Positions 1 to 64,000 of a stretch of 64,000 nucleotides of DNA are shown here, in pieces. The stretch covers positions 11,554,196-11,618,195 of the forward strand of contig CAIIXF020000004.1 in assembly GCA_903813345.2 (NCBI GenBank), read 5' to 3'. The notes below the pieces were generated by a model. The model did no database searches. It was not told where the DNA came from and saw nothing but the letters and a program-made list of their open reading frames with translations. The position numbers and the translations under genes are program-made. The DNA comes from Owenia fusiformis (taxonomy: Eukaryota; Annelida; Polychaeta; Sabellida; Oweniidae). Position 1 is the stretch's first letter; the number at the start of each line of letters is the position of its first letter.

Positions 1-921
1 AGAGTGACAACTACCTTAATCCATGAAAGTGTAGAACTACCTTAATTCATAAAATGTAAAACATTACAAAAGAGTGACCAGTCTGCCAGTGCAGTACTGT
101 TGGTGGAATGCCTAAAAATATAAAATTCACACCATAAATTGATATGTAGCAATAAAGTAAAATGTCATTAAAATGCAGATTAATGTTTAATTGATAAAAC
201 CATATTTGTGATGGGGATTAAGTAATATATGAATGAATCTTTATTTCCCCACACAATGCCTGAAGCATTATATAAACATCAAAACACATGAAGCATTACT
301 TGTTCAATATGGTCAATAGGGTCAAGTTGACCTTACAAAATGTCGTATTGACCTTCCACATACTACAAATATAAATCAAATAACAAGAGTGGAATTTTAC
401 CTGACAATAAAGCTACTTGGACTGTGAGTGTGGGCATATGGTAAAGTAAGTCAGCTAGGAACTAACCTAAAAATGTACATTTGAACCTAAGTGAAAATGT
501 AAACAAAGGAATGAAATCCAATATGGCTGATGTTGAAATTTGCAAAATATCTTGAGTCTTTCCTTAAACTTCTAATAACTTCAAAATTACAAACGGTATA
601 TAAAAAATACCTATTTCAACATAGAGATTATATATTAATCTTTAAAACTAACTATATGAATAATATACTGAGACAATATAACTTGTTTAGAAATTGGACA
701 AAGTATGGAAAAATATTTACCACATCCAGAAGATTCAAAAGCAGGCCCAACACTAAAGTACATGATCATGTGACCTAGATCATGTGATACAATAGTTACT
801 AAACCTTTTTAAAGGTGGCATATCAGTACAGTCTCAGTATGTGCTGTGTTGAGAAGTAGTATACATTGGATAGGAATAATCAGTTGTACCAACAATATTT
901 AATATTTGAAAGTATGTCACA
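1..921 (-). repeat. 3' LTR of the gypsy fossil (outer end off-window)
   Basis: Colinear with 5582-6524 with only scattered differences. Its inner edge is placed at 921, where the minus strand starts TGTGACAT and similarity to the other LTR stops. The outer end is not in the window. An 82-codon plus-strand open frame here recurs in the other LTR and is not regarded as a gene. Confidence 0.85.
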
Positions 922-1264
922 TCCACGCGGACTCGTCTTCATTTCAATAAAATGAACCTTAAACCCGGCCACAGTAAACTGATATAATAAATGTACAATA
1001 TCTTAAATGAATAAGAAAATTTAATACAAACATCAAAAACATAAGTTAAAATAATCAAATGATTCAAAATATCTTTCTATAAGATGAATAATTCTCTAAA
1101 CGCTATTAGATTGGTATTTCCTCCCATAATTAACAACCACGACCAAAAAATAGATAGTTTATAAAATTATAGATCCCACTACAGTCATGATTTTGAAAAA
1201 TGTTTTAAATTGTAGCTACTATCTTAACTACAGTAACGCGCAGAAATCAGAGTGAAATCTCAAT

Positions 1265-4200
1265 CTACTTCTGTTGATCTAAAAGTCTCCTAGACCTTCT
1301 CAGTTGAGGCACTTCTGCAGCTGTATCCTCATTAAGGAGCTTTTTGTTTCTGATCCCTTCTGGCAATTCTTTCAAATCTTCTCTATTTACAGTTTTCCTC
1401 AGTGAGTCTTCATTCTCAATTGTATATGTGTCTCCTTTCCTTTCAATCACTTTGTATACAGAATCTTCATAATAGTCTTGTATCTTGTTTCTTCCAAGTG
1501 TTCTCCTTCTTGTTAAGACTTTTCTTCCAACATCTATTTTATCTTCAATGATTGTTGGTTTCTTGTCATGTCTTTCTTTCCTTCGATCAGCATTTTGATT
1601 CATATTTTCTTCTGCATGAGCATAAGCTTCTTTGAACGTCTGCTTTTGTTTGGTTACCCAGTTATCTGCTTTATTTCCTTCAGACGACTCTTCTTCATTC
1701 TCCGAATCAAGTACTAGAGATAGTGGTAGTAATGCTTCTCGGCCAAACATCATGTAAAACGGTGAATAACCCGTGGAGCTATATGGGGTTATGTTGTAAG
1801 AATACACCAACTCCTTCAGGTATTCTGGCCATTTGTTCTTCTTCTTTGCTTCTAGTGACAACAGTAGATTGTGGAGGGTTCTGTTGAACCGTTCGCACTG
1901 ACCATTTCCTTGGGGATGGTACGGTGTGGTTCGTGACTTCTGAACATTGTATGTTTTACACAGACAGGCTACTATCTTGCTTTCAAATTTCCTTCCCTGG
2001 TCGCTGTGTAGTCGTTTGGGAATACCATAAACTAAAAACAGATCTTTGACAAGAACTTTTGACACTGTTTCAGCTGTTTGGTCCTTAGTTTCTTTGGCAA
2101 TTGTAAACTTTGTAAAGACATCAGTTATGATCAAAACGTTTTCCATTCCGTTGGTAGCTTTTCCAAAAGTGTAAAATCAATACAGACTAGGTCTAGTGGT
2201 GATTTTGCGGTTAATCGTCCCGTGGGAGTAATGATTTTGTGAAAGGGCATCTTGCCAAATACACATCGATTACATGTCTTGATATATTCACATATGTCTT
2301 GTTTCATTCCTGGCCAAAAGTAGCTATCACTAATCAGTTTATCAGTTCTTTCAACACCTTGGTGTCCTGCAAAGTCATGTCCCACTTTTAGAACAGTTGG
2401 AATAGCAACTTGATTGACATCTTTATCATTTGACTTCACCTTCCTATACAATATGTTATCAACTAGTCGGAGTTTATGTCTTTGTTTCTCCCATTTTCTT
2501 TGATGTTTTGTCATCTTTTTCAGTATCTTAGGTGTTGGAATAATGTTATGTTTTATGATTTCTTTGATGAGACTGATATCTTGATCATTGTCTTGTAATG
2601 TGGCTAGACCTTCCTTCGTAATAGTTGGGAAGACAGTTGTTTCTGTTGGAGTTATATCACTTTCTACTGTCAGAACATTTACTTCCTTCTGGTTAATTTC
2701 TGTAGACAGATCTGGAAGGTGTGTAGTGTTTGTGATCTCTGCGATAACACTCATAGCACTGACTTCGAAGTCATCATCCTCATCTTCATCTTCTGAACTG
2801 TGTTCTAGTCTGGAGAGTGCATCTGCTGCAGTGTTCTTTATTACTGGCTTGTACTTTATCTCAAAGTTGAAGCATGCTAAGTCAGACACCCAACGTTGCT
2901 CTAATGCTGGTAGTTTCTTCTTTCGCATGATATACATCAATGGGTTATTGTCTGTGAAAATCGTGAATTTTGATCCAAGTAGAAAATCTCTGAACTTTTC
3001 TGTAACAGACAATTTAAGTGCTAACAGCTCCAATTTTTTGGAAGAGTAGTTGTTCATATTTTTCTCGCCTCCTCTCAGTGATCAGCTGCCATATCCAATG
3101 ACTCTCATTTTTCCTTCTTGTTCTTGGAAAGTTCACATCCGAGTCCTGATGATGACGCATCTATCTCTAATACAAAAGGCTTGTTGTAGTCTGCGAAAGC
3201 AAGGACTGGTGTTGTAGACAGTTTTTCTTTAAGTGTAGCTTGTGCTTTTGTACAATCTTCTGTCCATAGCTTTTCAATATTCTCAGTCTTCTTTTTTGTT
3301 CTTTTCGTGACTTTTGTAACAAGGTTATGTAATGGTTGGGCAGTAGCTGCATAGTTCTTCACAAAACGTCTGTGGTATCCTGCCATTCCAAGAAATCTTC
3401 TGAGATCCTTCAGGGTCTTCGGCTGTTTCCAGTTCACTATCACCTTAATCTTTTCAGGATCAGACAGCTTCGAGGACACTTCGAAGTCATCATCCTCATC
3501 TTCATCTTCTGAACTGTGTTCTAGTCTGGAGAGTGCATCTGCTGCAGTGTTCTTTATTCCTGGCTTGTACTTTATCTCAAAGTTGAAGCATGCTAAGTCA
3601 GACACCCAACGTTGCTCTAATGCTGGTAGTTTCTTCTTTCGCATGATATACGTCAATGGGTTATTGTCTGTGAAAATCGTGAATTTTGATCCAAGTAGAA
3701 AATCTCTGAACTTTTCTGTAACAGACAATTTAAGTGCTAACAGCTCCAATTTTTTGGAAGAGTAGTTGTTCATATTTTTCTCGCCTCCTCTCAGTGATCA
3801 GCTGCCATATCCAATGACTCTCATTTTCCTTCTTGTTCTTGGAGAAGTTCACATCCGAGTCCTGATGATGACGCATCTATCTCTAATACAAAAGGCTTGT
3901 TGTAGTCTGCGAAAGCGAGGACTGGTGTTGTAGACAGTTTTTCTTTAAGTGTAGCTTGTGCTTGTGTACAATCTTCTGTCCATAGCTTTTCAATATTCTC
4001 AGTCTTCTTTTTTGTTCTTTTCGTGACTTTTGTAACAAGGTTATGTAATGGTTGGGCAGTAGCTGCATAGTTCTTCACAAAACGTCTGTGGTATCCTGCC
4101 ATTCCAAGAAATCTTCTGAGATCCTTCAGGGTCTTCGGCTGTTTCCAGTTCACTATCACCTTAATCTTTTCAGGATCAGGCTTTATTCCTTCTTTCGATA

Positions 4201-4861
4201 TCTGGTGACCAAGGTATGTTACAGTCTCTTTAAAGAAGTAACACTTTTTCAATTCAAGCTTCAAGTTGTAGCTGTGTAAAATTGAAAAGACATTCTCTAG
4301 CCTATGAATCATTTCTTCGATGGTAGAAGAGTATACTAATAAATCATCGAGATAGATGAGTAAGGTTTTGAAAATCTCATCTTTAAATGCCATGGTCATT
4401 AATCTTTGGTAAGTTGCAGGTGTGTTGCAGAGGCTGAATGGCATGCGTAAGTACTCAAAAGTGCCAAAAGGTGTGGTAAAAGATTTTTTGTGAATATCCT
4501 CCTGAGCTACCTTAACCTGGTGATAAGCGCTTTGAAGGTTCAATGAGCAGAACCACTTTGCATTCAGCAGTGCATCCATACTTTCCTGTATACGAGGGAG
4601 TGGGAAGACATCCTTCTTTGTGTTGTGATTCAGCTGTCTGTAATCAACGCATAGTCTAAGTGATTTATTTTTCTTTCTGACGAGAACAATAGGGCTAGCG
4701 AAGTTACTACTACTTGGGCGAATGATCTTTTTCTGTATAAGTGTGTCAATATGTTCTCGAAGTTCTTGAAAAACTGCAGGAGGCACTCTACGGAAAGGTT
4801 CATTCACAGCAAAATCATCTGGTGTAGGTATTTTGTGTTCAATCGCATCAGTATACCCCAA
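1265..4861 (-). pseudogene. pol remnants (RT, RNase H, integrase) of the gypsy fossil
   Basis: From high to low coordinate the minus strand encodes an RT palm with YLDDLLVYSS, the RT connection (FLGMAGYHRRF), RNase H (IFTDNNPL, ending DALSRL), the HHCC zinc-binding region of integrase (CNRCVFGK), and the integrase core (SDQGRKFE, TPYHPQGNGQCERFNR). These are standard Ty3/gypsy pol parts. Part of the RT/RNase H stretch is present twice in tandem. The region is treated as a fossil and is not expected to be expressed as a working protein. Confidence 0.9.
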
Positions 4862-5225
4862 ATCATTTTCGTCTGTTCCAAAGATTTTGTGGTATTTGTA
4901 AAATAACTTTGCCGTCTTCTTGCGTTCATCTGCTGTTCCAGGGAAATCTTCTAACAGTCTGTTTACTTCTTGGATAACATGCTGTGGGACTGTTGGCTCT
5001 TCTTCATCATTCTAAATTGGCTTTGATTTCAAATTCTCGTTTGTAACTATTTCTACTGTATTGTCCTGTATGCTGTACGAAACTTTACAACAGTTTACTT
5101 ACTAGTGGAGTAAGTCATGAGATAAAATTCATGGATTCCTTAAATTTATTTCCAATGGACATCCATGGTAAAATTTACAAAGGGAAATAATTGTAAAGAA
5201 CACCAGTTGTAAAATTTGCAAAGGG

Positions 5226-5350
5226 AAGTACCCGCAGTACCATTTGTGAGGAATACCTGCAGTACCATTTGTGAGGAATACCCGCAGTACCATTTGTGAG
5301 GAATACCCGCAGTACCATTTGTGAGGAATACCCGCAGTAACATTTGTGAG
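5226..5350. repeat. 25-bp tandem repeat in the leader of the gypsy fossil
   Basis: About five head-to-tail copies of a 25-bp unit containing GTACCATTTGTGAGGAATAC. The first and last copies are slightly different. It lies between the start of pol and the 5' LTR, in non-coding leader; overlapping short open frames in all three minus frames come from the repeat. Confidence 0.9.
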
Positions 5351-5581
5351 GGACGTTTTGTCCAAAATAAATAAACAAGAGAAATTTATAAAATATTTTA
5401 TATTATATCATGTATTATATCAGTCAACTTCCTTATTGATCATGTATTGATCATGTATAATTTGTACAACTACCTTAACTGCTATGTTGCACAACTACCT
5501 TAATCTTCAACTGCTCTATTGCACAACTACCTTTACACAACTGCTGTTGTTGTACAACTACCTTAAAAGATAAATTACAAA

Positions 5582-6524
5582 AGAGTGACAACTACCTTAA
5601 TCCATGAAAGTGTAGAACTACCTTAATTCATAAAATGTAAAACATTACAAAAGAGTGACCAGTCTGCCAGTGCAGTACCGTTGGTGGAATGCCTAAAAAT
5701 ATAAAATTCACACCATAAGTTGATATGTAGCAATAAAGTAAAATGTCATTAAAATGCAGATAAATGTTTAATGTTTTAATTGATAAAACCATATTTGTGA
5801 TGGGGATTAAGTAATATATGAATGAATCTTTATTTCCCCACACAATGCCTGAAGCATTATATAAACATCAACACACATGAAGCATGACTTGTTCAATATG
5901 GTCAATAGGGTCAAGTTGACCTTACAAAATGTAGTATTGACCTTACACAAACTACAAATATAAATCAAATAACAAGAGTGGAATTTTACCTGACAATAAA
6001 GCTACTTGGACTATGAGTGTGGGCATATGGTAAAGTAAGTCAGCTAGGAACTAACCTAAAAATGTACATTTGAACCTAAGTGAAAATGTAAACAAAGGAA
6101 TGAAATCCAATATGGCTGATGTTGAAATTTGCAAAATATCTTGAGTCTTTCCTTAAACTCCTAATAACTTCAAAATTACAAACGGTATATAAAAAATACC
6201 TATTTCAACATAGAGATTATATATTAATCTTTAAAACTAACTATATGAATAATATACTGAGACAATATAACTTGTTTAGAAATTGGACAAAGTATGGACA
6301 AATATTTACCACATCCAGAAGATTCAAAAGCAGGCCCAACACTAAAGTACATGATCATGTGACCTAGATCATGTGATACAGTAGTTACTAAACCTTTTTA
6401 AAGGTGGCATATCAGTACAGTCTCAGTATGTGCTGTGTTGAGAAGTAGTATACATTGGGTAGGAATAATCAGTTGTACCAACAATATTTAATATTTGAAA
6501 GTATTTATAAAAGTGCATGTCACA
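5582..6524 (-). repeat. 5' LTR of the gypsy fossil
   Basis: Matches 1-921 base for base apart from scattered differences. The outer edge is at 6524, where the minus strand reads TGTGACAT. The inner edge lies left of 5582 (probably between 5.35 and 5.58 kb) but cannot be fixed, because the matching part of the other LTR is outside the window. The inner side carries several ACAACTACCTTAA words. Confidence 0.85.
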
Positions 6525-6692
6525 CTAGCATGGTCTCCAAAATTCTACCTCCATACCGCAATTTAAGAGCTAGCCCATCACCTATATCTTGAAAAAAGAA
6601 ATCTTCCAAATTTGCTGAGTTTTCTTGCAGAAATCGTCTACTCGATTCCCCCACTCCATCCATTTTGTATGATCACCGGGCGTGGTTTAAGC
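6525..6692 (+). repeat. Arm of the GATCACCGGG foldback family
   Basis: Resembles the right arm of the long inverted repeat at 35403-36440 (compare about 36325-36440): both hold AAATCTTCCA, a TTTGTTGA/TTTGCTGA-type stretch and CAGAAAT, and end in GATCACCGGGYGTG. Only one arm is visible, directly abutting the LTR at 6524, so the LTR element probably landed in or beside a copy of this repeat. Confidence 0.6.
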
Positions 6693-7495
6693 TGCCGATA
6701 TTCTTCTTGAAACGAGTCGGATCTTCAAAATATATAAGTTGGACTCCCATTATAGAAGCTTTGAACTAAATTTGCATTGCTTAATGCTGAAATTTTATTG
6801 TTTATCCATACATTTTAAGAAAAAATGTATAAAAGAAGATGTTAAGCCAAATGTTGCCCTTAAAATTCAGAAAAAGTAATAAATTTCGAATTTTCTATGT
6901 GTACAGGCCTGGTTGCCCCTTTAAGAACCTCAATATGTTAATTATCTAATCAAACACTTCGTCCACCATTTTGAAACACTAATCAATTCAATCTGTGATA
7001 GCGATTCATAGGGCGAGCCATTGGGATATTTCCAGGGTTCGTACACACCTGCAAATGTCAGGTAAATTGATTTATTTTTGTGCTGGAAATGTCAGGGAAT
7101 TTTAAAATTAGGTCAAAAGGGCCAAAGATGTCCGGGAATTTTGAAACGGTAGACATGTCAGGGAAATTTGTATCAGTGTTGAAAAAATAATGTTCCAGAA
7201 AAAAACATGTTAGGACTATGACAGGATATCAATGAAATCCAAAATGTAATATTTAGTTGATTCCACAGGCTAAAGTATGAAAACGTATCACATATGAAAA
7301 CGTATCACATATATCTAAAAAGTTTACACTGTCTTGATTAATAAATTTCATAGATCTAGAGGCCCTCAGGAGTGGAAAACCTTTAATAATCAAAGGTTAA
7401 TGTTTCCAAACTGTTTTGAAACAAACTAGCGTCTTGTTTTCAACCTACACCTTGCTCCTTTCTGTCGTACTTAATAAAACAAAAATAGTATATCA
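6693..7495. other. Non-coding stretch with short GTCAGGGAATTT repeats
   Basis: No exon recognised. At about 7030-7170 a few irregular copies of a word like ATGTCAGGGAATTTT follow CCAGGGTTCGTACACACCTG, a repeat-like pattern. The remainder is AT-rich and featureless by eye. Confidence 0.4.
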
Positions 7496-7566
7496 CGGAG
7501 GGATACGAACCACTCACCTGGGGCTTGGTTATTCACTAGCGCCAATAGGCGTTCACCTATTCTGTA
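7496..7566 (-). repeat. tRNA-like SINE head, minus strand
   Basis: On the minus strand a box-A-like TTGGCGCTAGTGAA (7545-7532) is followed at tRNA spacing by a canonical box B, TGGTTCGTATCC (7512-7501). This is the internal RNA polymerase III promoter layout of tRNAs and tRNA-derived SINEs. The arms do not close into an obvious full cloverleaf, so a SINE head is preferred to a working tRNA. Confidence 0.5.
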
Positions 7567-7654
7567 TTCAAATGACGAGTTGTATTTAAGTGGGAGTCAA
7601 AAGTGAAGATCATTTTGAATTGACGCTCGGTATAAATATATAATACGTTTGTTC

Positions 7655-7738
7655 TTTCATATCGGTAGCACGTTGGCCTCATGGGTTACGTGCCTAGCTT
7701 CCACACGCTCCAGGTTAGTCGATCGAGACCCGTTCATG
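7655..7738 (+). repeat. tRNA-like SINE head, plus strand
   Basis: The plus strand reads GGTAGCACGTTGGCCTCATG, resembling the D-arm to anticodon region of elongator tRNA-Met. About 45 bases on comes GATCGAGACCCG, a degenerate box B. It is not a clean cloverleaf. A tRNA-derived repeat is the most economical reading. Confidence 0.4.
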
Positions 7739-7796
7739 TCGAATTTTTTGATTTGCCTGTTGTCAAGATATAATAAGTAGAGCAAAATCCAGAAAA

Positions 7797-8093
7797 AGTA
7801 GATCAAAAATACTCCAATGGAGTATAAAATTGTCACCAGGATCACGAAATGAGACGAATGTTAACTCATTAAATTTTGGTAGATAAAGTAGGTCAGAAAA
7901 TCCGGATCAATCCGAACAAGGTTCGGGAATTTTCGTCATAAGAAGTAAATCAAAAATACTCCAATCGGAGTATAAAATTGTCACCAGGATTCCGAAATAC
8001 GACGAATCTAATCGGCAAACTTCGGTACAATAATGAAGTGCATAAAAACCGAAATGATCCGAGCAACGTTCGGATAAAATCGTGAAACAGGTG
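7797..8093. repeat. Two-copy tandem repeat, unit about 148 bp
   Basis: A block with CAAAAATACTCCAAT, then GGAGTATAAAATTGTCACCA and a CCGAA-rich tail, occurs at about 7797 and again at 7945. The copies are diverged. The motif ACTCCAAT..GGAGT is itself palindromic. It may be the tail of the preceding SINE-like unit. Confidence 0.7.
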
Positions 8094-8729
8094 TCAGGGG
8101 CTTCCCCTCATCTTTCCCGACATGGTTCTAAAACCCATATATGGATCTATCACGTGACATTCAAAATGACGTTCCTATATGGTTCTATGGGCCTTATAAG
8201 GATCTTTCGAACACGTGACCAAAAATACCAAATCAAAATTTTACCTTGACCATTGGATAGGATTTCAGAGAAAATATCCAAGAAAACATATTCTCGTGAT
8301 CCATAAATCACTTAAATTCGATCTTTTTATCTTCACCTCTTGATGGAATTTTATGAAAGAAGTTATGAAAACACATCATCATGTAAGGGTTTTCACCTTA
8401 ATTACCTCGTTTTATCTTGACCCTTCAATTGAATTTCATTAAAAATTGTTTCATGAAAAATATCATTATGTTATGATTTGTATTTAAATAAGACCGTTTC
8501 ATCTAAATACTTGGATAATATTTCATAAAAAATGCACTTAAAAAATATTTCAGGATTTGCCTTAATTTATCAATGTAATGTAAGTATTAGATTGCCTCTC
8601 AAATAGGGTTCTATTTTAACTTTTTTATTGAATTTAATACTAGGCAGGACTCACTCTCTAAATAGCTAATAAAAATTCAACCCTTGGATGTGATTTCGTT
8701 GGAAAAAAATATGACAAGTCCAGAATCAA
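8094..8729. other. No gene recognised; A/T-rich
   Basis: AT-rich sequence leading into the Cys-tailed reading frame. ATATGGATCT- and ATATGGTTCT-like words around 8140-8210 recur but form no clear element. Possible splice-acceptor AGs occur just before 8730, so it may be the end of an intron. Confidence 0.3.
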
Positions 8730-9275
8730 ATGATTTGTCCAGAACCTCTTAAGATTCTGTTATTTGAAGACCAAATTAAATTCCAAAGTTTCGCTTGGCA
8801 GTTCATTCTGTCAATGTATTGTGTGACAGGAAAGAAAATGAATGCAGCTATGACATTAGACGACCTCCGTTTTGTGTTGGCTTCTACAACAGATAAACCG
8901 GCATCAAGTCTTCCACCAACAGAAGATGCATTCAAGCAACATGTACAAAGTTGTCGGATTCAACTTCAGATTTGGCTTTCCAGTCATATTGCCAAACCAG
9001 ATTTGTGGGACCCAGTTGGAAATGGATGGAAAATAGTCGATGGGAAAATGATGACTGTAATGATCACCAAAGACCCCGCTCCAATTGAATTGAGGGATGT
9101 TACACATCTTTATTGCAAGGACGCAAACTGTAATGTTGCACGAAAGTGCCCCTTTCTGGCTGCAGGACTTACTTGCATTCCAATATGTGCCTGTCATGAT
9201 CAGGGCGATTGTTCCAACATCAAGGCAATTGTGAATGATCCTGATGAAGATGATTCAAGTGTTGATGTTTTGTGA
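8730..9275 (+). CDS. C-terminal fragment of a Cys-tailed (CXC-like) repetitive protein
   Basis: A 181-residue open frame. The body (DDLRFVLASTTDKPASSL, then LPPTEDAFKQHV) resembles a family I recall as multi-copy in invertebrate genomes, whose members end in a short Cys-rich tail. Here the tail is CKDANCNVARKCP followed by AGLTCIPICACH, similar to part of a Tesmin/TSO1-like CXC metal-binding region. The usual long N-terminal part is absent, so this is a 3' exon or a truncated copy. The Met at 8730 may not be the true start; acceptor-like AGs lie a few bases upstream. It has no related neighbour. The recurrent nature of the family suggests mobile-element ancestry, but I cannot name the element. 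Function unknown. Confidence 0.5.
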   Translation: MICPEPLKILLFEDQIKFQSFAWQFILSMYCVTGKKMNAAMTLDDLRFVLASTTDKPASSLPPTEDAFKQHVQSCRIQLQIWLSSHIAKPDLWDPVGNGWKIVDGKMMTVMITKDPAPIELRDVTHLYCKDANCNVARKCPFLAAGLTCIPICACHDQGDCSNIKAIVNDPDEDDSSVDVL

Positions 9276-9519
9276 ACCTTTACATGAGTTACAGTGGTGT
9301 ATACAACAAATTTGTATGATAAATTTTGTAAGGGCTGTACTTATTATGTTTCCTTCGCATAGGGTTTGATAATAAGGGTTTTGTATCCACCTATGTTTGT
9401 TACCTGGAGTTACCCCTAGAAACTCCTGATTGACTACTGACCAGTAAAATAGAGGTAACAAATTATGATGGCTACTTCAACGGATACTGAAGCAAATCCA
9501 TAAAGATGTTATTAAGTTC

Positions 9520-10020
9520 ATTTGTGTGGGTTACACTAATTAGTTCATATTATTTGTGTCAAAATTTTATAAAAATTACTTTGTGAGTGCTTTTATACTT
9601 TTATTTGAATGTTAAATTAATATTTCAAAAAAGCTTGTTCTGTTTATAAAAATAAATTAACAGAGTTAAAAATAAGTTGTTTAGTATATTTGTAAGGGTT
9701 ACACCAATTAATTAATTTCCTTTATCTATTTCAAACTTTGAAAAAAGGGCTCTGAGAGCACTTCTTTCATTTGAATGCTAATTGAGAATCTCCAACGGTC
9801 TTGTTCATTTTGTATAAAAACAGTTTACGAAATCAAATAAAATATCTAGTTAATTAGTATATTTGTAAGGGTTCAAACAATTAATTAGTAGCCTTTAATC
9901 AATTTAAACTTTCATAAAAAGGTCTTGTGAGCACTTCTCTTTTATTTGAATGCTAAATGAGAATTTTTGTCTGTTTGTTCATTTTGTATAAACTAGTTTT
10001 AGTATCAAATAAAATAATAC
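9520..10020. repeat. Three diverged tandem repeats, unit about 170 bp
   Basis: Three copies starting near 9521, 9689 and 9863. Each has a TTTGTaaGGGTT word, an AATTAATTA tract, a GAGCACTTCT-like word, TTTGAATGCTAA and CATTTTGTATAAA. They lie directly 3' of the Cys-tailed reading frame and could be its 3' UTR or element tail. Non-coding. Confidence 0.75.
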
Positions 10021-10828
10021 AAAAAGTGCATTTTTCAACTTGTATTACATAACCTGCATGTGTATCTAATTTACATATTATTGATCATAATAAGCACTTT
10101 TTAACCACACTATAGTATTATCATCATAATTTATAAAGTAGTTGTTTTTATGTTAAAATAACAAATTGATTTTGTTTTGCAATCAAATCAAATCAATTTG
10201 TAATAATTTATAAACATGAAGCACTTAAAAATGTTATTCAAAGTACTTTACCATTAACAATGAAAATCGAAATTATTTTTCAATATTATTGTTCACTAAT
10301 TAATTAGTGAAAATAATCACCTCCGGTCGCAGAACCAAATTTCACAACATACATTTCTGTATTGCCCATATTCTTAGCTTCAATATGATACCACACACGA
10401 CTTGTTATACCAGGTGGGTAGCATTATGGAAAAAAACTCAATTTGTCATCCGGCTATAAAGGATGCCACGGAAATTTGGTCTGTATTAAAGACTTTTGAG
10501 TGTGAATAATTTTAGAAGTGGAAATATCGAATGTAAAAGAACGGCTCGTTTTCATGTCCATCGGTGAATAACAAAAGGCAATATTTCTAAACCTCATTTA
10601 AAACCCCCTAAAAAGCTTGAACAGCTTGTGAGCTAATCATTCCACCTTGAAAGCAATAATAGCTGGTCAAATTGGGTCAAAATTACTTTTTATATGAATT
10701 TCAAAAGTCCCTCCTCTCGGGAGGACGCACAGTGTCAAAATACCATCCCCCAAGACAATTCTGCATGTACAAAGTTTAAATTTATGTAGGGTTTAAAATT
10801 TAGTATCTAGTGTAATTATGGCATTGTT
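10021..10828. other. 3' flank shared with the second nucleotidyltransferase copy
   Basis: From about 10560 to 10828 the sequence is colinear with 60249-60517 plus the bases after 61155, so the duplication carrying the gene includes at least 270 bp of 3' flank or intron. Before that, 10480-10545 resembles one arm of the hairpin at 58424-58554 (GTATTAA, GGACTTTTGA-like, then ATTTTAGAAG). No exon recognised. Confidence 0.6.
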
Positions 10829-13696
10829 TTAACTTACTTCTTTTAGTTGTAGTTCCGGTTTTTTAGTTCGAATCTTCTGTAGTTCTTCACCCTTACGATT
10901 ATTGACTAGAGCTATTGTCAGTAGCTTGTAACACTCGTCAGTTCCATATTTTTTTGCACACTCTTTCAAAACTTTCTCTGCTTCGTTTGGTTCACCTCGC
11001 TGTATTAATGCATTTCCAAGAGTGATGACTACATCACTATTACTATTATCAATGACCCGTGGACCGAGATTCAAGAATTCTTTGCTTTTGTACGCATCAT
11101 TGATGTACATGTTTAAGAGAATCTGTAGAATAAGCTTGCTGTGATCAACAGGTTTTTCTTGTTTGAGATATTCGGCATTGGCTTTACCGAGGTACTCTTT
11201 AGCCTTCTCTCGTTTTCTAATTAGTAGATATGCCATCGCGTGGTTAAGAAGCGATGCATCATACAACGGTTGTGTTCCTACTGCTTTGAGCAATGCTTTT
11301 CCTTTCTGCTCTTCAGTTACGTCCGTTTCTGCACGTGCATGTCTCTGTTGCTCGATACTAGAAACTAGGGGAATAGCTGTCATGTAGTAGCGCAATACCA
11401 AATCCTCGATAAACTGTTTCGATTTCTCTTTATTTTCGCTCACGAATACGTCAGGAAACAGCTGTCCTTTGACCTCGTCCACTTGGCCATTATTCTCGGC
11501 GTAACACCTGAGTCTGAACTCTGTAGCTAATGCTAGGATCATCGTAAGGTGGTGTAGGTTATCATCGCTCAGGCCTTTCACTCCTTTTACATCCCATATA
11601 CAGGTTGTCTTGCTTCCCAGTAGATGAAGCAGGTTGTTGATAACCACACTAGGGAGACGATACAGCTCCTTCTTGACACTGAGTTCTATATCTGCTAGCA
11701 GGCGTACGTCAAACTTGGCATCATAGATCTTCTTAGTGCACGAATATTTCATCAAGTCGTCCTTGAACTCTTTCATTATTCCGGCCAAGATTTTATTCCG
11801 TTTCACCCCATCTTTTTTAAAGAGGTCTTTCATCTCATCTGCAACTGAATCTTCACCATATAGAATCTCAAAATCTCCCTTATATAAGTAAAGTACTTTG
11901 CTCAAATTTCTATTGGCCTCGAAGTACCTCATGAATGCTTTCTTAGTGTCTGTGAGTGAGAATTCATTTTGAGGATCTTCAAAATAAGGCGTTTTATTCG
12001 CATGTGGCATCAGTCCATCAAAGGACACCCCTTGCTTCACGGACACATGTGTTCGGTCATCGTAATACCAGTCCTTGAGAGAGTCAATGTGCATAGCAGG
12101 TAGAACTGTTTCACCAAGCATAAGTAGTTTGATGTGTACACACATAATGATATTCATTAATTGTACTTCATACTTGGGAACTATGCTTAAGTCATTTGTG
12201 TTTACGACAACTGCGAATTCTACGTCGGAAAATGGTGTTGTTTCCTTTCTCGAGAAGGATCCAAATGCTATAAAAGCAAAGTCATCATTGTGAAATTCAA
12301 ACATTTTTCTACTCTGGTTCACTAACGATTCTATGAACTTTTTAATCTCTCCGTGATTCCATTTTAAGATTTCGCTGACTTGTTCTATGTACTCTTTTTC
12401 CATTTTTTTGCGTGTCTCATCCAGATCAATGGGACATCCACTATGCTCTCTGTTTAAATTTCTAAGTTTAGTTTTCATGAATTTCCGTATTTGTCGCAGA
12501 GTATCTTTGTTGGTGTTATTATCTTTCTCAAACTGTAGAACTTTGTCATCTAATGTTGCCTTTGTACTTCCACTTAAGAATTCTCGCAAAGTAAGTTTCC
12601 TTTCTTGTTTTATTTTTTCAATTTCCTGTTTTTTAACATCATCTGTACATTCTTGAAGGTGAACTTCTGCACATTCATACAGAGCGATAGACTTCACATA
12701 CTCTAGTTTCCTCGCTGTAAGTTTAGCTCTTCTCCTGTGAATGTTACCAATATGACGCAATGCCATCACGTGCTCATTCGATTGTTCTTCCCTCTGCTTT
12801 TTCGAAACTGATTTTCTTTCTTCAAAGTTGTTTTGAATAATCTTCAGCTGTTTCAGTTTGCTCGTAATTTCATTTTCTTCTTGTTTAAGTTTGTTCAAGA
12901 TCTCTATGTGAAATTTCCAGTCTTTGCCTTCCTGTGTTTGACCCATAGGAAAGGTTACATATAAATCACCAGCTGTTTCAGTCCATTTTTGTACCAATTC
13001 ACCAGTGTCAGTGGCCATCTCTCTTTTATCAAATATATTCTCTGTATCTGTCGATGTATTTTCCATTTTTATCAAACAGTGTGTGTCGGTAGACATTTCT
13101 TTCCTCTCGAATAGAGCTTTTGTGTCTGTTGATTCATGGACTTTCTGTGGTAGAATAGGGGTGTTTGTTGATGTTTCTTTTCTTTCGAATAGAGCCTCTG
13201 TGTCTGTTGATGTGTGGACTTTCTGTGGTAGAACAGGGGTGTTTGTTGATGTTTCTTTTCTTTCAAATAGAGCTTCTGTGTCTGTTGATGTGTGGACTTT
13301 CTGTGGTAGTACAGGCGTGTTTGTTGATGTTTCTTTTCTTTCGAATAGAGCTTCTGTGTCTGTTGATTCATGGACTTTCTGTGGTAGAATAGGGGTGTTT
13401 TTTGATGTTTCTTTGCTAGCGAATAGGGCTTCTGTGTCAGTGGACATGTCTTTACTCTCAGGTAGAGCATTTGCTTTTGTTGATGTAATAAGGTAATTGC
13501 AGTAATCTAAAATCTTCCATCTGTGTCTTGATTCGATGACTGAATCTGGTTCATTTGTTATTTCTCTACGTGTCTCAGTTTCTCCTGTTGTTGTTGTTGT
13601 TGTAACATTGGCGTCTAATGCCATTCCATCATCATCCGGAGATATCAAGTGCTCTTCGGTGTCTCCATCTCCGAGGCAGCTGCGGATGTTCCCCAT
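10829..13696 (-). CDS. Nucleotidyltransferase-fold protein with ST[DN]T repeats and TPR-like helices, copy 1
   Basis: A 955-codon uninterrupted frame. Residues 1-8, MGNIRSCL, match an N-myristoylation signal with a nearby palmitoylatable Cys, which suggests membrane attachment. Residues 85-232 are 13-residue repeats alternating STDTEALFERKE and TSTNTPVLPQKVH. About 262-305 is a Lys/Glu coiled coil, and 306-350 looks like a TPR helix pair. Residues 479-493 hold GSFSRKETTPFSDVE, matching the GS(x)10DxE metal-binding signature of the DNA polymerase beta-like nucleotidyltransferase fold, closest in style to GlnD/DUF294 proteins; a third acid was not assigned. The C-terminal 180 or so residues look TPR-like. 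Substrate and product are unknown. In-frame GTAAGT just before the stop resembles a splice donor, so the last residues may be intron. Copy 2 lies at 61172-64000. An innate-immune or signalling role is inference only. Confidence 0.8.
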   Translation of the reverse strand: MGNIRSCLGDGDTEEHLISPDDDGMALDANVTTTTTTGETETRREITNEPDSVIESRHRWKILDYCNYLITSTKANALPESKDMSTDTEALFASKETSKNTPILPQKVHESTDTEALFERKETSTNTPVLPQKVHTSTDTEALFERKETSTNTPVLPQKVHTSTDTEALFERKETSTNTPILPQKVHESTDTKALFERKEMSTDTHCLIKMENTSTDTENIFDKREMATDTGELVQKWTETAGDLYVTFPMGQTQEGKDWKFHIEILNKLKQEENEITSKLKQLKIIQNNFEERKSVSKKQREEQSNEHVMALRHIGNIHRRRAKLTARKLEYVKSIALYECAEVHLQECTDDVKKQEIEKIKQERKLTLREFLSGSTKATLDDKVLQFEKDNNTNKDTLRQIRKFMKTKLRNLNREHSGCPIDLDETRKKMEKEYIEQVSEILKWNHGEIKKFIESLVNQSRKMFEFHNDDFAFIAFGSFSRKETTPFSDVEFAVVVNTNDLSIVPKYEVQLMNIIMCVHIKLLMLGETVLPAMHIDSLKDWYYDDRTHVSVKQGVSFDGLMPHANKTPYFEDPQNEFSLTDTKKAFMRYFEANRNLSKVLYLYKGDFEILYGEDSVADEMKDLFKKDGVKRNKILAGIMKEFKDDLMKYSCTKKIYDAKFDVRLLADIELSVKKELYRLPSVVINNLLHLLGSKTTCIWDVKGVKGLSDDNLHHLTMILALATEFRLRCYAENNGQVDEVKGQLFPDVFVSENKEKSKQFIEDLVLRYYMTAIPLVSSIEQQRHARAETDVTEEQKGKALLKAVGTQPLYDASLLNHAMAYLLIRKREKAKEYLGKANAEYLKQEKPVDHSKLILQILLNMYINDAYKSKEFLNLGPRVIDNSNSDVVITLGNALIQRGEPNEAEKVLKECAKKYGTDECYKLLTIALVNNRKGEELQKIRTKKPELQLKEVS
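13082..13444 (-). repeat. 78-bp coding minisatellite in copy 1
   Basis: About four and a half 78-bp units, each encoding two 13-residue modules built on S-T-D-T and S-T-N-T. The units are close to identical at DNA level, which points to recent expansion or homogenisation. Because the unit is a multiple of three and lacks stops in several frames, it also gives long spurious frames on both strands. The downstream modules (residues 201-232) are more diverged. Confidence 0.9.
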
Positions 13697-13985
13697 CCTT
13701 CGTCTTTAAAGTTTTTAATCTACAATCAATCAACAATTATTCTGTTTTGATTTAAATAAAGCTAGTGTATTGGAGTCTCACATAAATTGAGACAAATATC
13801 AAATTTAAAATCAGGGTATGTTTATTTCGTAAACACTAAGCTGTTTAGTTTTGGGAATTAACTTTCCCTTTATTTATTTATGTTTATTTTATCCACCATA
13901 ATTAGTGTGTTTACATGTGTTATATAAAATATTACATAAGGGGTTGAAATTATTATGTTACATACAATAATAAAAAAAACAAATA
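13697..13985. other. Upstream flank of copy 1
   Basis: AT-rich; no TATA box or first exon can be singled out. The Met at 13696 is preceded by TTAAAGACGAAGG on the minus strand, with no strong acceptor, so a 5' UTR exon junction cannot be placed. The LINE-C tail begins not far upstream. Confidence 0.3.
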
Positions 13986-14150
13986 AAATGTTTATGTACA
14001 ACCAATCCCTGGTGTTGACGGACGTCAGGCTACCGCGTTGACGCCGTCAAGTTACTACTATCTGTTACATGCAATAAGAAAAACAAATTCTCCACCTAAT
14101 CTTTGCTGTTGACGGACGTCAGGCTACCGCGTTGATGCCGTCAGTTAACC
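13986..14150 (-). repeat. Duplicated stem-loop in the LINE-C 3' tail
   Basis: The 37-base block beginning TGTTGACGGACGTCAGGCTA occurs at about 14013 and again 98 bases on at about 14112. Each copy can fold: TTGACGG-A-CGTCA pairs with TGACG-CCGTCAA around a loop near GGCTACCGCG, about 12 pairs with one bulged A. LINE 3' tails of several clades carry stem-loops that the RT recognises, so this is a candidate for that role. Confidence 0.65.
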
Positions 14151-14590
14151 TACACTTTACCTATTACCCTTTAGCTACAATATGATATTATCAACCTATC
14201 ATTTATCAAACCAAATCTCATTGTAAAATTATGGTTAACTAATCAAAAATCGACATTTGGTCTTGCCTCATACATCCCATAAATTGACAGAGCTATCTTA
14301 ATATATTGATCCTCTGTCAGTACATTATTTTCGCCAAATAAAATCGGTAATAACACGTCATTCGGTGGGAGAGGGGTATCAAGGTACATCTGAATAAGAA
14401 TATTCTCAATATCCTTTCGTTTTGCCTTGTGTCCCGGACATTCTAGTACCATATGAACTAAATTCTCAATAGCTTCGCCACATACCAAGCATATCCTGCC
14501 ACCCGACCACCGTTTACAGTTAACCATTAGGTTTCCTTCACCCGTTAATAATTTAACCATGGTTCTACATGTTCTTAGTAGCATGGGATT
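14151..14590 (-). mobile_element. LINE-C copy 1, C-terminal part
   Basis: The minus strand encodes a Cys/His knuckle, CLVCGEAIENLVHMVLEC, in a 113-residue open frame typical of the C-terminus of LINE ORF2. 14359-14590 matches 47084-47288 plus 48497-48535. The element continues at 28515 on the far side of the LINE-A insertion. The 15-bp target duplication TAGTAGCATGGGATT is at 14576-14590 and 28515-28529. Confidence 0.8.
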
Positions 14591-14659
14591 TTTTTAACTA
14601 TATTTCAAGAATAAAACATATATACAATTATACATTATACATAGGCCTAATTACATTGT

Positions 14660-15958
14660 TTAATTTCTGTACAGTTTTTCTTTTTCAAAATAAGCAAGTA
14701 TATTTCCAGTTTTGTCGATATTGAAGATTTGTATTGCCCTCCTGGCTATTAAAACTTCTTTATAATTCTTATAGTTATTAATTCCTATAATTTGTTCAAA
14801 AGTGATATTATCAAAAAATTTCCATATATCCCTTATTTTTGTACACTCATAAAAATGATGTCTAACATTGTCAATAACATTACAATTCTCACAAAATGAA
14901 CTATCTCTAATTCTAAAACGATTTAAAATCCCATTACATGGATATATGTTATGTAATGTTATCCAGTGAATTATTAAGAGTTTGGCATCTACTTTGCACT
15001 TGAATGCCCTAAGCCACGTTGCATATGAAATATCCTTACCATTATACTGCAAAATCAATTTTCTTTTATCTGTACATAGTTTTCTAAAATCTGATGTTTC
15101 GTAAAATGTTATCTCTTAACCATTTAAATATATTTTGAAATCATCATCTGCTTTTACATAACCATCAAGTAATATTACATTTCTATTGATACAATTTGAA
15201 AGACCAATGTATTGTATTAGTGTCAAAGGATTCCTACCAATAATCCTAGATATTTCATCATATGACATTACTCTATTATTGGTTACAATATTACTTACAA
15301 AATTTATACCTTTTGCGATCCAATTTGTAAAACATATTTTATTTCCACTTATTTTGAACTTTTCATTATTCCAAATAATTGATTGGTCAGATTCAGTTTT
15401 ATAATTTTCCCAAGTTTGTAAAACTTTCTTGTAAAAATGAGGTAAACCAGTATAATTATTAATTGTACTATTGCACTTAAATACATAAAGTTCTGTTGCA
15501 TATTTGTTATAGTAAAACTTTGGAAGACATCTCCAATGTCCATTACCTGGTAAAACTATCAGTTTAATCCATTTCAGAATAAATGAGACTTGCATATCAT
15601 ACATATCAATCATTTTCAGACCTCCATCTTTGTAATCTTGTACCATAAAATCCCTTTTAACATGTTCTGGTACAAATTTTAAATCCTCTTCCTTATAATT
15701 GCCTTTTGACCATATGAATTTAAAAAACATGGTGTTCATTCTTCTTAAAATGTCATCATTGAAAATAAAACTTTGCATTAAATACATGAATTGTGATGAG
15801 ACTAATGATTTAATCAGTGTGATTCTGCCTAACATAGTTAAATTACGCATTGACCACATTTTTAGGATATTTTGACATTTGGCAAATCTTGGTTCTATAT
15901 TATCAGCTGAAATCATGACATTTTCTGTCGTGCTATATAAAATGCCTAAATTTTTGAA
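14660..15958 (-). pseudogene. LINE-A ORF2, C-terminal half
   Basis: After the RT thumb, the minus strand reads FKNLGILYSTTENV, then a long region (RFAKCQNILKMWSMRNLTML, FIWSKGNYK) typical of L1/Tx1 ORF2, and ends with CENCNVIDNVRHHFYEC, a CCHC knuckle. One TAA near 15118 interrupts an otherwise continuous frame. It joins 27635-28505 across the LINE-B insertion: the segment before the break ends in NNKFKK and this one starts KFKNLG. Confidence 0.8.
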
Positions 15959-16153
15959 TTTTTTTTTTTTAAATGTATTTTTTCGGCTTTTATAGCCCAT
16001 TTATTTCATTTACATTATACACAATATACATAATATTATATTAAAGTAGAAAAACCTGTGCCGGAAAAAAAAAGAAAATAAAGGTAGATGTCACATTGGT
16101 AAGGAGGCTTTTTCATTTTTAACATAGTTTTTAAGTTGGGGATGCAAGGGGAC

Positions 16154-19009
16154 TCATGTGAATCTTTTTAGGAGGCTCCAACTGTCATTGTAGCTCTTTC
16201 CTTCCTTTGAAATTTGTACATCTTGCTTCACACTGTTCTTCCATCTTTGTAGGTCTGTTTTTTCTTGTGCTAGTTTGGTTTTATATATGTAGTATTTCAT
16301 CTTAAGGTAAAGTAGGTTTTCAGATTTTAGTAGTCTATTGTTGCCGAGAATGAAATCTTTATTGTTGGGATTCACCTCACATATATTAAAGCAGGACTGC
16401 TATAAAAGTTTAGTGTCGTTGCAATAGATGAATGCATGTTCAATTGAATCTTTATCTTGTTTACAAATGTCACACAGCGAGGATTGTTTTTTATGCATTT
16501 TAACTAATAGATTATTAAAGTAAAGCGCTCTGTGCAGCATTTTATATTGGAAGCACTGTAGTCTCACGTTGTTTGTGATTGTTTTTGTTAATAAGTACAC
16601 TTGTTTCCAGTTAATGTCAATGTTGTTATCCAATTTCTCTATCCATTTCGCCTGTGTCTTGTCTGGTTTACATTTCACTGACTTGGTAAATTGGTGGTAC
16701 ATGAAGCTATTCTGTGATCCACTGTCTAAATATCTCTCATAAAGATTTTGATTATGTGGATTTTCAACTTGTATATTTCGCTTCCATTCTTGTGGAATAC
16801 CTTGTATTATACCATGTAGGTATAAGAAATTATTTCCAGTTATATCATATTTTTGTTTTACTTGGTTGAAATTCATAAGTTCCCCATTGTCTCTGTATGA
16901 TGGGTGAGTTGTTCCATATTATCTCGTTTGCTGCATTTTCGATCTTTAACTCATTTTTGAAATTCACCTTTGACCATATTTTAAATGTCTCTTTCAAAGA
17001 GTTTAATCGTAACTCATTTTGAACTTTTCCGTCTAATTCTCTTATATTAAAATTCCAAATGTGTTCTGAATTAAATTTTCCAATATATATTTTCCATAAT
17101 TAAGCCCATTTATTATTAGGTTCTGTTTGTGTGAGTTTTGCGATCCATTTGATTTTTAGGTTTTCTATGTAGGATTTGAGATGTACCATTTCAGTCCACC
17201 TTCTTCTCTGTTTCCCATCATTGTACGTCGTGCTATCTTATCTTGTTTGTTGCTCCATATGAATTTATAGAAGCTTGACTCTATGTCTTGAATAAGGTCT
17301 TATTTTGGCATTGGTAGCACTGTTGCCATGTAAGTAATTTGAGAAAGAAGTAAAGATTTAACTAAGGTAATTTTTCCAAGTGGAGTAATGTATCTTCCTT
17401 CCCATGACTTAATTATGTCTTTAATTCTCTTTTTAGCTTTTGGGTAATTCAGGTCTGCATTGTAAATTTAATATTTAGTTCTCTACATGTTTGTTCTGTC
17501 TGTTGTTGTCCTTCTGGTTCTAAGCCTGTATCTCCAATAATACCGACATCTGTTTTGTTTTTGTTTATTTTTAAACCTGAAATTTCTCCAAATTTTTGGA
17601 ATAAATTTATTGCGTTTTTTACTGATTCTGTTGACCTAAGTAACAGTGTAGTGTCATCGGCGTATTGTGATATTTTTATTTCTGTGTCATCAGCTCGGAT
17701 TCCTTCTGTTTGTATATCTTGTCTTACTGCCTCTGTTAATATTTCAGCGCATAATATGAATAGGTATGGGCTCAGTGGGCACCCCTGACGTACTTCTCTT
17801 GAGACGTGAAAGTAGTCGCATGTGTAACCATTATTTATTACGGTGCTTACTGCATTTCTATAGAATGTCTGGACCCACTTACATATATCTGGGCCAAAAT
17901 TAAAGTACCTGAGAGTTTTTTGTATGAAGTCCCATTCAATGGTATGGTATCAAAAGCTTTTTCAAAGTCAATGAGCGTAATGATTCCCCATCTTTTATGT
18001 ATATTTAAATGTTCCATGCTGTCAATGATTAATCGTATATTTTCTCCAATGTGTCGGCCTTTAATAAAACCTGTTTGGTCCATCTTGATTATATTCTTTA
18101 AGTGCATCTTGATACTTTCTGCTTTAGCTCTTGTAGCGATTTTAAAGTCAATATTGAGGAGACTTATTGGTCGCCAATTTTTTAAGTCAAAATATCTTTA
18201 GCTTTCTTTGGAAGTAGAGATATGACAGCACGTCTTTGTTCTGTTGACATTTCGCCGTTTTGAAAAGAAAAGTTAAAGCTTTCTTTTATGAGATTTACAA
18301 TCACATTTTTGAAGTGTTTATAAAATTCACTTGTGAAGCCATCTGATCCTGGGGATTTATTATTTTTTAAAGCTTTAATCTGTTCCAAAACCTCTTCCTC
18401 TGTTATTTTGCCTTCGCATGACTGTTTTTCCCCTTCTGTTAATGTTGTAATAGTTGCCTCTCTTGGGAAGAAGATGTCCTTATGATTATCGATGTTGTGA
18501 CATTTTGTTGTATATAGTTGTTGGTAGAAGCGCTGCTGTTCGCGTGCGATGTCTTTCTGCTCCTTTACTATTTCTCCTTTATTATTTCTTAGTTGAGTAA
18601 TAGTACGGTTGTCAAAATTTCTCTTTTCTAGCTTCAAGAAGTAGTTTGTTTGTTTTTCACCATGTTCTATCCACCTTGCTTTTGATCTTATGATTATCCC
18701 TTTTGCTCTCCTTTCATTTAATTCATCCAGTTCTTCCCTAAGTTGTTCACTTTCTTGGATTAATTGTTGTTTTGTATCATCATTTGCTGTTAATACTCGT
18801 GTTTCTATATTCTGTATGTTTCTGATGAGTTCTTTTATTCTCTTATTTCTGTTCCTGTTCATTGTTGTCGTATATTCCATTGTTTTTATTCTTATTTTGA
18901 ATTTAGTCAGTTCCCATAGCTGATTGGGATTTAACTCCAGCTCTTCAGTCCTGACTTTATTTATTTCACTTTTGATAAGTTCGGTGTATTTATCGTCTTT
19001 AAGTATGCT
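16154..19009 (-). pseudogene. LINE-B ORF2, RT and C-terminal part
   Basis: From 19009 downward: linker and fingers (RWIEHGEKQTNYFLKLEK, then NNKSPGSDGFTSEFYKHF), then RT blocks with FIKGRHIGENIRL, LIDFEKAFDT, RQGCPLSPYLF at about 17785-17750 and QYADDTTLLL at about 17665-17640. The C-terminal knuckle CDICKQDKDSIEHAFIYC lies near 16480-16430. Several frame breaks between 18180 and 16380 make it a pseudogene. Its ORF continues upstream at 25746 beyond the LTR element. Confidence 0.8.
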
Positions 19010-19389
19010 TGCCAAAGAAGCTGTTCATTTTACCTTCGAATACAGGATGTCCTGATGTTATCTTCTAGGGGGCGCCCCGTAACGAATCTACGACCTGTTG
19101 ATGCTGATCTAATATTTCTACAGCTTGCTTCTTGTATTATTTGTTCTTGACTATAACTTCTTATTTAAGGTTTCTGGGCTTCTAATTATGTTTATCAATT
19201 GCTTCATTTCTCTTCTCAGCTCAGGTTCTCATTATACCCTCTCCCTCTAACTCTATCTCTGAGGTCAACTGAACTTCAACTAACTGCCTGTAACTTTTAC
19301 TCTACTAATTAATCTTACTTTTTCACACTTACTTGTAAATTGGCTCAATATCTACACTTACTTCTTATAATTACTCTGTTTACATCACA
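19010..19389 (-). repeat. 3' LTR of the Gmr1-like element
   Basis: 380 bp; on the minus strand starts TGTGATGTAAACAG and ends CTTTGGCA (TG...CA). Differs from the 5' LTR at one position by eye. Confidence 0.92.
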
Positions 19390-19405
19390 TCTCCCCCCTT
19401 TTTCG
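19390..19405 (-). other. Polypurine tract
   Basis: The minus strand reads AAAAAGGGGGGAGA immediately before the 3' LTR start, the expected plus-strand primer for LTR elements. Confidence 0.85.
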
Positions 19406-19591
19406 AGATGGCGATACTCAGCCAGCTTTAGATTAAAATCATCTGCGACTTGCAGATCATAAAATTCATTAGATGTCTTCTCTAAGTTTAAAGTTTTTTT
19501 TTTCTTTTTTATTTTATGTAAAAACTACCCTTTTCTCTATATCAACAGTGTCTCTGTCACTTAAGTTTTTATGTTATTTCTCTGTATACTC

Positions 19592-22500
19592 TTACAGTCT
19601 GGATAAAGCATCTGCACAACCATTAAGTTTGCCAGATCTGTGCACTACTTTGAAATCATACTGCTGTAAGTTAAGTATCCATCTTGTAAGCCTCTGGTTA
19701 TTGTTGTGCATTTCATTCAGCCATTTTAGTGGATTGTGATCAGTAACTACAACAAATTTTCTTCCTAGTAGATAATATCTCAAGTAATTGATGGCCCATA
19801 CAATCGCCAGACATTCTTTCTCTATCACTGCATAGTTTTTCTCCCTTGGAAGTAACTTGCGACTAAGATACATGATTGGATGTTCACCATCCTTGAAATT
19901 CTGGCTCAATACTCCAGAGATTCCTATATCAGATGCATCTGTGATCACAAGAAACTGTTTCGTGAAGTCTGGGCTCTTAAGGATTGGTTCAGAACACAAA
20001 GCCTCCTTCAACGTCTCTACTGCAGTTTGTTCTTTATTTCCCCATGGTATTTTCACTGCTACAGATTTCTTTGTTAACTCTGTCAGTGGAAAGGCTATGT
20101 CAGCATACTTTGGAATGAATTTCCGAAAGTATCCCGTCATTCCTAAGAATGTTCTCAGGTTCTTCTTAGTGTGTGGTTTCTCAAATCTCTGAATTAACTC
20201 TGTCTTCTCTGAGCTTGGTCTGACTATACCACCTCCAACTCTGTGTCCTAGATATTCTGCTTCCTGATAGGCAAATTTACATTTAGATGGTTTTGCAGTT
20301 AAATTGTGTTTTCTTAACCTTTCTAGTATAAGTCTGATGTCACAAAGGTGTGCTTCAAAGCTGCTACTGAAGATCACAAGATCATCGAAATAAGCATCAG
20401 AAAAGGTTTCTGCTCCTTCTAACATCTTGTCCATTGCTCTCTGGAATGTTGCTGGTGCTCCATGTAATCCAAATGGCATTCGTTTAAACTGAAATGTTCC
20501 GAAAGGAGTTAAAACTGATGTCTTCTCTTTGGAATCTTCACTCAGAGGAATTTGCCAAAATCCTCGGCATAAATCAATGACTGTAATGAATACAGCTGTT
20601 GCTAGCCCATCTAGAATTTCATCTATCCGTGGCATTGGGTAGGCGTCAAACTCTGTTACCTTATTCAGGTCTCTAAAATCGACACAGTCTCGTAGCTCAC
20701 CATTCTTCTTCGGTACAAAGACAAAGTTGGCTCCCCATTCACTTACAGATGGCTCCATTATACCTTTGGAAACCATTTTGTTTACTTTCTCTTTCATTAG
20801 CTCAACATATGCTTTTGGAAACCTTCTAAGCTTTTGTCTGACTGGTTTTGAATCTTTAGTGTTGATATGGTGCACAATTATGTCTGTTAGCCCAGGCTCA
20901 TCTGACAATACATCTTGGTATTCTTGAAGTAATGTTTCAACTCGTCTCTTCTGCTCTCTTGATATGTTAGGTGAAATATTGTATTTAACTTCTTCATTCT
21001 CTTGTACTGTTGTTGGCCATTGTATTGGCATAAAATCCTCGTCATCATCCTCTTCTTGTATCTCCTCTTGAATAGTTTCTGTAGTGAAGCAACAGAAGTC
21101 ATCTGGACTTGTGTACCGTTTCAACAGGTTCACATGGTACGTTTTTACCTTGTTTCCAATTTGAACATCATAATTCACTTTGTTACACCTTTTCACAATC
21201 TTAAATGGTCCTTGCCATCTTGCTTGCAGCTTCATATTACTTGAAGGCAATAACAGTAATACGTTATTTCCTGGATGAAACTCTATGTCTCGTGATTTCT
21301 CATCGTAATACCTTTTCTGCGTGTGTTTTGCTTCTGCGACATTCTTCTTCACAATCTCTCTAGTATCCATTACTCTGTCTCTCATCTGAGTCACATACTC
21401 GATAACATTTGTGTTTGCTTCTGTGTTTGGTTCCCATTTCTCAGCTAGTATATCTATCGGTCCCCTTACTGCTCTTCCATATAGCAGTTCAAACGGAGAA
21501 AATCCAGTTGTCTCATGTGGAACTTCACGATAGGCAAACAGTAAATATGGCAAATATACATCCCAATTCTCTGGTTTATCTGCTGTCAGCTTTTTGATCA
21601 TTTTAACTAAAACTCCATTATATCTCTCAGTCTGTCCATTTGTCTGCTGATGGTATGGAGTTGTTTTTATTCCTTTTATTCCTATCATGTTGTACACCTC
21701 CTGCATTAGATTTGACAGAAAATTTGTGCCTTGGTCAGATAAAATTTCTTTTGGGACTCCTACTCTACTAAACTGCACAATTAACTCTTCCGCTACCTTC
21801 TTGGAATCAGTAACTTTCATGGGCACCGCTTCAGGGTATTTTGTTCCATAATCTGTTGTTACTAATATGTATTTGTTCCCTCTCTTTGATCTCTCTAATG
21901 GACCTACTATGTCCATTCCAATAACACTAAATGGTTCTGTGATAATTGGCAGTGGTATCATCTGTGCTCTGTTGGAATTCATCTTTCGTGATGTCTTTTG
22001 GCAGATATCACAACTGTTGCAATATGCTTTCACATCTCTATGGATTCCAGGCCAAAACATCTTCTTCATGATTCTCAATGTTGTTTTCTTTATCCCAAGG
22101 TGTCCTGAGATAGGAATGCTGTGAGCTAATTCCAAGGTTTTCTTTCTACATTTTTGTGGTAGTACAATCTGTTCCATGATTTCCCCATTTTGATTTTTGA
22201 TTCTTCTAACAATCAGGTTTTCTCGCTTTGCAAAATATGGTGTGGCTTGTTCTTCTTCAGGTATCATTATAACAGATTTTCTAATATGGGTAAGTGTATG
22301 ATCTGTTTCTTGCATCTTTATCAACTCTTCTCGGCTGATATCATCTATGTTTGCATCTGTCTCATCAACTTTACACATGTTCTTTCTTTGATATCTCTTC
22401 TCTCTTCTTGTTGGCTTGTGTTTTATTTGTGTTGGTGGTTTAAACAGAGTTTCGTCAAAGTGAAATGGTAGTTTCTCATCTCCGCATTCACTGCTATTTG

Positions 22501-24388
22501 TACGGTTTTCATTGTCAACTTGTATCAGCTTTGCATCAGACTGCTCATCCTTCTCTAGATCAGACCTTTCTTCTTCAGCCTGCATTTTCTTCTGATTTCT
22601 AGTGGTAGCAAATGCCCTTTTAGTTTTGTATATATATCTGTCCATCTTCTCTTGATCCAGTTTGGATAAGATATCTTGCCCAATCAGTACAGAAGCAGGA
22701 AGTGTGTCAGAAACAGCTGCCTTTATTTTGTATATTTCATCTTCTATGTTGATCTCTACAACAGCAGTTGGATAGGATTGTCTATCTCCATGAACACAAG
22801 TCATCTCAACTGTTTCGTCATGTGTAACTGAATCATCTTGAATCAGGTCTTTATTGACAATAGTTTTGAAGCTTCCTGTGTCAAGTATCATCTCCACATC
22901 TTCTTTCTCATTCAACTTGGCTAAAACTGTTCCATCTTTCCTTGATTTATATTGTGAAAATATGTCTTTAGGTAAAGAACACAAAAATGCTGGTTTTCCC
23001 GATCCTAAATAACATTTCTCTTTCACGTGCCCATATCTATTGCATTTTTCACAGTGTAGAGATTTATCCACACGGCATTCTTCCGTTTTATGGTTTCGCA
23101 ATCCGCAATTATTACACTTGGGTCTACCATCTGACGTATCTGGTAATTTTCTCTGCCCGATCTTGAAATCTGAAGAACACTCAATTTCTTTATGTCCAGG
23201 TTGGCGACATTTTCGGCAAATAATGTCTTGAGGGCAATCCTTCGAGACATGACCTTTTTCATGGCAGTTGAAGCACTCTCCTGAATTCATGCTTGGTTGT
23301 CTCCAGTTAGATGAATCAGCACCACTAAATCTTCTGTTACTATTTGACGGCTTCCATCTTTCATTTTTATTCCAGTATACAGCATCCGATTTTCTTGCCT
23401 CTAGAAAGTTATCAGCAAACTTTATAACTTCATCTGTGTTACTGGCATCGTTTTCTTTGACCCACGTCTGTACTTCTGCTGGCAGAGTAGTAACTAGCTG
23501 CTCTTTGATTAAAACATCACTCATCTCCTCAACTGTTGTAACACCTTTCATCCATTTCTTGAAAACATCTCGAAGTCTGATAGTGAACGGTTGTATTCCT
23601 TCTCCATCTTCTCGTTTGAGGTTTCTAAATCGCTTTCTATATGTTTCTGCGTTAATGGCATAGCGCTTTAAAATTGCCTCTTTGACGATATCATAGTCAC
23701 TTGCATTATCTTGATCTACACTTGCATATGCTTCTTGTGCTTTCCCAGTAAGGCTTGCTCCCAGTTTTAGGGTCCAAAATTCCTTAGGCCATTTGCACAT
23801 TGTTGCAGTTCTTTCGAAGATTGTGAGGAAATTTTCAATGTCTTCATTATCTCTTAATCTAGGTATAAACGGATATTTTGGCTTGTGTTTTTCTTCTTTA
23901 TCTTCTTTTCTTTCTTTTTGTCGAAGTTTACGTTCTTCTTCAATCTCCCTTCTTCTTAATTCTTCTTGGTATCTCCTTTCATCCTCAATGTCTATCCTTC
24001 TTTGTTCCTCAATTCTTTTCCATTCTTCTTTTTCAGCTTGGATTTCTTCTCTTCTAAGTTGTTCCTGAATCTTTCTTTCTTCTTTTTCAGCTTGTATTTC
24101 AGCTAGTCTTATCTTCTCTTGTCTTAAGAACATCTCTCTGTCTTGTTCGGTCTTTTTCATCATTGAAGTCATCATAAACATCATCTGTTGCTGCATCTGT
24201 ATTGGGTTGAATTGTAACATCGTAGGATCTGGCTCAATAGAGTGTTTTTCTTCAACTGGTTCATCAGATGCTTCTTCATATTCCTCTTCTTTCTGCTTCT
24301 TTTTCTCTTTATCATCCTCCATTTCTTTTGTTGGATTTTCCTCTGGTAATCCTTTATGATACTTTGTGTTCCTTGTATCAACTGGCAT
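19592..24388 (-). CDS. Gag-Pol polyprotein of the Gmr1-like element
   Basis: 1,598 residues in one frame. Residues 85-165 form a Glu/Arg-rich coiled coil. About 180-335 is a retrotransposon gag (capsid-like) domain. Four CCHC knuckles lie at 372-385, 391-404, 425-438 and 446-459. A retropepsin DTG is at 503-505. Next comes the integrase: the HHCC region, then a core with MDIVGPL, SDQGTNF and a TNGQTERYN block, and a C-terminal region. RT follows (CVDFRDLN, PFGLHGAPATFQ, YFDDLVIFS), then RNase H (VITDASDIGISG) to the end (GCADALSRL). Integrase therefore precedes RT, the reverse of ordinary gypsy elements. The element looks whole and is annotated as a mobile element, not a host gene. Confidence 0.9.
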   Translation of the reverse strand: MPVDTRNTKYHKGLPEENPTKEMEDDKEKKKQKEEEYEEASDEPVEEKHSIEPDPTMLQFNPIQMQQQMMFMMTSMMKKTEQDREMFLRQEKIRLAEIQAEKEERKIQEQLRREEIQAEKEEWKRIEEQRRIDIEDERRYQEELRRREIEEERKLRQKERKEDKEEKHKPKYPFIPRLRDNEDIENFLTIFERTATMCKWPKEFWTLKLGASLTGKAQEAYASVDQDNASDYDIVKEAILKRYAINAETYRKRFRNLKREDGEGIQPFTIRLRDVFKKWMKGVTTVEEMSDVLIKEQLVTTLPAEVQTWVKENDASNTDEVIKFADNFLEARKSDAVYWNKNERWKPSNSNRRFSGADSSNWRQPSMNSGECFNCHEKGHVSKDCPQDIICRKCRQPGHKEIECSSDFKIGQRKLPDTSDGRPKCNNCGLRNHKTEECRVDKSLHCEKCNRYGHVKEKCYLGSGKPAFLCSLPKDIFSQYKSRKDGTVLAKLNEKEDVEMILDTGSFKTIVNKDLIQDDSVTHDETVEMTCVHGDRQSYPTAVVEINIEDEIYKIKAAVSDTLPASVLIGQDILSKLDQEKMDRYIYKTKRAFATTRNQKKMQAEEERSDLEKDEQSDAKLIQVDNENRTNSSECGDEKLPFHFDETLFKPPTQIKHKPTRREKRYQRKNMCKVDETDANIDDISREELIKMQETDHTLTHIRKSVIMIPEEEQATPYFAKRENLIVRRIKNQNGEIMEQIVLPQKCRKKTLELAHSIPISGHLGIKKTTLRIMKKMFWPGIHRDVKAYCNSCDICQKTSRKMNSNRAQMIPLPIITEPFSVIGMDIVGPLERSKRGNKYILVTTDYGTKYPEAVPMKVTDSKKVAEELIVQFSRVGVPKEILSDQGTNFLSNLMQEVYNMIGIKGIKTTPYHQQTNGQTERYNGVLVKMIKKLTADKPENWDVYLPYLLFAYREVPHETTGFSPFELLYGRAVRGPIDILAEKWEPNTEANTNVIEYVTQMRDRVMDTREIVKKNVAEAKHTQKRYYDEKSRDIEFHPGNNVLLLLPSSNMKLQARWQGPFKIVKRCNKVNYDVQIGNKVKTYHVNLLKRYTSPDDFCCFTTETIQEEIQEEDDDEDFMPIQWPTTVQENEEVKYNISPNISREQKRRVETLLQEYQDVLSDEPGLTDIIVHHINTKDSKPVRQKLRRFPKAYVELMKEKVNKMVSKGIMEPSVSEWGANFVFVPKKNGELRDCVDFRDLNKVTEFDAYPMPRIDEILDGLATAVFITVIDLCRGFWQIPLSEDSKEKTSVLTPFGTFQFKRMPFGLHGAPATFQRAMDKMLEGAETFSDAYFDDLVIFSSSFEAHLCDIRLILERLRKHNLTAKPSKCKFAYQEAEYLGHRVGGGIVRPSSEKTELIQRFEKPHTKKNLRTFLGMTGYFRKFIPKYADIAFPLTELTKKSVAVKIPWGNKEQTAVETLKEALCSEPILKSPDFTKQFLVITDASDIGISGVLSQNFKDGEHPIMYLSRKLLPREKNYAVIEKECLAIVWAINYLRYYLLGRKFVVVTDHNPLKWLNEMHNNNQRLTRWILNLQQYDFKVVHRSGKLNGCADALSRL

Positions 24389-24570
24389 GAGTAATTGTTG
24401 TATAATCGCGTTTTAATTTTTACAACAACATAAATCCATTGAAATACGGGGAAAAGATTGTTTAAGTATAATGTACTGTATAGAAATAAATGTGTAAATT
24501 GTTTGGTCCTAATAGGCCTATGTACTTTTATAACATGTTGTTATATGAAGTATTGAAAATGTTATTATCT

Positions 24571-24800
24571 ATGGGCCACTGTACTTGATATATCAATCAG
24601 TATATTATAGAGTTGAAAATAATTGAACCTAATGGGCCACTGTAGGTGAAAAAAAAATTATATACAGTTGTTAAATATTTGGAACTTATGGGCCACTGTA
24701 GTGAAACATTTTGTTAGTAGAGTGACTGATAAAAATGGGCCACTGTATTAATCTAAAACTAATTTGGTATTAAAATATTTTGTATCAATGGGCCACTGTA
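24571..24800 (-). repeat. Five copies of ATGGGCCACTGTA in the element leader
   Basis: The exact 13-mer lies at 24571, 24632, 24688, 24735 and 24788 (plus-strand positions), 47-61 bases apart, in otherwise AT-rich untranslated leader between the 5' LTR and gag. The conserved words amid diverged spacers suggest diverged tandem repeats or a protein/RNA-binding array. Confidence 0.85.
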
Positions 24801-25347
24801 CCGAAATTATTGGCCATGGGTTCAACTCAGTATCACACCAGAACACTTGTTTGTTTTGTCAATACAACGATTGTTTTAAATGGCTTATTTTAATACCTTG
24901 TATTGCTATAGTCAAATCTGAATTGCCACTTTCATACAAGGCAGTTCAAACAAGGCTAAAAGCTAATTGCAATTGCACCTTACTGTTGGTTGAATTCATC
25001 TCATGTATCTAATTAATCTAATCTACTACTCATAACTCAATTTCAATCTGTATATTAATCTACCCAGTTGACCTCAATATTTTGTTTCTCAAACTCTGAA
25101 TCTTCTCAAAAGATTTTACTCTGCTCAATTGCAGTGTTTCAAATTCTCTAATGCAATGTCTCAAATTCTCATGCAGATCATCTCAATCTGGATCTCTATG
25201 CTTCCCAAGCAAATCTCAATTTCAAAATGTTAAATAATCTTCATCTCTTGAATCCTCACCAAAGCCTTGGAAAAGTAATGTAGTTCATGACTTACTGCTT
25301 TTGAAGACACGGTTTTCTCACTTACTGCCCTTGAAGACGTGTTGATT

Positions 25348-25365
25348 CTGGTATCGCTGCCACCA
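25348..25365 (-). other. Primer-binding site
   Basis: Immediately inside the 5' LTR the minus strand reads TGGTGGCAGCGATACCAG, starting with the TGG expected from a tRNA CCA end. The tRNA species is not identified. Confidence 0.7.
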
Positions 25366-25745
25366 TGCCAAAGAAGCTGTTCATTTTACCTTCGAATACA
25401 GGATGTCCTGATGTTATCTTCTAGGGGGCGCCCCGTAACGAATCTACGACCTGTTGATGCTGATCTAATATTTCTACAGCTTGCTTCTTGTATTATTTGT
25501 TCTTGACTATAACTTCTTATTTAAGGTTTCTGGGCTTCTAATTATGTTTATCAATTGCTTCATTTCTCTTCTCAGCTCAGGTTCTCATTATACCCTCTCC
25601 CTCTAACTCTATCTCTGAGGTCAACTGAACTTCAACTAACTGCCTGTAACTTTTACTCTACTAATTAATCTTACTTTTTCACACTTACTTGTAAGTTGGC
25701 TCAATATCTACACTTACTTCTTATAATTACTCTGTTTACATCACA
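25366..25745 (-). repeat. 5' LTR of the Gmr1-like element
   Basis: 380 bp, matching 19010-19389 with one difference by eye. Flanked on its outer side by ATGCT, the repeated target site. Confidence 0.92.
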
Positions 25746-27054
25746 ATGCTGTTGTTGAATTTCAATAGTCCTTTGCCCCTTTTTTGTTGCATTATATTTA
25801 TATTAAGTTCAACCAGATTGTGATCAGCCAGTCTGTAGCTCGTAATTTTGCAATCTGCTGTGTTGTTTATTAAAGAGTTTGAGATAAGAAAATAGTCCAA
25901 ACGGGATTGTATGGTTCTTTGATTGTTGCTCCATGTATATTGGTTTGAGTTGGGATTTTTTGTTCTCCAGATATCGTTTAGTTCATTATTCTCCTTAAAG
26001 GAATTCATGTTTAGCAAAACACGCAAAAATGTTTTGATATGGTCAAATTTGATCACTTGGAAATGTGATGCTCAATTCCAGTAAGCTGCCATCTTTTAAA
26101 ATTTCACACAAGAAGTGATGTCATCGACTCTCAACTTTGCATATAGCATTAGGTGAGGAGCTATAAGAATTACAAAACCAGCTAAATATTCTTTTTCAAC
26201 TTTGTATCTTATTTAATCCTTCTGAAAATCTCTTCTTTTATTCTAAGTTGACAAGCCCTGAAAATATTTTTGCACAGAAAGTAATGATCACTTGTCTAGA
26301 AGTGATTTTGTGCTACTTTCCTATACTGTTATGGGCAAGGTTATAGAAGTTGAAAGTTGATGACATCACTTCCTGCAAGAAATCTTAAAAGATGGCAGCT
26401 CACTGGAAATAAGCACTAGATTTTTAAATGATCAATATTGACCATATTAAAACATTTTCCCATGTTTTGCTAAATATGGAAACTATATATATGATTATAG
26501 CTACCATATCAAGAGAGAAAGGGTCTGGCAAGGAATATTCTTTTAAGGTCTTCAATGATCTGCCTGGTTTTATTATGAGTTGCAGTTGGTTGTCCTCCAC
26601 TTTTGTCGTTGTCGTGATTAGGTGGCACATTGAAATCTCCTCCCAGAATTATTTTGTGGTTTTGCAGTCTTAGTATTTTCTGGTCTATTTCTTCTAGGAG
26701 CAGGCTGTCATCATGGTTGTGACCATAAATGTTTATAATTGTTATACTTTGTCCGTATAGTTTTATGTTGACAATTATATATCTGCCTTGTGGGTCAATT
26801 TCTTTATCCACTATATCTATGTTGCACTTATGTGAAAGCAAAATGCCAAACCCATCAGCTCTGGTGGATCTGTTAGTAAATATAGCTTCTTGTCCCCATT
26901 CGTTTCTCCATAGTGTGTCTTGTTTGTTTCCACAGTGGGTTTCTTGTAGTAGCATAATGTCATATTTTTCTTCTCTTGTATGCATGAATAATTTCCTTCA
27001 TTTAATATTATCTTGTAGTCCCCTTACATTAAGTGTACCTATCTTAACTGACAT
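25746..27054 (-). pseudogene. LINE-B ORF2, endonuclease part (with MITE inserted)
   Basis: ORF2 begins at 27054 with MSVKIGTLNVRGLQDN. A TGA follows a few codons later, then MLLQETHCG, GFGILLS, INIYGH and GGDFN, the hallmarks of an apurinic/apyrimidinic endonuclease-like domain. After the MITE at 26010-26474 it resumes with NDIWRTKNPNSNQYTW, RLDYFLISN and the SDH-equivalent LADHNLVEL. It then runs into the LTR element at 25745 and continues at 19009. Confidence 0.85.
26010..26474. mobile_element. Foldback MITE in the LINE-B endonuclease
   Basis: Ends are inverted copies for at least 110 bases: the left begins TTTAGCAAAACAC, and the right end reversed begins TTTAGCAAAACAT. Both arms share AATGTTTT, ATATGGTCAA, AGCTGCCATCTTTTAA and AGTGATGTCATC. 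No coding capacity. No unambiguous target duplication seen; exact ends could be a few bases further out. Confidence 0.8.
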
Positions 27055-27462
27055 TTATCGTTACAGTTTTTGTCGCTTACCAATGTGACCTCTCTACCAT
27101 ATTTTTTTGTAAAGTATAAAGTGTTGTCATGAAAAAAATACCTATATATAGGTAACGAAATGGATAAAGCTAGCATGAAATGCATTGATAAGTAAAGTGT
27201 GAGCTCGCCCCCCTGGTTTCATTGCTCGTATGCTCAATGATAAATCTTTGATTTTTCAATACCCACCTAATATTTCAAGTCCATGTGTAATATCACATTT
27301 AATATATCTAAATGTTTTTTATAGGCTAGTAATTTCTGTGTTTGGCATATTGGATTTAAAATAAAATTAAAATCATATGGGTACGATCATAGTGGTAAAG
27401 AATTTAAAAATAAATAAATAAGTAAAAAGATAGTCTTCAATGTTTTGTGACATCGTGTCGTG
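27055..27462 (-). other. Spacer between LINE-B ORF1 and ORF2
   Basis: About 400 AT-rich bases between the ORF1 stop and the ORF2 ATG; no frame of interest. It contains the palindromic ACCTATATATAGGT. Confidence 0.6.
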
Positions 27463-27634
27463 TTACTCTTGCTCTAGGCCCGATAAATCGATTTGTGCAC
27501 CGTCTATGTAGAGCTTATTCCCATCCCATCTGACCCTTTTCTTATCTCTTTTGGCTGGTTTTATGTATCTTATATATGCCTTGCTTCGGATGTTTCGGAT
27601 TTCTACCGGCAGGTCTTCTCGAACTTTGATCACT
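27463..27634 (-). pseudogene. LINE-B ORF1, C-terminal end only
   Basis: 57 codons, beginning at the 5' truncation point: VREDLPVEIRNIRSKAYIRY, then KRVRWDGNKLYIDG. This resembles the C-terminal domain of L1/Tx1-type ORF1 proteins (the 'D-P-x-E-x-R ... V-x-W-x-x-x-K-L-x-I-D-G' ending). Upstream codons in the same open frame (YADD, LKLNRTKTEAL) belong to LINE-A, so the 126-residue frame seen here is a chance chimera. Confidence 0.75.
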
Positions 27635-28514
27635 TTTTTGAATTTGTTGTTAGGATAAATGTTCCATTTTACATTATAAATTGTATCCTCCCTATACTTC
27701 CATCTCCCTAGCCATAACGCTTCAGTTTTTGTTCTATTTAATTTTAATCCTGATACTAATGCAAAAATGTCAAAAAGTTTAAGAATATATTTTAATGATA
27801 GTTCATCATGAACAAATATGGTGGTATCATCTGCATATTGCAATCATTTCAATTCGCTATCATTCGGCAGTTTAACACCAATCACATTTTTATTCTGACG
27901 AATATTACAAGCTAACATTTCTGAAGATATGACATATATTAAAGCAGACAGTGGATCTCCCTGCTTTGTGCCCCTATTTAGTGGGATTCTACCATGAATC
28001 CATCCATTGTAATTAATATAGCTAACACAGTTATTGTTGATTGCCTTCACATAGCTTATAAAAGAATCACTACCAAAAATTGAAAGTGAGTCGTACATAA
28101 ATTCCTTAAAAATACTGTCATAACATTTTGAGTAATCAGCAGATAGCAATATTCCTTGCTTATCTTCATTATCTAAATAAGTTAAAACATCATCAATAGC
28201 CCTCAATATTGTGCTACTAGAGCGTCCTGTAATGTACCCACATTGGTCTTCATTCACTAACATTGAGACAACATTTTTTATCCTATTTGCAAAGACTTTG
28301 GCACATATTTTATAATCCACATTATTAAGCGTTATCGGACGCCAATCTTTCAAAAAATTGCGAGAAGTATTCTTTTTTGGCAATAAAGTGATAACACCTT
28401 CCCTTTGCGTACAAGATAATTGCCCTGTTTGCATACCTTGGTTATGTGAATTAATCACTAAGTCTGAAATGCTGTTCCAAAAAACTTTATAAAACGCTGC
28501 CGATAGTCAGCCCA
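27635..28514 (-). pseudogene. LINE-A ORF2, RT part
   Basis: The frame enters at about 28505 and reads GVITLLPKKN, WRPITLNNVDYKI, GYITGRSSSTILRAIDDVL, SADYSKCYDSI, TKQGDPLSALIYV and QYADDTTIFVHDE, the ordered RT motifs of an L1/Tx1-like LINE. One in-frame TGA lies just before QYADD. The LINE-B insertion falls just after NNKFKK. Confidence 0.85.
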
Positions 28515-28830
28515 TAGTAGCATGGGATTACATTTTGCTAGGGTCCACCAGACAACTTTTCAAACAAAATACACTGTACTCACCAATTGCTTAATCCCCG
28601 TTCATACACAACATTTTTACATGTCTTTTCCATTGCAATTTTGGAATAGTTCCAACAGTAAGCATTTTATATACATCACCCAGAAGTCCAAAAGATCTAG
28701 CTATCTGAAGACAATCTCCAATTGGGGACAGTTTATGAAGGTTATAGTGCGTTGCAAAGGTTAATCTTACTATGACCAGTTTCTTATACACATTTGTGAT
28801 AGGAAGTGCCAAACAGCTGCCAAAGTAGCA
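28515..28830 (-). mobile_element. LINE-C copy 1, upstream part
   Basis: Begins with the second copy of the LINE-A target duplication. Minus strand encodes FGLLGDVYKMLTVGTIPKLQ, matched at 48640-48735 (FGLLGDVYEMLNVGTIPKLQ). It fades into unrecognised sequence above about 28830. Together with 14151-14590 it is the outermost layer of the nest. Confidence 0.75.
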
Positions 28831-31077
28831 TCAGTTTACTAATGAAAATTCTAGATGATATTGAGTGCCACCCTAGTTAGACTAGGTGTAGCTGTGCACG
28901 CGGGATTACAAGTTTTGGCTGAAATTCTTTTTAGCAATTTCTCTATGCCTTTCTTCCCTTGGTATCAATGAAGAGTCATCGGAGAATTTCGTCATTATAG
29001 CTTAACGTTTAATTTCATGTCATTGGCAAGATAAATCGTGAAATTGTAGTCTAAACTTAGTTCATTTTGACCTGTCTAGTCACTCCCAGTCACAATAAAC
29101 TAGTTTTCGGAAATGTTGCTAAACGACTTAAATTGTGTGGAAACAGATTGAACTTCATGGTTACGGATATACTGTACTCCCACTAATTTAGAATAAGGTC
29201 ATATTTGACCCTATTTTTATGTCATGATTTTGTGATTTTGAAATTTCAAGGCTATCAATTTTTGCTAATTCTTTGTTTTTCGAAATTCAGAGGCTCATAA
29301 CTTTTGCGGATCTCTGCAACTTCTCAAAAATCCAGCTTATTTTTAAATTGGGGCCCAGACACTTGAAGCAAAACTAAATACAATAAAATATTTGAAAGAG
29401 CAGGTTTCTTAGAATTTCGGGTGTCTTTGGTTATCGCTCCTTGAACTTCAATATCAGCCATGCGTATTCTCTCCTCATTCGAACCTTTTGGTTTTATCTG
29501 AAGGTACCTTACTTCGTCCTCAATTGACAAAAGTTCCGTCAACACCGGAGTGTAAAATCCTCAAGAACTTTGCGAATATTATATCTTTCCAATTTCAACT
29601 ATTTGAATTTCGCCAATTTTCAAAAACAGTAGCGAAAAGCGCGAATTATCATATATAGTAGCACCCGAAAATCTCCGGGAGTACAGTCTGATACGAATGT
29701 GCTCCAGAGCTTCGACTTTGCTAAATATTTTCAGGCGGCCATTACATTTTGCAACTAGACCAGGGGAGACGAAAGCATATCTAGACTGAGATTGACAAAT
29801 TAAGGACGATCAACGTCAAGGACCAAGTTGTTTCAACAAGGAATTTCACCCAATCTTAATTCAAATGCTTCTTATTCGCAGACTAAATAAATCAGCACAT
29901 GTCCATGCGATGGAAAAGTCAATCATGCTTTTGCACGAAATTCGTGGGAACCATTATGATCCAATACGAAGAAAATGGTGGAAACGTCCTACACTTGAAA
30001 TGATCAATTTTCCATTGTTAAAGATTTTTCATACCTAGGCGTAATCTAAAATCTTCCCTATGAATGGCAAGTTCAATTCAAACTCTCTAAGCGAAGAGAT
30101 GGAGCTAGTAGAGCAATGTTTTCAGTTATATCAAAAAGTAAATGTCCGGGAATTCCAATTGATATACAAATAGAATAGTTTGATAGCATGATACTCAAAT
30201 GAATATTGTTGATATTTGTGAAGTTTTTCCTTCGGAATGCACATTGCTGGGTCACAGAACACGAAAAGTGTATTGTTGATACTTGACGTTGTTTGGATAT
30301 TTGGATGTGATTGACGTTTCCGGTAATCTCCTACCACTGTAACTTCCAACTTAATTTTCGAAAGCTAAATATGATGGTCATGAATTGAAATTTAGGTCAC
30401 ACGTTGATGCATACATCATATGTGTACATTAACTGCCGAATACATGCTGACTGACATTTATATAAATATCCACAGTTTAACTCAAATCATAAATGCTTGA
30501 AACGCTTTATCAGTTAACCTGGTAAGTTTAATGTTTCATCTTATTTTATAATAATGGTATCGGATTAGAGTATGATTTTAGATGAGCCTCAAAAGCAATG
30601 AAAATGCATGGAACCTTTTGTGAAAATTTGACCGATTTTCAAGAATCCTCATTCAGAGTGTTACCAAAGTACTCCCCGGTAGTTGAAATTTTGTCTCAAT
30701 CAAAATAATAGCGGGTAGTTTGAATTTTTGTTTGAGTTTATTAAATTTAAAAACGTATCATCTCATTGAAAGGTAAATGCAGTTGTCGGTGATCCATCAT
30801 GATAAAAGCCTAAGATACGACGTCAGATTCTGTACATCTCGGCGTAACAGTGTAATTGTTCATTTTACCGACAAAATGCAAAGATTTACGCGATAAATAT
30901 GCGCAATGCTCCTCCAAGTAATTGCAAACGTTTTAATATTCGTGGAATCTTCTTAAAAACTTCAAGTTTTGTTCAGATTAATGTGTGCTTCAATACAATT
31001 CTATATTCAAAAAGGTTGTGTCACGATATACAGAATTAGAATCACCAGAAAGTAGACATTTCAAACCCTACCCGTTT
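28831..31077. other. No gene recognised
   Basis: AT-rich single-copy-looking DNA. Open frames here are short and without family motifs. No clear repeat ends found. Confidence 0.4.
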
Positions 31078-31170
31078 TCTTCTTTGTCGCGCTTTTCGGC
31101 CCTGCGCTCTCGTTGTCGCACCGTCTTTCTAGACTCTTTCACAATGCCCCTTGTCATATTCAACTGATAA
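31078..31170 (-). other. Exon-like basic segment (weak candidate)
   Basis: The minus strand has a good acceptor-like tract (CCCGTCTGTGTTTATCAG) followed by about 30 codons, MTRGIVKESRKTVRQ then RERRAEKRDKEENG, ending at a stop that overlaps a GGGTAGGG donor-like site. Local CpG and GC are higher than in the surroundings. It could be a small host exon or chance. Confidence 0.2.
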
Positions 31171-31934
31171 ACACAGACGGGAAGATATTAAGGATTGTTA
31201 AATGCATTATTTGTAATTTATTTTAACTCGAATATTTAGTTTTATTTATTTAAAGCAATGAATAATAAAGGAGAACATATAATACGCTAACGGCGTAACG
31301 TCTTATTTTGTAAAGGCTTCACTTGGGGTTGCGGTGATAAAACGATGTCTATCGCAATATATACTGGTTCAAATTAAATGAAATTAATTGTATGTAGTAA
31401 GGGGTATATTTAAAAGAACATGCTGAAACATTGGAAAGTTTTGAACGTTTATCCCTTAATTAGAAATATTTGAACTCAAAAAATGAAACGTAATTTTGTG
31501 AATTTTTCACATGGCTTCACTTCATATTTCTTTCAATTTATACTTCTTACAGACTGAATTTTAATCGAAATGATATAGTTGTTTGATAAAAATATAGAAT
31601 ATGATATGCCTTTCAGGAATCAAAAAAGAATAATTCACCTTTCAAACGATTTAATGTTTAATTGATCAAAATATATATCTTGTTGGTACGAAATTCTGCC
31701 TGTCGACACTTTTTTGCATAAATATAAGCGTTAAGTTAGCATTGTTATATTATGACGTCATCACACAGAATCTGTCTTTTCCAAAACTGTGAATTTAAAT
31801 ATTGTGAAAATTTGAGAAAGATCCGCTGGGAAATGAAAAAGTTATCTTCATTTTTCGTTTAAAATTAAAATCACTTTTCTTCAAAATGTTACAGTCGACA
31901 CCCGGTTTTAGCATAGAAATAGAGGTTCTTATAT
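31171..31934. other. No gene recognised
   Basis: AT-rich, no recognised repeat or exon. A TATGACGTCAT-type CRE-like palindrome near 31751 recurs at about 32173 and 32237. Confidence 0.35.
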
Positions 31935-32064
31935 GAGTACCTGTGCAAGATCGTCCATTCTTGATGAGCTTTGATAATTCTAATTCTTTATCGAGTCGCA
32001 GACGAGATAAAGAAGAATTATCAAAGCGAGTCAAGAATGGACGATCTTGCACAGGTACGAGTAC
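31935..32064. repeat. Near-perfect hairpin, about 58-bp stem
   Basis: Left arm 31935-31992 (GTACCTGTGCAAGATCGTCC, then ATTCTTGA...TTTGATAATTCT) pairs with 32006-32064 around a roughly 13-base loop, with few mismatches. Weaker inverted similarity continues outward (CACCCGGTTTT versus CACCCAGTTTT). A young foldback MITE core is likeliest; a transcribed hairpin RNA is possible. Confidence 0.85.
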
Positions 32065-32324
32065 AAGAAAGTTTTTCTCATATGACTCTGTATTGTGCTT
32101 TATTTTCACGTTTTCATGACAAAACTGGGTGCAAAATAGCTTCAGATTAATGGAACTTCATCTTTCAATTGTTATGACGTCATAACAATATTGTAGAAAA
32201 TACATGGATACACGAGGCAACAAAGCTCCATTGTTATGACGTCACAGCTTAGTTTTGTAGAATGAGCATGGATACTCTTAGCAAGGGTGTATTTGTTGCT
32301 ATGTTGTTGATGTTTATAGACCAG

Positions 32325-32565
32325 TAACACTGCGTGAAATATGGGATTCCAACTCTTGACACGTCTAGAAACTGGTCTTTACACGCCGGGTTTCTAGACG
32401 TGCCAATTATTTACACCTCTTGACACGCGATGAATTCAACTCTTTACACCTCTTTGCACTTCTTGGCACACGCAGTGCAAAGACGTGTAAAGACCATGTC
32501 AAAAAGTCTTTACACGCCCTGTGACAATTAATGGAATCTCTTGACACGCTCTTGGTACACTGAAC
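32325..32565. repeat. Repeat rich in CTTGACACG and CTTTACACG words
   Basis: Begins near ACACTGCGTGAAAT and contains many copies, in both orientations, of TTGACACG, TTTACACG/CGTGTAAAGA and TCTAGAAAC. Relatives lie at 37690-37765 and, inverted, at 39280-39445. Non-coding. Confidence 0.75.
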
Positions 32566-35402
32566 AACATAATTATGTGTAAATAAACAACTAACCTAAT
32601 TACCAATAGCAATACATACAGTATTTTAACGATTGCAAGTATTTTCTCTGATACTTTTAATTGATATATTTTTTAATCATTCTTTCGCAGACTGTTTGGA
32701 AAAAGTACATGTAGCAAATATTAAACAGACTATTTTGTATGTACGCTGACACATTGACTTATTTAAACATTTTGGCAATTTCATGCCGCCTTTTGAAGAT
32801 ATAAATCAGTTACAGGCAATGCTAATCGACGCATTGATCCTAAGTGAAGGAAATACATATCATGAAAAAGAAAGGCGTTTCAAGGATAAAACGTGCAATA
32901 AACTTTGAAAACACTGATACATCAGGCCTATTTATATATTTATTTTGTATTAGCTTAATATAAAGATAACCTAACTTTTCGATGAGTATTTGGATTTCGG
33001 AGTAATTTGTTTCAAGTTAAGTCAATACAAATTATCGCCGACTTAACTTGTGACCATACATATGATAAATGAGGGGCATTTTAATACACAATTGGGCAAA
33101 ACAAGCATATTCAATCGAATGTACCATTCTCTCTGCTGTTCTTTCCCAGCCTATCCATAAACAGACAGGTACAAAGTTCCCATAGTTTTCGCAACATCTA
33201 ATATGATCAATTGCTAGACACAGCAAATATACTAATTAATTGTCTGATTGTGATTCGGGAACGTAGGGTTTTTACATAAACAGGATACTTGGCTGTACAT
33301 AGCCTGAGAACACCGGATTGACCCCCCCCCCCCATCGACGCCTAGGCGCTGCTTATGTTTTAATAAGAAACATTCCCTTGTAAAGATATATCGGGATATG
33401 AATTGATACAAGGTCAAGTATTCTGCCCCTTTTGTGTGATAAAAATATGTATTTAATTGGTGCTTTAACTTTTTGAACAAAGAAATGAAATAATCGCACT
33501 GAATGTCTCAACATAAATCAGTGATGTTTAATTAATAAACGACACTATTATGTCAGTCTACGCACTTCATGGACATGGACGGGGGGGGGGGTGAGTTACC
33601 CATTCTAAAATGGTTAAATTTTGTATTAAAGAGTAATCAATAGGTCGTGAACTCCGATTGATAACCAACTGTAGCATACTACTTAATTTGTTTGACTATT
33701 GATATTAAAAAGGAGTGAATTTATGATATTCATAGAGGTACATTGTATTGGTATTAATATAATAATGATATTGGGGACCATAAACCACTTTGTTTCGCAA
33801 GTAGCTTTAATTTAGGATCGCGGTTTATCTTCACATGTTGCCCTTTGTGCAATTCGAAAATGAAATATTTTAATCTATAATTTATATATCATTTGCAAAA
33901 TAAATGTAATTAAGAGACATGGGGGAGGGGGGGGGTGGGTTAACGGCCAGAATTTGGAATGAATTTGGGAATTTCAAGGATTGATTCACTTAATGTTGTT
34001 CACTGGAGTCGATACACACACCTGCATAACAATCGGAGACAAAACTGACTTAATCTGATATGATAACAAAAGATTAATAACTTAGTCTATGTTTTTGTTT
34101 TTATAATTGCGGAAGTGTACCAAAACCACCTTGATTACAGAAGATATCGTCTAGGCTTTAGATTTAATGAATAGATTTTTTGCCCTAGTCTCATTTAATA
34201 AAACAGGCTATTTGCGTATTTAATTAATATTTGTGACAAAATATTTCAGTTAGACTCAAAATCAAAACGAATTTCTCCATTATAGCCCCCCTTGCAACTG
34301 TCCCGAGTCTGCATCTGTTTTTCATGCTTCCGATCTACCTTCGGGATAGAGAGAATAGATGTAGATTTGTAATTTGGGGGGGGGGGTGGCATTAAATGTG
34401 TTCGCATACAAACTAAAATAAACCCCAAAAAGCCATATCAAATGTCCAAACACAAGACCAATGCCATGTCAAACATCCAAATATAGAACCAATGCCATAC
34501 CCCCGGGTACCAAATATCCAGAATATAAGACCAAGGCCATTCGAAATATCGAATGCCCCGAGAAGAAGGCAGATCTTTGAGTAAAATGATCATAAACAAC
34601 CTCAAATGAAGGATATGTGTAACAACTAGACCAATGCCCCGGGACCAATGCCGTACCACAATTGAGGGGTAACATATTTTCCACACCGATTCTTATACCA
34701 GAAAATGGAAAAATCTGTCTTAAAATGTGGGTCCATTGGCTTGACATACCAAATGTAAAAAAGGTACCCCACCTGAGCCGAGTGTGAACCCCCGGGGTGA
34801 ATGGTGAACACACGGGGCAAGGAATTCTTCGATTTTGATTCAAGTAATTTTTTTTATAAAATTCATACTCATGTTAATAGCGGACGCCTTGGCCAAATAA
34901 TCTTTCAAATCATGCACTTTCCAAGTGATTTTGTAGCAAAATTGTGATAATATATGAACCCCTTGGAATTATTCAAAGACGGACCCCCGCCAGCCCATCC
35001 CCCATTCTTACCTATGCTAAACACTAAGATAAACATATAGAATGGTATCTTACACTTTTTCTAAATGTTGATATCCAAAAAACATATCTTTTTGGTTTAT
35101 CAACACATACCGCTCACAATATAACAAGTATACAGATTGTAACATAGATAAGCGAATTGGGGAAAATTACAATCCCTTTGATCAAATTATTATAAGATTT
35201 AATCTCCAGCTGAGGTGCAATCAAAATGTTGATACACATAATTAGCAGTCAGAAAGATGCTCTTACCACTGTAGTTTTCAATATTCCCTTTGTTGTAACA
35301 TCTTATTTCAAAAGAATGGATATTGATGGTTGTATGGAAGTATTCATATCAAACATTCACATTATAGTTTACAGTGGAATTCCCTCAATAAATGCAACCA
35401 AT
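32566..35402. other. No gene recognised; several G/C homopolymer tracts
   Basis: Contains pure or nearly pure C or G runs near 33321, 33583, 33924 and 34376. At 34440-34660 a degenerate series of ACCAATGCCAT- and GGTACCA-like words recurs. No exon or element end recognised. Confidence 0.4.
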
Positions 35403-36440
35403 ATCACGCCCGGTGATCGTAAAAATGGGACGGAGGGGGGGGGGGGAGCAGGCAATTTCCGATAGAAAATTCAACAAATCTGGTAAAATTATTTTTTCAA
35501 GACAGAGTTTACGATTGAATTGCAAATTGAATAAGCGCACGGTATGATAAAATATGTTAGGTATTCTAGGATTATTTTTCAACCGATACTCTTTTAAGAT
35601 ATAAGATCTATTAAAAAAGGCGCAACGTAACCAACGTGCAAAAGTCAAAGTTTTTGCTATAAATCAAGCAACAATGGACTACACGACCTGTAATAAATAC
35701 TTGTAAGTGATGTTATCATAACTAAATTAATGTCATTGCTGAATTTATAAAATAAGTTTCCATACGTAAAATAAAAAATAATCGAAAATAATTAAAATGG
35801 GACGGAGGGGGGGGGGGAGGGGACGGAGGGGGGGAGTAATAATTCTATAAAGTGAAACAACTTCACACGAATTCTTGTATTTGAAAAATGAACTCATTAA
35901 CTTAGTAAGAAACTGGATGATATACCCCTGGAGACTGAAAAATGGGGACATTTGGAGTAAAAGGACTTAAAGTCGCGAAACATCTCTAATCATGTCTTAT
36001 ATACATATTGCTCCCCCCCTCCGTCCCCTCCCCCCCTCCGTCCCAAATTCATTATTTTCGATTATTTTTTATTTCACATATGGAAACTTATTTTATAAAT
36101 TCAGCAATGACATTAATTTAGTTATGATAACATCACTTACAAGTATTTATTACAGGTCGTCCAGACCATTGTTGCTTGATCATTTATAGCAAAAATGTTG
36201 ATTTGTGCCTGTTGATGGCCTTGCGCCTTTTTTAATAGATCTCATACCTTAGATGCGTATCGTTTCAGAAAAAATCCCAGAAAACCTAACATATTCTACC
36301 ATACCGTGCGCCTATCCATTTAGCAATTCAATAGTAAACTTTTTCTTGAAAAAATAAATCTTCCAGATTTGTTGAATTTCCTAGCAGAAATTGCCTGCTC
36401 CCCCCCCCCCCTCCGTCCCATATTCACGATCACCGGGTGT
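35403..36440. mobile_element. Long foldback element with poly-G stem ends
   Basis: Two arms of about 420 bases are inverted copies. The left starts CACGCCCGGTGATCGT and has GGGACGGAGGGGG. The right ends with CCCCCTCCGTCCCATATTCA then CGATCACCGGGTGTG. Arm-internal matches include TGATGTTATCATAACTAAAT, TGTCATTGCTGAATTTATAA and TCGATTATTTTTTATTT. The middle (about 35,850-36,000) is unique. No coding frame. A single related arm lies at 6525-6692. Confidence 0.85.
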
Positions 36441-37188
36441 GAATATACTATTTAAGATTTCATATTGGACTTTCCGCATAATGATAAAATGTTGACGACA
36501 TAGTTTTCGATAAAATCCCAGGGCCGTAGCCAGCTTTCAGTCGGGGGAGGGGTGATGCAATCACCAAAATATTTTAGGTTTTCAGTCGGGGGGTGCGATC
36601 GTGACATAAATGAGGCAAAAAATATTTGTTTTGAATTTTTACGAAAATGATGCAACTTCCTTCAAACCTGAGCTAGAAGCTTCAAACAAAAAATCAATTT
36701 AATGCTCTTTTCTTTCTCTACCTTATGGTACCTTTTATTGCTTGTAGGAGGGGGTGCGAACCCACCGCTTCTCCTCGTTAAGCTTACCCAATAACGTATT
36801 CCCAAGGAATCGACTTTATTAATTTATATGTGAAAAATGAGCTTGCATGTACAAATTGCATCGTATGCAAACCTTCCCCTGACCGACCCGGTCATGTTTA
36901 TGTCTTTTGAATGATGTCTACCCCTTGATGCATGCATCCTTTAATAAGTGGTGTTAAGAATATTGGTGTAGGCCCTGGTGAAGGGATATGTCATAAAGAT
37001 TTCACGATATTATCGCGATATACATGTAGCCGCGTCCCCTTTGTCTTTATCCTTCCAAACGCAAACGGCGGATAAGAGGGGTTCTTAGTGATTGATCTGA
37101 TGCTTAATAAGCCACTTACAAGATACAGTTTTAAATATTGATATTGTGTAAAGTTTTAACACATAGGCGTAACCAGGGGGGTGCAAAT
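36441..37188. other. Repeat debris, no gene
   Basis: Near 36519 AGGGCCGTAGCCAGC and near 37163 TAGGCGTAACCAGGGGGG resemble the ends of short repeats common in marine invertebrates. TTTTCAGTCGGGGG-type words occur twice at 36535-36595. No exon. Confidence 0.4.
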
Positions 37189-37278
37189 TCATCGTCCGGC
37201 CTCCGGCCGATTGAGTATTTTGTTTAAAATTGTTTTCATGTTTGAAAAAACACTCAATCGGCCGGACCCCGGCCGATG
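37189..37278. repeat. GC-rich hairpin
   Basis: TCATCG-TCCGGCCTCCGGCC then GATTGAGT pairs with ACTCAATCGGCCGGACCCC then GGCCGATGA, an approximately 30-bp stem with minor mismatches and an AT-rich loop of about 30 bases. Confidence 0.8.
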
Positions 37279-38639
37279 AATCGGAGCAAATATGACCCAG
37301 GCATATGAGGGGCAACATTTTAGATATAGTATTGTTTGAAATCCTGGGAAAATGCACTCCCCCAATTTTGCAAATCTGGTCTGCGGTGCTAATGAACCCT
37401 CTAATTTGTTTTCGTTTACATGAGCAACTAACAGATATGTTTATTCTCATTCTGTCTCAGCTTGATTTTAATTAAATTTCACCCCTACCCTTCGAACGTC
37501 TTTGTCTCCCTCATTTTTGCAACCCTACATTCAGTTTCTTTTTAAACCAAATCAAGAAATATCCGTCCACATATCAGATATTAAACCAATAGTTGTTCAT
37601 TATAAGAACAACCATATATTATATTTATAGATCATAAGCTATTTTTAATTTCAGCTATAAAATTAGCCCTCTCTCCCCTCCTCTATCTCTAGATACGCAG
37701 GGTTTCTAGACCGGCTAAGTACGTCTAAAAATTACTAGAAATTCCACAATTTATACAGTGATATGGATTTCATGTTTCTATTGAATCCCTTATTTTGAAG
37801 TCTAGCTAAATAATCGAGTTTGATTTTAAACGTTTTCGGGGATCCGGGCAGAACTCAGGATATAGTACTTGAGTACATTTGCATTCAAAATAATTCAAAA
37901 TTCAAAATTGCAAATATCATGGAAGTTGATTGCAATTATGTTCGATGATCGTCAACATGAAAGAACAATATGTCTGAATAATTAGCTATTAAACATCTTT
38001 ATCAAAACTTTCCTACACTTTTAAATGTTGATCTTGTCAAAGAGTACTCTCCATCTGAGATTCAGATGTAGATCGAAAATCAAATTGATTTCAAAGGTAT
38101 TTATAGATGGTTTACATGAGGGGTTCTGTCCATGTGGGTGGTGTATTCCTTTCATAACAAAGAGTTGTTTTGCTTCCGGGGTCCTAAATTATTCAATTTT
38201 AAATAGTAACTAATAAGATTAAACAGATCAAAAAGACTCGGTGCACTGCCGTCGCCCCATCATGATCAATACAGGTGACAATAAGCGACACATGTTTCAG
38301 CGTCATGATAGTAAACCATGACATCTCAAATCTTCCCAGCCCTTGATTTTTGAGATCTTTCATCCCAGCTCATATTTCATCTAATTGGGGTCATAAAACG
38401 TGTGTAACTGTGCCTGTTGCATCCTCGCTGGAAGGGTATTTTACAAGTATAAATGAAGTCCTTTGAAGAATGATGTGCCTGTTGTTAAATACATGTACAA
38501 TGCCTTACTACATTATGTAATGTATTGACATTAAGGTAGATGATTACATGATAACAATCACACTTATTGACATTCATAACTCTTCCCATCTAATATGCTC
38601 AGATCACAGAATATGCCTCATTATATCAGAGCATGTTTC
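37279..38639. other. No gene recognised
   Basis: AT-rich. 37690-37765 (GATACGCAGGGTTTCTAGAC..CTAGAAATTCCAC) is a fragment of the TTGACACG repeat family. Otherwise nothing recognised. Confidence 0.35.
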
Positions 38640-38850
38640 AGGCGTTTCAGACCCATATCCAGGATTTGCCAAGGGGTGGGTTACTTTTTTAAGAAATTCC
38701 AGGGGGAGTTTACTTTTGGCAATGTTAGTTCAAAAATGAGCAAAATAATTTAAAAGGTGCTCAGTATGGGGTAAAAATGCAATTTTGGTCACGGAGGGGG
38801 GGGGGGGGTCGCTAGAACCAATCTACCCCCCCTGTATTCGGGCCTGCATG
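38640..38850. mobile_element. Short CAGGCCCG-type MITE
   Basis: Left end reads AGACCCATATCCAGGATTTG, right end GTATTCGGGCCTG: imperfect terminal inverted repeats. The interior carries a GGGGGGGGGGGG tract. The end and the interior CCCTTGGCAAAT-type word recur at 43300-43462 (CTTGGCAAATCGTGTCTACG then GGCCTG). Confidence 0.6.
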
Positions 38851-39279
38851 TGCTATCTACATATTTGACAATTTGATTGACACGGTTCAAAGTGGACTTT
38901 GTTAATTATTCAAACTGTTTTAATATCTAGGAATATGCGTCCAAGTTAAAATCACTCGAAATCAGGGTAGATAAACCTAAGAAAAACACATTTCTTGTTT
39001 TCATTTGATCTTTAACATGATCCTGTAAAAATGTCAGATTTAGCAAAATACATAGGCGATCTCCATCTGCACACATCTACTCATTTCGACTAAGCTATTG
39101 CCTATACTTACACGCACACGCATACTTTTAAATTAATTTTATTTTGATAATGATTTAAAAAACACAAATTATTATTAACAGGAAATTAAAATGATTGTTA
39201 TATTCCAATCCTAGTTAAGTATAATTAAGCGCGACTATAGGGCATAACAACACGTGGCCGGTCTAATTATACTGTTTGT
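38851..39279. other. No gene recognised
   Basis: AT-rich, nothing identified. Confidence 0.3.
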
Positions 39280-39445
39280 TTTGATAAGGCTGTGCAAAGA
39301 GATATCAAAACTCTTGACACGCTCTTTACACGCGAGGTCTTTGCACCTCTTGACACGTCTTGGAATCTCTAGATACGCGGAGTTCCTAGACTATCTTTGC
39401 ACGTCTAGAAATTGCTTGGAATTTCACATTTGACGCAGTGTAATG
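39280..39445. repeat. Second copy of the TTGACACG repeat, inverted
   Basis: CTCTTGACACGCTCTTTACA, TTGACACGTCTTGG, TCTAGATACGCGG and, at the right end, ATTTGACGCAGTGTAA, the inverse of the ACACTGCGTGAAAT end at 32328. Confidence 0.75.
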
Positions 39446-40276
39446 TCACAAGTAAATCTCATCTTACACGTGTGACTTTTTAGGATGAAAGATGGCAATA
39501 TCTTGCATGGGGTAAAGATGGCTGTATATTACTCACGTCGAGAGCTACCATGTTAGATTTTGAAAGTATAGCTCTCCATCGTGAGGATCTCCAGCTGAAG
39601 AATTGTGACATCTAAATTTGATCAGCGCTTTCAGCGGCTTACTGTTTGTCTCAAACTGTAGCCTACATATGGGCTCATCATGTGTCTACTTTCTCCGTGC
39701 ATGTAGGATCGCGGATGTGCTTCTATGGCGATCAGGAGTTCTAATTGTTTTTTGAATTCATTGTTTGATACCCATTTCCAATATGGCGGTTAAACGGAAA
39801 TATAATCGACGCATGCGCAACTTGGGAAACGTCAAGCCGCCATATTGAATATACCTGGCCAAAACTTTTGACACGGCCAATAAAATGAAGTCCTGATCGA
39901 TACATAGGGCAGTGAGACGTTCTATAGTAGAGCTGAATGAAAGATGGCGATGTAGGATACATTTTCAGGTATATAATGTGCAACATGAGTCAGCTGAATT
40001 CCCTGGAATTTTCCTTGAAGTCAGGATTCTTAAGGTGTTGATTCTAGCGATAGAGAGCTATACTTTTTAAATCTAAGTAGCTCTCGACGGGAGTAAGCTG
40101 TATCTTGGTTAGTCATATGAGAAAGTCGCATAATACGGCTTGCGTGATTCTCATTTAAAAAGTCCCAAATCAGTTATTTGGAATTCTGATAGGCAAAATA
40201 TTTCATGGACATACGTGTCCAACTGATGACGAAAAATTGTAGAAAAATATGATTTTGCTATCGAGATATTGCGGTT
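39446..40276. other. No gene recognised
   Basis: AT-rich. Motifs such as CCAATATGGCGG and AGATGGC occur singly. No exon recognised. Confidence 0.3.
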
Positions 40277-40755
40277 TTAAAAGTAAGTACGCATTAAAAA
40301 TGCAGTAAAATGAAATTCATCCTCCAGAATATGTATACCTTGGTATAATTCACAAAGAGGGCATATGCGATCCTCTTTTGGCATATTTTGATGCCTACCA
40401 ATTTCAATTTTCAGTTTATGATTGGAACATCTCAGCCTTGTTAAAGCTCTTCTATATTTTACAATATTTACAACTGATAAATATGTTTCGACTTCTAATA
40501 TACTTTTAAAATCACTGTATGATTCCAATCTATTTGAAGATTATAATGATCCTGACCATGCTTGTAAATTGACATCTTTTATTCTTTGCACAAAAATTTT
40601 AAGAAATAAGTTTTCATCTCCAACACTTTGGTTGGTATAAACAATTCCAAAGCCCATAGAACTCAATAAGGTTTTAACATGTGTTGCCCAAGTTATCCTA
40701 CCACTTTGGTCTAATTGATATAACATTTTATAGGAAGCTTTCGGTAATCTTTTTT
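40277..40755 (-). pseudogene. LINE ORF2 C-terminal fragment (different family)
   Basis: The minus strand encodes MLYQLDQSGRITWATHVKTL, GFGIVYTNQSVGDENLFLK, then after a break LESYSDFKSILEVETYLSVV, RRALTRLRCSNHKLKIEIG and the knuckle CPLCELYQ..EDEFHF. This C-terminal arrangement (RRALTRLRCSxHKLxIExGR) is common in Jockey/CR1-like elements of marine invertebrates. Upstream RT is missing, so it is a decayed scrap, with a stop between the two segments. Confidence 0.75.
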
Positions 40756-41149
40756 AGAATATGTAACTCATAATATGGGCGATGAGGAAATAAAATTAAA
40801 TTAAAACTTTTGAACATATTCAAATGACACGTCGCAAATAGTTCGCGCACGTATTGTTACACATTTTCGCTTTTTAAACCGACAGAATGTGACGTTATTG
40901 AGAAAAATGTACACATTTGAAAATCCTTTCGTCCTCCACATTTGCCTCTATATCTCAAATTATTTATCTTATATTCCGAAGAATTAAAGTTACATTCATG
41001 CGATACCCTAAAAACACAAGTGCGCGACCTTTTTGCGACGTGTCAATGGAAATTTTAAATAAATATCCTGGATAGTTTAAATATCAACAAACCGAACACA
41101 CAATGATAAATATCGCACATTGAAGAGCAAAATATTCACCGTGTTATTT
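40756..41149. other. No gene recognised
   Basis: AT-rich, nothing identified. Confidence 0.3.
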
Positions 41150-41665
41150 ATCCAGCACGATGCCCAAAACCTATTAATCACTTTTTGGTACAAATCTGCT
41201 CTTATATGTGTAACAATTTCAAGCTGGAATTTTGATGACATGATTTATCAGAAGGACAAAATGGCTGCCTTATGATTTACACCAAAAGTTTATGTAAACC
41301 CACCCCGATTTTTGACATTCTTGTTGATATCAATTAAAGTGTCTAGAAATAGTTTAAAAATTAGTGACATTATGCTAGGTTTGGGTTCTTTTTTGTTCTC
41401 ATTTTAATCCAATTTTCACGGTTGCCAAATTCAAAATGGCTGCCAAGTAATTTACCCAGCATGCCCTAAACCAGATCAACGGATAAGTGTTTTTCTGGAA
41501 TTTTGATGACAAGATTTATGGAATTATTGAAAATGGCCAATGGTAATTTACCCAGCATGCCCTAAACCTAATCAGATTTTGGCACTAGTCTGTTCTTGCA
41601 TCTGTAAACAGTTCACGTTGGACAGGTAAATGCTTATCCTGGAAATTCGATGACAAGATTTGATT
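41150..41665. repeat. Diverged tandem repeats with CCAGCATGCCCTAAACC
   Basis: Blocks containing TTTACCCAGCATGCCCTAAA (41453 and 41551; a decayed one near 41152), GGAATTTTGATGACAAGATT and AAAATGGCTGCC recur with a period of roughly 100-130 bases. Non-coding. Confidence 0.65.
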
Positions 41666-43299
41666 TATATTGCCCCCGCCCGCCCGTCAGTCTGCCCATC
41701 AGCACACGACGACAGCAATGGAGCACCTTTTCCAAGTGCGATAAAAGATACATATAAATGCAAATCTATATCAAATCGTAAGAAAAAAAAATTGAGGGAC
41801 GTGGTGTCAAAATTATTGCATTGTATATGCTTTAAAATACTCACATCTTTTAGTATCGTTTCGACAGCTTCATGTTCACTCTACTCTCGAAGTTGCCGCT
41901 ATAAGTCCGAAAACCATTTTGTATGTCTAATACATTGGGATTGTAATCGAACTTTTTGCAACAACTTTGAAGACTTCACAATGAACAATGAACTTTTTTA
42001 TATCTTTGAGCGTTTTGTCACATGCGTCAGAACAATACATTGTTATCTAAAGGGGAAGGTCGAGACGTATACTCAAGATTAAATTCTTCATACAAGGTAT
42101 GAATTGGATGTATTTGAATCTCAATTGGACTTCAGTACAGTTTTTCCAATTTTGATTCTTCATGTTCTTACAAAGGCAAAAATACGCCAACTTAACTTTA
42201 ACAGACAAACAAGAATAGACCATTTGAGCAAACGTTTTTTTTAAAACGTACCTTTATTTTTTATACATCTAGACAACAGGTCGTCCATTGACCTTTTATC
42301 CCCTCCTTCAATGAACAAGTCGGACGGCCTTTTCATTGTCCATACTATCTAGTATTTTCAGACTCCAGAAGCCAATTTTGTATTTTGAATTGTATTTCTC
42401 CGTGTTACCATTACAAAATTTCAAAACATATTTCATATTTGGATTCTCCTTTTCGCTATTCGCTCTTCAAACGAGGAGACAAGGAATAGTTTCCTTATAT
42501 GGACAAAACACTACCAATGATGCAATTCGTGGGGGAACAAATTCTTACTTCCTTGTTTTTCCCTCATTGACATACAGTAGACTAATTCGTTAATATTACA
42601 GGGTGAGGCACATCATGACAAATCATCGGGCACACCGGGTTAATGATAGGTAATACAAGAAAGTGCTATAAAAACAGGAGCTTCATGGAGTAGCAAACCA
42701 CACCGAACAAAACATGTTTTGATAAATATTGGCCATATTGAAAGAAAATGTCTTTTTAACAGAGCTCCCTTGTCCCTTTATAACAGCATATAAAATTTGA
42801 ACCAAGTCCGCCCACTGATATCTAATCATATTTATTTAATTATTTCCTGTTTAGACATATGTTTTGAATATTCGCTTGTTATTGAAGCATGATGCACACT
42901 ATTTTAAACAGTGTACGTAGATAATTTGAATGATGACTTGTAAAGATGGCAGGCGAAATAAAATTAAAAACGACATTGAGTTTAGTTACATTTTTGAACA
43001 TTGTTAAATAAAACTAGTCTAGCTACATGCCCTGTGACCCCCTGGACTACAATAAAACCTATTCATATCCAAAGAACATGTGTAAGTTTCTATAGATTTA
43101 TTATATCAAATATAACTAATGTCATTTGCGATAGGCCTAGTTAATTTTTAAACAAAGTATTTGTGTATATGTTTTCATATTCCTAAATCATCTAGTAAGT
43201 GGTATCTTAACGTATTTTGATATGTCTATATGTTTTCGCATACACGTTCAATGTTTACTACTGCACTCTATTGACGGACTTTGATAATGAATACAATAT
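41666..43299. other. No gene recognised
   Basis: AT-rich. A 140-codon plus-strand frame at 41660-42082 lacks recognisable motifs and has low-complexity composition; not called. A CCCGCCCGCCCGTCAGTCTG tract is at about 41676. Confidence 0.35.
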
Positions 43300-43544
43300 A
43301 ACTCGGGGGGAGGGTCGAGCAAACCTTGCCCAAAAATTATTTCAAAATCATTTTCACCACTGATGTTTGCCGTTTTGGGACCAAAGTTGACAAAAGTGAA
43401 CCCCCTGGAATTTTTTTAAAAAGTGACACCCCCCTTGGCAAATCGTGTCTACGGGCCTGATTGTCTACCTCTTTCTGCAATTAACCCTGTTGATTTTAGA
43501 ATACTATACACTCGCCCTCTCTACTTTACATTATATGAAGATTT

Positions 43545-43867
43545 CACTGGTGATCCGCTGATTACGCTGGTTACCGAAACGAGCCGTTTCGGTAACAAAA
43601 TGTCGGAACGTCGAAGGTACGATTTTTATTTTTTCCTTATTTCATTTCAACGCGACATTTTTTACACAAACGTGTATCAGTATCATATGTTTCACAAAAT
43701 GTACATGTTTGCGACAAAATAGCTCAGAAGACAACATAATCGTCGATTTAATTCCTCACTTAAGTTACATAAACGGTTTGGGTTAAAATAAAGTGCAAAT
43801 CTTAACTTCGATGTTCCGACATTTTGTGACAGAAACGGTTCCAGCGTAATCGAGTGGATCACCAGTG
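43545..43867. mobile_element. CACTGGT-ended foldback MITE, 323 bp
   Basis: Left end CACTGGTGATCCGCTGATTA, right end reversed CACTGGTGATCCACTCGATT. The arms share ACGCTGG, CGTTTC and ACAAAATGTCGGAAC. The flanks GATTT and ATTAT give no clean duplication. The terminal CACTGGT and right flank ATTAT are shared with the element at 60518-61154, suggesting one superfamily. Confidence 0.8.
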
Positions 43868-44415
43868 ATTATGTTATGGGAGGCTTTGGATATGGGGTAT
43901 ATTCTGAGGGAAATGTGGATATCTTTCCGAGGGCCCATAGGGTATGTCAGAATTTTACACTAGTTTTCGAATATGCAATCGATTTATAATAATACTGAAA
44001 TTAAAAAAAGTTATTAAGGAGAAAGTGACCCGTGAACAATTCTGTCCGGGCTACTTTATACATATACATATGTTACCTTTGTGTCTCTTCCCTTGATCTG
44101 CTCAGTTGCTAATTGGACAAAACAAATACAATTTGTGTTGGTGTACATGTAATTGATTTATTTAATATTACATATTCAAACATGACTGTATTCACGCCTT
44201 CTATAAACTGTAAACAAAGTCAATGCTTCCGCTGGGTTATATTCGAGATCAATAACCTAGTTAATACGTGTAATGTGTGACGTAGCGGTGGTTCGTAGTA
44301 ATGGCGGACCATGATGAATATTCGAAACAATTTGTAGAATTTTCATGTTCGAATCGTAATATAAACCTCAGAGCAGGGGTAATATCGTCGAATACACCCC
44401 TTGGGGCTAGCCTAG
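43868..44415. other. No gene recognised
   Basis: AT-rich. 43880-43930 (TCTGAGGGAAAT..CCGAGGGCCC) loosely resembles 47015-47070. A short plus-strand frame from 44301 (MADHDEYSKQFVEFSCSNRN) begins in host-like sequence but runs into the MITE at 44416; it could be a small first exon, unproven. Confidence 0.3.
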
Positions 44416-44923
44416 TTACCTCCAGGAAAATCACTTTTAGAGATGATAAAATAATTTCGTCTTTGAGACAGGGTAGATGCAAACAGCCCACCCACATGTT
44501 TTTTCTGAAATGTTTTCCTGATTTTCAACCCCTTCCATCCTTGCTTTTTTAATTTTTCTTGGATCAATATGTTGCGTTTGGACACACAGTTGATCCCTTA
44601 AAAAGAATAAATGATTCCATTTAGATAAAGTGGAAAACAATATTTCCCATGTTATTTTCCCAGAGGAAAAATCATTGCTTTCAGCTAAGTTTGGTCACCC
44701 ATAATGGGTATCTTTAGGAAGGAATCACTTATTCCTTTAAAGTGATTAACTATGTGTCAAAATGCAACATACTGATGCAAGAAAAATTAAAAAAGCAGGG
44801 ATGAAAGGGGTCAAAAATTAGGAAAACATTTCAGAAAAATCATGTGGGTGGGTTGTTTGCATCTACCCTGTCTCAAAGTCGAAATTATTTTATCATCTCT
44901 AGAAGTGATTTTCCTGGAGGTAA
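44416..44923. mobile_element. Foldback MITE, 508 bp, TTACCTCCAGG ends
   Basis: The left arm from TTACCTCCAGGAAAATCACT and the right arm ending CCTGGAGGTAA are inverted copies for about 170 bases with few differences (AGAGATGATAAAATAATTTC, GAGACAGGGTAGATGCAAAC). The central part is also partly symmetric. No open frame beyond those made by the arms. Confidence 0.85.
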
Positions 44924-47083
44924 TGCATTGGCCTAACATATGCAATTGTTTAAATCCTCAGAAAATGGCCAAAATCCAACATATGACTGTCCAAAATCTG
45001 TTGCGCTAACTTCCCTCCTCCTTTACTTATTTTGCCGATCATACAAAATATCCATACACAAAACTAAGTTTAACTTATGATAAAATAGTTTAATATTGCA
45101 TAAAGCTAGCTTGTTTGTATTTTTGATAGCTTGGGAATTCGATAACACTCGTTATAATTGGTGAATGCATCGTTATGTACGTAACGATGAATTCAATTAT
45201 CTGTTTTAGGATTATAAACATATGTGGCATTGGTATTTTTGTTCACAATTGATTTCCATCAAAACTAGAGGATCTGGTGGTCATAAGTTAACATTGAAAA
45301 AGGTCAAAATTCGCATATTTACGTTTAAATCGTTACGTATTAATTCATGACTAAAACATCAAATTAGTTATGGAACTGATAATTATGATATACTAGGCCC
45401 GGGGATATAAAGAGTATGCTTTTTTCATAGAATATTATAAATGATAAAAACATTTTTATATAATACCAAAGAAATGCTGAAACCAAAATGTATAGGTTTT
45501 ATATCATACAAATCCTTTGAATAGTAAATTTTTGCAGATGAAAAAGACATGAGCAGAAGACAAAATGTACAGTAGCGTTTGAAAGTAAAATACAATGAAA
45601 GGGGGAGAGAGAGAGAACAAAAGGATTCGATCTAGACCTTATCGAATGAGTTATCTCAATCTGATAGACTGAAAAGAAATGCCATACAGCTCATGGACTC
45701 AATCTGATCATTGTTCAATGAAAGCTTTCAAATTAGCAGAGTAGCAGACCCATCAATGGCTGCACTGCCCTCCGTTGAGTCAAAACACACGTCCTCCCTA
45801 CACATGTAAAATGGGGTAAAGTAGACAATAGCTAGGCAAGTGACTGACTGTTTTAGTGGTATTATATATTTTATTATGCAGATCATGTAGATATGATCAA
45901 GGCAATCTCGTTGATGTTGTATTATTTTGTGTGGCACTTTAAGCATCATTACATCATTGTAACGAAACTTTCTTCCAAAGTGATTTTTTGTTCAGCGAAT
46001 GTAAGTATTACTTTTTGCTTGTATATGTTCGGGTGTTACTGAAACATATTTTTATTATTGTCTAAACAACAACCACCAACTAAAACGTTCTAAAAAGTAT
46101 GACAATTCTTATAAATATACACTATAATCCAAGTTTACTAAATGTATACATGATTTCGGTTTTGTGACAAAAAGTATTTACTATATACTTTGATATTGTA
46201 CATTTGTATTCCTCCAAAGGGGTAGCAATCGTGTAAAAAAACATGTTACAGATTCACCTAATGTTTTTTTTTCATTGCAATGTCAATAATCACTGGAAAT
46301 GACTACCCAAAGTTGGTTAATATACTGCATTTGTTATCATCATTTTTCTAATTTAAACAAAAAATACATACAGAAATCATCGTTACTTTATGATGCTTAA
46401 GTTGAGAAATATTTTTTTCAGAAATGTCTTCAGTAACTACAGGAAAAACACAGCCCATCAGGTTTTCGTTAGTTGAAACTTTCCTTTTAACTCAAAAATA
46501 ATATATTTTCATTCGTTTGTAATCCAATACGTAAGTTGCTATATCTGACACATTTCTGATCAATGAAAAGTTTTACAATTTAAGAACGAATGGTTAATTT
46601 TAAGACCATATAATTTTGCTTTGCTGTACATATTCTGAAGTTTTGTTTGATATTCAGAATATAGACACATATTACAGAAATATAAAGTATTTCATATACA
46701 AAAATAATTGATTGGATCGAAAGTTTACGCAATAAACTAAATATATATATGTAGTAACGGAGGTTTTTTATGCCTTATTCCAATAAATTTTGGTCGACAT
46801 ATAATATGCCATATCTTGAAAACGAGGAAGAGATTGTTGAAAATATTTCACAGTATTATCTATCAATATATGTTCTTTTGTCACAACAAAAAATAATCGA
46901 TGCTACTCTGACTTCAAAAATCAGATTTTTCAAACCTGAATTGGGACATTTTTTTCAATTTTGGTGTTTACCTATTACCCTATGGCTACATAGAGATTAT
47001 CCTATATGAGGTTCAGGATATTGGGATTATCCCGAGGGAAATATAATATATCTGCCCGAGGGCCGCAGGTTCGTTTGGCACAG
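44924..47083. other. No gene recognised
   Basis: AT-rich, about 2.1 kb with no exon, no clear repeat ends. A GAGAGAGAGAGA tract lies at about 45605. Confidence 0.35.
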
Positions 47084-47288
47084 CATTCGGTGGGAGAGGG
47101 GTATCAAGGTACATCTGAATAAGAATATTCTCAATATCCTTTCTTTTTGCCTTATGTCCCGGACATTCTAGTATGAACTAAAATCTCAATAGTTTCGCCA
47201 CATACCAAGCATAGATCATTTATCTTAATACTTGCCACCCGACCACCGTTTACAGTTAACAATTAGGTTTCCTTCACCCGTTAATAAT
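47084..47288 (-). mobile_element. LINE-C copy 2, C-terminal scrap
   Basis: Colinear with 14359-14555 (CATTCGGTGGGAGAGGGGTA and following), with small indels. It ends at TAATAATT, where another repeat is inserted; LINE-C resumes at 48497. Confidence 0.8.
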
Positions 47289-48496
47289 TATCCCATCGAA
47301 CGAAGTTCGGAGGGATATAGGGAACGCCTCCGTCCGTCCGTACGTACGGACGGACGTACGTACGTCCGTACGTCCGTCCGTACGTACGTCCGTCCGTCCG
47401 TACGTCCGGGCAATAACTCAAATACCGTTGGCCTGATTTTGTTCATATTTTGTACACATATACCCTATGGGGGTAGAAGTTCTGCTCGACAGCCGATTTT
47501 CAAAATGGCCGCTCCTTTTGAAATGGCGGCCATTTTAGTGCCGAATTTACAGTAATTTAGGTGCAATATGTAAAACTGTAATAGCAATATGTTTTAGATG
47601 TAAAAAAATTATATAGGACATTAATAAAGCTAGAAATGTAGATATTAAAGAAGCACATGGCAGCCATCTTGAAAAATGGCGGCCTTTACTCGTTATTTTA
47701 CGATTTTTGCTGTAACTCGAAAAGTAGTGGAGCGATTTTGTTCATATTTGGTATGTGAATCTATAAACATTGCACGCTGTCTAAAGACACTTTTGGTATA
47801 AGGTGGCCATTTTAAAAAATGGCCGCCATTTTGAAAAATGGCCGCCATTTTAACCTATTTTACTATAACTCGAAAAGTAGTGGAGCGATTTTGTTCATAT
47901 TTGGTATGTGAATACTAAAAGCATGACACACTATCCTATGACACTTTAAGTAGAAGGTGGCCATTTTGAAAAAAATTTTGAAAAATGGCCGCCATTTTAA
48001 CCTATTTTACTATAACTCTAAAAGTAGTGGAGCGATTTTGTTCATATTTGGTATGTGAATACTAAAAGCATGACACACTATCCTATGACACTTTAAGTAG
48101 AAGGTGGCCATTTTGAAAAAAATTTTGAAAAATGGCCGCCATTTTAACCTATTTTACTATAACTCTAAAAGTAGTGGAGCGATTTTGTTCATATTTGGTA
48201 TGTGAATACTATAAGGATGGCACACTGTCTAATGACACTTTTGATAGAAGGCGGCCATTTTTCAAAATGGCCGCCATTTTAACGTATTGTACTATAACTC
48301 GAAAAGTAGTGGAGCGATTTTGTTCATATTTGGTATGTGAATACTATAAGTATGGCAAATGGTCTAATGACACTTTTGGTAGAAGGCGGCCATTTTGAAA
48401 AATGCCTGCCATTTTTGCTATATACTTTGTTTGTAAAAATGCCATCCATGGCTGTTCTATGGGATTCGCTACGCTTTGGCGTTGCCGTTGTTCTGG
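47289..48496. mobile_element. Non-coding repeat inserted in LINE-C copy 2
   Basis: Interrupts LINE-C between TAATAATT and TTTAACCATGG, which are contiguous in copy 1 near 14550. It starts ATCCCATCGAACGAAGTTCG, then GGAGGGATATAGGGAACGCC, then about 75 bases of CCGTCCGTACG-type simple repeat rich in palindromes, then CAATAACTC, then about five tandem units. No protein domain. Class not identified. Confidence 0.75.
47650..48410. repeat. Tandem repeat, unit 135-153 bp, five copies
   Basis: The word GTAGTGGAGCGATTTTGTTC occurs at 47724, 47877, 48024, 48171 and 48306. Each unit also has ATGGCCGCCATTTT and ATATTTGGTATGTGAATA. An 88-codon frame spanning two units is an artefact of the repeat. Confidence 0.9.
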
Positions 48497-48735
48497 TTTA
48501 ACCATGGTTCTACATGGTTTAAGTAGCATGGGATTACATTTTGCTAGGGTCCACCATACAAGGGGATTTATCTCTTTTTGAACCATTCTGAATAAAGACA
48601 ACTTTTCAAACAAAATACACTGTACTCTCCAATTGCTTAATTCCCGTTCATACACAACATTTTTACACGTCTTTTCCATTGCAATTTTGGAATAGTTCCA
48701 ACATTAAGCATTTCATATACATCACCTAGAAGTCC
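48497..48735 (-). mobile_element. LINE-C copy 2, upstream part, with the empty LINE-A site
   Basis: Matches 14560-14590 joined to 28530-28690. At 48522-48535 AGTAGCATGGGATT occurs once and runs straight on into ACATTTTGCTAGGG, the pre-insertion form of the site split by LINE-A. Confidence 0.85.
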
Positions 48736-48944
48736 AAAAAGTCCAAAAATCCGTTGAAACTTGAATATTACCATAATATTCGTAATGTACATCTTTTTAC
48801 GAAATACTTTGTCCAAAGAAAATTTTACAGAAATGTTTTGTCTAAATTGTTCCACGCCAGGCAACGGAGTACTCGAGTTTGAATAATGGCTGCCAATTCT
48901 CGTTGAGATGCGACATATTGTTTTTTCCAATCTATAATGACACC

Positions 48945-49400
48945 ATTCTATTCAGGGGTTGCCTTATCAAATGACTTATTATGAAACATCAACAGGATAA
49001 TTGCACAAGTCTACGAATTTATCAACAGACGATCGGGTGAACAGTCCAGCGCCATCTATACTATTGAATCGTTCATGCAGGGTTGGGTCATCCATTGACT
49101 TCTTGAATCATTAACAGAGTAGTTACAACTGTTTATGAAGAGGAGATGTGGCCTATTATCCAGCGTCATCTATCTTTCATTCATAGTCGCCTGATCATAA
49201 TGATTTCTTGAACCATATAGGCCTGAAGTGTCAATCTATTTAGAGTCGAGGTGGCATTTTGTGTAGCGCCATCTATATAACCAACCATTCATTCAGGGGG
49301 TTCTTATACACCGACTTATATGAATTAGAATCATTAACGGAATAATTGCTTTAAAACGTCAACGCAGAGTCATCCATAGAACCAAGTCTTGCAGGGGAAG
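48945..49400. repeat. Diverged tandem repeats with AGCGCCATCTAT
   Basis: Three to four units of about 120-140 bases share TTCAGGGGTT, GACTTCTTGAATCATTAACA, AATTGC and CCAGCGCCATCTAT. Highly diverged, non-coding. Confidence 0.6.
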
Positions 49401-49860
49401 ATATACTGTATTTCCAGCTTCCTTCTTGTTTTCCCCATTGATTCTGAAAAAAAAAAAATGCATCTGCTTAAAATGTTGTCTGCTTATATTTTCGAAACCC
49501 ATACAAACAATAATTTTTTCATATCATTCATTTAATACTTCCATGAAATTACATATGGTTGTGTCACGTCTTGTGATTCGAATCATGGTGTCTTAATTGA
49601 CGTCGTGACATAGTCATAAGAGTTGGCAGATGGTATTTGTCAGGTCGGGACTGAATGTTAAAGCTTTTTTTCCGCTATTTTTGAAAGGTAAGGTAACGGC
49701 CGTGTGTGAATGTTGTTCAGCAAAAAAGCAGTCTTTCTTAGGGAATAAGGGGAATTTTCTCAGCACTCGTGTCAGGGAATAGGGGGATTTTCTATCACGT
49801 AACTCAATATTAATGAAACTTCAACAATAAAAATGAGATACCCCCTGAGTTGTAAACAGT
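49401..49860. other. No gene recognised
   Basis: AT-rich. TTGTGTCACGTCTTGTGA and TTGACGTCGTGAC words near 49560-49610. Nothing coding. Confidence 0.3.
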
Positions 49861-50068
49861 CGTGAAGGAGGATTGGCACCCAGAATGCAACATCGATATT
49901 CTACCCCATATGTAGTATCGTGACGTTAAACCTTATTTACACGTAACATGCAGTTCCGCCTTTTTAAAACCTGTCACGTGCGTGTAAATAAGGTTAAGGT
50001 CATGAGACCATATATAGGGCAGAATATCGATGTTGCATTCTTTGAACCAATCCTCCCTGGCCGTGAAC
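49861..50068. mobile_element. Foldback MITE, about 208 bp
   Basis: Left arm (GGAGGATTGG, AGAATGCAACATCGATATTC, TTAAACCTTATTTACACG) pairs with the right arm (CGTGTAAATAAGGTTAA, AGAATATCGATGTTGCATTC, CCAATCCTCC) over about 90 bases each. Confidence 0.85.
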
Positions 50069-50938
50069 ATCGAGATAGTCGTCACTCTGGGGCAATTTCA
50101 CAGATTTGATTTTTATTAAATTGATTCATCAAGGTCTAGCTTTTTGCCAATTATAATAGATTTTGTAAAACATTGGAAAATTGAACAAGTGAATTAGCTG
50201 CCTGTCTGCCTGTTGGTAGTCTCTAGATGTTCAAATGTATTAAATCATTCAGATTTTTTTTTCTCTTTAGACAAAAGACAATATTCATTACGAATTACAA
50301 TTACACCGTCTGGATTATAAGGGGGAATATATATTTGTTATTCTCATTCGATTTAATGTTTTATTTATTTCATTTGATGCTTTTCTTATGTCGCCCTTGG
50401 AGTTTATTGATTCTGTAGTCATTGCTTTTTATTTTATTCAACACAGATTTTCTAGTTGCAAAATATCATAATAAATAGATTCATGTATGCCTAGTGAGTC
50501 ATGTATGCCTAGAAAATACAGATTACCAGTTTTGATTTGAAAGGTTGTTTCTTACGCTTTTAATAAGACATATATAGGAATAAGATTCTGGACACTTCAT
50601 TGTACAACGTCTAGAATATATGATTGTTTATTTAGATATATAATGTATTTGACGAGTAAACATGTACCTTTAGCAAATGTATTATATTCTATTTTTCTGA
50701 TGTTGCCATTAAGAAGTCTTGATATTTCACAGTTTCGATTTTAGTTTGCAAATTTTGATGGTAAAATTGATAGCATTCTCCATACAAATGCAATAGTAAC
50801 TAGTACCTCGCATGCTTTCCTTATTTTTTCGATATTCATGGTTATTGGTTGACATGTTGATTTTATCAATACGAAAATAGGTATATTCATTTTAGATTTA
50901 TTCTAATTTTATGATGACTTACCTACATAAGATCAGAT
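50069..50938. other. Downstream flank of the NHL exon
   Basis: AT-rich, no exon recognised. On the minus strand a consensus donor GTAGGTAAGT lies about 20 bases after the NHL stop codon, so a 3' UTR intron may start here. Confidence 0.35.
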
Positions 50939-51844
50939 CTACGGCTTATATTTCACGACAAATGCTTCACATCGTGCTAAAAGATGACGAGACTCTGTTC
51001 CTATCAGCAGGTTGTCCTCTGTGTCCATTGCGAGAGACCATGGCTCATTCAACTCATCACTTTCTGACAGTACGTGTCTGATGAAGTTGCCATCAGGTGA
51101 GAGTAACTGCACTCTGTTGTCATAATTGTCAGCTACTAGGATATTCCCAAATGTGTCTACACAAACACCACGGGGATGATTCAGTGCATTCTTACCCTCA
51201 CCACTGTATGTGAACACTTCCTCACCACGATTGTCTACACATCTGATGTTATTAGTGCCATAGTTAGATATTATAATGTGATCCTGTTTAGTCACTGCTA
51301 TGAATGTGTAGTAATCCGTGTCGAACAATCCAGATGGTGTGGTGTGTTCTACCTTCCCAGACTGCCAGTTGATGAACACTAAGGACCCATTGGTGCCATC
51401 CGCAATCACCATCTGACCAATACTATTCACTGCAATAGCTTTTGGTTTGATTGTATCTTGTAATGGTATGTCTCGCTTGTGGTCACCTGATGTGTCAAAC
51501 ACTTGCACCATCCAAGTGTTATCATCTCTCACACACAGTACTGCTACACCCTGACCATCAGGGGTTGATATCACTCGATATGGATTACCAGTTGTGGTCA
51601 GTGTTTTCATCTTTTCGAGTTGTTTGTTGCAGATGATTGTTTTATTGTTGCCATACTTTGGCACCACAATCATCACTATACCAGAAGTACCTGCAGCAGC
51701 CAGGGAGGGAATACCAATGTAGCCAAAAAACTGTTTTCTTTGTAATGTCTTTGGTTTGTATTTCCGCAATACTTCCATCTGCTGCTGCTGTTGCTGCTGG
51801 TGCTGCCACTGCGTTATAACCGCATCTACATCATCCTTTAAATC
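50939..51844 (-). CDS. Last coding exon of an NHL beta-propeller (TRIM-like) protein
   Basis: The minus strand has a clear acceptor (TTGATTTTGCAG) ending at 51845, then about 300 codons to a TAG. Upstream frame residues MILILQ are therefore intronic. The start is a Gln-rich, probably coiled-coil end (DDVDAVITQW, then a Q run), followed by an NHL-type propeller. Strand signatures include PKAIAVNSIGQMVIAD, HPRGVCVDTFGNILVADNYDN and RVQLLSPDGNFIRHV, with a final blade EPWSLAMDTEDNLLIGT. This is the usual C-terminal half of TRIM2/3/56/71-like proteins, whose RING, B-box and coiled-coil exons should lie to the right but were not found before the window ends. A ligase role is therefore inferred from family only. 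Orthology to a named TRIM is not claimed. Confidence 0.8.
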   Translation of the reverse strand, partial: DLKDDVDAVITQWQHQQQQQQQMEVLRKYKPKTLQRKQFFGYIGIPSLAAAGTSGIVMIVVPKYGNNKTIICNKQLEKMKTLTTTGNPYRVISTPDGQGVAVLCVRDDNTWMVQVFDTSGDHKRDIPLQDTIKPKAIAVNSIGQMVIADGTNGSLVFINWQSGKVEHTTPSGLFDTDYYTFIAVTKQDHIIISNYGTNNIRCVDNRGEEVFTYSGEGKNALNHPRGVCVDTFGNILVADNYDNRVQLLSPDGNFIRHVLSESDELNEPWSLAMDTEDNLLIGTESRHLLARCEAFVVKYKP

Positions 51845-52344
51845 CTGCAAAATCAATATCAAACAATCTGAAGCAAATATGTGTAATATCTGTTTGTGTA
51901 ATGTTATGTGTTATGTTTATTATATGTTATCAAAATTGCCATTGACTACTCATAACTTGCTATTTTAAATGAGATCAATGTACTTGTGTTACAAAACACC
52001 AGTCATAATAATCCGTTCCAGCAAATATTTATTGATTCTGTATTGTTATTTGATTTTATGCATTCTGTACTGTTAACAATTAAATGAAAAATAGCATAAG
52101 ATTACATAGAAATATTTATCGTTATTGAAATATACAGGAGTTTCGTTTTTTTCGTGCAATGAAGTGTTGCATTGCAAGATCTGGCCTGAAATCTCAAACA
52201 GGCTGGCTAAACAACTTATCTGTAAGACGCGTCTTGATCTTGAACTTTTTTCGGATCTATTATTGATTTAAAAATAATAGCATTCCCTTGATTATTGCCG
52301 TCCCCCCAAAAGGTATAAATAGTATGTATACCCTATGTATAGTA
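51845..52344. other. Intron-like sequence upstream of the NHL exon
   Basis: AT-rich. Ends in a good polypyrimidine/AG acceptor for the NHL exon. No other exon recognised. Confidence 0.4.
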
Positions 52345-52757
52345 TACCACTTTATGACTTTATGGATGATGTGTTGGCGAATGGTTCGTGAGTCTTACCA
52401 CTTCAGGTTTATAATGATACTTTTAACATAGTTTTAGACTTTGTATCACTGTGAAACTTGTTCATTACCAGGGGTGGATCCAGGATTTTGTGTTAGGGGG
52501 GGGGGCGTGCGATAATAACTGTGAGCGAAGAGTCAAATTTTGTAAAAAGCGAAGAGCCAAAACACGAATTTTCCGACTTTTTAGGGGGGGGCGTGCGCCC
52601 CCCACGCCCCCGCCTAAATCCGCTGGTGCGTACCATTAATGTCTTCAGTCGAGTTAATCCTCAAAGTATCTCATTCATTCAATTCCAGGTTTAAGAGAAA
52701 TTCGCAATATTGTGTCTCGGAAAATGATGTGTGGGCGAATGAATCGAATTTTACAAT
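52345..52757 (+). repeat. Inverted duplicate of 56741-56985, with a MITE inserted
   Basis: TTTATGGATGATGTGTTGGC, ATAATGATACTTTTAACATA, CTGTGAAACTTGTTC, ACCATTAATGTCT and GTGTGGGCGAATGAATCGAA all recur reversed at 56741-56985. Non-coding. The 52470-52630 insert is absent from the other copy. Confidence 0.85.
52470..52630. mobile_element. 161-bp MITE with TACC target duplication
   Basis: Starts AGGGGTGGATCCAGGATTTT and ends CTAAATCCGCTGGTGCG, flanked by TACC at 52466-52469 and 52631-52634. The paralogous site near 56862 reads straight through GTACCATTAATG with no insert. The interior has G and C homopolymer tracts. Class unknown; the GGATCCAGGATTT/AAATCCGC ends recall short repeats widespread in marine invertebrates. 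Confidence 0.8.
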
Positions 52758-53365
52758 GGATGTGTGGGCGATTAAATAGGAATAAATAATGATAGGCCGT
52801 TCAATATGGTGAAATTCAGCAGGAGTTGAACAGAATGTCGTACAAAGCACGAACCGAAGGTGAGGCGTTGCCCTAGCCTATTTTTTTATAATTGAAAATT
52901 AAGATAAATAAAATATGATTTAGACTTGGGTAAGGCTAAATTTGCCCAAAAAGTACAAGAAAGCTCATATTATATTGCTACATTCATAGTGAGCATTGCT
53001 TTTTGGATCTGCGAAAGGCATGTGGGATTTGAATAATTGAATATCATAATTCATTTTTCGTTCAAGATTGTAATCTGCAAGCGGTTTCTGACATTTTCAA
53101 AACATTAATTGTCAATACGTGTAGATATAAAACAAATGTCACTTCAGTTGTGCTGTGCCTTAGTCCATCCGCTTTGGCTCAGTGGCAGAGTCGAGGTTAC
53201 CGCTATCGTGGTGTGCACTTGCATGTTTGTGTACCAGTGCACAAAAATGATATAAATATATCCTGCTGTATTGCACTTCAAATCATTCTATAACGTTTAT
53301 ATCATATGATCTCAGGCCAATACATTTTACCCAGGAGATAATCCTTAAGAAATATCCTGTATTCC
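52758..53365. other. No gene recognised
   Basis: AT-rich. At about 53172 GCTTTGGCTCAGTGGCAGAG resembles a tRNA box A, but no box B follows. Confidence 0.35.
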
Positions 53366-53456
53366 CTGTATTGCTACTGAGATCGTCCCCTCCGTACCAA
53401 TATTTTCTGTATTGGTCTGGGGATGATCAAAGGGGACAATCTCAGTAGCAATACAG
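53366..53456. repeat. Hairpin with CTGTATTGCTACTGAGAT arms
   Basis: CTGTATTGCTACTGAGATCG then TCCCCT pairs with AGGGGACAATCTCAGTAGCA then ATACAG, stem about 25 bp. The loop holds a second small palindrome (CCAATA..TATTGG). Confidence 0.85.
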
Positions 53457-54319
53457 ATTGGTATAGTACAAGAACTGACAATCAGGGGGCTTTATTTTAC
53501 AGATCATACGATAATAGAAGATATTCAATGAATCGAGTGAAATACAGACAATATTCTGTCCGAGAAGGTCAGTATTTCACAATGCGCTACCAGAGTAAAA
53601 ATTTTTAATAAACGTCTATGGGCCTTTGTTGAGAGGGAAACTTTTTCAATTTTAGATAGGTGGGCGTTTATTCAGATGGAAAATAGCTTTCCCAAGTCTG
53701 GTGTTTGACATCTGTAACAAATGGTACGTGGTAACATTGCATGTTAATGTCTTGCTGATGTTTTTTAACTGATATGCTTCTAAGCTGTGGGATGTATTGA
53801 AAAGGGTGCAATGTCACCAGCGTGCGGAGGTCAATCCTTTTACTTTAAACCAAGCAGTGGAGGTCTGAACGATCTGTAATAAATACATATATAGATCATC
53901 ACAAAATGAAAGTCGTTTCTGTTTTTTTTAAATGAGTAACAGATTGCAACAAAAAATAATCAAAAGATGTTATTGAGTGGAGGGAAGTATACTATTATGT
54001 AATTGCTTGGAACCAAAAGAAGGTTTTTGAATACTTTTTGTTAAATCGACCAATTTTCCTTTGTATAACTATAATATTGAGAGCTTTAAGAAAATGTTGA
54101 ATACACTATTTTGTTTTGGAAAGATATTTTATTTCATCCTCAAGAATTGATAGAAAGGAACAAAAAAGAATTGCACTAAAAATTAAAAATATGTTCACAA
54201 AAAAAGTTACAAAAATATATATCAATGATTTTCCATTAAATTGTTGTCAATCAGTGACAATTAAATAAATGAGGGTGTTTTTTTACAAACTGTTTTCAAT
54301 AATTGGTTTAAAAAAATTA
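53457..54319. other. No gene recognised
   Basis: AT-rich, nothing identified. Confidence 0.3.
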
Positions 54320-54620
54320 GATGAAAATATTGTTGAAAGCAACTAAATTGAACTACGAAATGGCAAATAGATTGCATATTGTCAAAAAACTTAACATGTT
54401 TAGGATTGTATCGCCTGTTTTTGCACATTATATATGGTGGCATTATGCGAAATCAGAAATATTTTGTAATTATATGGTGTCTCATGAATATGAATTATCT
54501 AAATTAAGATGAACACGTATTATTGAAAGCAAATAGAATGCACATTGTAAAATGTTTAGGATTGTATCATTGGTTTCTAAACCTATTTTATGGTGGCATA
54601 TTTCAAATCAGAGTCTTAAT
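54320..54620. repeat. Two diverged tandem copies, unit about 185 bp
   Basis: TTGAAAGCAA..AATAGATTGCATATTG.. and TGTTTAGGATTGTATC..ATGGTGGCATTAT..AAATCAGA appear at about 54332-54450 and again, slightly shortened, at 54515-54620. Confidence 0.75.
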
Positions 54621-56119
54621 ACTTATTTGAACAAAATACAAAAATTAATATTCCTCAATGACACAAACGTTTTATATTTGGACAAATGATGTATTTTATT
54701 TGCAGTAGTATATAGGGAGTGTGTTTGCTAATTTTATTTTCAAAATCTGCGTTGAGTTGAATTACTCATTAATCTAATATTGATCCCATGGCCCACTGAA
54801 CTAAGTTTGAAAGGAAGCCTTCCTTCCGCTCATCAAATAATTCAAATGACACTTAACTGATTTATTTTATAAGGCATATTTCATTTTATACCAGGACATT
54901 TTTAATATGGCTGTGCAATTCAAAATAGTTGTAAAGAAAAAAATCAATCTTTGATACAACTCTGGTATAACTGGTTGTTAGAGTTAATTCAGATTTTATG
55001 GCCAAATGTCTTATGGGCATAGAACCACTTCTGCAGAAGAAAAAGTAAATGCGATCTCTTATTCCGGTTATCAGATTTGGTGCAAATCTTTTGTGGTGAT
55101 GCCGTATGCATATTCCAATATGGACGCTTAAATAAAAATGACTGCTATTTTTGAAGTATGGTCTTTCATAACTGGTTATTTGTTATCGGATTTGCTTAGA
55201 CTTGTAAAAGCTTACCGATGGTCATTGCATTTGAACCAAGGACCTGTGCTAGAGATTTTCATATCCTTTAGATTCTTTTTGCAAAGTTAGAAAATTTCCC
55301 CTCATCATTCCCCCGGGTTTTCCACTCGTCTTTCAGGGGGCTATAAAGGATTGTTCTTTAGGATGTTTTCCTGGATTTAACTCAAAAGTTCTAGCTATTG
55401 AGTAAATAAGGGAGACCCGGATAAGACTCTTGGCAGTAGCATTTTATATAAATATCGTAAAATATGCCATGTATTTTTCCTGATAAACTTTGATATAATT
55501 CCTATTTTTCATTGCCCCTTTGATTCGATATGACTTTATGGAGCTTTGCTTCATGGGACTCCGTGGGACTTTATGAGCTTATGTGGGACTCCGAGCATAC
55601 GCCATCTTTTAATCCAAGAGTTATTTAAAACATACACTTTGTAAAAAGTGGTAATTCACTTTTTTTAATCTCTGAACGTCAAATGCTGTTTTCCATGCGA
55701 GTAATTTTTCTTTCAATTCAGTATTATCCCAAATTAAAATATTTATCATATTTATATTGACTGTTTGAGTGACTTGTCTTAAATAATATTTCGTCATTTT
55801 CCTTCAAAAATAGGCGCATTGCCTGTTCAAGTTGCTCGCCAAAAACTGTTTGTTTCTTTCAACCCATTTAATACGAAGGGGACTCAGCCTTTGGATATGG
55901 AAGCATTTTTAACGTTTCTGCACAAATATTAACTTAATTAAAACACGAGATTTGGAACCGTGAGAGTACTTAGGGGCAAACGGTGGGGAACGGCATGTAT
56001 ACTCCATGTACAAGATATTCCAATCACAATAAACACAAAAATTGATTAAAAAAATTGATGCCAAAACTTGGCCACACGATGGCGAACGGTCAACCCATAT
56101 GGCTAATGTGACAGCTACT
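54621..56119. other. No gene recognised
   Basis: AT-rich. Near 55530-55600 a short run of GGGACTCCGTGGGACTTTAT-like words. No exon. Confidence 0.35.
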
Positions 56120-56315
56120 TTACCAAGTTACGACGAAATCGTATGTTAAGACACCCCTATCCCTGGTCGTAAGTTACGACTGATTTTTTAGCAAAAGTCG
56201 TAACTTACGGAAATAGTTACGACGTTCGGAAGTTACGACGATGCACGAAAAACGCATTTTTTGCCAGTCGTAGTAAAAGAACAATGACGTAAGTTACGAC
56301 CGTTTTCAAGAACGG
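56120..56315. repeat. Cluster of GTAAGTTACGAC palindromes
   Basis: TCGTAAGTTACGAC, TCGTAACTTACG, GTTACGAC, AAGTTACGACG and CGTAAGTTACGACC occur within 200 bases in both orientations, giving alternative hairpins. Probably a foldback element or its decayed ends. Confidence 0.7.
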
Positions 56316-56740
56316 CCCCCTGGACCGTATCCCAACGCTGACGTCATTTTCACTCTGTATTCAACGCGAAGTGGAAAGTGCGTGTAAATGCAAGATATAT
56401 TAAAGGCAGAATCTGGTATAGGGGTGACAAAATTACAAGCAACGTAATAATAAGAATGGTAACCATTCTTATAGAAAAATAATACATTATTGGAAAAATC
56501 TTTCGTTTTCCTTGAATAAAGTATGCACTTTTGTGATTTTTAGAAAATAGACATGACAAGGCATGACATGAGCCAAAAATATTCTAAAATTGAAACAATT
56601 TTTTGTTTAGCCTGCTCGCTATCTCTGATTCTCTCTTTAAGTCTCAGGGACCAATCAGATTGCAGGGAATTTCACGATCATGGAAGAAAATACAATACAA
56701 TACTTAGCTTGATGAATTGTAAGAATCGCCAACCATTCCT
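56316..56740. other. No gene recognised
   Basis: AT-rich, nothing identified. Confidence 0.3.
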
Positions 56741-56985
56741 TCGTAAAATTCGATTCATTCGCCCACACATTATTTTCCGAGACACAAAAGTGCAAATATC
56801 TCTTTAACCTGGAATCGCATGAATGAGATATTTGCTGAATTGACTCGACTTTAGACATTAATGGTACGGAACAAGTTTCACAGAGATACAAAGTTTAAAA
56901 CTATGTTTAAAGTATCATTATAAACCTAGAGTCGAAAGACTCGCGAACCATTCGCCCACACATCATCCATAAAGTCAGACTATAC
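56741..56985 (-). repeat. Inverted duplicate of 52345-52757 (empty-site copy)
   Basis: Reverse complement of the left copy, without the 161-bp MITE. Separation about 4 kb. Non-coding. Confidence 0.85.
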
Positions 56986-58423
56986 GTGATATAATCCGTA
57001 TTCATCCAAAATGTGAAATGATATATCGGGTTGGCATAATAATGGACTATACTTCAATGTTACATTGCTCCATTATATACCTTTCATTTGAGATTACAAG
57101 CAATTTAGACAGATGGTCGCGTCCATGGCAAACGAAAACGATACATGACTTAATCAGTTCGTTCACTTTCAAATGTCCGAAACATGCGTATTTGATTCAC
57201 GTTTTTGATTTCGGTCCCATGGACAGAAATCTAAAGGATGCCATGGGAATTTTGTTTGTGTATATTCACACTACCCTACCACGTGACCACGTTTAAAAGG
57301 GAAACAGGGTACAGCTTAGTTGCAAATGGAGGACGTGGGTTTAATTCCATATTTCTGAACGTAAAATACATTTTACATTTATTTCTAGTGTTCTACCAGA
57401 CATAGAATTGATTCATCGAGGAGTGTGTAGAATATTGTTGGCAAAAAACCACTATAGGCAAAGATAGATAATAGTGGGCGCAGTGAAGCAAAACCAAATG
57501 CAATACACGATACATTTCAGTAAATCTATCAACGTACAGGGAGCATGTAAGTTTCCCTTCGAAAATGTTACATTGATATGTAACAAAAAACCCAGTTAAC
57601 TGTTATTTAAACTGCGTGTCATCGTGTTATAGGTGGATACGTTTTCTAGTATGTTAGTCAACTGTATTTTTGTGAATTTGAACAAAACATTTTGAATGGT
57701 CGGGTTTTTAGGACGGTAGTGAATTAGACCATTCAAGGGGTTATATAGAAAGATTCTTCATATGTAGTTCAGGCAATTTTGATTATTCTGAGTAGCAAAT
57801 AGTCATTAATACTGATAGCGGATAGTCATTTATCATTAACGTGTTGATATTTAATTTCGTTATTTTATTTCAATTTGATACCCCAGTAACACGTATAATC
57901 TAGCGTTCTTGTTAATTTAATGACTAAAATGCATACGACTTGAAAGCCCGTGTCTAAATCTACAAAATAATGTTTACTTTATTTGGATTAAATAACAATT
58001 GATGACACCTCAAAGCATCAACGGGCGGCCTTTTTAGCATTACTTTCACTGTTTGCAACGTAAATGTACATGAGGTCGGGACAAAGTATGTCTGTATAAT
58101 CAGCTTACTTTCTCGCTCCCTGTACTATTGAACAATTTACATTCCTTGTACCCTGTATTGATCAACTTTTGCAGCTGTGTACCGTGTACTATGACGTATC
58201 AAATATTTTAAAATTTAAAACGATATTAATTACATTATTTCTTCAACTATCATATAACTTGGAACATGGACTTCACTATTGCACCACTGAAGTGTAGCGA
58301 ATAGCAATATTGACTCACTCCGAGCACCAAACGTAATAACCTTTTGACTAAGCAGTCGATATACTCAAAAGCGACATGTTTGAAAGCCAAAAGATTCGCG
58401 CATGCGCGATCGAGGTAGGGTAG
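56986..58423. other. No gene recognised
   Basis: AT-rich. TCACACTACCCTACC at 57270 and GGTAGGGTAGTGTG at 58416 are inverted relatives, hinting that one repeat family recurs here. Confidence 0.35.
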
Positions 58424-58554
58424 TGTGTATTAAGGACTTTTGAATGTGTACAAGCACGACCCTAATATATCGAATATACATAAAAGGTCGTGCTTTTACA
58501 CTAGATATGTCCGCTTCTAAAATTGTACGCACTCAAAAGTCCTTAATATACACA
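58424..58554. repeat. Hairpin, ATTAAGGACTTTTGA arms
   Basis: TGTGTATTAAGGACTTTTGA at the left pairs with TCAAAAGTCCTTAATATACA at the right, with a second nested pair (AAGCACGACC / GGTCGTGCTT). A related single arm lies at 10480-10545 near nucleotidyltransferase copy 1. Confidence 0.8.
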
Positions 58555-60248
58555 GACCAAAGAACAGGTCCATTTAACAGACTATTGGTCAACTTAGACT
58601 TTTTCCAAAACACTCATTTTTCCATTTACTTTCAAAACCGATTGCAGGTTGTAGATAAGCCTTTTTTCTTGAGGTGTGCAATTTCAAAAATTGGCATTAG
58701 TTTTCAGTTTCTTTGAAAAATTGGCAGTAAGAACCCCTATCACAAGACTGTCTGAATATGGGTACACACCATGTTTACCATCAAATTAATATCAAAACTT
58801 ATCATTACATTGAATTTATTATATGGAACATATGGCATACGAGCATTCGGAGTACAACATTAAACAAATCAAGCTATGTATTAAGTTTACCAATGCAAAT
58901 CTGGAAAACATTGTCATTTTTTGTTCACTTTGTTATCAAGTTAAAGCATGATGCTCATTTCATTTCGTTGAAAATTTAACCATCGGCCCATTCTCCCCAA
59001 AAAGATATTGAAACTGTATAATGCAGAGACTGTACAGTAGCTTTTCTGGAAATATCATTGTTGTGGGAGTTTGGGCTCACCACTAAAACTCAACTTTTGT
59101 GATGAAAATTAGGCTGACTGGTTTATGTTTTCAATATGGCTGCTAACCTGGGCATACATGTGCACTACATAACTGCAGATTAGGCCATTCAAAATTAATC
59201 ATATGTTGGCATTCTGATGAAGGGCCTTATATTAAAAACTACAAAACCTTTATTTATTTAAAGGGTTTTATAAATTATTTAATAGTGAAAATGCAATAAC
59301 ACATAGTGGAAAAGCAAGTAACACCTCTCGATTCAGATGACCTTGTTAATGAAGACAATACTAAAGCTTATATACATGTTTTTAATAATAGTTTTTAATC
59401 AATCTTGGAACTCATTTCGATACAATATAATTCATGATCACAATTCCCTCTGTCATTTATATGCATTACAAGTACAGAGTACATGGGGACATTTTGTTTT
59501 TTTCTGAAAATATAGAATTTAGTGACATTAATTATAAATTTTTTTGAATGGCCTAAGTGTTTTTCTAAACAGGGAATAAGTAGACATTATTTTAGGCAAT
59601 CTTTTGAGTGTCATGCCATTTATACATGATGCTGCCTTATATTTTATGATAGATATTGAAATTCAAATATGGGAACTGTAAATAGGCAAATAACTTTAAA
59701 ACTAAGTCTCCATACAGACATTTAATTTCAGATGCCAATGGGCATCTACATTGGAAATGCCCATGTCATGGACATTTAAAATAATAATGACATCCCAACT
59801 CTTAAAACATGCTTATATTAGGATACTGTTAGAGTCTCAAAAGGCAACAAGAACATTACTTTTTGAAACAGGAAAATGTTGTCCCCCCCAGAAATGCCCA
59901 TATGGGGATCTATTCTCAAGATTTTCATGTAATTGCCCGTGAGAATTGATCAAAAATATTTTTATTTCCATTCACATGTCTTGTTATCAGTCAAAATCAA
60001 AATTAAGCCAATTGCTTTCATTTCTTGTATTAGAAAACGGCAAAATTTTGACAAAAATAGCATCTTTCGAAGTTGACCTTTAAACCACCCTTATGTCCAG
60101 GTCAAATGTCTAAGTTCTCAGAAATCGCATTTTAAGTAATAAGTCATACTTCCTCTTCAATTCCATGTCAATATATACTTGTTTTGTAGGGGGGCTAAAA
60201 GAGGGGTTTACCGTCACCTGTCCTTTCCATGGCATCCTTTAATATACC
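58555..60248. other. No gene recognised
   Basis: AT-rich. At 59715-59765 ATGCCAATGGGCATC is a small palindrome. No exon. Confidence 0.35.
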
Positions 60249-60517
60249 GGTGAATAACAAAGGGGAACATTTCTGAACCTCATTCAAAAATCTCCAAAAA
60301 AATCCGTATTCTTGGATCAGCTTGTGAATTAATTATCCCACCCTGAAAGCGATAGTAGCTGGTCGAAAATCAAAATTATTATTTATAGAAATATGAATTT
60401 CAAAAGTCCATCCTCTGAGGAGGAAGCACAATTTCGAAATACCATCCCCCACACAATTCTGCGAGTACAAAGTTTAAAGTTCTTAAGGCTTTACATTTTA
60501 GCATCTAGTGTAATTAT
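60249..60517. other. 3' flank shared with copy 1
   Basis: Colinear with 10561-10817 (GGTGAATAACAAA, GAATTTCAAAAGTCC, AATACCATCCCCCA, GCATCTAGTGTAATTAT / GTATCTAGTGTAATTAT). Part of the duplicated block. Whether it is intron or 3' UTR is unresolved. Confidence 0.75.
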
Positions 60518-61154
60518 CACTGGTCGGTATCAAGCGCTGGTAACGGCCGTAACTTTCGCACCCAAGATTGCGGACGCTAATTTTCGATTTCGACATTTTT
60601 AGTTTTCATCGAATTAAACTACTTAATAGTTGACGTTTTGCTTTTATATTTGAACCAAAATAGGCTTAAATGGCATGGGAACTCCGAAGTATGAAGATTT
60701 GTTCATATACTGTGCTCGGGTGCCACAGTTCAACGATATCTTCCACTGCTTAGGGGAAGGTAACTGGAATTGTTCGGTGCGGTAACGGTCATGATAGTTT
60801 TCAATAAACAATAACTGGACATCTGAGCTCTCCATTATAAACTCTCATAACGTTACCGGATCACCGCATATCAGTTATCTCATCATCTGTAAAACCAAAA
60901 TCCCAGTTACCTTCCTTTAAGCGGTGGAAGATATCCTTCAACTGTGGTGCCCACGCATGGCATATGAACAAATGATCATACTCCAGAGTTTCGATGTCAT
61001 ATACGCCTGATATATTTCAAATATCAACGCATTACGTCAACTATAAAGTAGTTTTATTCGATAAAAACTAAAAAAATATCGAAATCAACACTTACTGTCG
61101 GCCATCTTAGGTGCGAAGGTTACGACCGTTACCTTCGCTTGATACTGACCAGTG
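60518..61154. mobile_element. 637-bp foldback MITE beside copy 2
   Basis: Left end CACTGGTCGGTATCAAGCG, right end reversed CACTGGTCAGTATCAAGCG. Most of the element is one long inverted repeat (GGTAACGG, CGTAAC, TCGCACC, TATAGTTGACG-type matches). Flanked by ATTAT at 60513-60517 and 61155-61159. The other gene copy has the uninterrupted site GTAATTATGGCATTG at 10812. Confidence 0.9.
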
Positions 61155-61171
61155 ATTATGATGGCATTGTT

Positions 61172-64000
61172 TTAACTCACTTCTCTTAGTTGTAGTTCCG
61201 GTTTTTCAGTAAGAATCTTCTGTAGTTCTTCACCCTTACCATTTTTAACTAGAGCTGTTGTCAGCAGCTTGTAACACTCGTCAGTTCCATATTTGTTTGC
61301 ACACTCTTTCAATACTTTCTCTGCTTCATTTGGTTCACCACGCTGTATTAATGCATTTCCCAGAGTGTTGACTACATCACTGTTACTTGTATCAATGACA
61401 CGTGGACCGAGGTGGTTCAAGAATTCTTTGCTTTTCTTCGCATCCTTGATGTACATGTTTAAGAGAATCTGTAGAATTAGCTTGTTGTGATCCACGGGAT
61501 TATTTCGCTTGAGATATTCCGTATTGGCTTGACCGAGGTACTCTTTTGCCTTCTTTTGTTTTCTAATCAGTAGATATGCCATTGCGTGGTTAAGAAGCGA
61601 TGCATCATACAAGGGCTGTGTTCCTACTGCTTTGAGCAATGCCTCTCCTTTCTGCTCTTCAGTAACGCCCGTTTCCGCTCGTATGTGACTATGTTGCTCG
61701 ATACTGGAAACTAAGGGAATAGCTGTCATGTAGTAGCGCAATACCAAATCCTCGATGAACTGTTCCGATTTCCCTTTTTCGCTCAAGAATACATCAGGAA
61801 ACAACTGTCCTTTGACCTCGTCCACTTGGCCATTATTCTCTGCGTAACACCTGAGTCTGAACTCGGTAGCTAACGTAAGGATCATTGTAAGGTTGTGTAG
61901 GTTATCATCGCTCAGGCCTTTCACTCCTTTTACATCCCATATACAGGTTGTCTTGCTTCCCAGTAGATGAAGCAGGTTGTTGATAACCACACTAGGGAGA
62001 CGGTACAGCTCCTTCTTGACACTTAGTTCTTTATCTGATAGCAGGTGTTCCTCAAACTTAGCGTCATATATCTTCTTTGTACAGGAGTATTTCTTCAAGT
62101 CATTTTTGAACTCTTTCCTTATTGCAGAAATGATTTCCTTCCGTCTCGCACCATTCCTTTTGAAGATATTCTTCATCTCATTTGCGACAGAATCGTCACC
62201 GTATAAAGTCTCGAAATCGCCTTTGTACAGGAACAACTTTGAGTCTAAATCATGGTTGCTGTGGAAGAAATTTACAAATGCTTTTTTGGTGTCAGTTAGA
62301 GAGAAGTCGACCGTTTCATCTGTAAAGTAAGGTGTCTTGTTTGCTCTCGACATCAATCCATCAAATGACATGCCTTGTTTTGTAGAAACATGTTGCCGGT
62401 CATCATAATACCATCCTTCGAGTGATCCAATGTCCATTGCAGGGAGAACTGTTTCTCCGAGCGTCAATAGTTTGATGTGTACAAGCATGGCTAGATTAAG
62501 TGCATTCTTCTTTTCTTCTGTACTTATATTTGGATCATTTGAATCTTGAACGATAGCAAATTCAACATCGGAAAATGGTGTTGTCTCCTTCCTCGAAAAT
62601 GATCCAAATGCTATAAAGGCAAAGCTTTTGTCATCGATTCCAAGAAAACGTGCGCAATGGGTGACTAAATGTGATATGAATGTCTTAATTTCACCGTGAA
62701 TCCATTTAAACAGTGTAGCGATTTCCTCAATTCGTTTCTTTTCCTGGTCCCTGCTTGAATTAACAAAACACGACCCCTCATATTTAGTGTCCAATGTTCT
62801 CAGTTTAGCTTTCAGTTCGTTCCTTATTTTAGTCAATGTAACCTTGATTCCATTGTCAAATCGTCCATACTCTTTCATCTCTTGTTTTGATGTCTCCCGA
62901 TGTGTACAACTAGAGATAAAAACCTCGAGCACATCGTTTCTCTGACGTTTGCTAAGTTCGTATTGGTCTTCGATATCATCTTCATGACATTCTTCACAAT
63001 GCACCATGGCGCATTCATAGATGGCAATAGACTTGACGTACTCCATTTTCTCATTGGTTATATCTCCAATCTCTTTATAGATATGGCCAAGTTCCTTTAG
63101 CAACTTTACGTGTTCTTTAGATAACTTTTCCCTTTCCCTTTTCTCTTCCTCTGAAACCTTCATTCTTTTCTCTATAGATTTATCTAGAATTTGATGTTGA
63201 TGTTGAAGTCGTTTCAATTCTTTAGCTACTTTCATTTCTTCATTTCTAAGGTCCTCTAGTAGCTTAATCTTTTGTAAATCCGTGGTGGTTTCTTCATTCT
63301 TTGCTACTAGTATAACTTCCGTATTTGTCGATTTATGATCCATTTTAGTTAGAGCTTCTGTGTCTGTTGATGTATGAGCTTTCTGTGGTAGAACAGGCGT
63401 GTTTGTTGATGTTTCTTTTCTATCGAATAGAGCGTCTGTGTCTGTTGATGTATGGACTTTCTGTGGTAGTACAGGCGTGTTTGTTGATGTTTCTTTTCTT
63501 TCGAATAGAGCTTTTGTGTCTGTTGATGTATGAGCTTTCTTTGGTAGAACAGGGGTGTTTGTTGATGTTTCTTTTCTTTCAAATAGAGCTTCTGTGTCTG
63601 TTGATGTATGGACTTTCTGTGGTAGAACTGGGGTGTTTGTTGATGTTTCTTTTCTTTCGAATAGAGCTTTTGTGTCTGTTGATGTATGAGCTTTCTTTGG
63701 TAGAACAGGGGTGTTTGTTGATGTTTCTTTTCTATCGAATAGAGCTTTTGTGTCTGTTGATGTATGAGCTTTCTTTGGTAGAACAGGGGTGTTTGTTGAT
63801 GTTTCTTTTCTTTCAAATAGAGCTTCTGTGTCTGTTGATGTATGGACTTTCTGTGGTAGTACAGGCGTGTTTGTTGATGTTTCTTTTCTATCGAATAGAG
63901 CTTTTGTGTCTGTTGATGCATGAGCTTTCTTTGGTAGAACAGGGGTGTTTGTTGATGTTTCTTTTCTTTCGAATAGAGCGTCTGTGTCTGTTGATGTATG
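61172..64000 (-). CDS. Nucleotidyltransferase-fold protein with ST[DN]T repeats, copy 2 (5' end off-window)
   Basis: The frame is open from the window edge to the TAA at 61172; the Met at 63343 is internal, since the frame continues through the repeats above it without a stop. Architecture equals copy 1: 78-bp-coded repeats, a Glu/Lys coiled coil (about 63270-63100), TPR-like helices (LGHIYKEIGDITNEKMEYVK), the GSFSRKETTPFSDVE active-site signature (about 62605-62560) and a TPR-like C-terminus. The C-terminal third is almost identical to copy 1, while the coiled coil and NTase flanks are clearly diverged. It ends with REVS-stop, and GTGAGT overlaps the stop as a possible splice donor. The true start and any acylation signal lie to the right of the window. 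Function unknown. Confidence 0.8.
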   Translation of the reverse strand, partial: HTSTDTDALFERKETSTNTPVLPKKAHASTDTKALFDRKETSTNTPVLPQKVHTSTDTEALFERKETSTNTPVLPKKAHTSTDTKALFDRKETSTNTPVLPKKAHTSTDTKALFERKETSTNTPVLPQKVHTSTDTEALFERKETSTNTPVLPKKAHTSTDTKALFERKETSTNTPVLPQKVHTSTDTDALFDRKETSTNTPVLPQKAHTSTDTEALTKMDHKSTNTEVILVAKNEETTTDLQKIKLLEDLRNEEMKVAKELKRLQHQHQILDKSIEKRMKVSEEEKREREKLSKEHVKLLKELGHIYKEIGDITNEKMEYVKSIAIYECAMVHCEECHEDDIEDQYELSKRQRNDVLEVFISSCTHRETSKQEMKEYGRFDNGIKVTLTKIRNELKAKLRTLDTKYEGSCFVNSSRDQEKKRIEEIATLFKWIHGEIKTFISHLVTHCARFLGIDDKSFAFIAFGSFSRKETTPFSDVEFAIVQDSNDPNISTEEKKNALNLAMLVHIKLLTLGETVLPAMDIGSLEGWYYDDRQHVSTKQGMSFDGLMSRANKTPYFTDETVDFSLTDTKKAFVNFFHSNHDLDSKLFLYKGDFETLYGDDSVANEMKNIFKRNGARRKEIISAIRKEFKNDLKKYSCTKKIYDAKFEEHLLSDKELSVKKELYRLPSVVINNLLHLLGSKTTCIWDVKGVKGLSDDNLHNLTMILTLATEFRLRCYAENNGQVDEVKGQLFPDVFLSEKGKSEQFIEDLVLRYYMTAIPLVSSIEQHSHIRAETGVTEEQKGEALLKAVGTQPLYDASLLNHAMAYLLIRKQKKAKEYLGQANTEYLKRNNPVDHNKLILQILLNMYIKDAKKSKEFLNHLGPRVIDTSNSDVVNTLGNALIQRGEPNEAEKVLKECANKYGTDECYKLLTTALVKNGKGEELQKILTEKPELQLREVS
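63356..64000 (-). repeat. 78-bp coding minisatellite in copy 2
   Basis: More than eight 78-bp units to the window edge, against about four and a half in copy 1. Units encode STDT(E/K/D)ALF(E/D)RKE and TSTNTPVLP(Q/K)K(V/A)H. Variants alternate in blocks (TATGAGC/TTTCTTTGG versus TATGGAC/TTTCTGTGG), suggesting higher-order duplication of pairs of units. Other frames are also open and should be ignored. Confidence 0.9.

Follow-up and report, generated by a model that had tools for sequence, protein, structure and literature searches.

Gene A, its flanks and its repeat-bearing relatives

The window analyzed here, a 64,000-nucleotide stretch of the Owenia fusiformis genome, carries on its minus strand a whole single-exon frame of 955 codons with no stop (gene A, positions 10829 to 13696; all features below lie on the same strand). 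The first-pass annotation had described this frame and its MGNIRSCL start (13673 to 13696), and both are present. The ATG lies three codons past an in-frame TAA, with A at −3 and G at +4, and opens a start that fits an N-myristoylation signal. The consensus for N-myristoylation is MG-x-x-x-S, which the start of gene A matches in a sequence pattern test.

The 13-residue repeats reported earlier amount to 12 units covering residues 84 to 239 (12980 to 13447), arranged as a 26-residue double unit of 78 bp. An exact ST[DN]T occurs in 10 of the 12 units, and at the DNA level the array is a 78-bp tandem unit in 4.4 to 5 copies. The only PHROGs match for gene A was weak and fell within these repeats. 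A speculative idea is that the T[DN]T repeats may mimic the TQT motifs of dynein light chain partners.

Helical regions stand on both sides of the catalytic core. The N-terminal flank (residues 256 to 436; 12389 to 12931) may be a coiled coil or TPR-like, with long helices in a low-confidence model; in this first fold of residues 256 to 955 (5 rows; pLDDT 48, pTM 0.42), its helix blocks had pLDDT values of 45 to 86. Judged by eye only, relatives look TPR-like in this flank. Behind the core, alignments place a helical domain (residues about 640 to 790; 11327 to 11779) collinear with DUF294_C, a HEPN-like substrate domain. Two arginines are conserved here, R680 in 42 of 42 rows and R728 in 41 of 41, and at E up to 1 DUF294_C itself was matched by 4 of 41 family members (best 1.9e-6), not by the window protein. 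In the available text of a HEPN survey, DUF294_C is grouped with GlnD/GlnE and DrrA as NTase-HEPN fusions with protein-modifying activity (PMC3710099). The C-terminal region (residues 791 to 955; 10832 to 11326) is TPR-like, with weak matches to TPR_19 (4.4e-4) and TPR_8 (8.3e-4), both under the Pfam cut-offs. The TPR-like flanks proposed at first pass are supported, with TPR matches very strong in several relatives (e.g., L041, L047, and L050) and weak in gene A.

The predicted paralogue was also found. The 3′ end of gene B is at 61172, and the gene extends past the window edge at 64000, so that the window holds its 3′ part (61172 to 64000); B is 65% identical to gene A over 907 residues. Beyond the window, B continues with more repeats, and one in-frame stop in the repeat array there puts its MGN start into a frame of its own, 344 residues long. 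Between A and B, silent sites have diverged by 0.28 to 0.46 in the 3′ half, whereas in the 5′ half the value exceeds 1.5 or is saturated, a contrast that we read as a probable trace of gene conversion.

Among the best-scored candidates of a protein search of the genome, the only genes with matched ST[DN]T repeats are four on contig C4, three within about 107 kb and the fourth 1.3 Mb off, so the repeats look like an ornament of one subfamily that lies outside the family layout. Counts of ST-type motifs vary from gene to gene: 10 in A, 16 in L002, 5 in L003, and 20 plus 49 in the two pieces of B. An MGN(I/N/D)xS start is present in all four genes (Cys7 in one of them), and a scan of 43 frames found a single further frame, L039, that fits the myristoylation signal by pattern. 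The acylated start suggested earlier is therefore likely, and this subfamily is probably N-myristoylated.

The nucleotidyltransferase core

Profiles and alignment with chlamydial homologues place an NTase domain (DUF294 / NTP_transf_2) at residues about 437 to 600 (11897 to 12388). Its catalytic motif, GSFSRKETTPFSDVE, spans residues 479 to 493 (12218 to 12262) and contains D491 and E493, with the key residues kept in 43 of 43 aligned rows. This alignment comprises 41 animal and 2 Neochlamydia sequences; frame Bup and the duplicate L004 were left out, and neo3 is empty there. Invariant across all 43 rows are G479, S480, R483, E485, S490, D491, E493, G528, T530, D546, D560, and K568. D546 (12059 to 12061) is a candidate third carboxylate, and the stretch from D560 to K568 (11993 to 12019) supplies a second candidate together with an invariant Lys.

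The core set for profile searches numbered 41 (37 animal, 4 chlamydial), without the short or broken L006, L019, L020, and L045. The pattern GS..R.E.[TS]..SD.E occurs in 41 of 41 cores; when translated in six frames, the window shows it at two places, one in gene A and one in paralogue B. The DUF294-type motif GS..R.E....SD.[DE], likewise in 41 of 41, has the form seen in aligned Paenibacillus proteins. Pfam DUF294 (PF03445) matches every core at E up to 1 (best, 2.2e-9), which with the motif supports the polymerase-beta-type core claimed at first pass. At the same threshold, NTP_transf_2 matches 23 of 41, Polbeta 21 of 41, and SidM_N, named for the N-terminal domain of DrrA, 13 of 41 (best, 7.1e-7), within a total of 33 Pfam families of which many are weak and unrelated. 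NCBIfam models for GlnD match up to 34 of 41 cores and a model for MntA matches 29, all weakly. The window protein scores lower: DUF294 reaches 16.8 bits on the whole protein and 17.9 on the core alone, with a cut-off of 21, and the core alone narrowly passes for NTP_transf_2 (21.3 versus 21 bits). The whole protein falls under the cut-offs for DUF294, NTP_transf_2, and TPR, and neither SidM_N nor DUF294_C is among its own Pfam matches at E up to 1.

A family profile compared with the PDB matched nine chains within an E value of 1, every one of them named as an NTase, with DrrA at the top (6yx5_B, E of 0.0014 for the chain and 0.025 for the best stretch; 3nku_A, 0.0042). A single-sequence search of the PDB gave two weak matches that we took for chance. 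The NTase fold that the first-pass annotation had proposed checking by structure prediction received partial backing. A second fold (residues 429 to 791, 22 rows) remained low in confidence (pLDDT 51, pTM 0.56), and Foldseek returned 35 matches at E up to 10, of which 24 are NTases or NTase complexes by title and none reaches 0.001 or better. For this low-confidence model the top match was DrrA-Rab8a (E 4.9e-3, prob 1.00, TMq 0.44, 11% identity), followed by the N-terminal domain of Escherichia coli glutamine synthetase adenylyltransferase (1v4a; E 0.28, prob 0.95); the other 11 matches, the fourth-ranked one among them, are unrelated chains such as axonemal and ribosomal ones. Because the model is low in confidence, we treat these matches as support rather than proof, and with poor models and no fold match at E 0.001, the third carboxylate and the target site are not placed. 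On the evidence of motif and profiles, the NTase sits on the DUF294/GlnD/GlnE/DrrA side of the polymerase-beta superfamily.

This placement bears on two other enzyme classes. One is an NTase of the aminoglycoside or TUT type, with a small molecule or RNA as its substrate: the weak profile matches include lincosamide, kanamycin, and aminoglycoside NTases, and the weak fold matches include ANT, TUT7, Cid1, and CutA. We nevertheless consider such an activity unlikely: these enzymes rank below DrrA in both searches and below the glutamine synthetase adenylyltransferase domain in the fold search, and the TPRs, like the DUF294_C-like domain, speak for partners that are proteins.

A second-messenger synthase of the cGAS-like receptor (cGLR) or CD-NTase kind, with the TPRs as sensor, is a quite improbable reading of the same core. 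cGLRs belong to the same superfamily, and the accessible text on them reports that some carry TPRs, that some animal genomes show a cGLR radiation, and that their motif is h[QT]GS [X8-20] [DE]h[DE]h [X50-90] h[DE]h (PMC9980059). If the [QT] before GS is dropped, 17 of 41 cores fit; the full motif, with h taken from our own list of hydrophobic residues, is found in 0 of 41. Mab-21 is absent from the 12 Pfam families of the window protein and from the matches listed for the 41 members, which cover 25 of their 33 families; the 17 PADLOC families, several of them candidate codes only, include no model named for a CBASS cyclase; and cGAS and OAS chains are missing from the 35 fold matches. The first-pass annotation had left the enzyme class between a second-messenger synthase and a GlnD-type protein modifier, and it is the latter that these comparisons favor.

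A large animal family with chlamydial relatives

The window is part of contig C4 (32 Mb) of a 498-Mb genome in 525 contigs, and gene A lies among Gypsy and LINE-like remains. Related sequences occupy at least 77 places on 18 contigs, including all twelve of C1 to C12. A protein search of the genome gave 55 matches, of which 41 were counted as places with an NTase core, while the other 14 were stretches of repeats or additional parts of genes already counted. A DUF294 search gave 53 places above its cut-off (4 of 14 control genomes also match), with gene B among them and gene A not. The two sets share 17 places, hence the total of 77; both counts are lower bounds. Within this total, 36 places are known solely from the DUF294 profile match and six are on small contigs that could represent alternative copies; the L007 and L008 cores are identical.

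Outside animals, a plasmid search found matches in a single source, Neochlamydia sp. S13, at 11 places, with an E value of 6e-14 between the window NTase core and pS13 proteins. The pS13 genes examined carry a TPR-protein annotation, and from their layout we read the products as NEX2 proteins. The available text on that family describes a large expansion with DUF294 in mid-protein in most members and C-terminal TPRs (Domman et al. 2014, PMC4209131). The same text gives an N-terminal F-box in the majority, an OTU domain in ten, a dN/dS of 0.29, predicted secretion for only two members, and a type III secretion signal for the members tested in a surrogate assay (PMC4209131). Alignments of ten animal relatives (L032, L034, L041, L043, L044, and L046 to L050) with either or both of two pS13 proteins exceed 900 columns, a length to which the TPRs contribute. 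Profile comparison of 19 window-type with 4 chlamydial cores gave 99.9% (E 7e-35) over 305 columns, the chlamydial cores versus Paenibacillus gave 98% over 225 columns, and window-type cores versus Paenibacillus gave 90.6% over only 57 columns. By these alignments, the closest named relatives are the NEX2 TPR-DUF294 proteins of Neochlamydia. Strictly speaking, the earlier suggestion of an undescribed family is not supported: the core is DUF294-like, and the Neochlamydia NEX2 family has this layout, with DUF294 in the middle and TPRs behind.

A pattern-limited scan of GTDB-based contigs gave 40 loci, only two of them long (Parachlamydiaceae); the remaining loci were short matches of the DUF294 type, found in Paenibacillus, one Bacillus, and Corynebacterium. 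A search started from a Neochlamydia core gave matches at 1e-12 or better in 20 of 232 Chlamydiota genomes. A phage or virus origin was set aside, with phages lacking a match and two scans of viral_contigs giving no confirmed relative.

The tree comprised 58 rows (40 animal, 13 chlamydial, and 5 Paenibacillus), without L045 and L095 and with five of 17 outgroup rows used. All 40 animal rows formed one group (98/97) beside three chlamydial rows (join, 88/77), and the chlamydial rows require two changes. The program warned of long branches and of odd composition in the outgroup. This topology points to a probable single transfer between the animal lineage and a Parachlamydia-like bacterium; the bacterium appears the more likely source, a direction judged from one animal genome and a distant outgroup under long-branch warnings. 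The amoeba-dwelling, Chlamydia-like bacteria that hold the relatives probably inject such proteins into their hosts.

Selection on gene A was estimated over 688 to 698 codons. Its dN/dS is 0.30 versus L002, 0.21 versus L003, and 0.28 versus B, and eight further pairs range from 0.10 to 0.47, with silent sites saturated in one. Gene A is under purifying selection. By segment, comparing A with L003 gives a dN/dS of 0.05 for the motif stretch and 0.25 for the N-terminal flank; the motif-stretch values are 0.23 versus L002 and 0.20 versus B, the lowest segment in neither. An expectation that the NTase-motif stretch always has the lowest dN/dS thus holds versus L003 and fails versus L002 and B, and dN itself is lowest in the motif stretch versus L002 and L003 but not versus B.

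These results weigh against bacterial contamination or a decaying copy in place of a working animal gene. Chlamydial homology, a single large exon, and the in-frame stop in the B repeats could be read that way, but the 32-Mb contig, the surrounding transposon remains, the spread over 18 contigs, and the purifying selection on gene A make it highly implausible. It is also distinctly unlikely that the protein is a catalytically dead scaffold in which only TPR binding was kept. The 22-row group that includes gene A is on a long branch (2.19 changes per column) and the window protein falls under the DUF294 cut-off, as a dead enzyme might, yet all 43 aligned rows retain the motif carboxylates, and the low dN in the motif stretch versus L002 and L003, though not versus B, is at odds with lost catalysis. 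Homology and codon comparisons together mark gene A as a genuine gene under selection, one member of a large animal family that has the chlamydial NEX2 proteins as relatives.

Proposed protein nucleotidylation and comparison with known systems

The product of gene A is fairly probably a protein nucleotidyltransferase that works inside the cell and belongs to the GlnD/GlnE/DrrA/DUF294 type, and a TPR-guided AMPylase or UMPylase is the most likely reading of its sequence. D491 and E493, with D546 or D560, would form the binding site for metal and for a nucleoside triphosphate. The helical domain and TPRs would present a target protein, and a nucleotide monophosphate would be moved onto one of its side chains. 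GlnD uses UMP. By analogy with GlnE, DrrA, and MntA, AMP is the most likely donation here and UMP a possible one. In the four-gene subfamily, the N-myristoylated start would probably tether the enzyme to membranes, with the ST[DN]T repeats acting as a long, multivalent linker of variable length. After transfer, the family would have expanded to its at least 77 places.

A wider proposal is tentative: animals may hold a third class of protein AMPylase/UMPylase in addition to Fic and SelO. This GlnE/DrrA-type enzyme, equipped with TPR arrays, would have been exchanged with Chlamydia-like bacteria, expanded in number, and acquired a membrane-tethered branch, and it would modify host or invader proteins (e.g., small GTPases) in intracellular defense. 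If so, this third class would be added by an animal family with intact catalytic residues whose nearest counterparts are DrrA, GlnE, and a chlamydial effector family, and an animal gene expansion would be linked to bacterial effectors.

In their available text, PMC4209131 and PMC3710099 give no enzyme activity for DUF294 or NEX2 and describe no animal TPR-DUF294 family, nor does such a family appear in the titles and abstract openings of further literature. The accessible parts of two animal genome papers describe TPRs with CHAT or NACHT, and the words nucleotidyltransferase and uridylyltransferase are absent from them. Such animal proteins presumably stand in databases under automatic names, e.g., protein-PII uridylyltransferase N-terminal domain-containing protein.

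GlnD has the motif form R.E..P.SD after G, and it has DxD. Gene A resembles GlnE/GlnD in R.E..P.SD after G, and GlnD models match the family weakly, but gene A has DxE in place of the GlnD DxD, and the HD and ACT domains of that comparison are not found in it by Pfam at E up to 1. Paenibacillus DUF294-type proteins share the collinear NTase and helical domain with VK...Y, whereas their measured frames are only 365 to 415 residues long. The N-terminal adenylyltransferase of DrrA/SidM is the best PDB match both by profile and by the low-confidence fold, despite low identity to gene A. According to the text available to us, AMPylases of the GlnE/DrrA kind carry the motif G-X11-[DE]-X-[DE] and modify proteins (PMC8097203), as does MntA (PMC7641770); gene A has this motif, with eleven residues between G479 and D491. 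NEX2 proteins have a homologous NTase core, DUF294 in the middle, TPRs behind it, and a large expansion. Gene A differs from them in its N-myristoylation-type start, its ST[DN]T repeats, its only weak TPRs, and, by Pfam at E up to 1, the absence of the F-box that most NEX2 proteins carry.

Silent-site divergence between genes A and B

Segment-wise comparison of gene A with its paralogue, gene B, gave silent-site change (dS) of 0.28 to 0.46 across the 3' halves (10832-12388 versus 61175-62767), whereas the 5' halves were much less alike at silent sites, with dS above 1.5 or saturated. Because dS is far lower in the 3' than in the 5' halves, the sequences suggest gene conversion between A and B.

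Repeat array of gene B

At L051, a place on contig CAIIXF020000004.1 upstream of paralogue B, one in-frame stop interrupts the gene B repeat array, separating a 344-residue MGN frame from a 1368-residue frame. This interruption means either that the copy is broken or that the difference lies in the assembly or between alleles.

Retroelements and an NHL-repeat frame

LINE-like remains with a zf-RVT match (16400-16876, minus strand) lie upstream of gene A. Also on the minus strand, a Gypsy-like element (19592-24412) carries a SCAN-domain match, protease, reverse transcriptase (RT), RNase H, and integrase in one 1606-residue frame, and a second retroelement (1265-5011) has four separate frames, for RT, RNase H, H2C2, and integrase core. 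A 323-residue frame (50939-51910, minus strand) has an NHL-repeat match.
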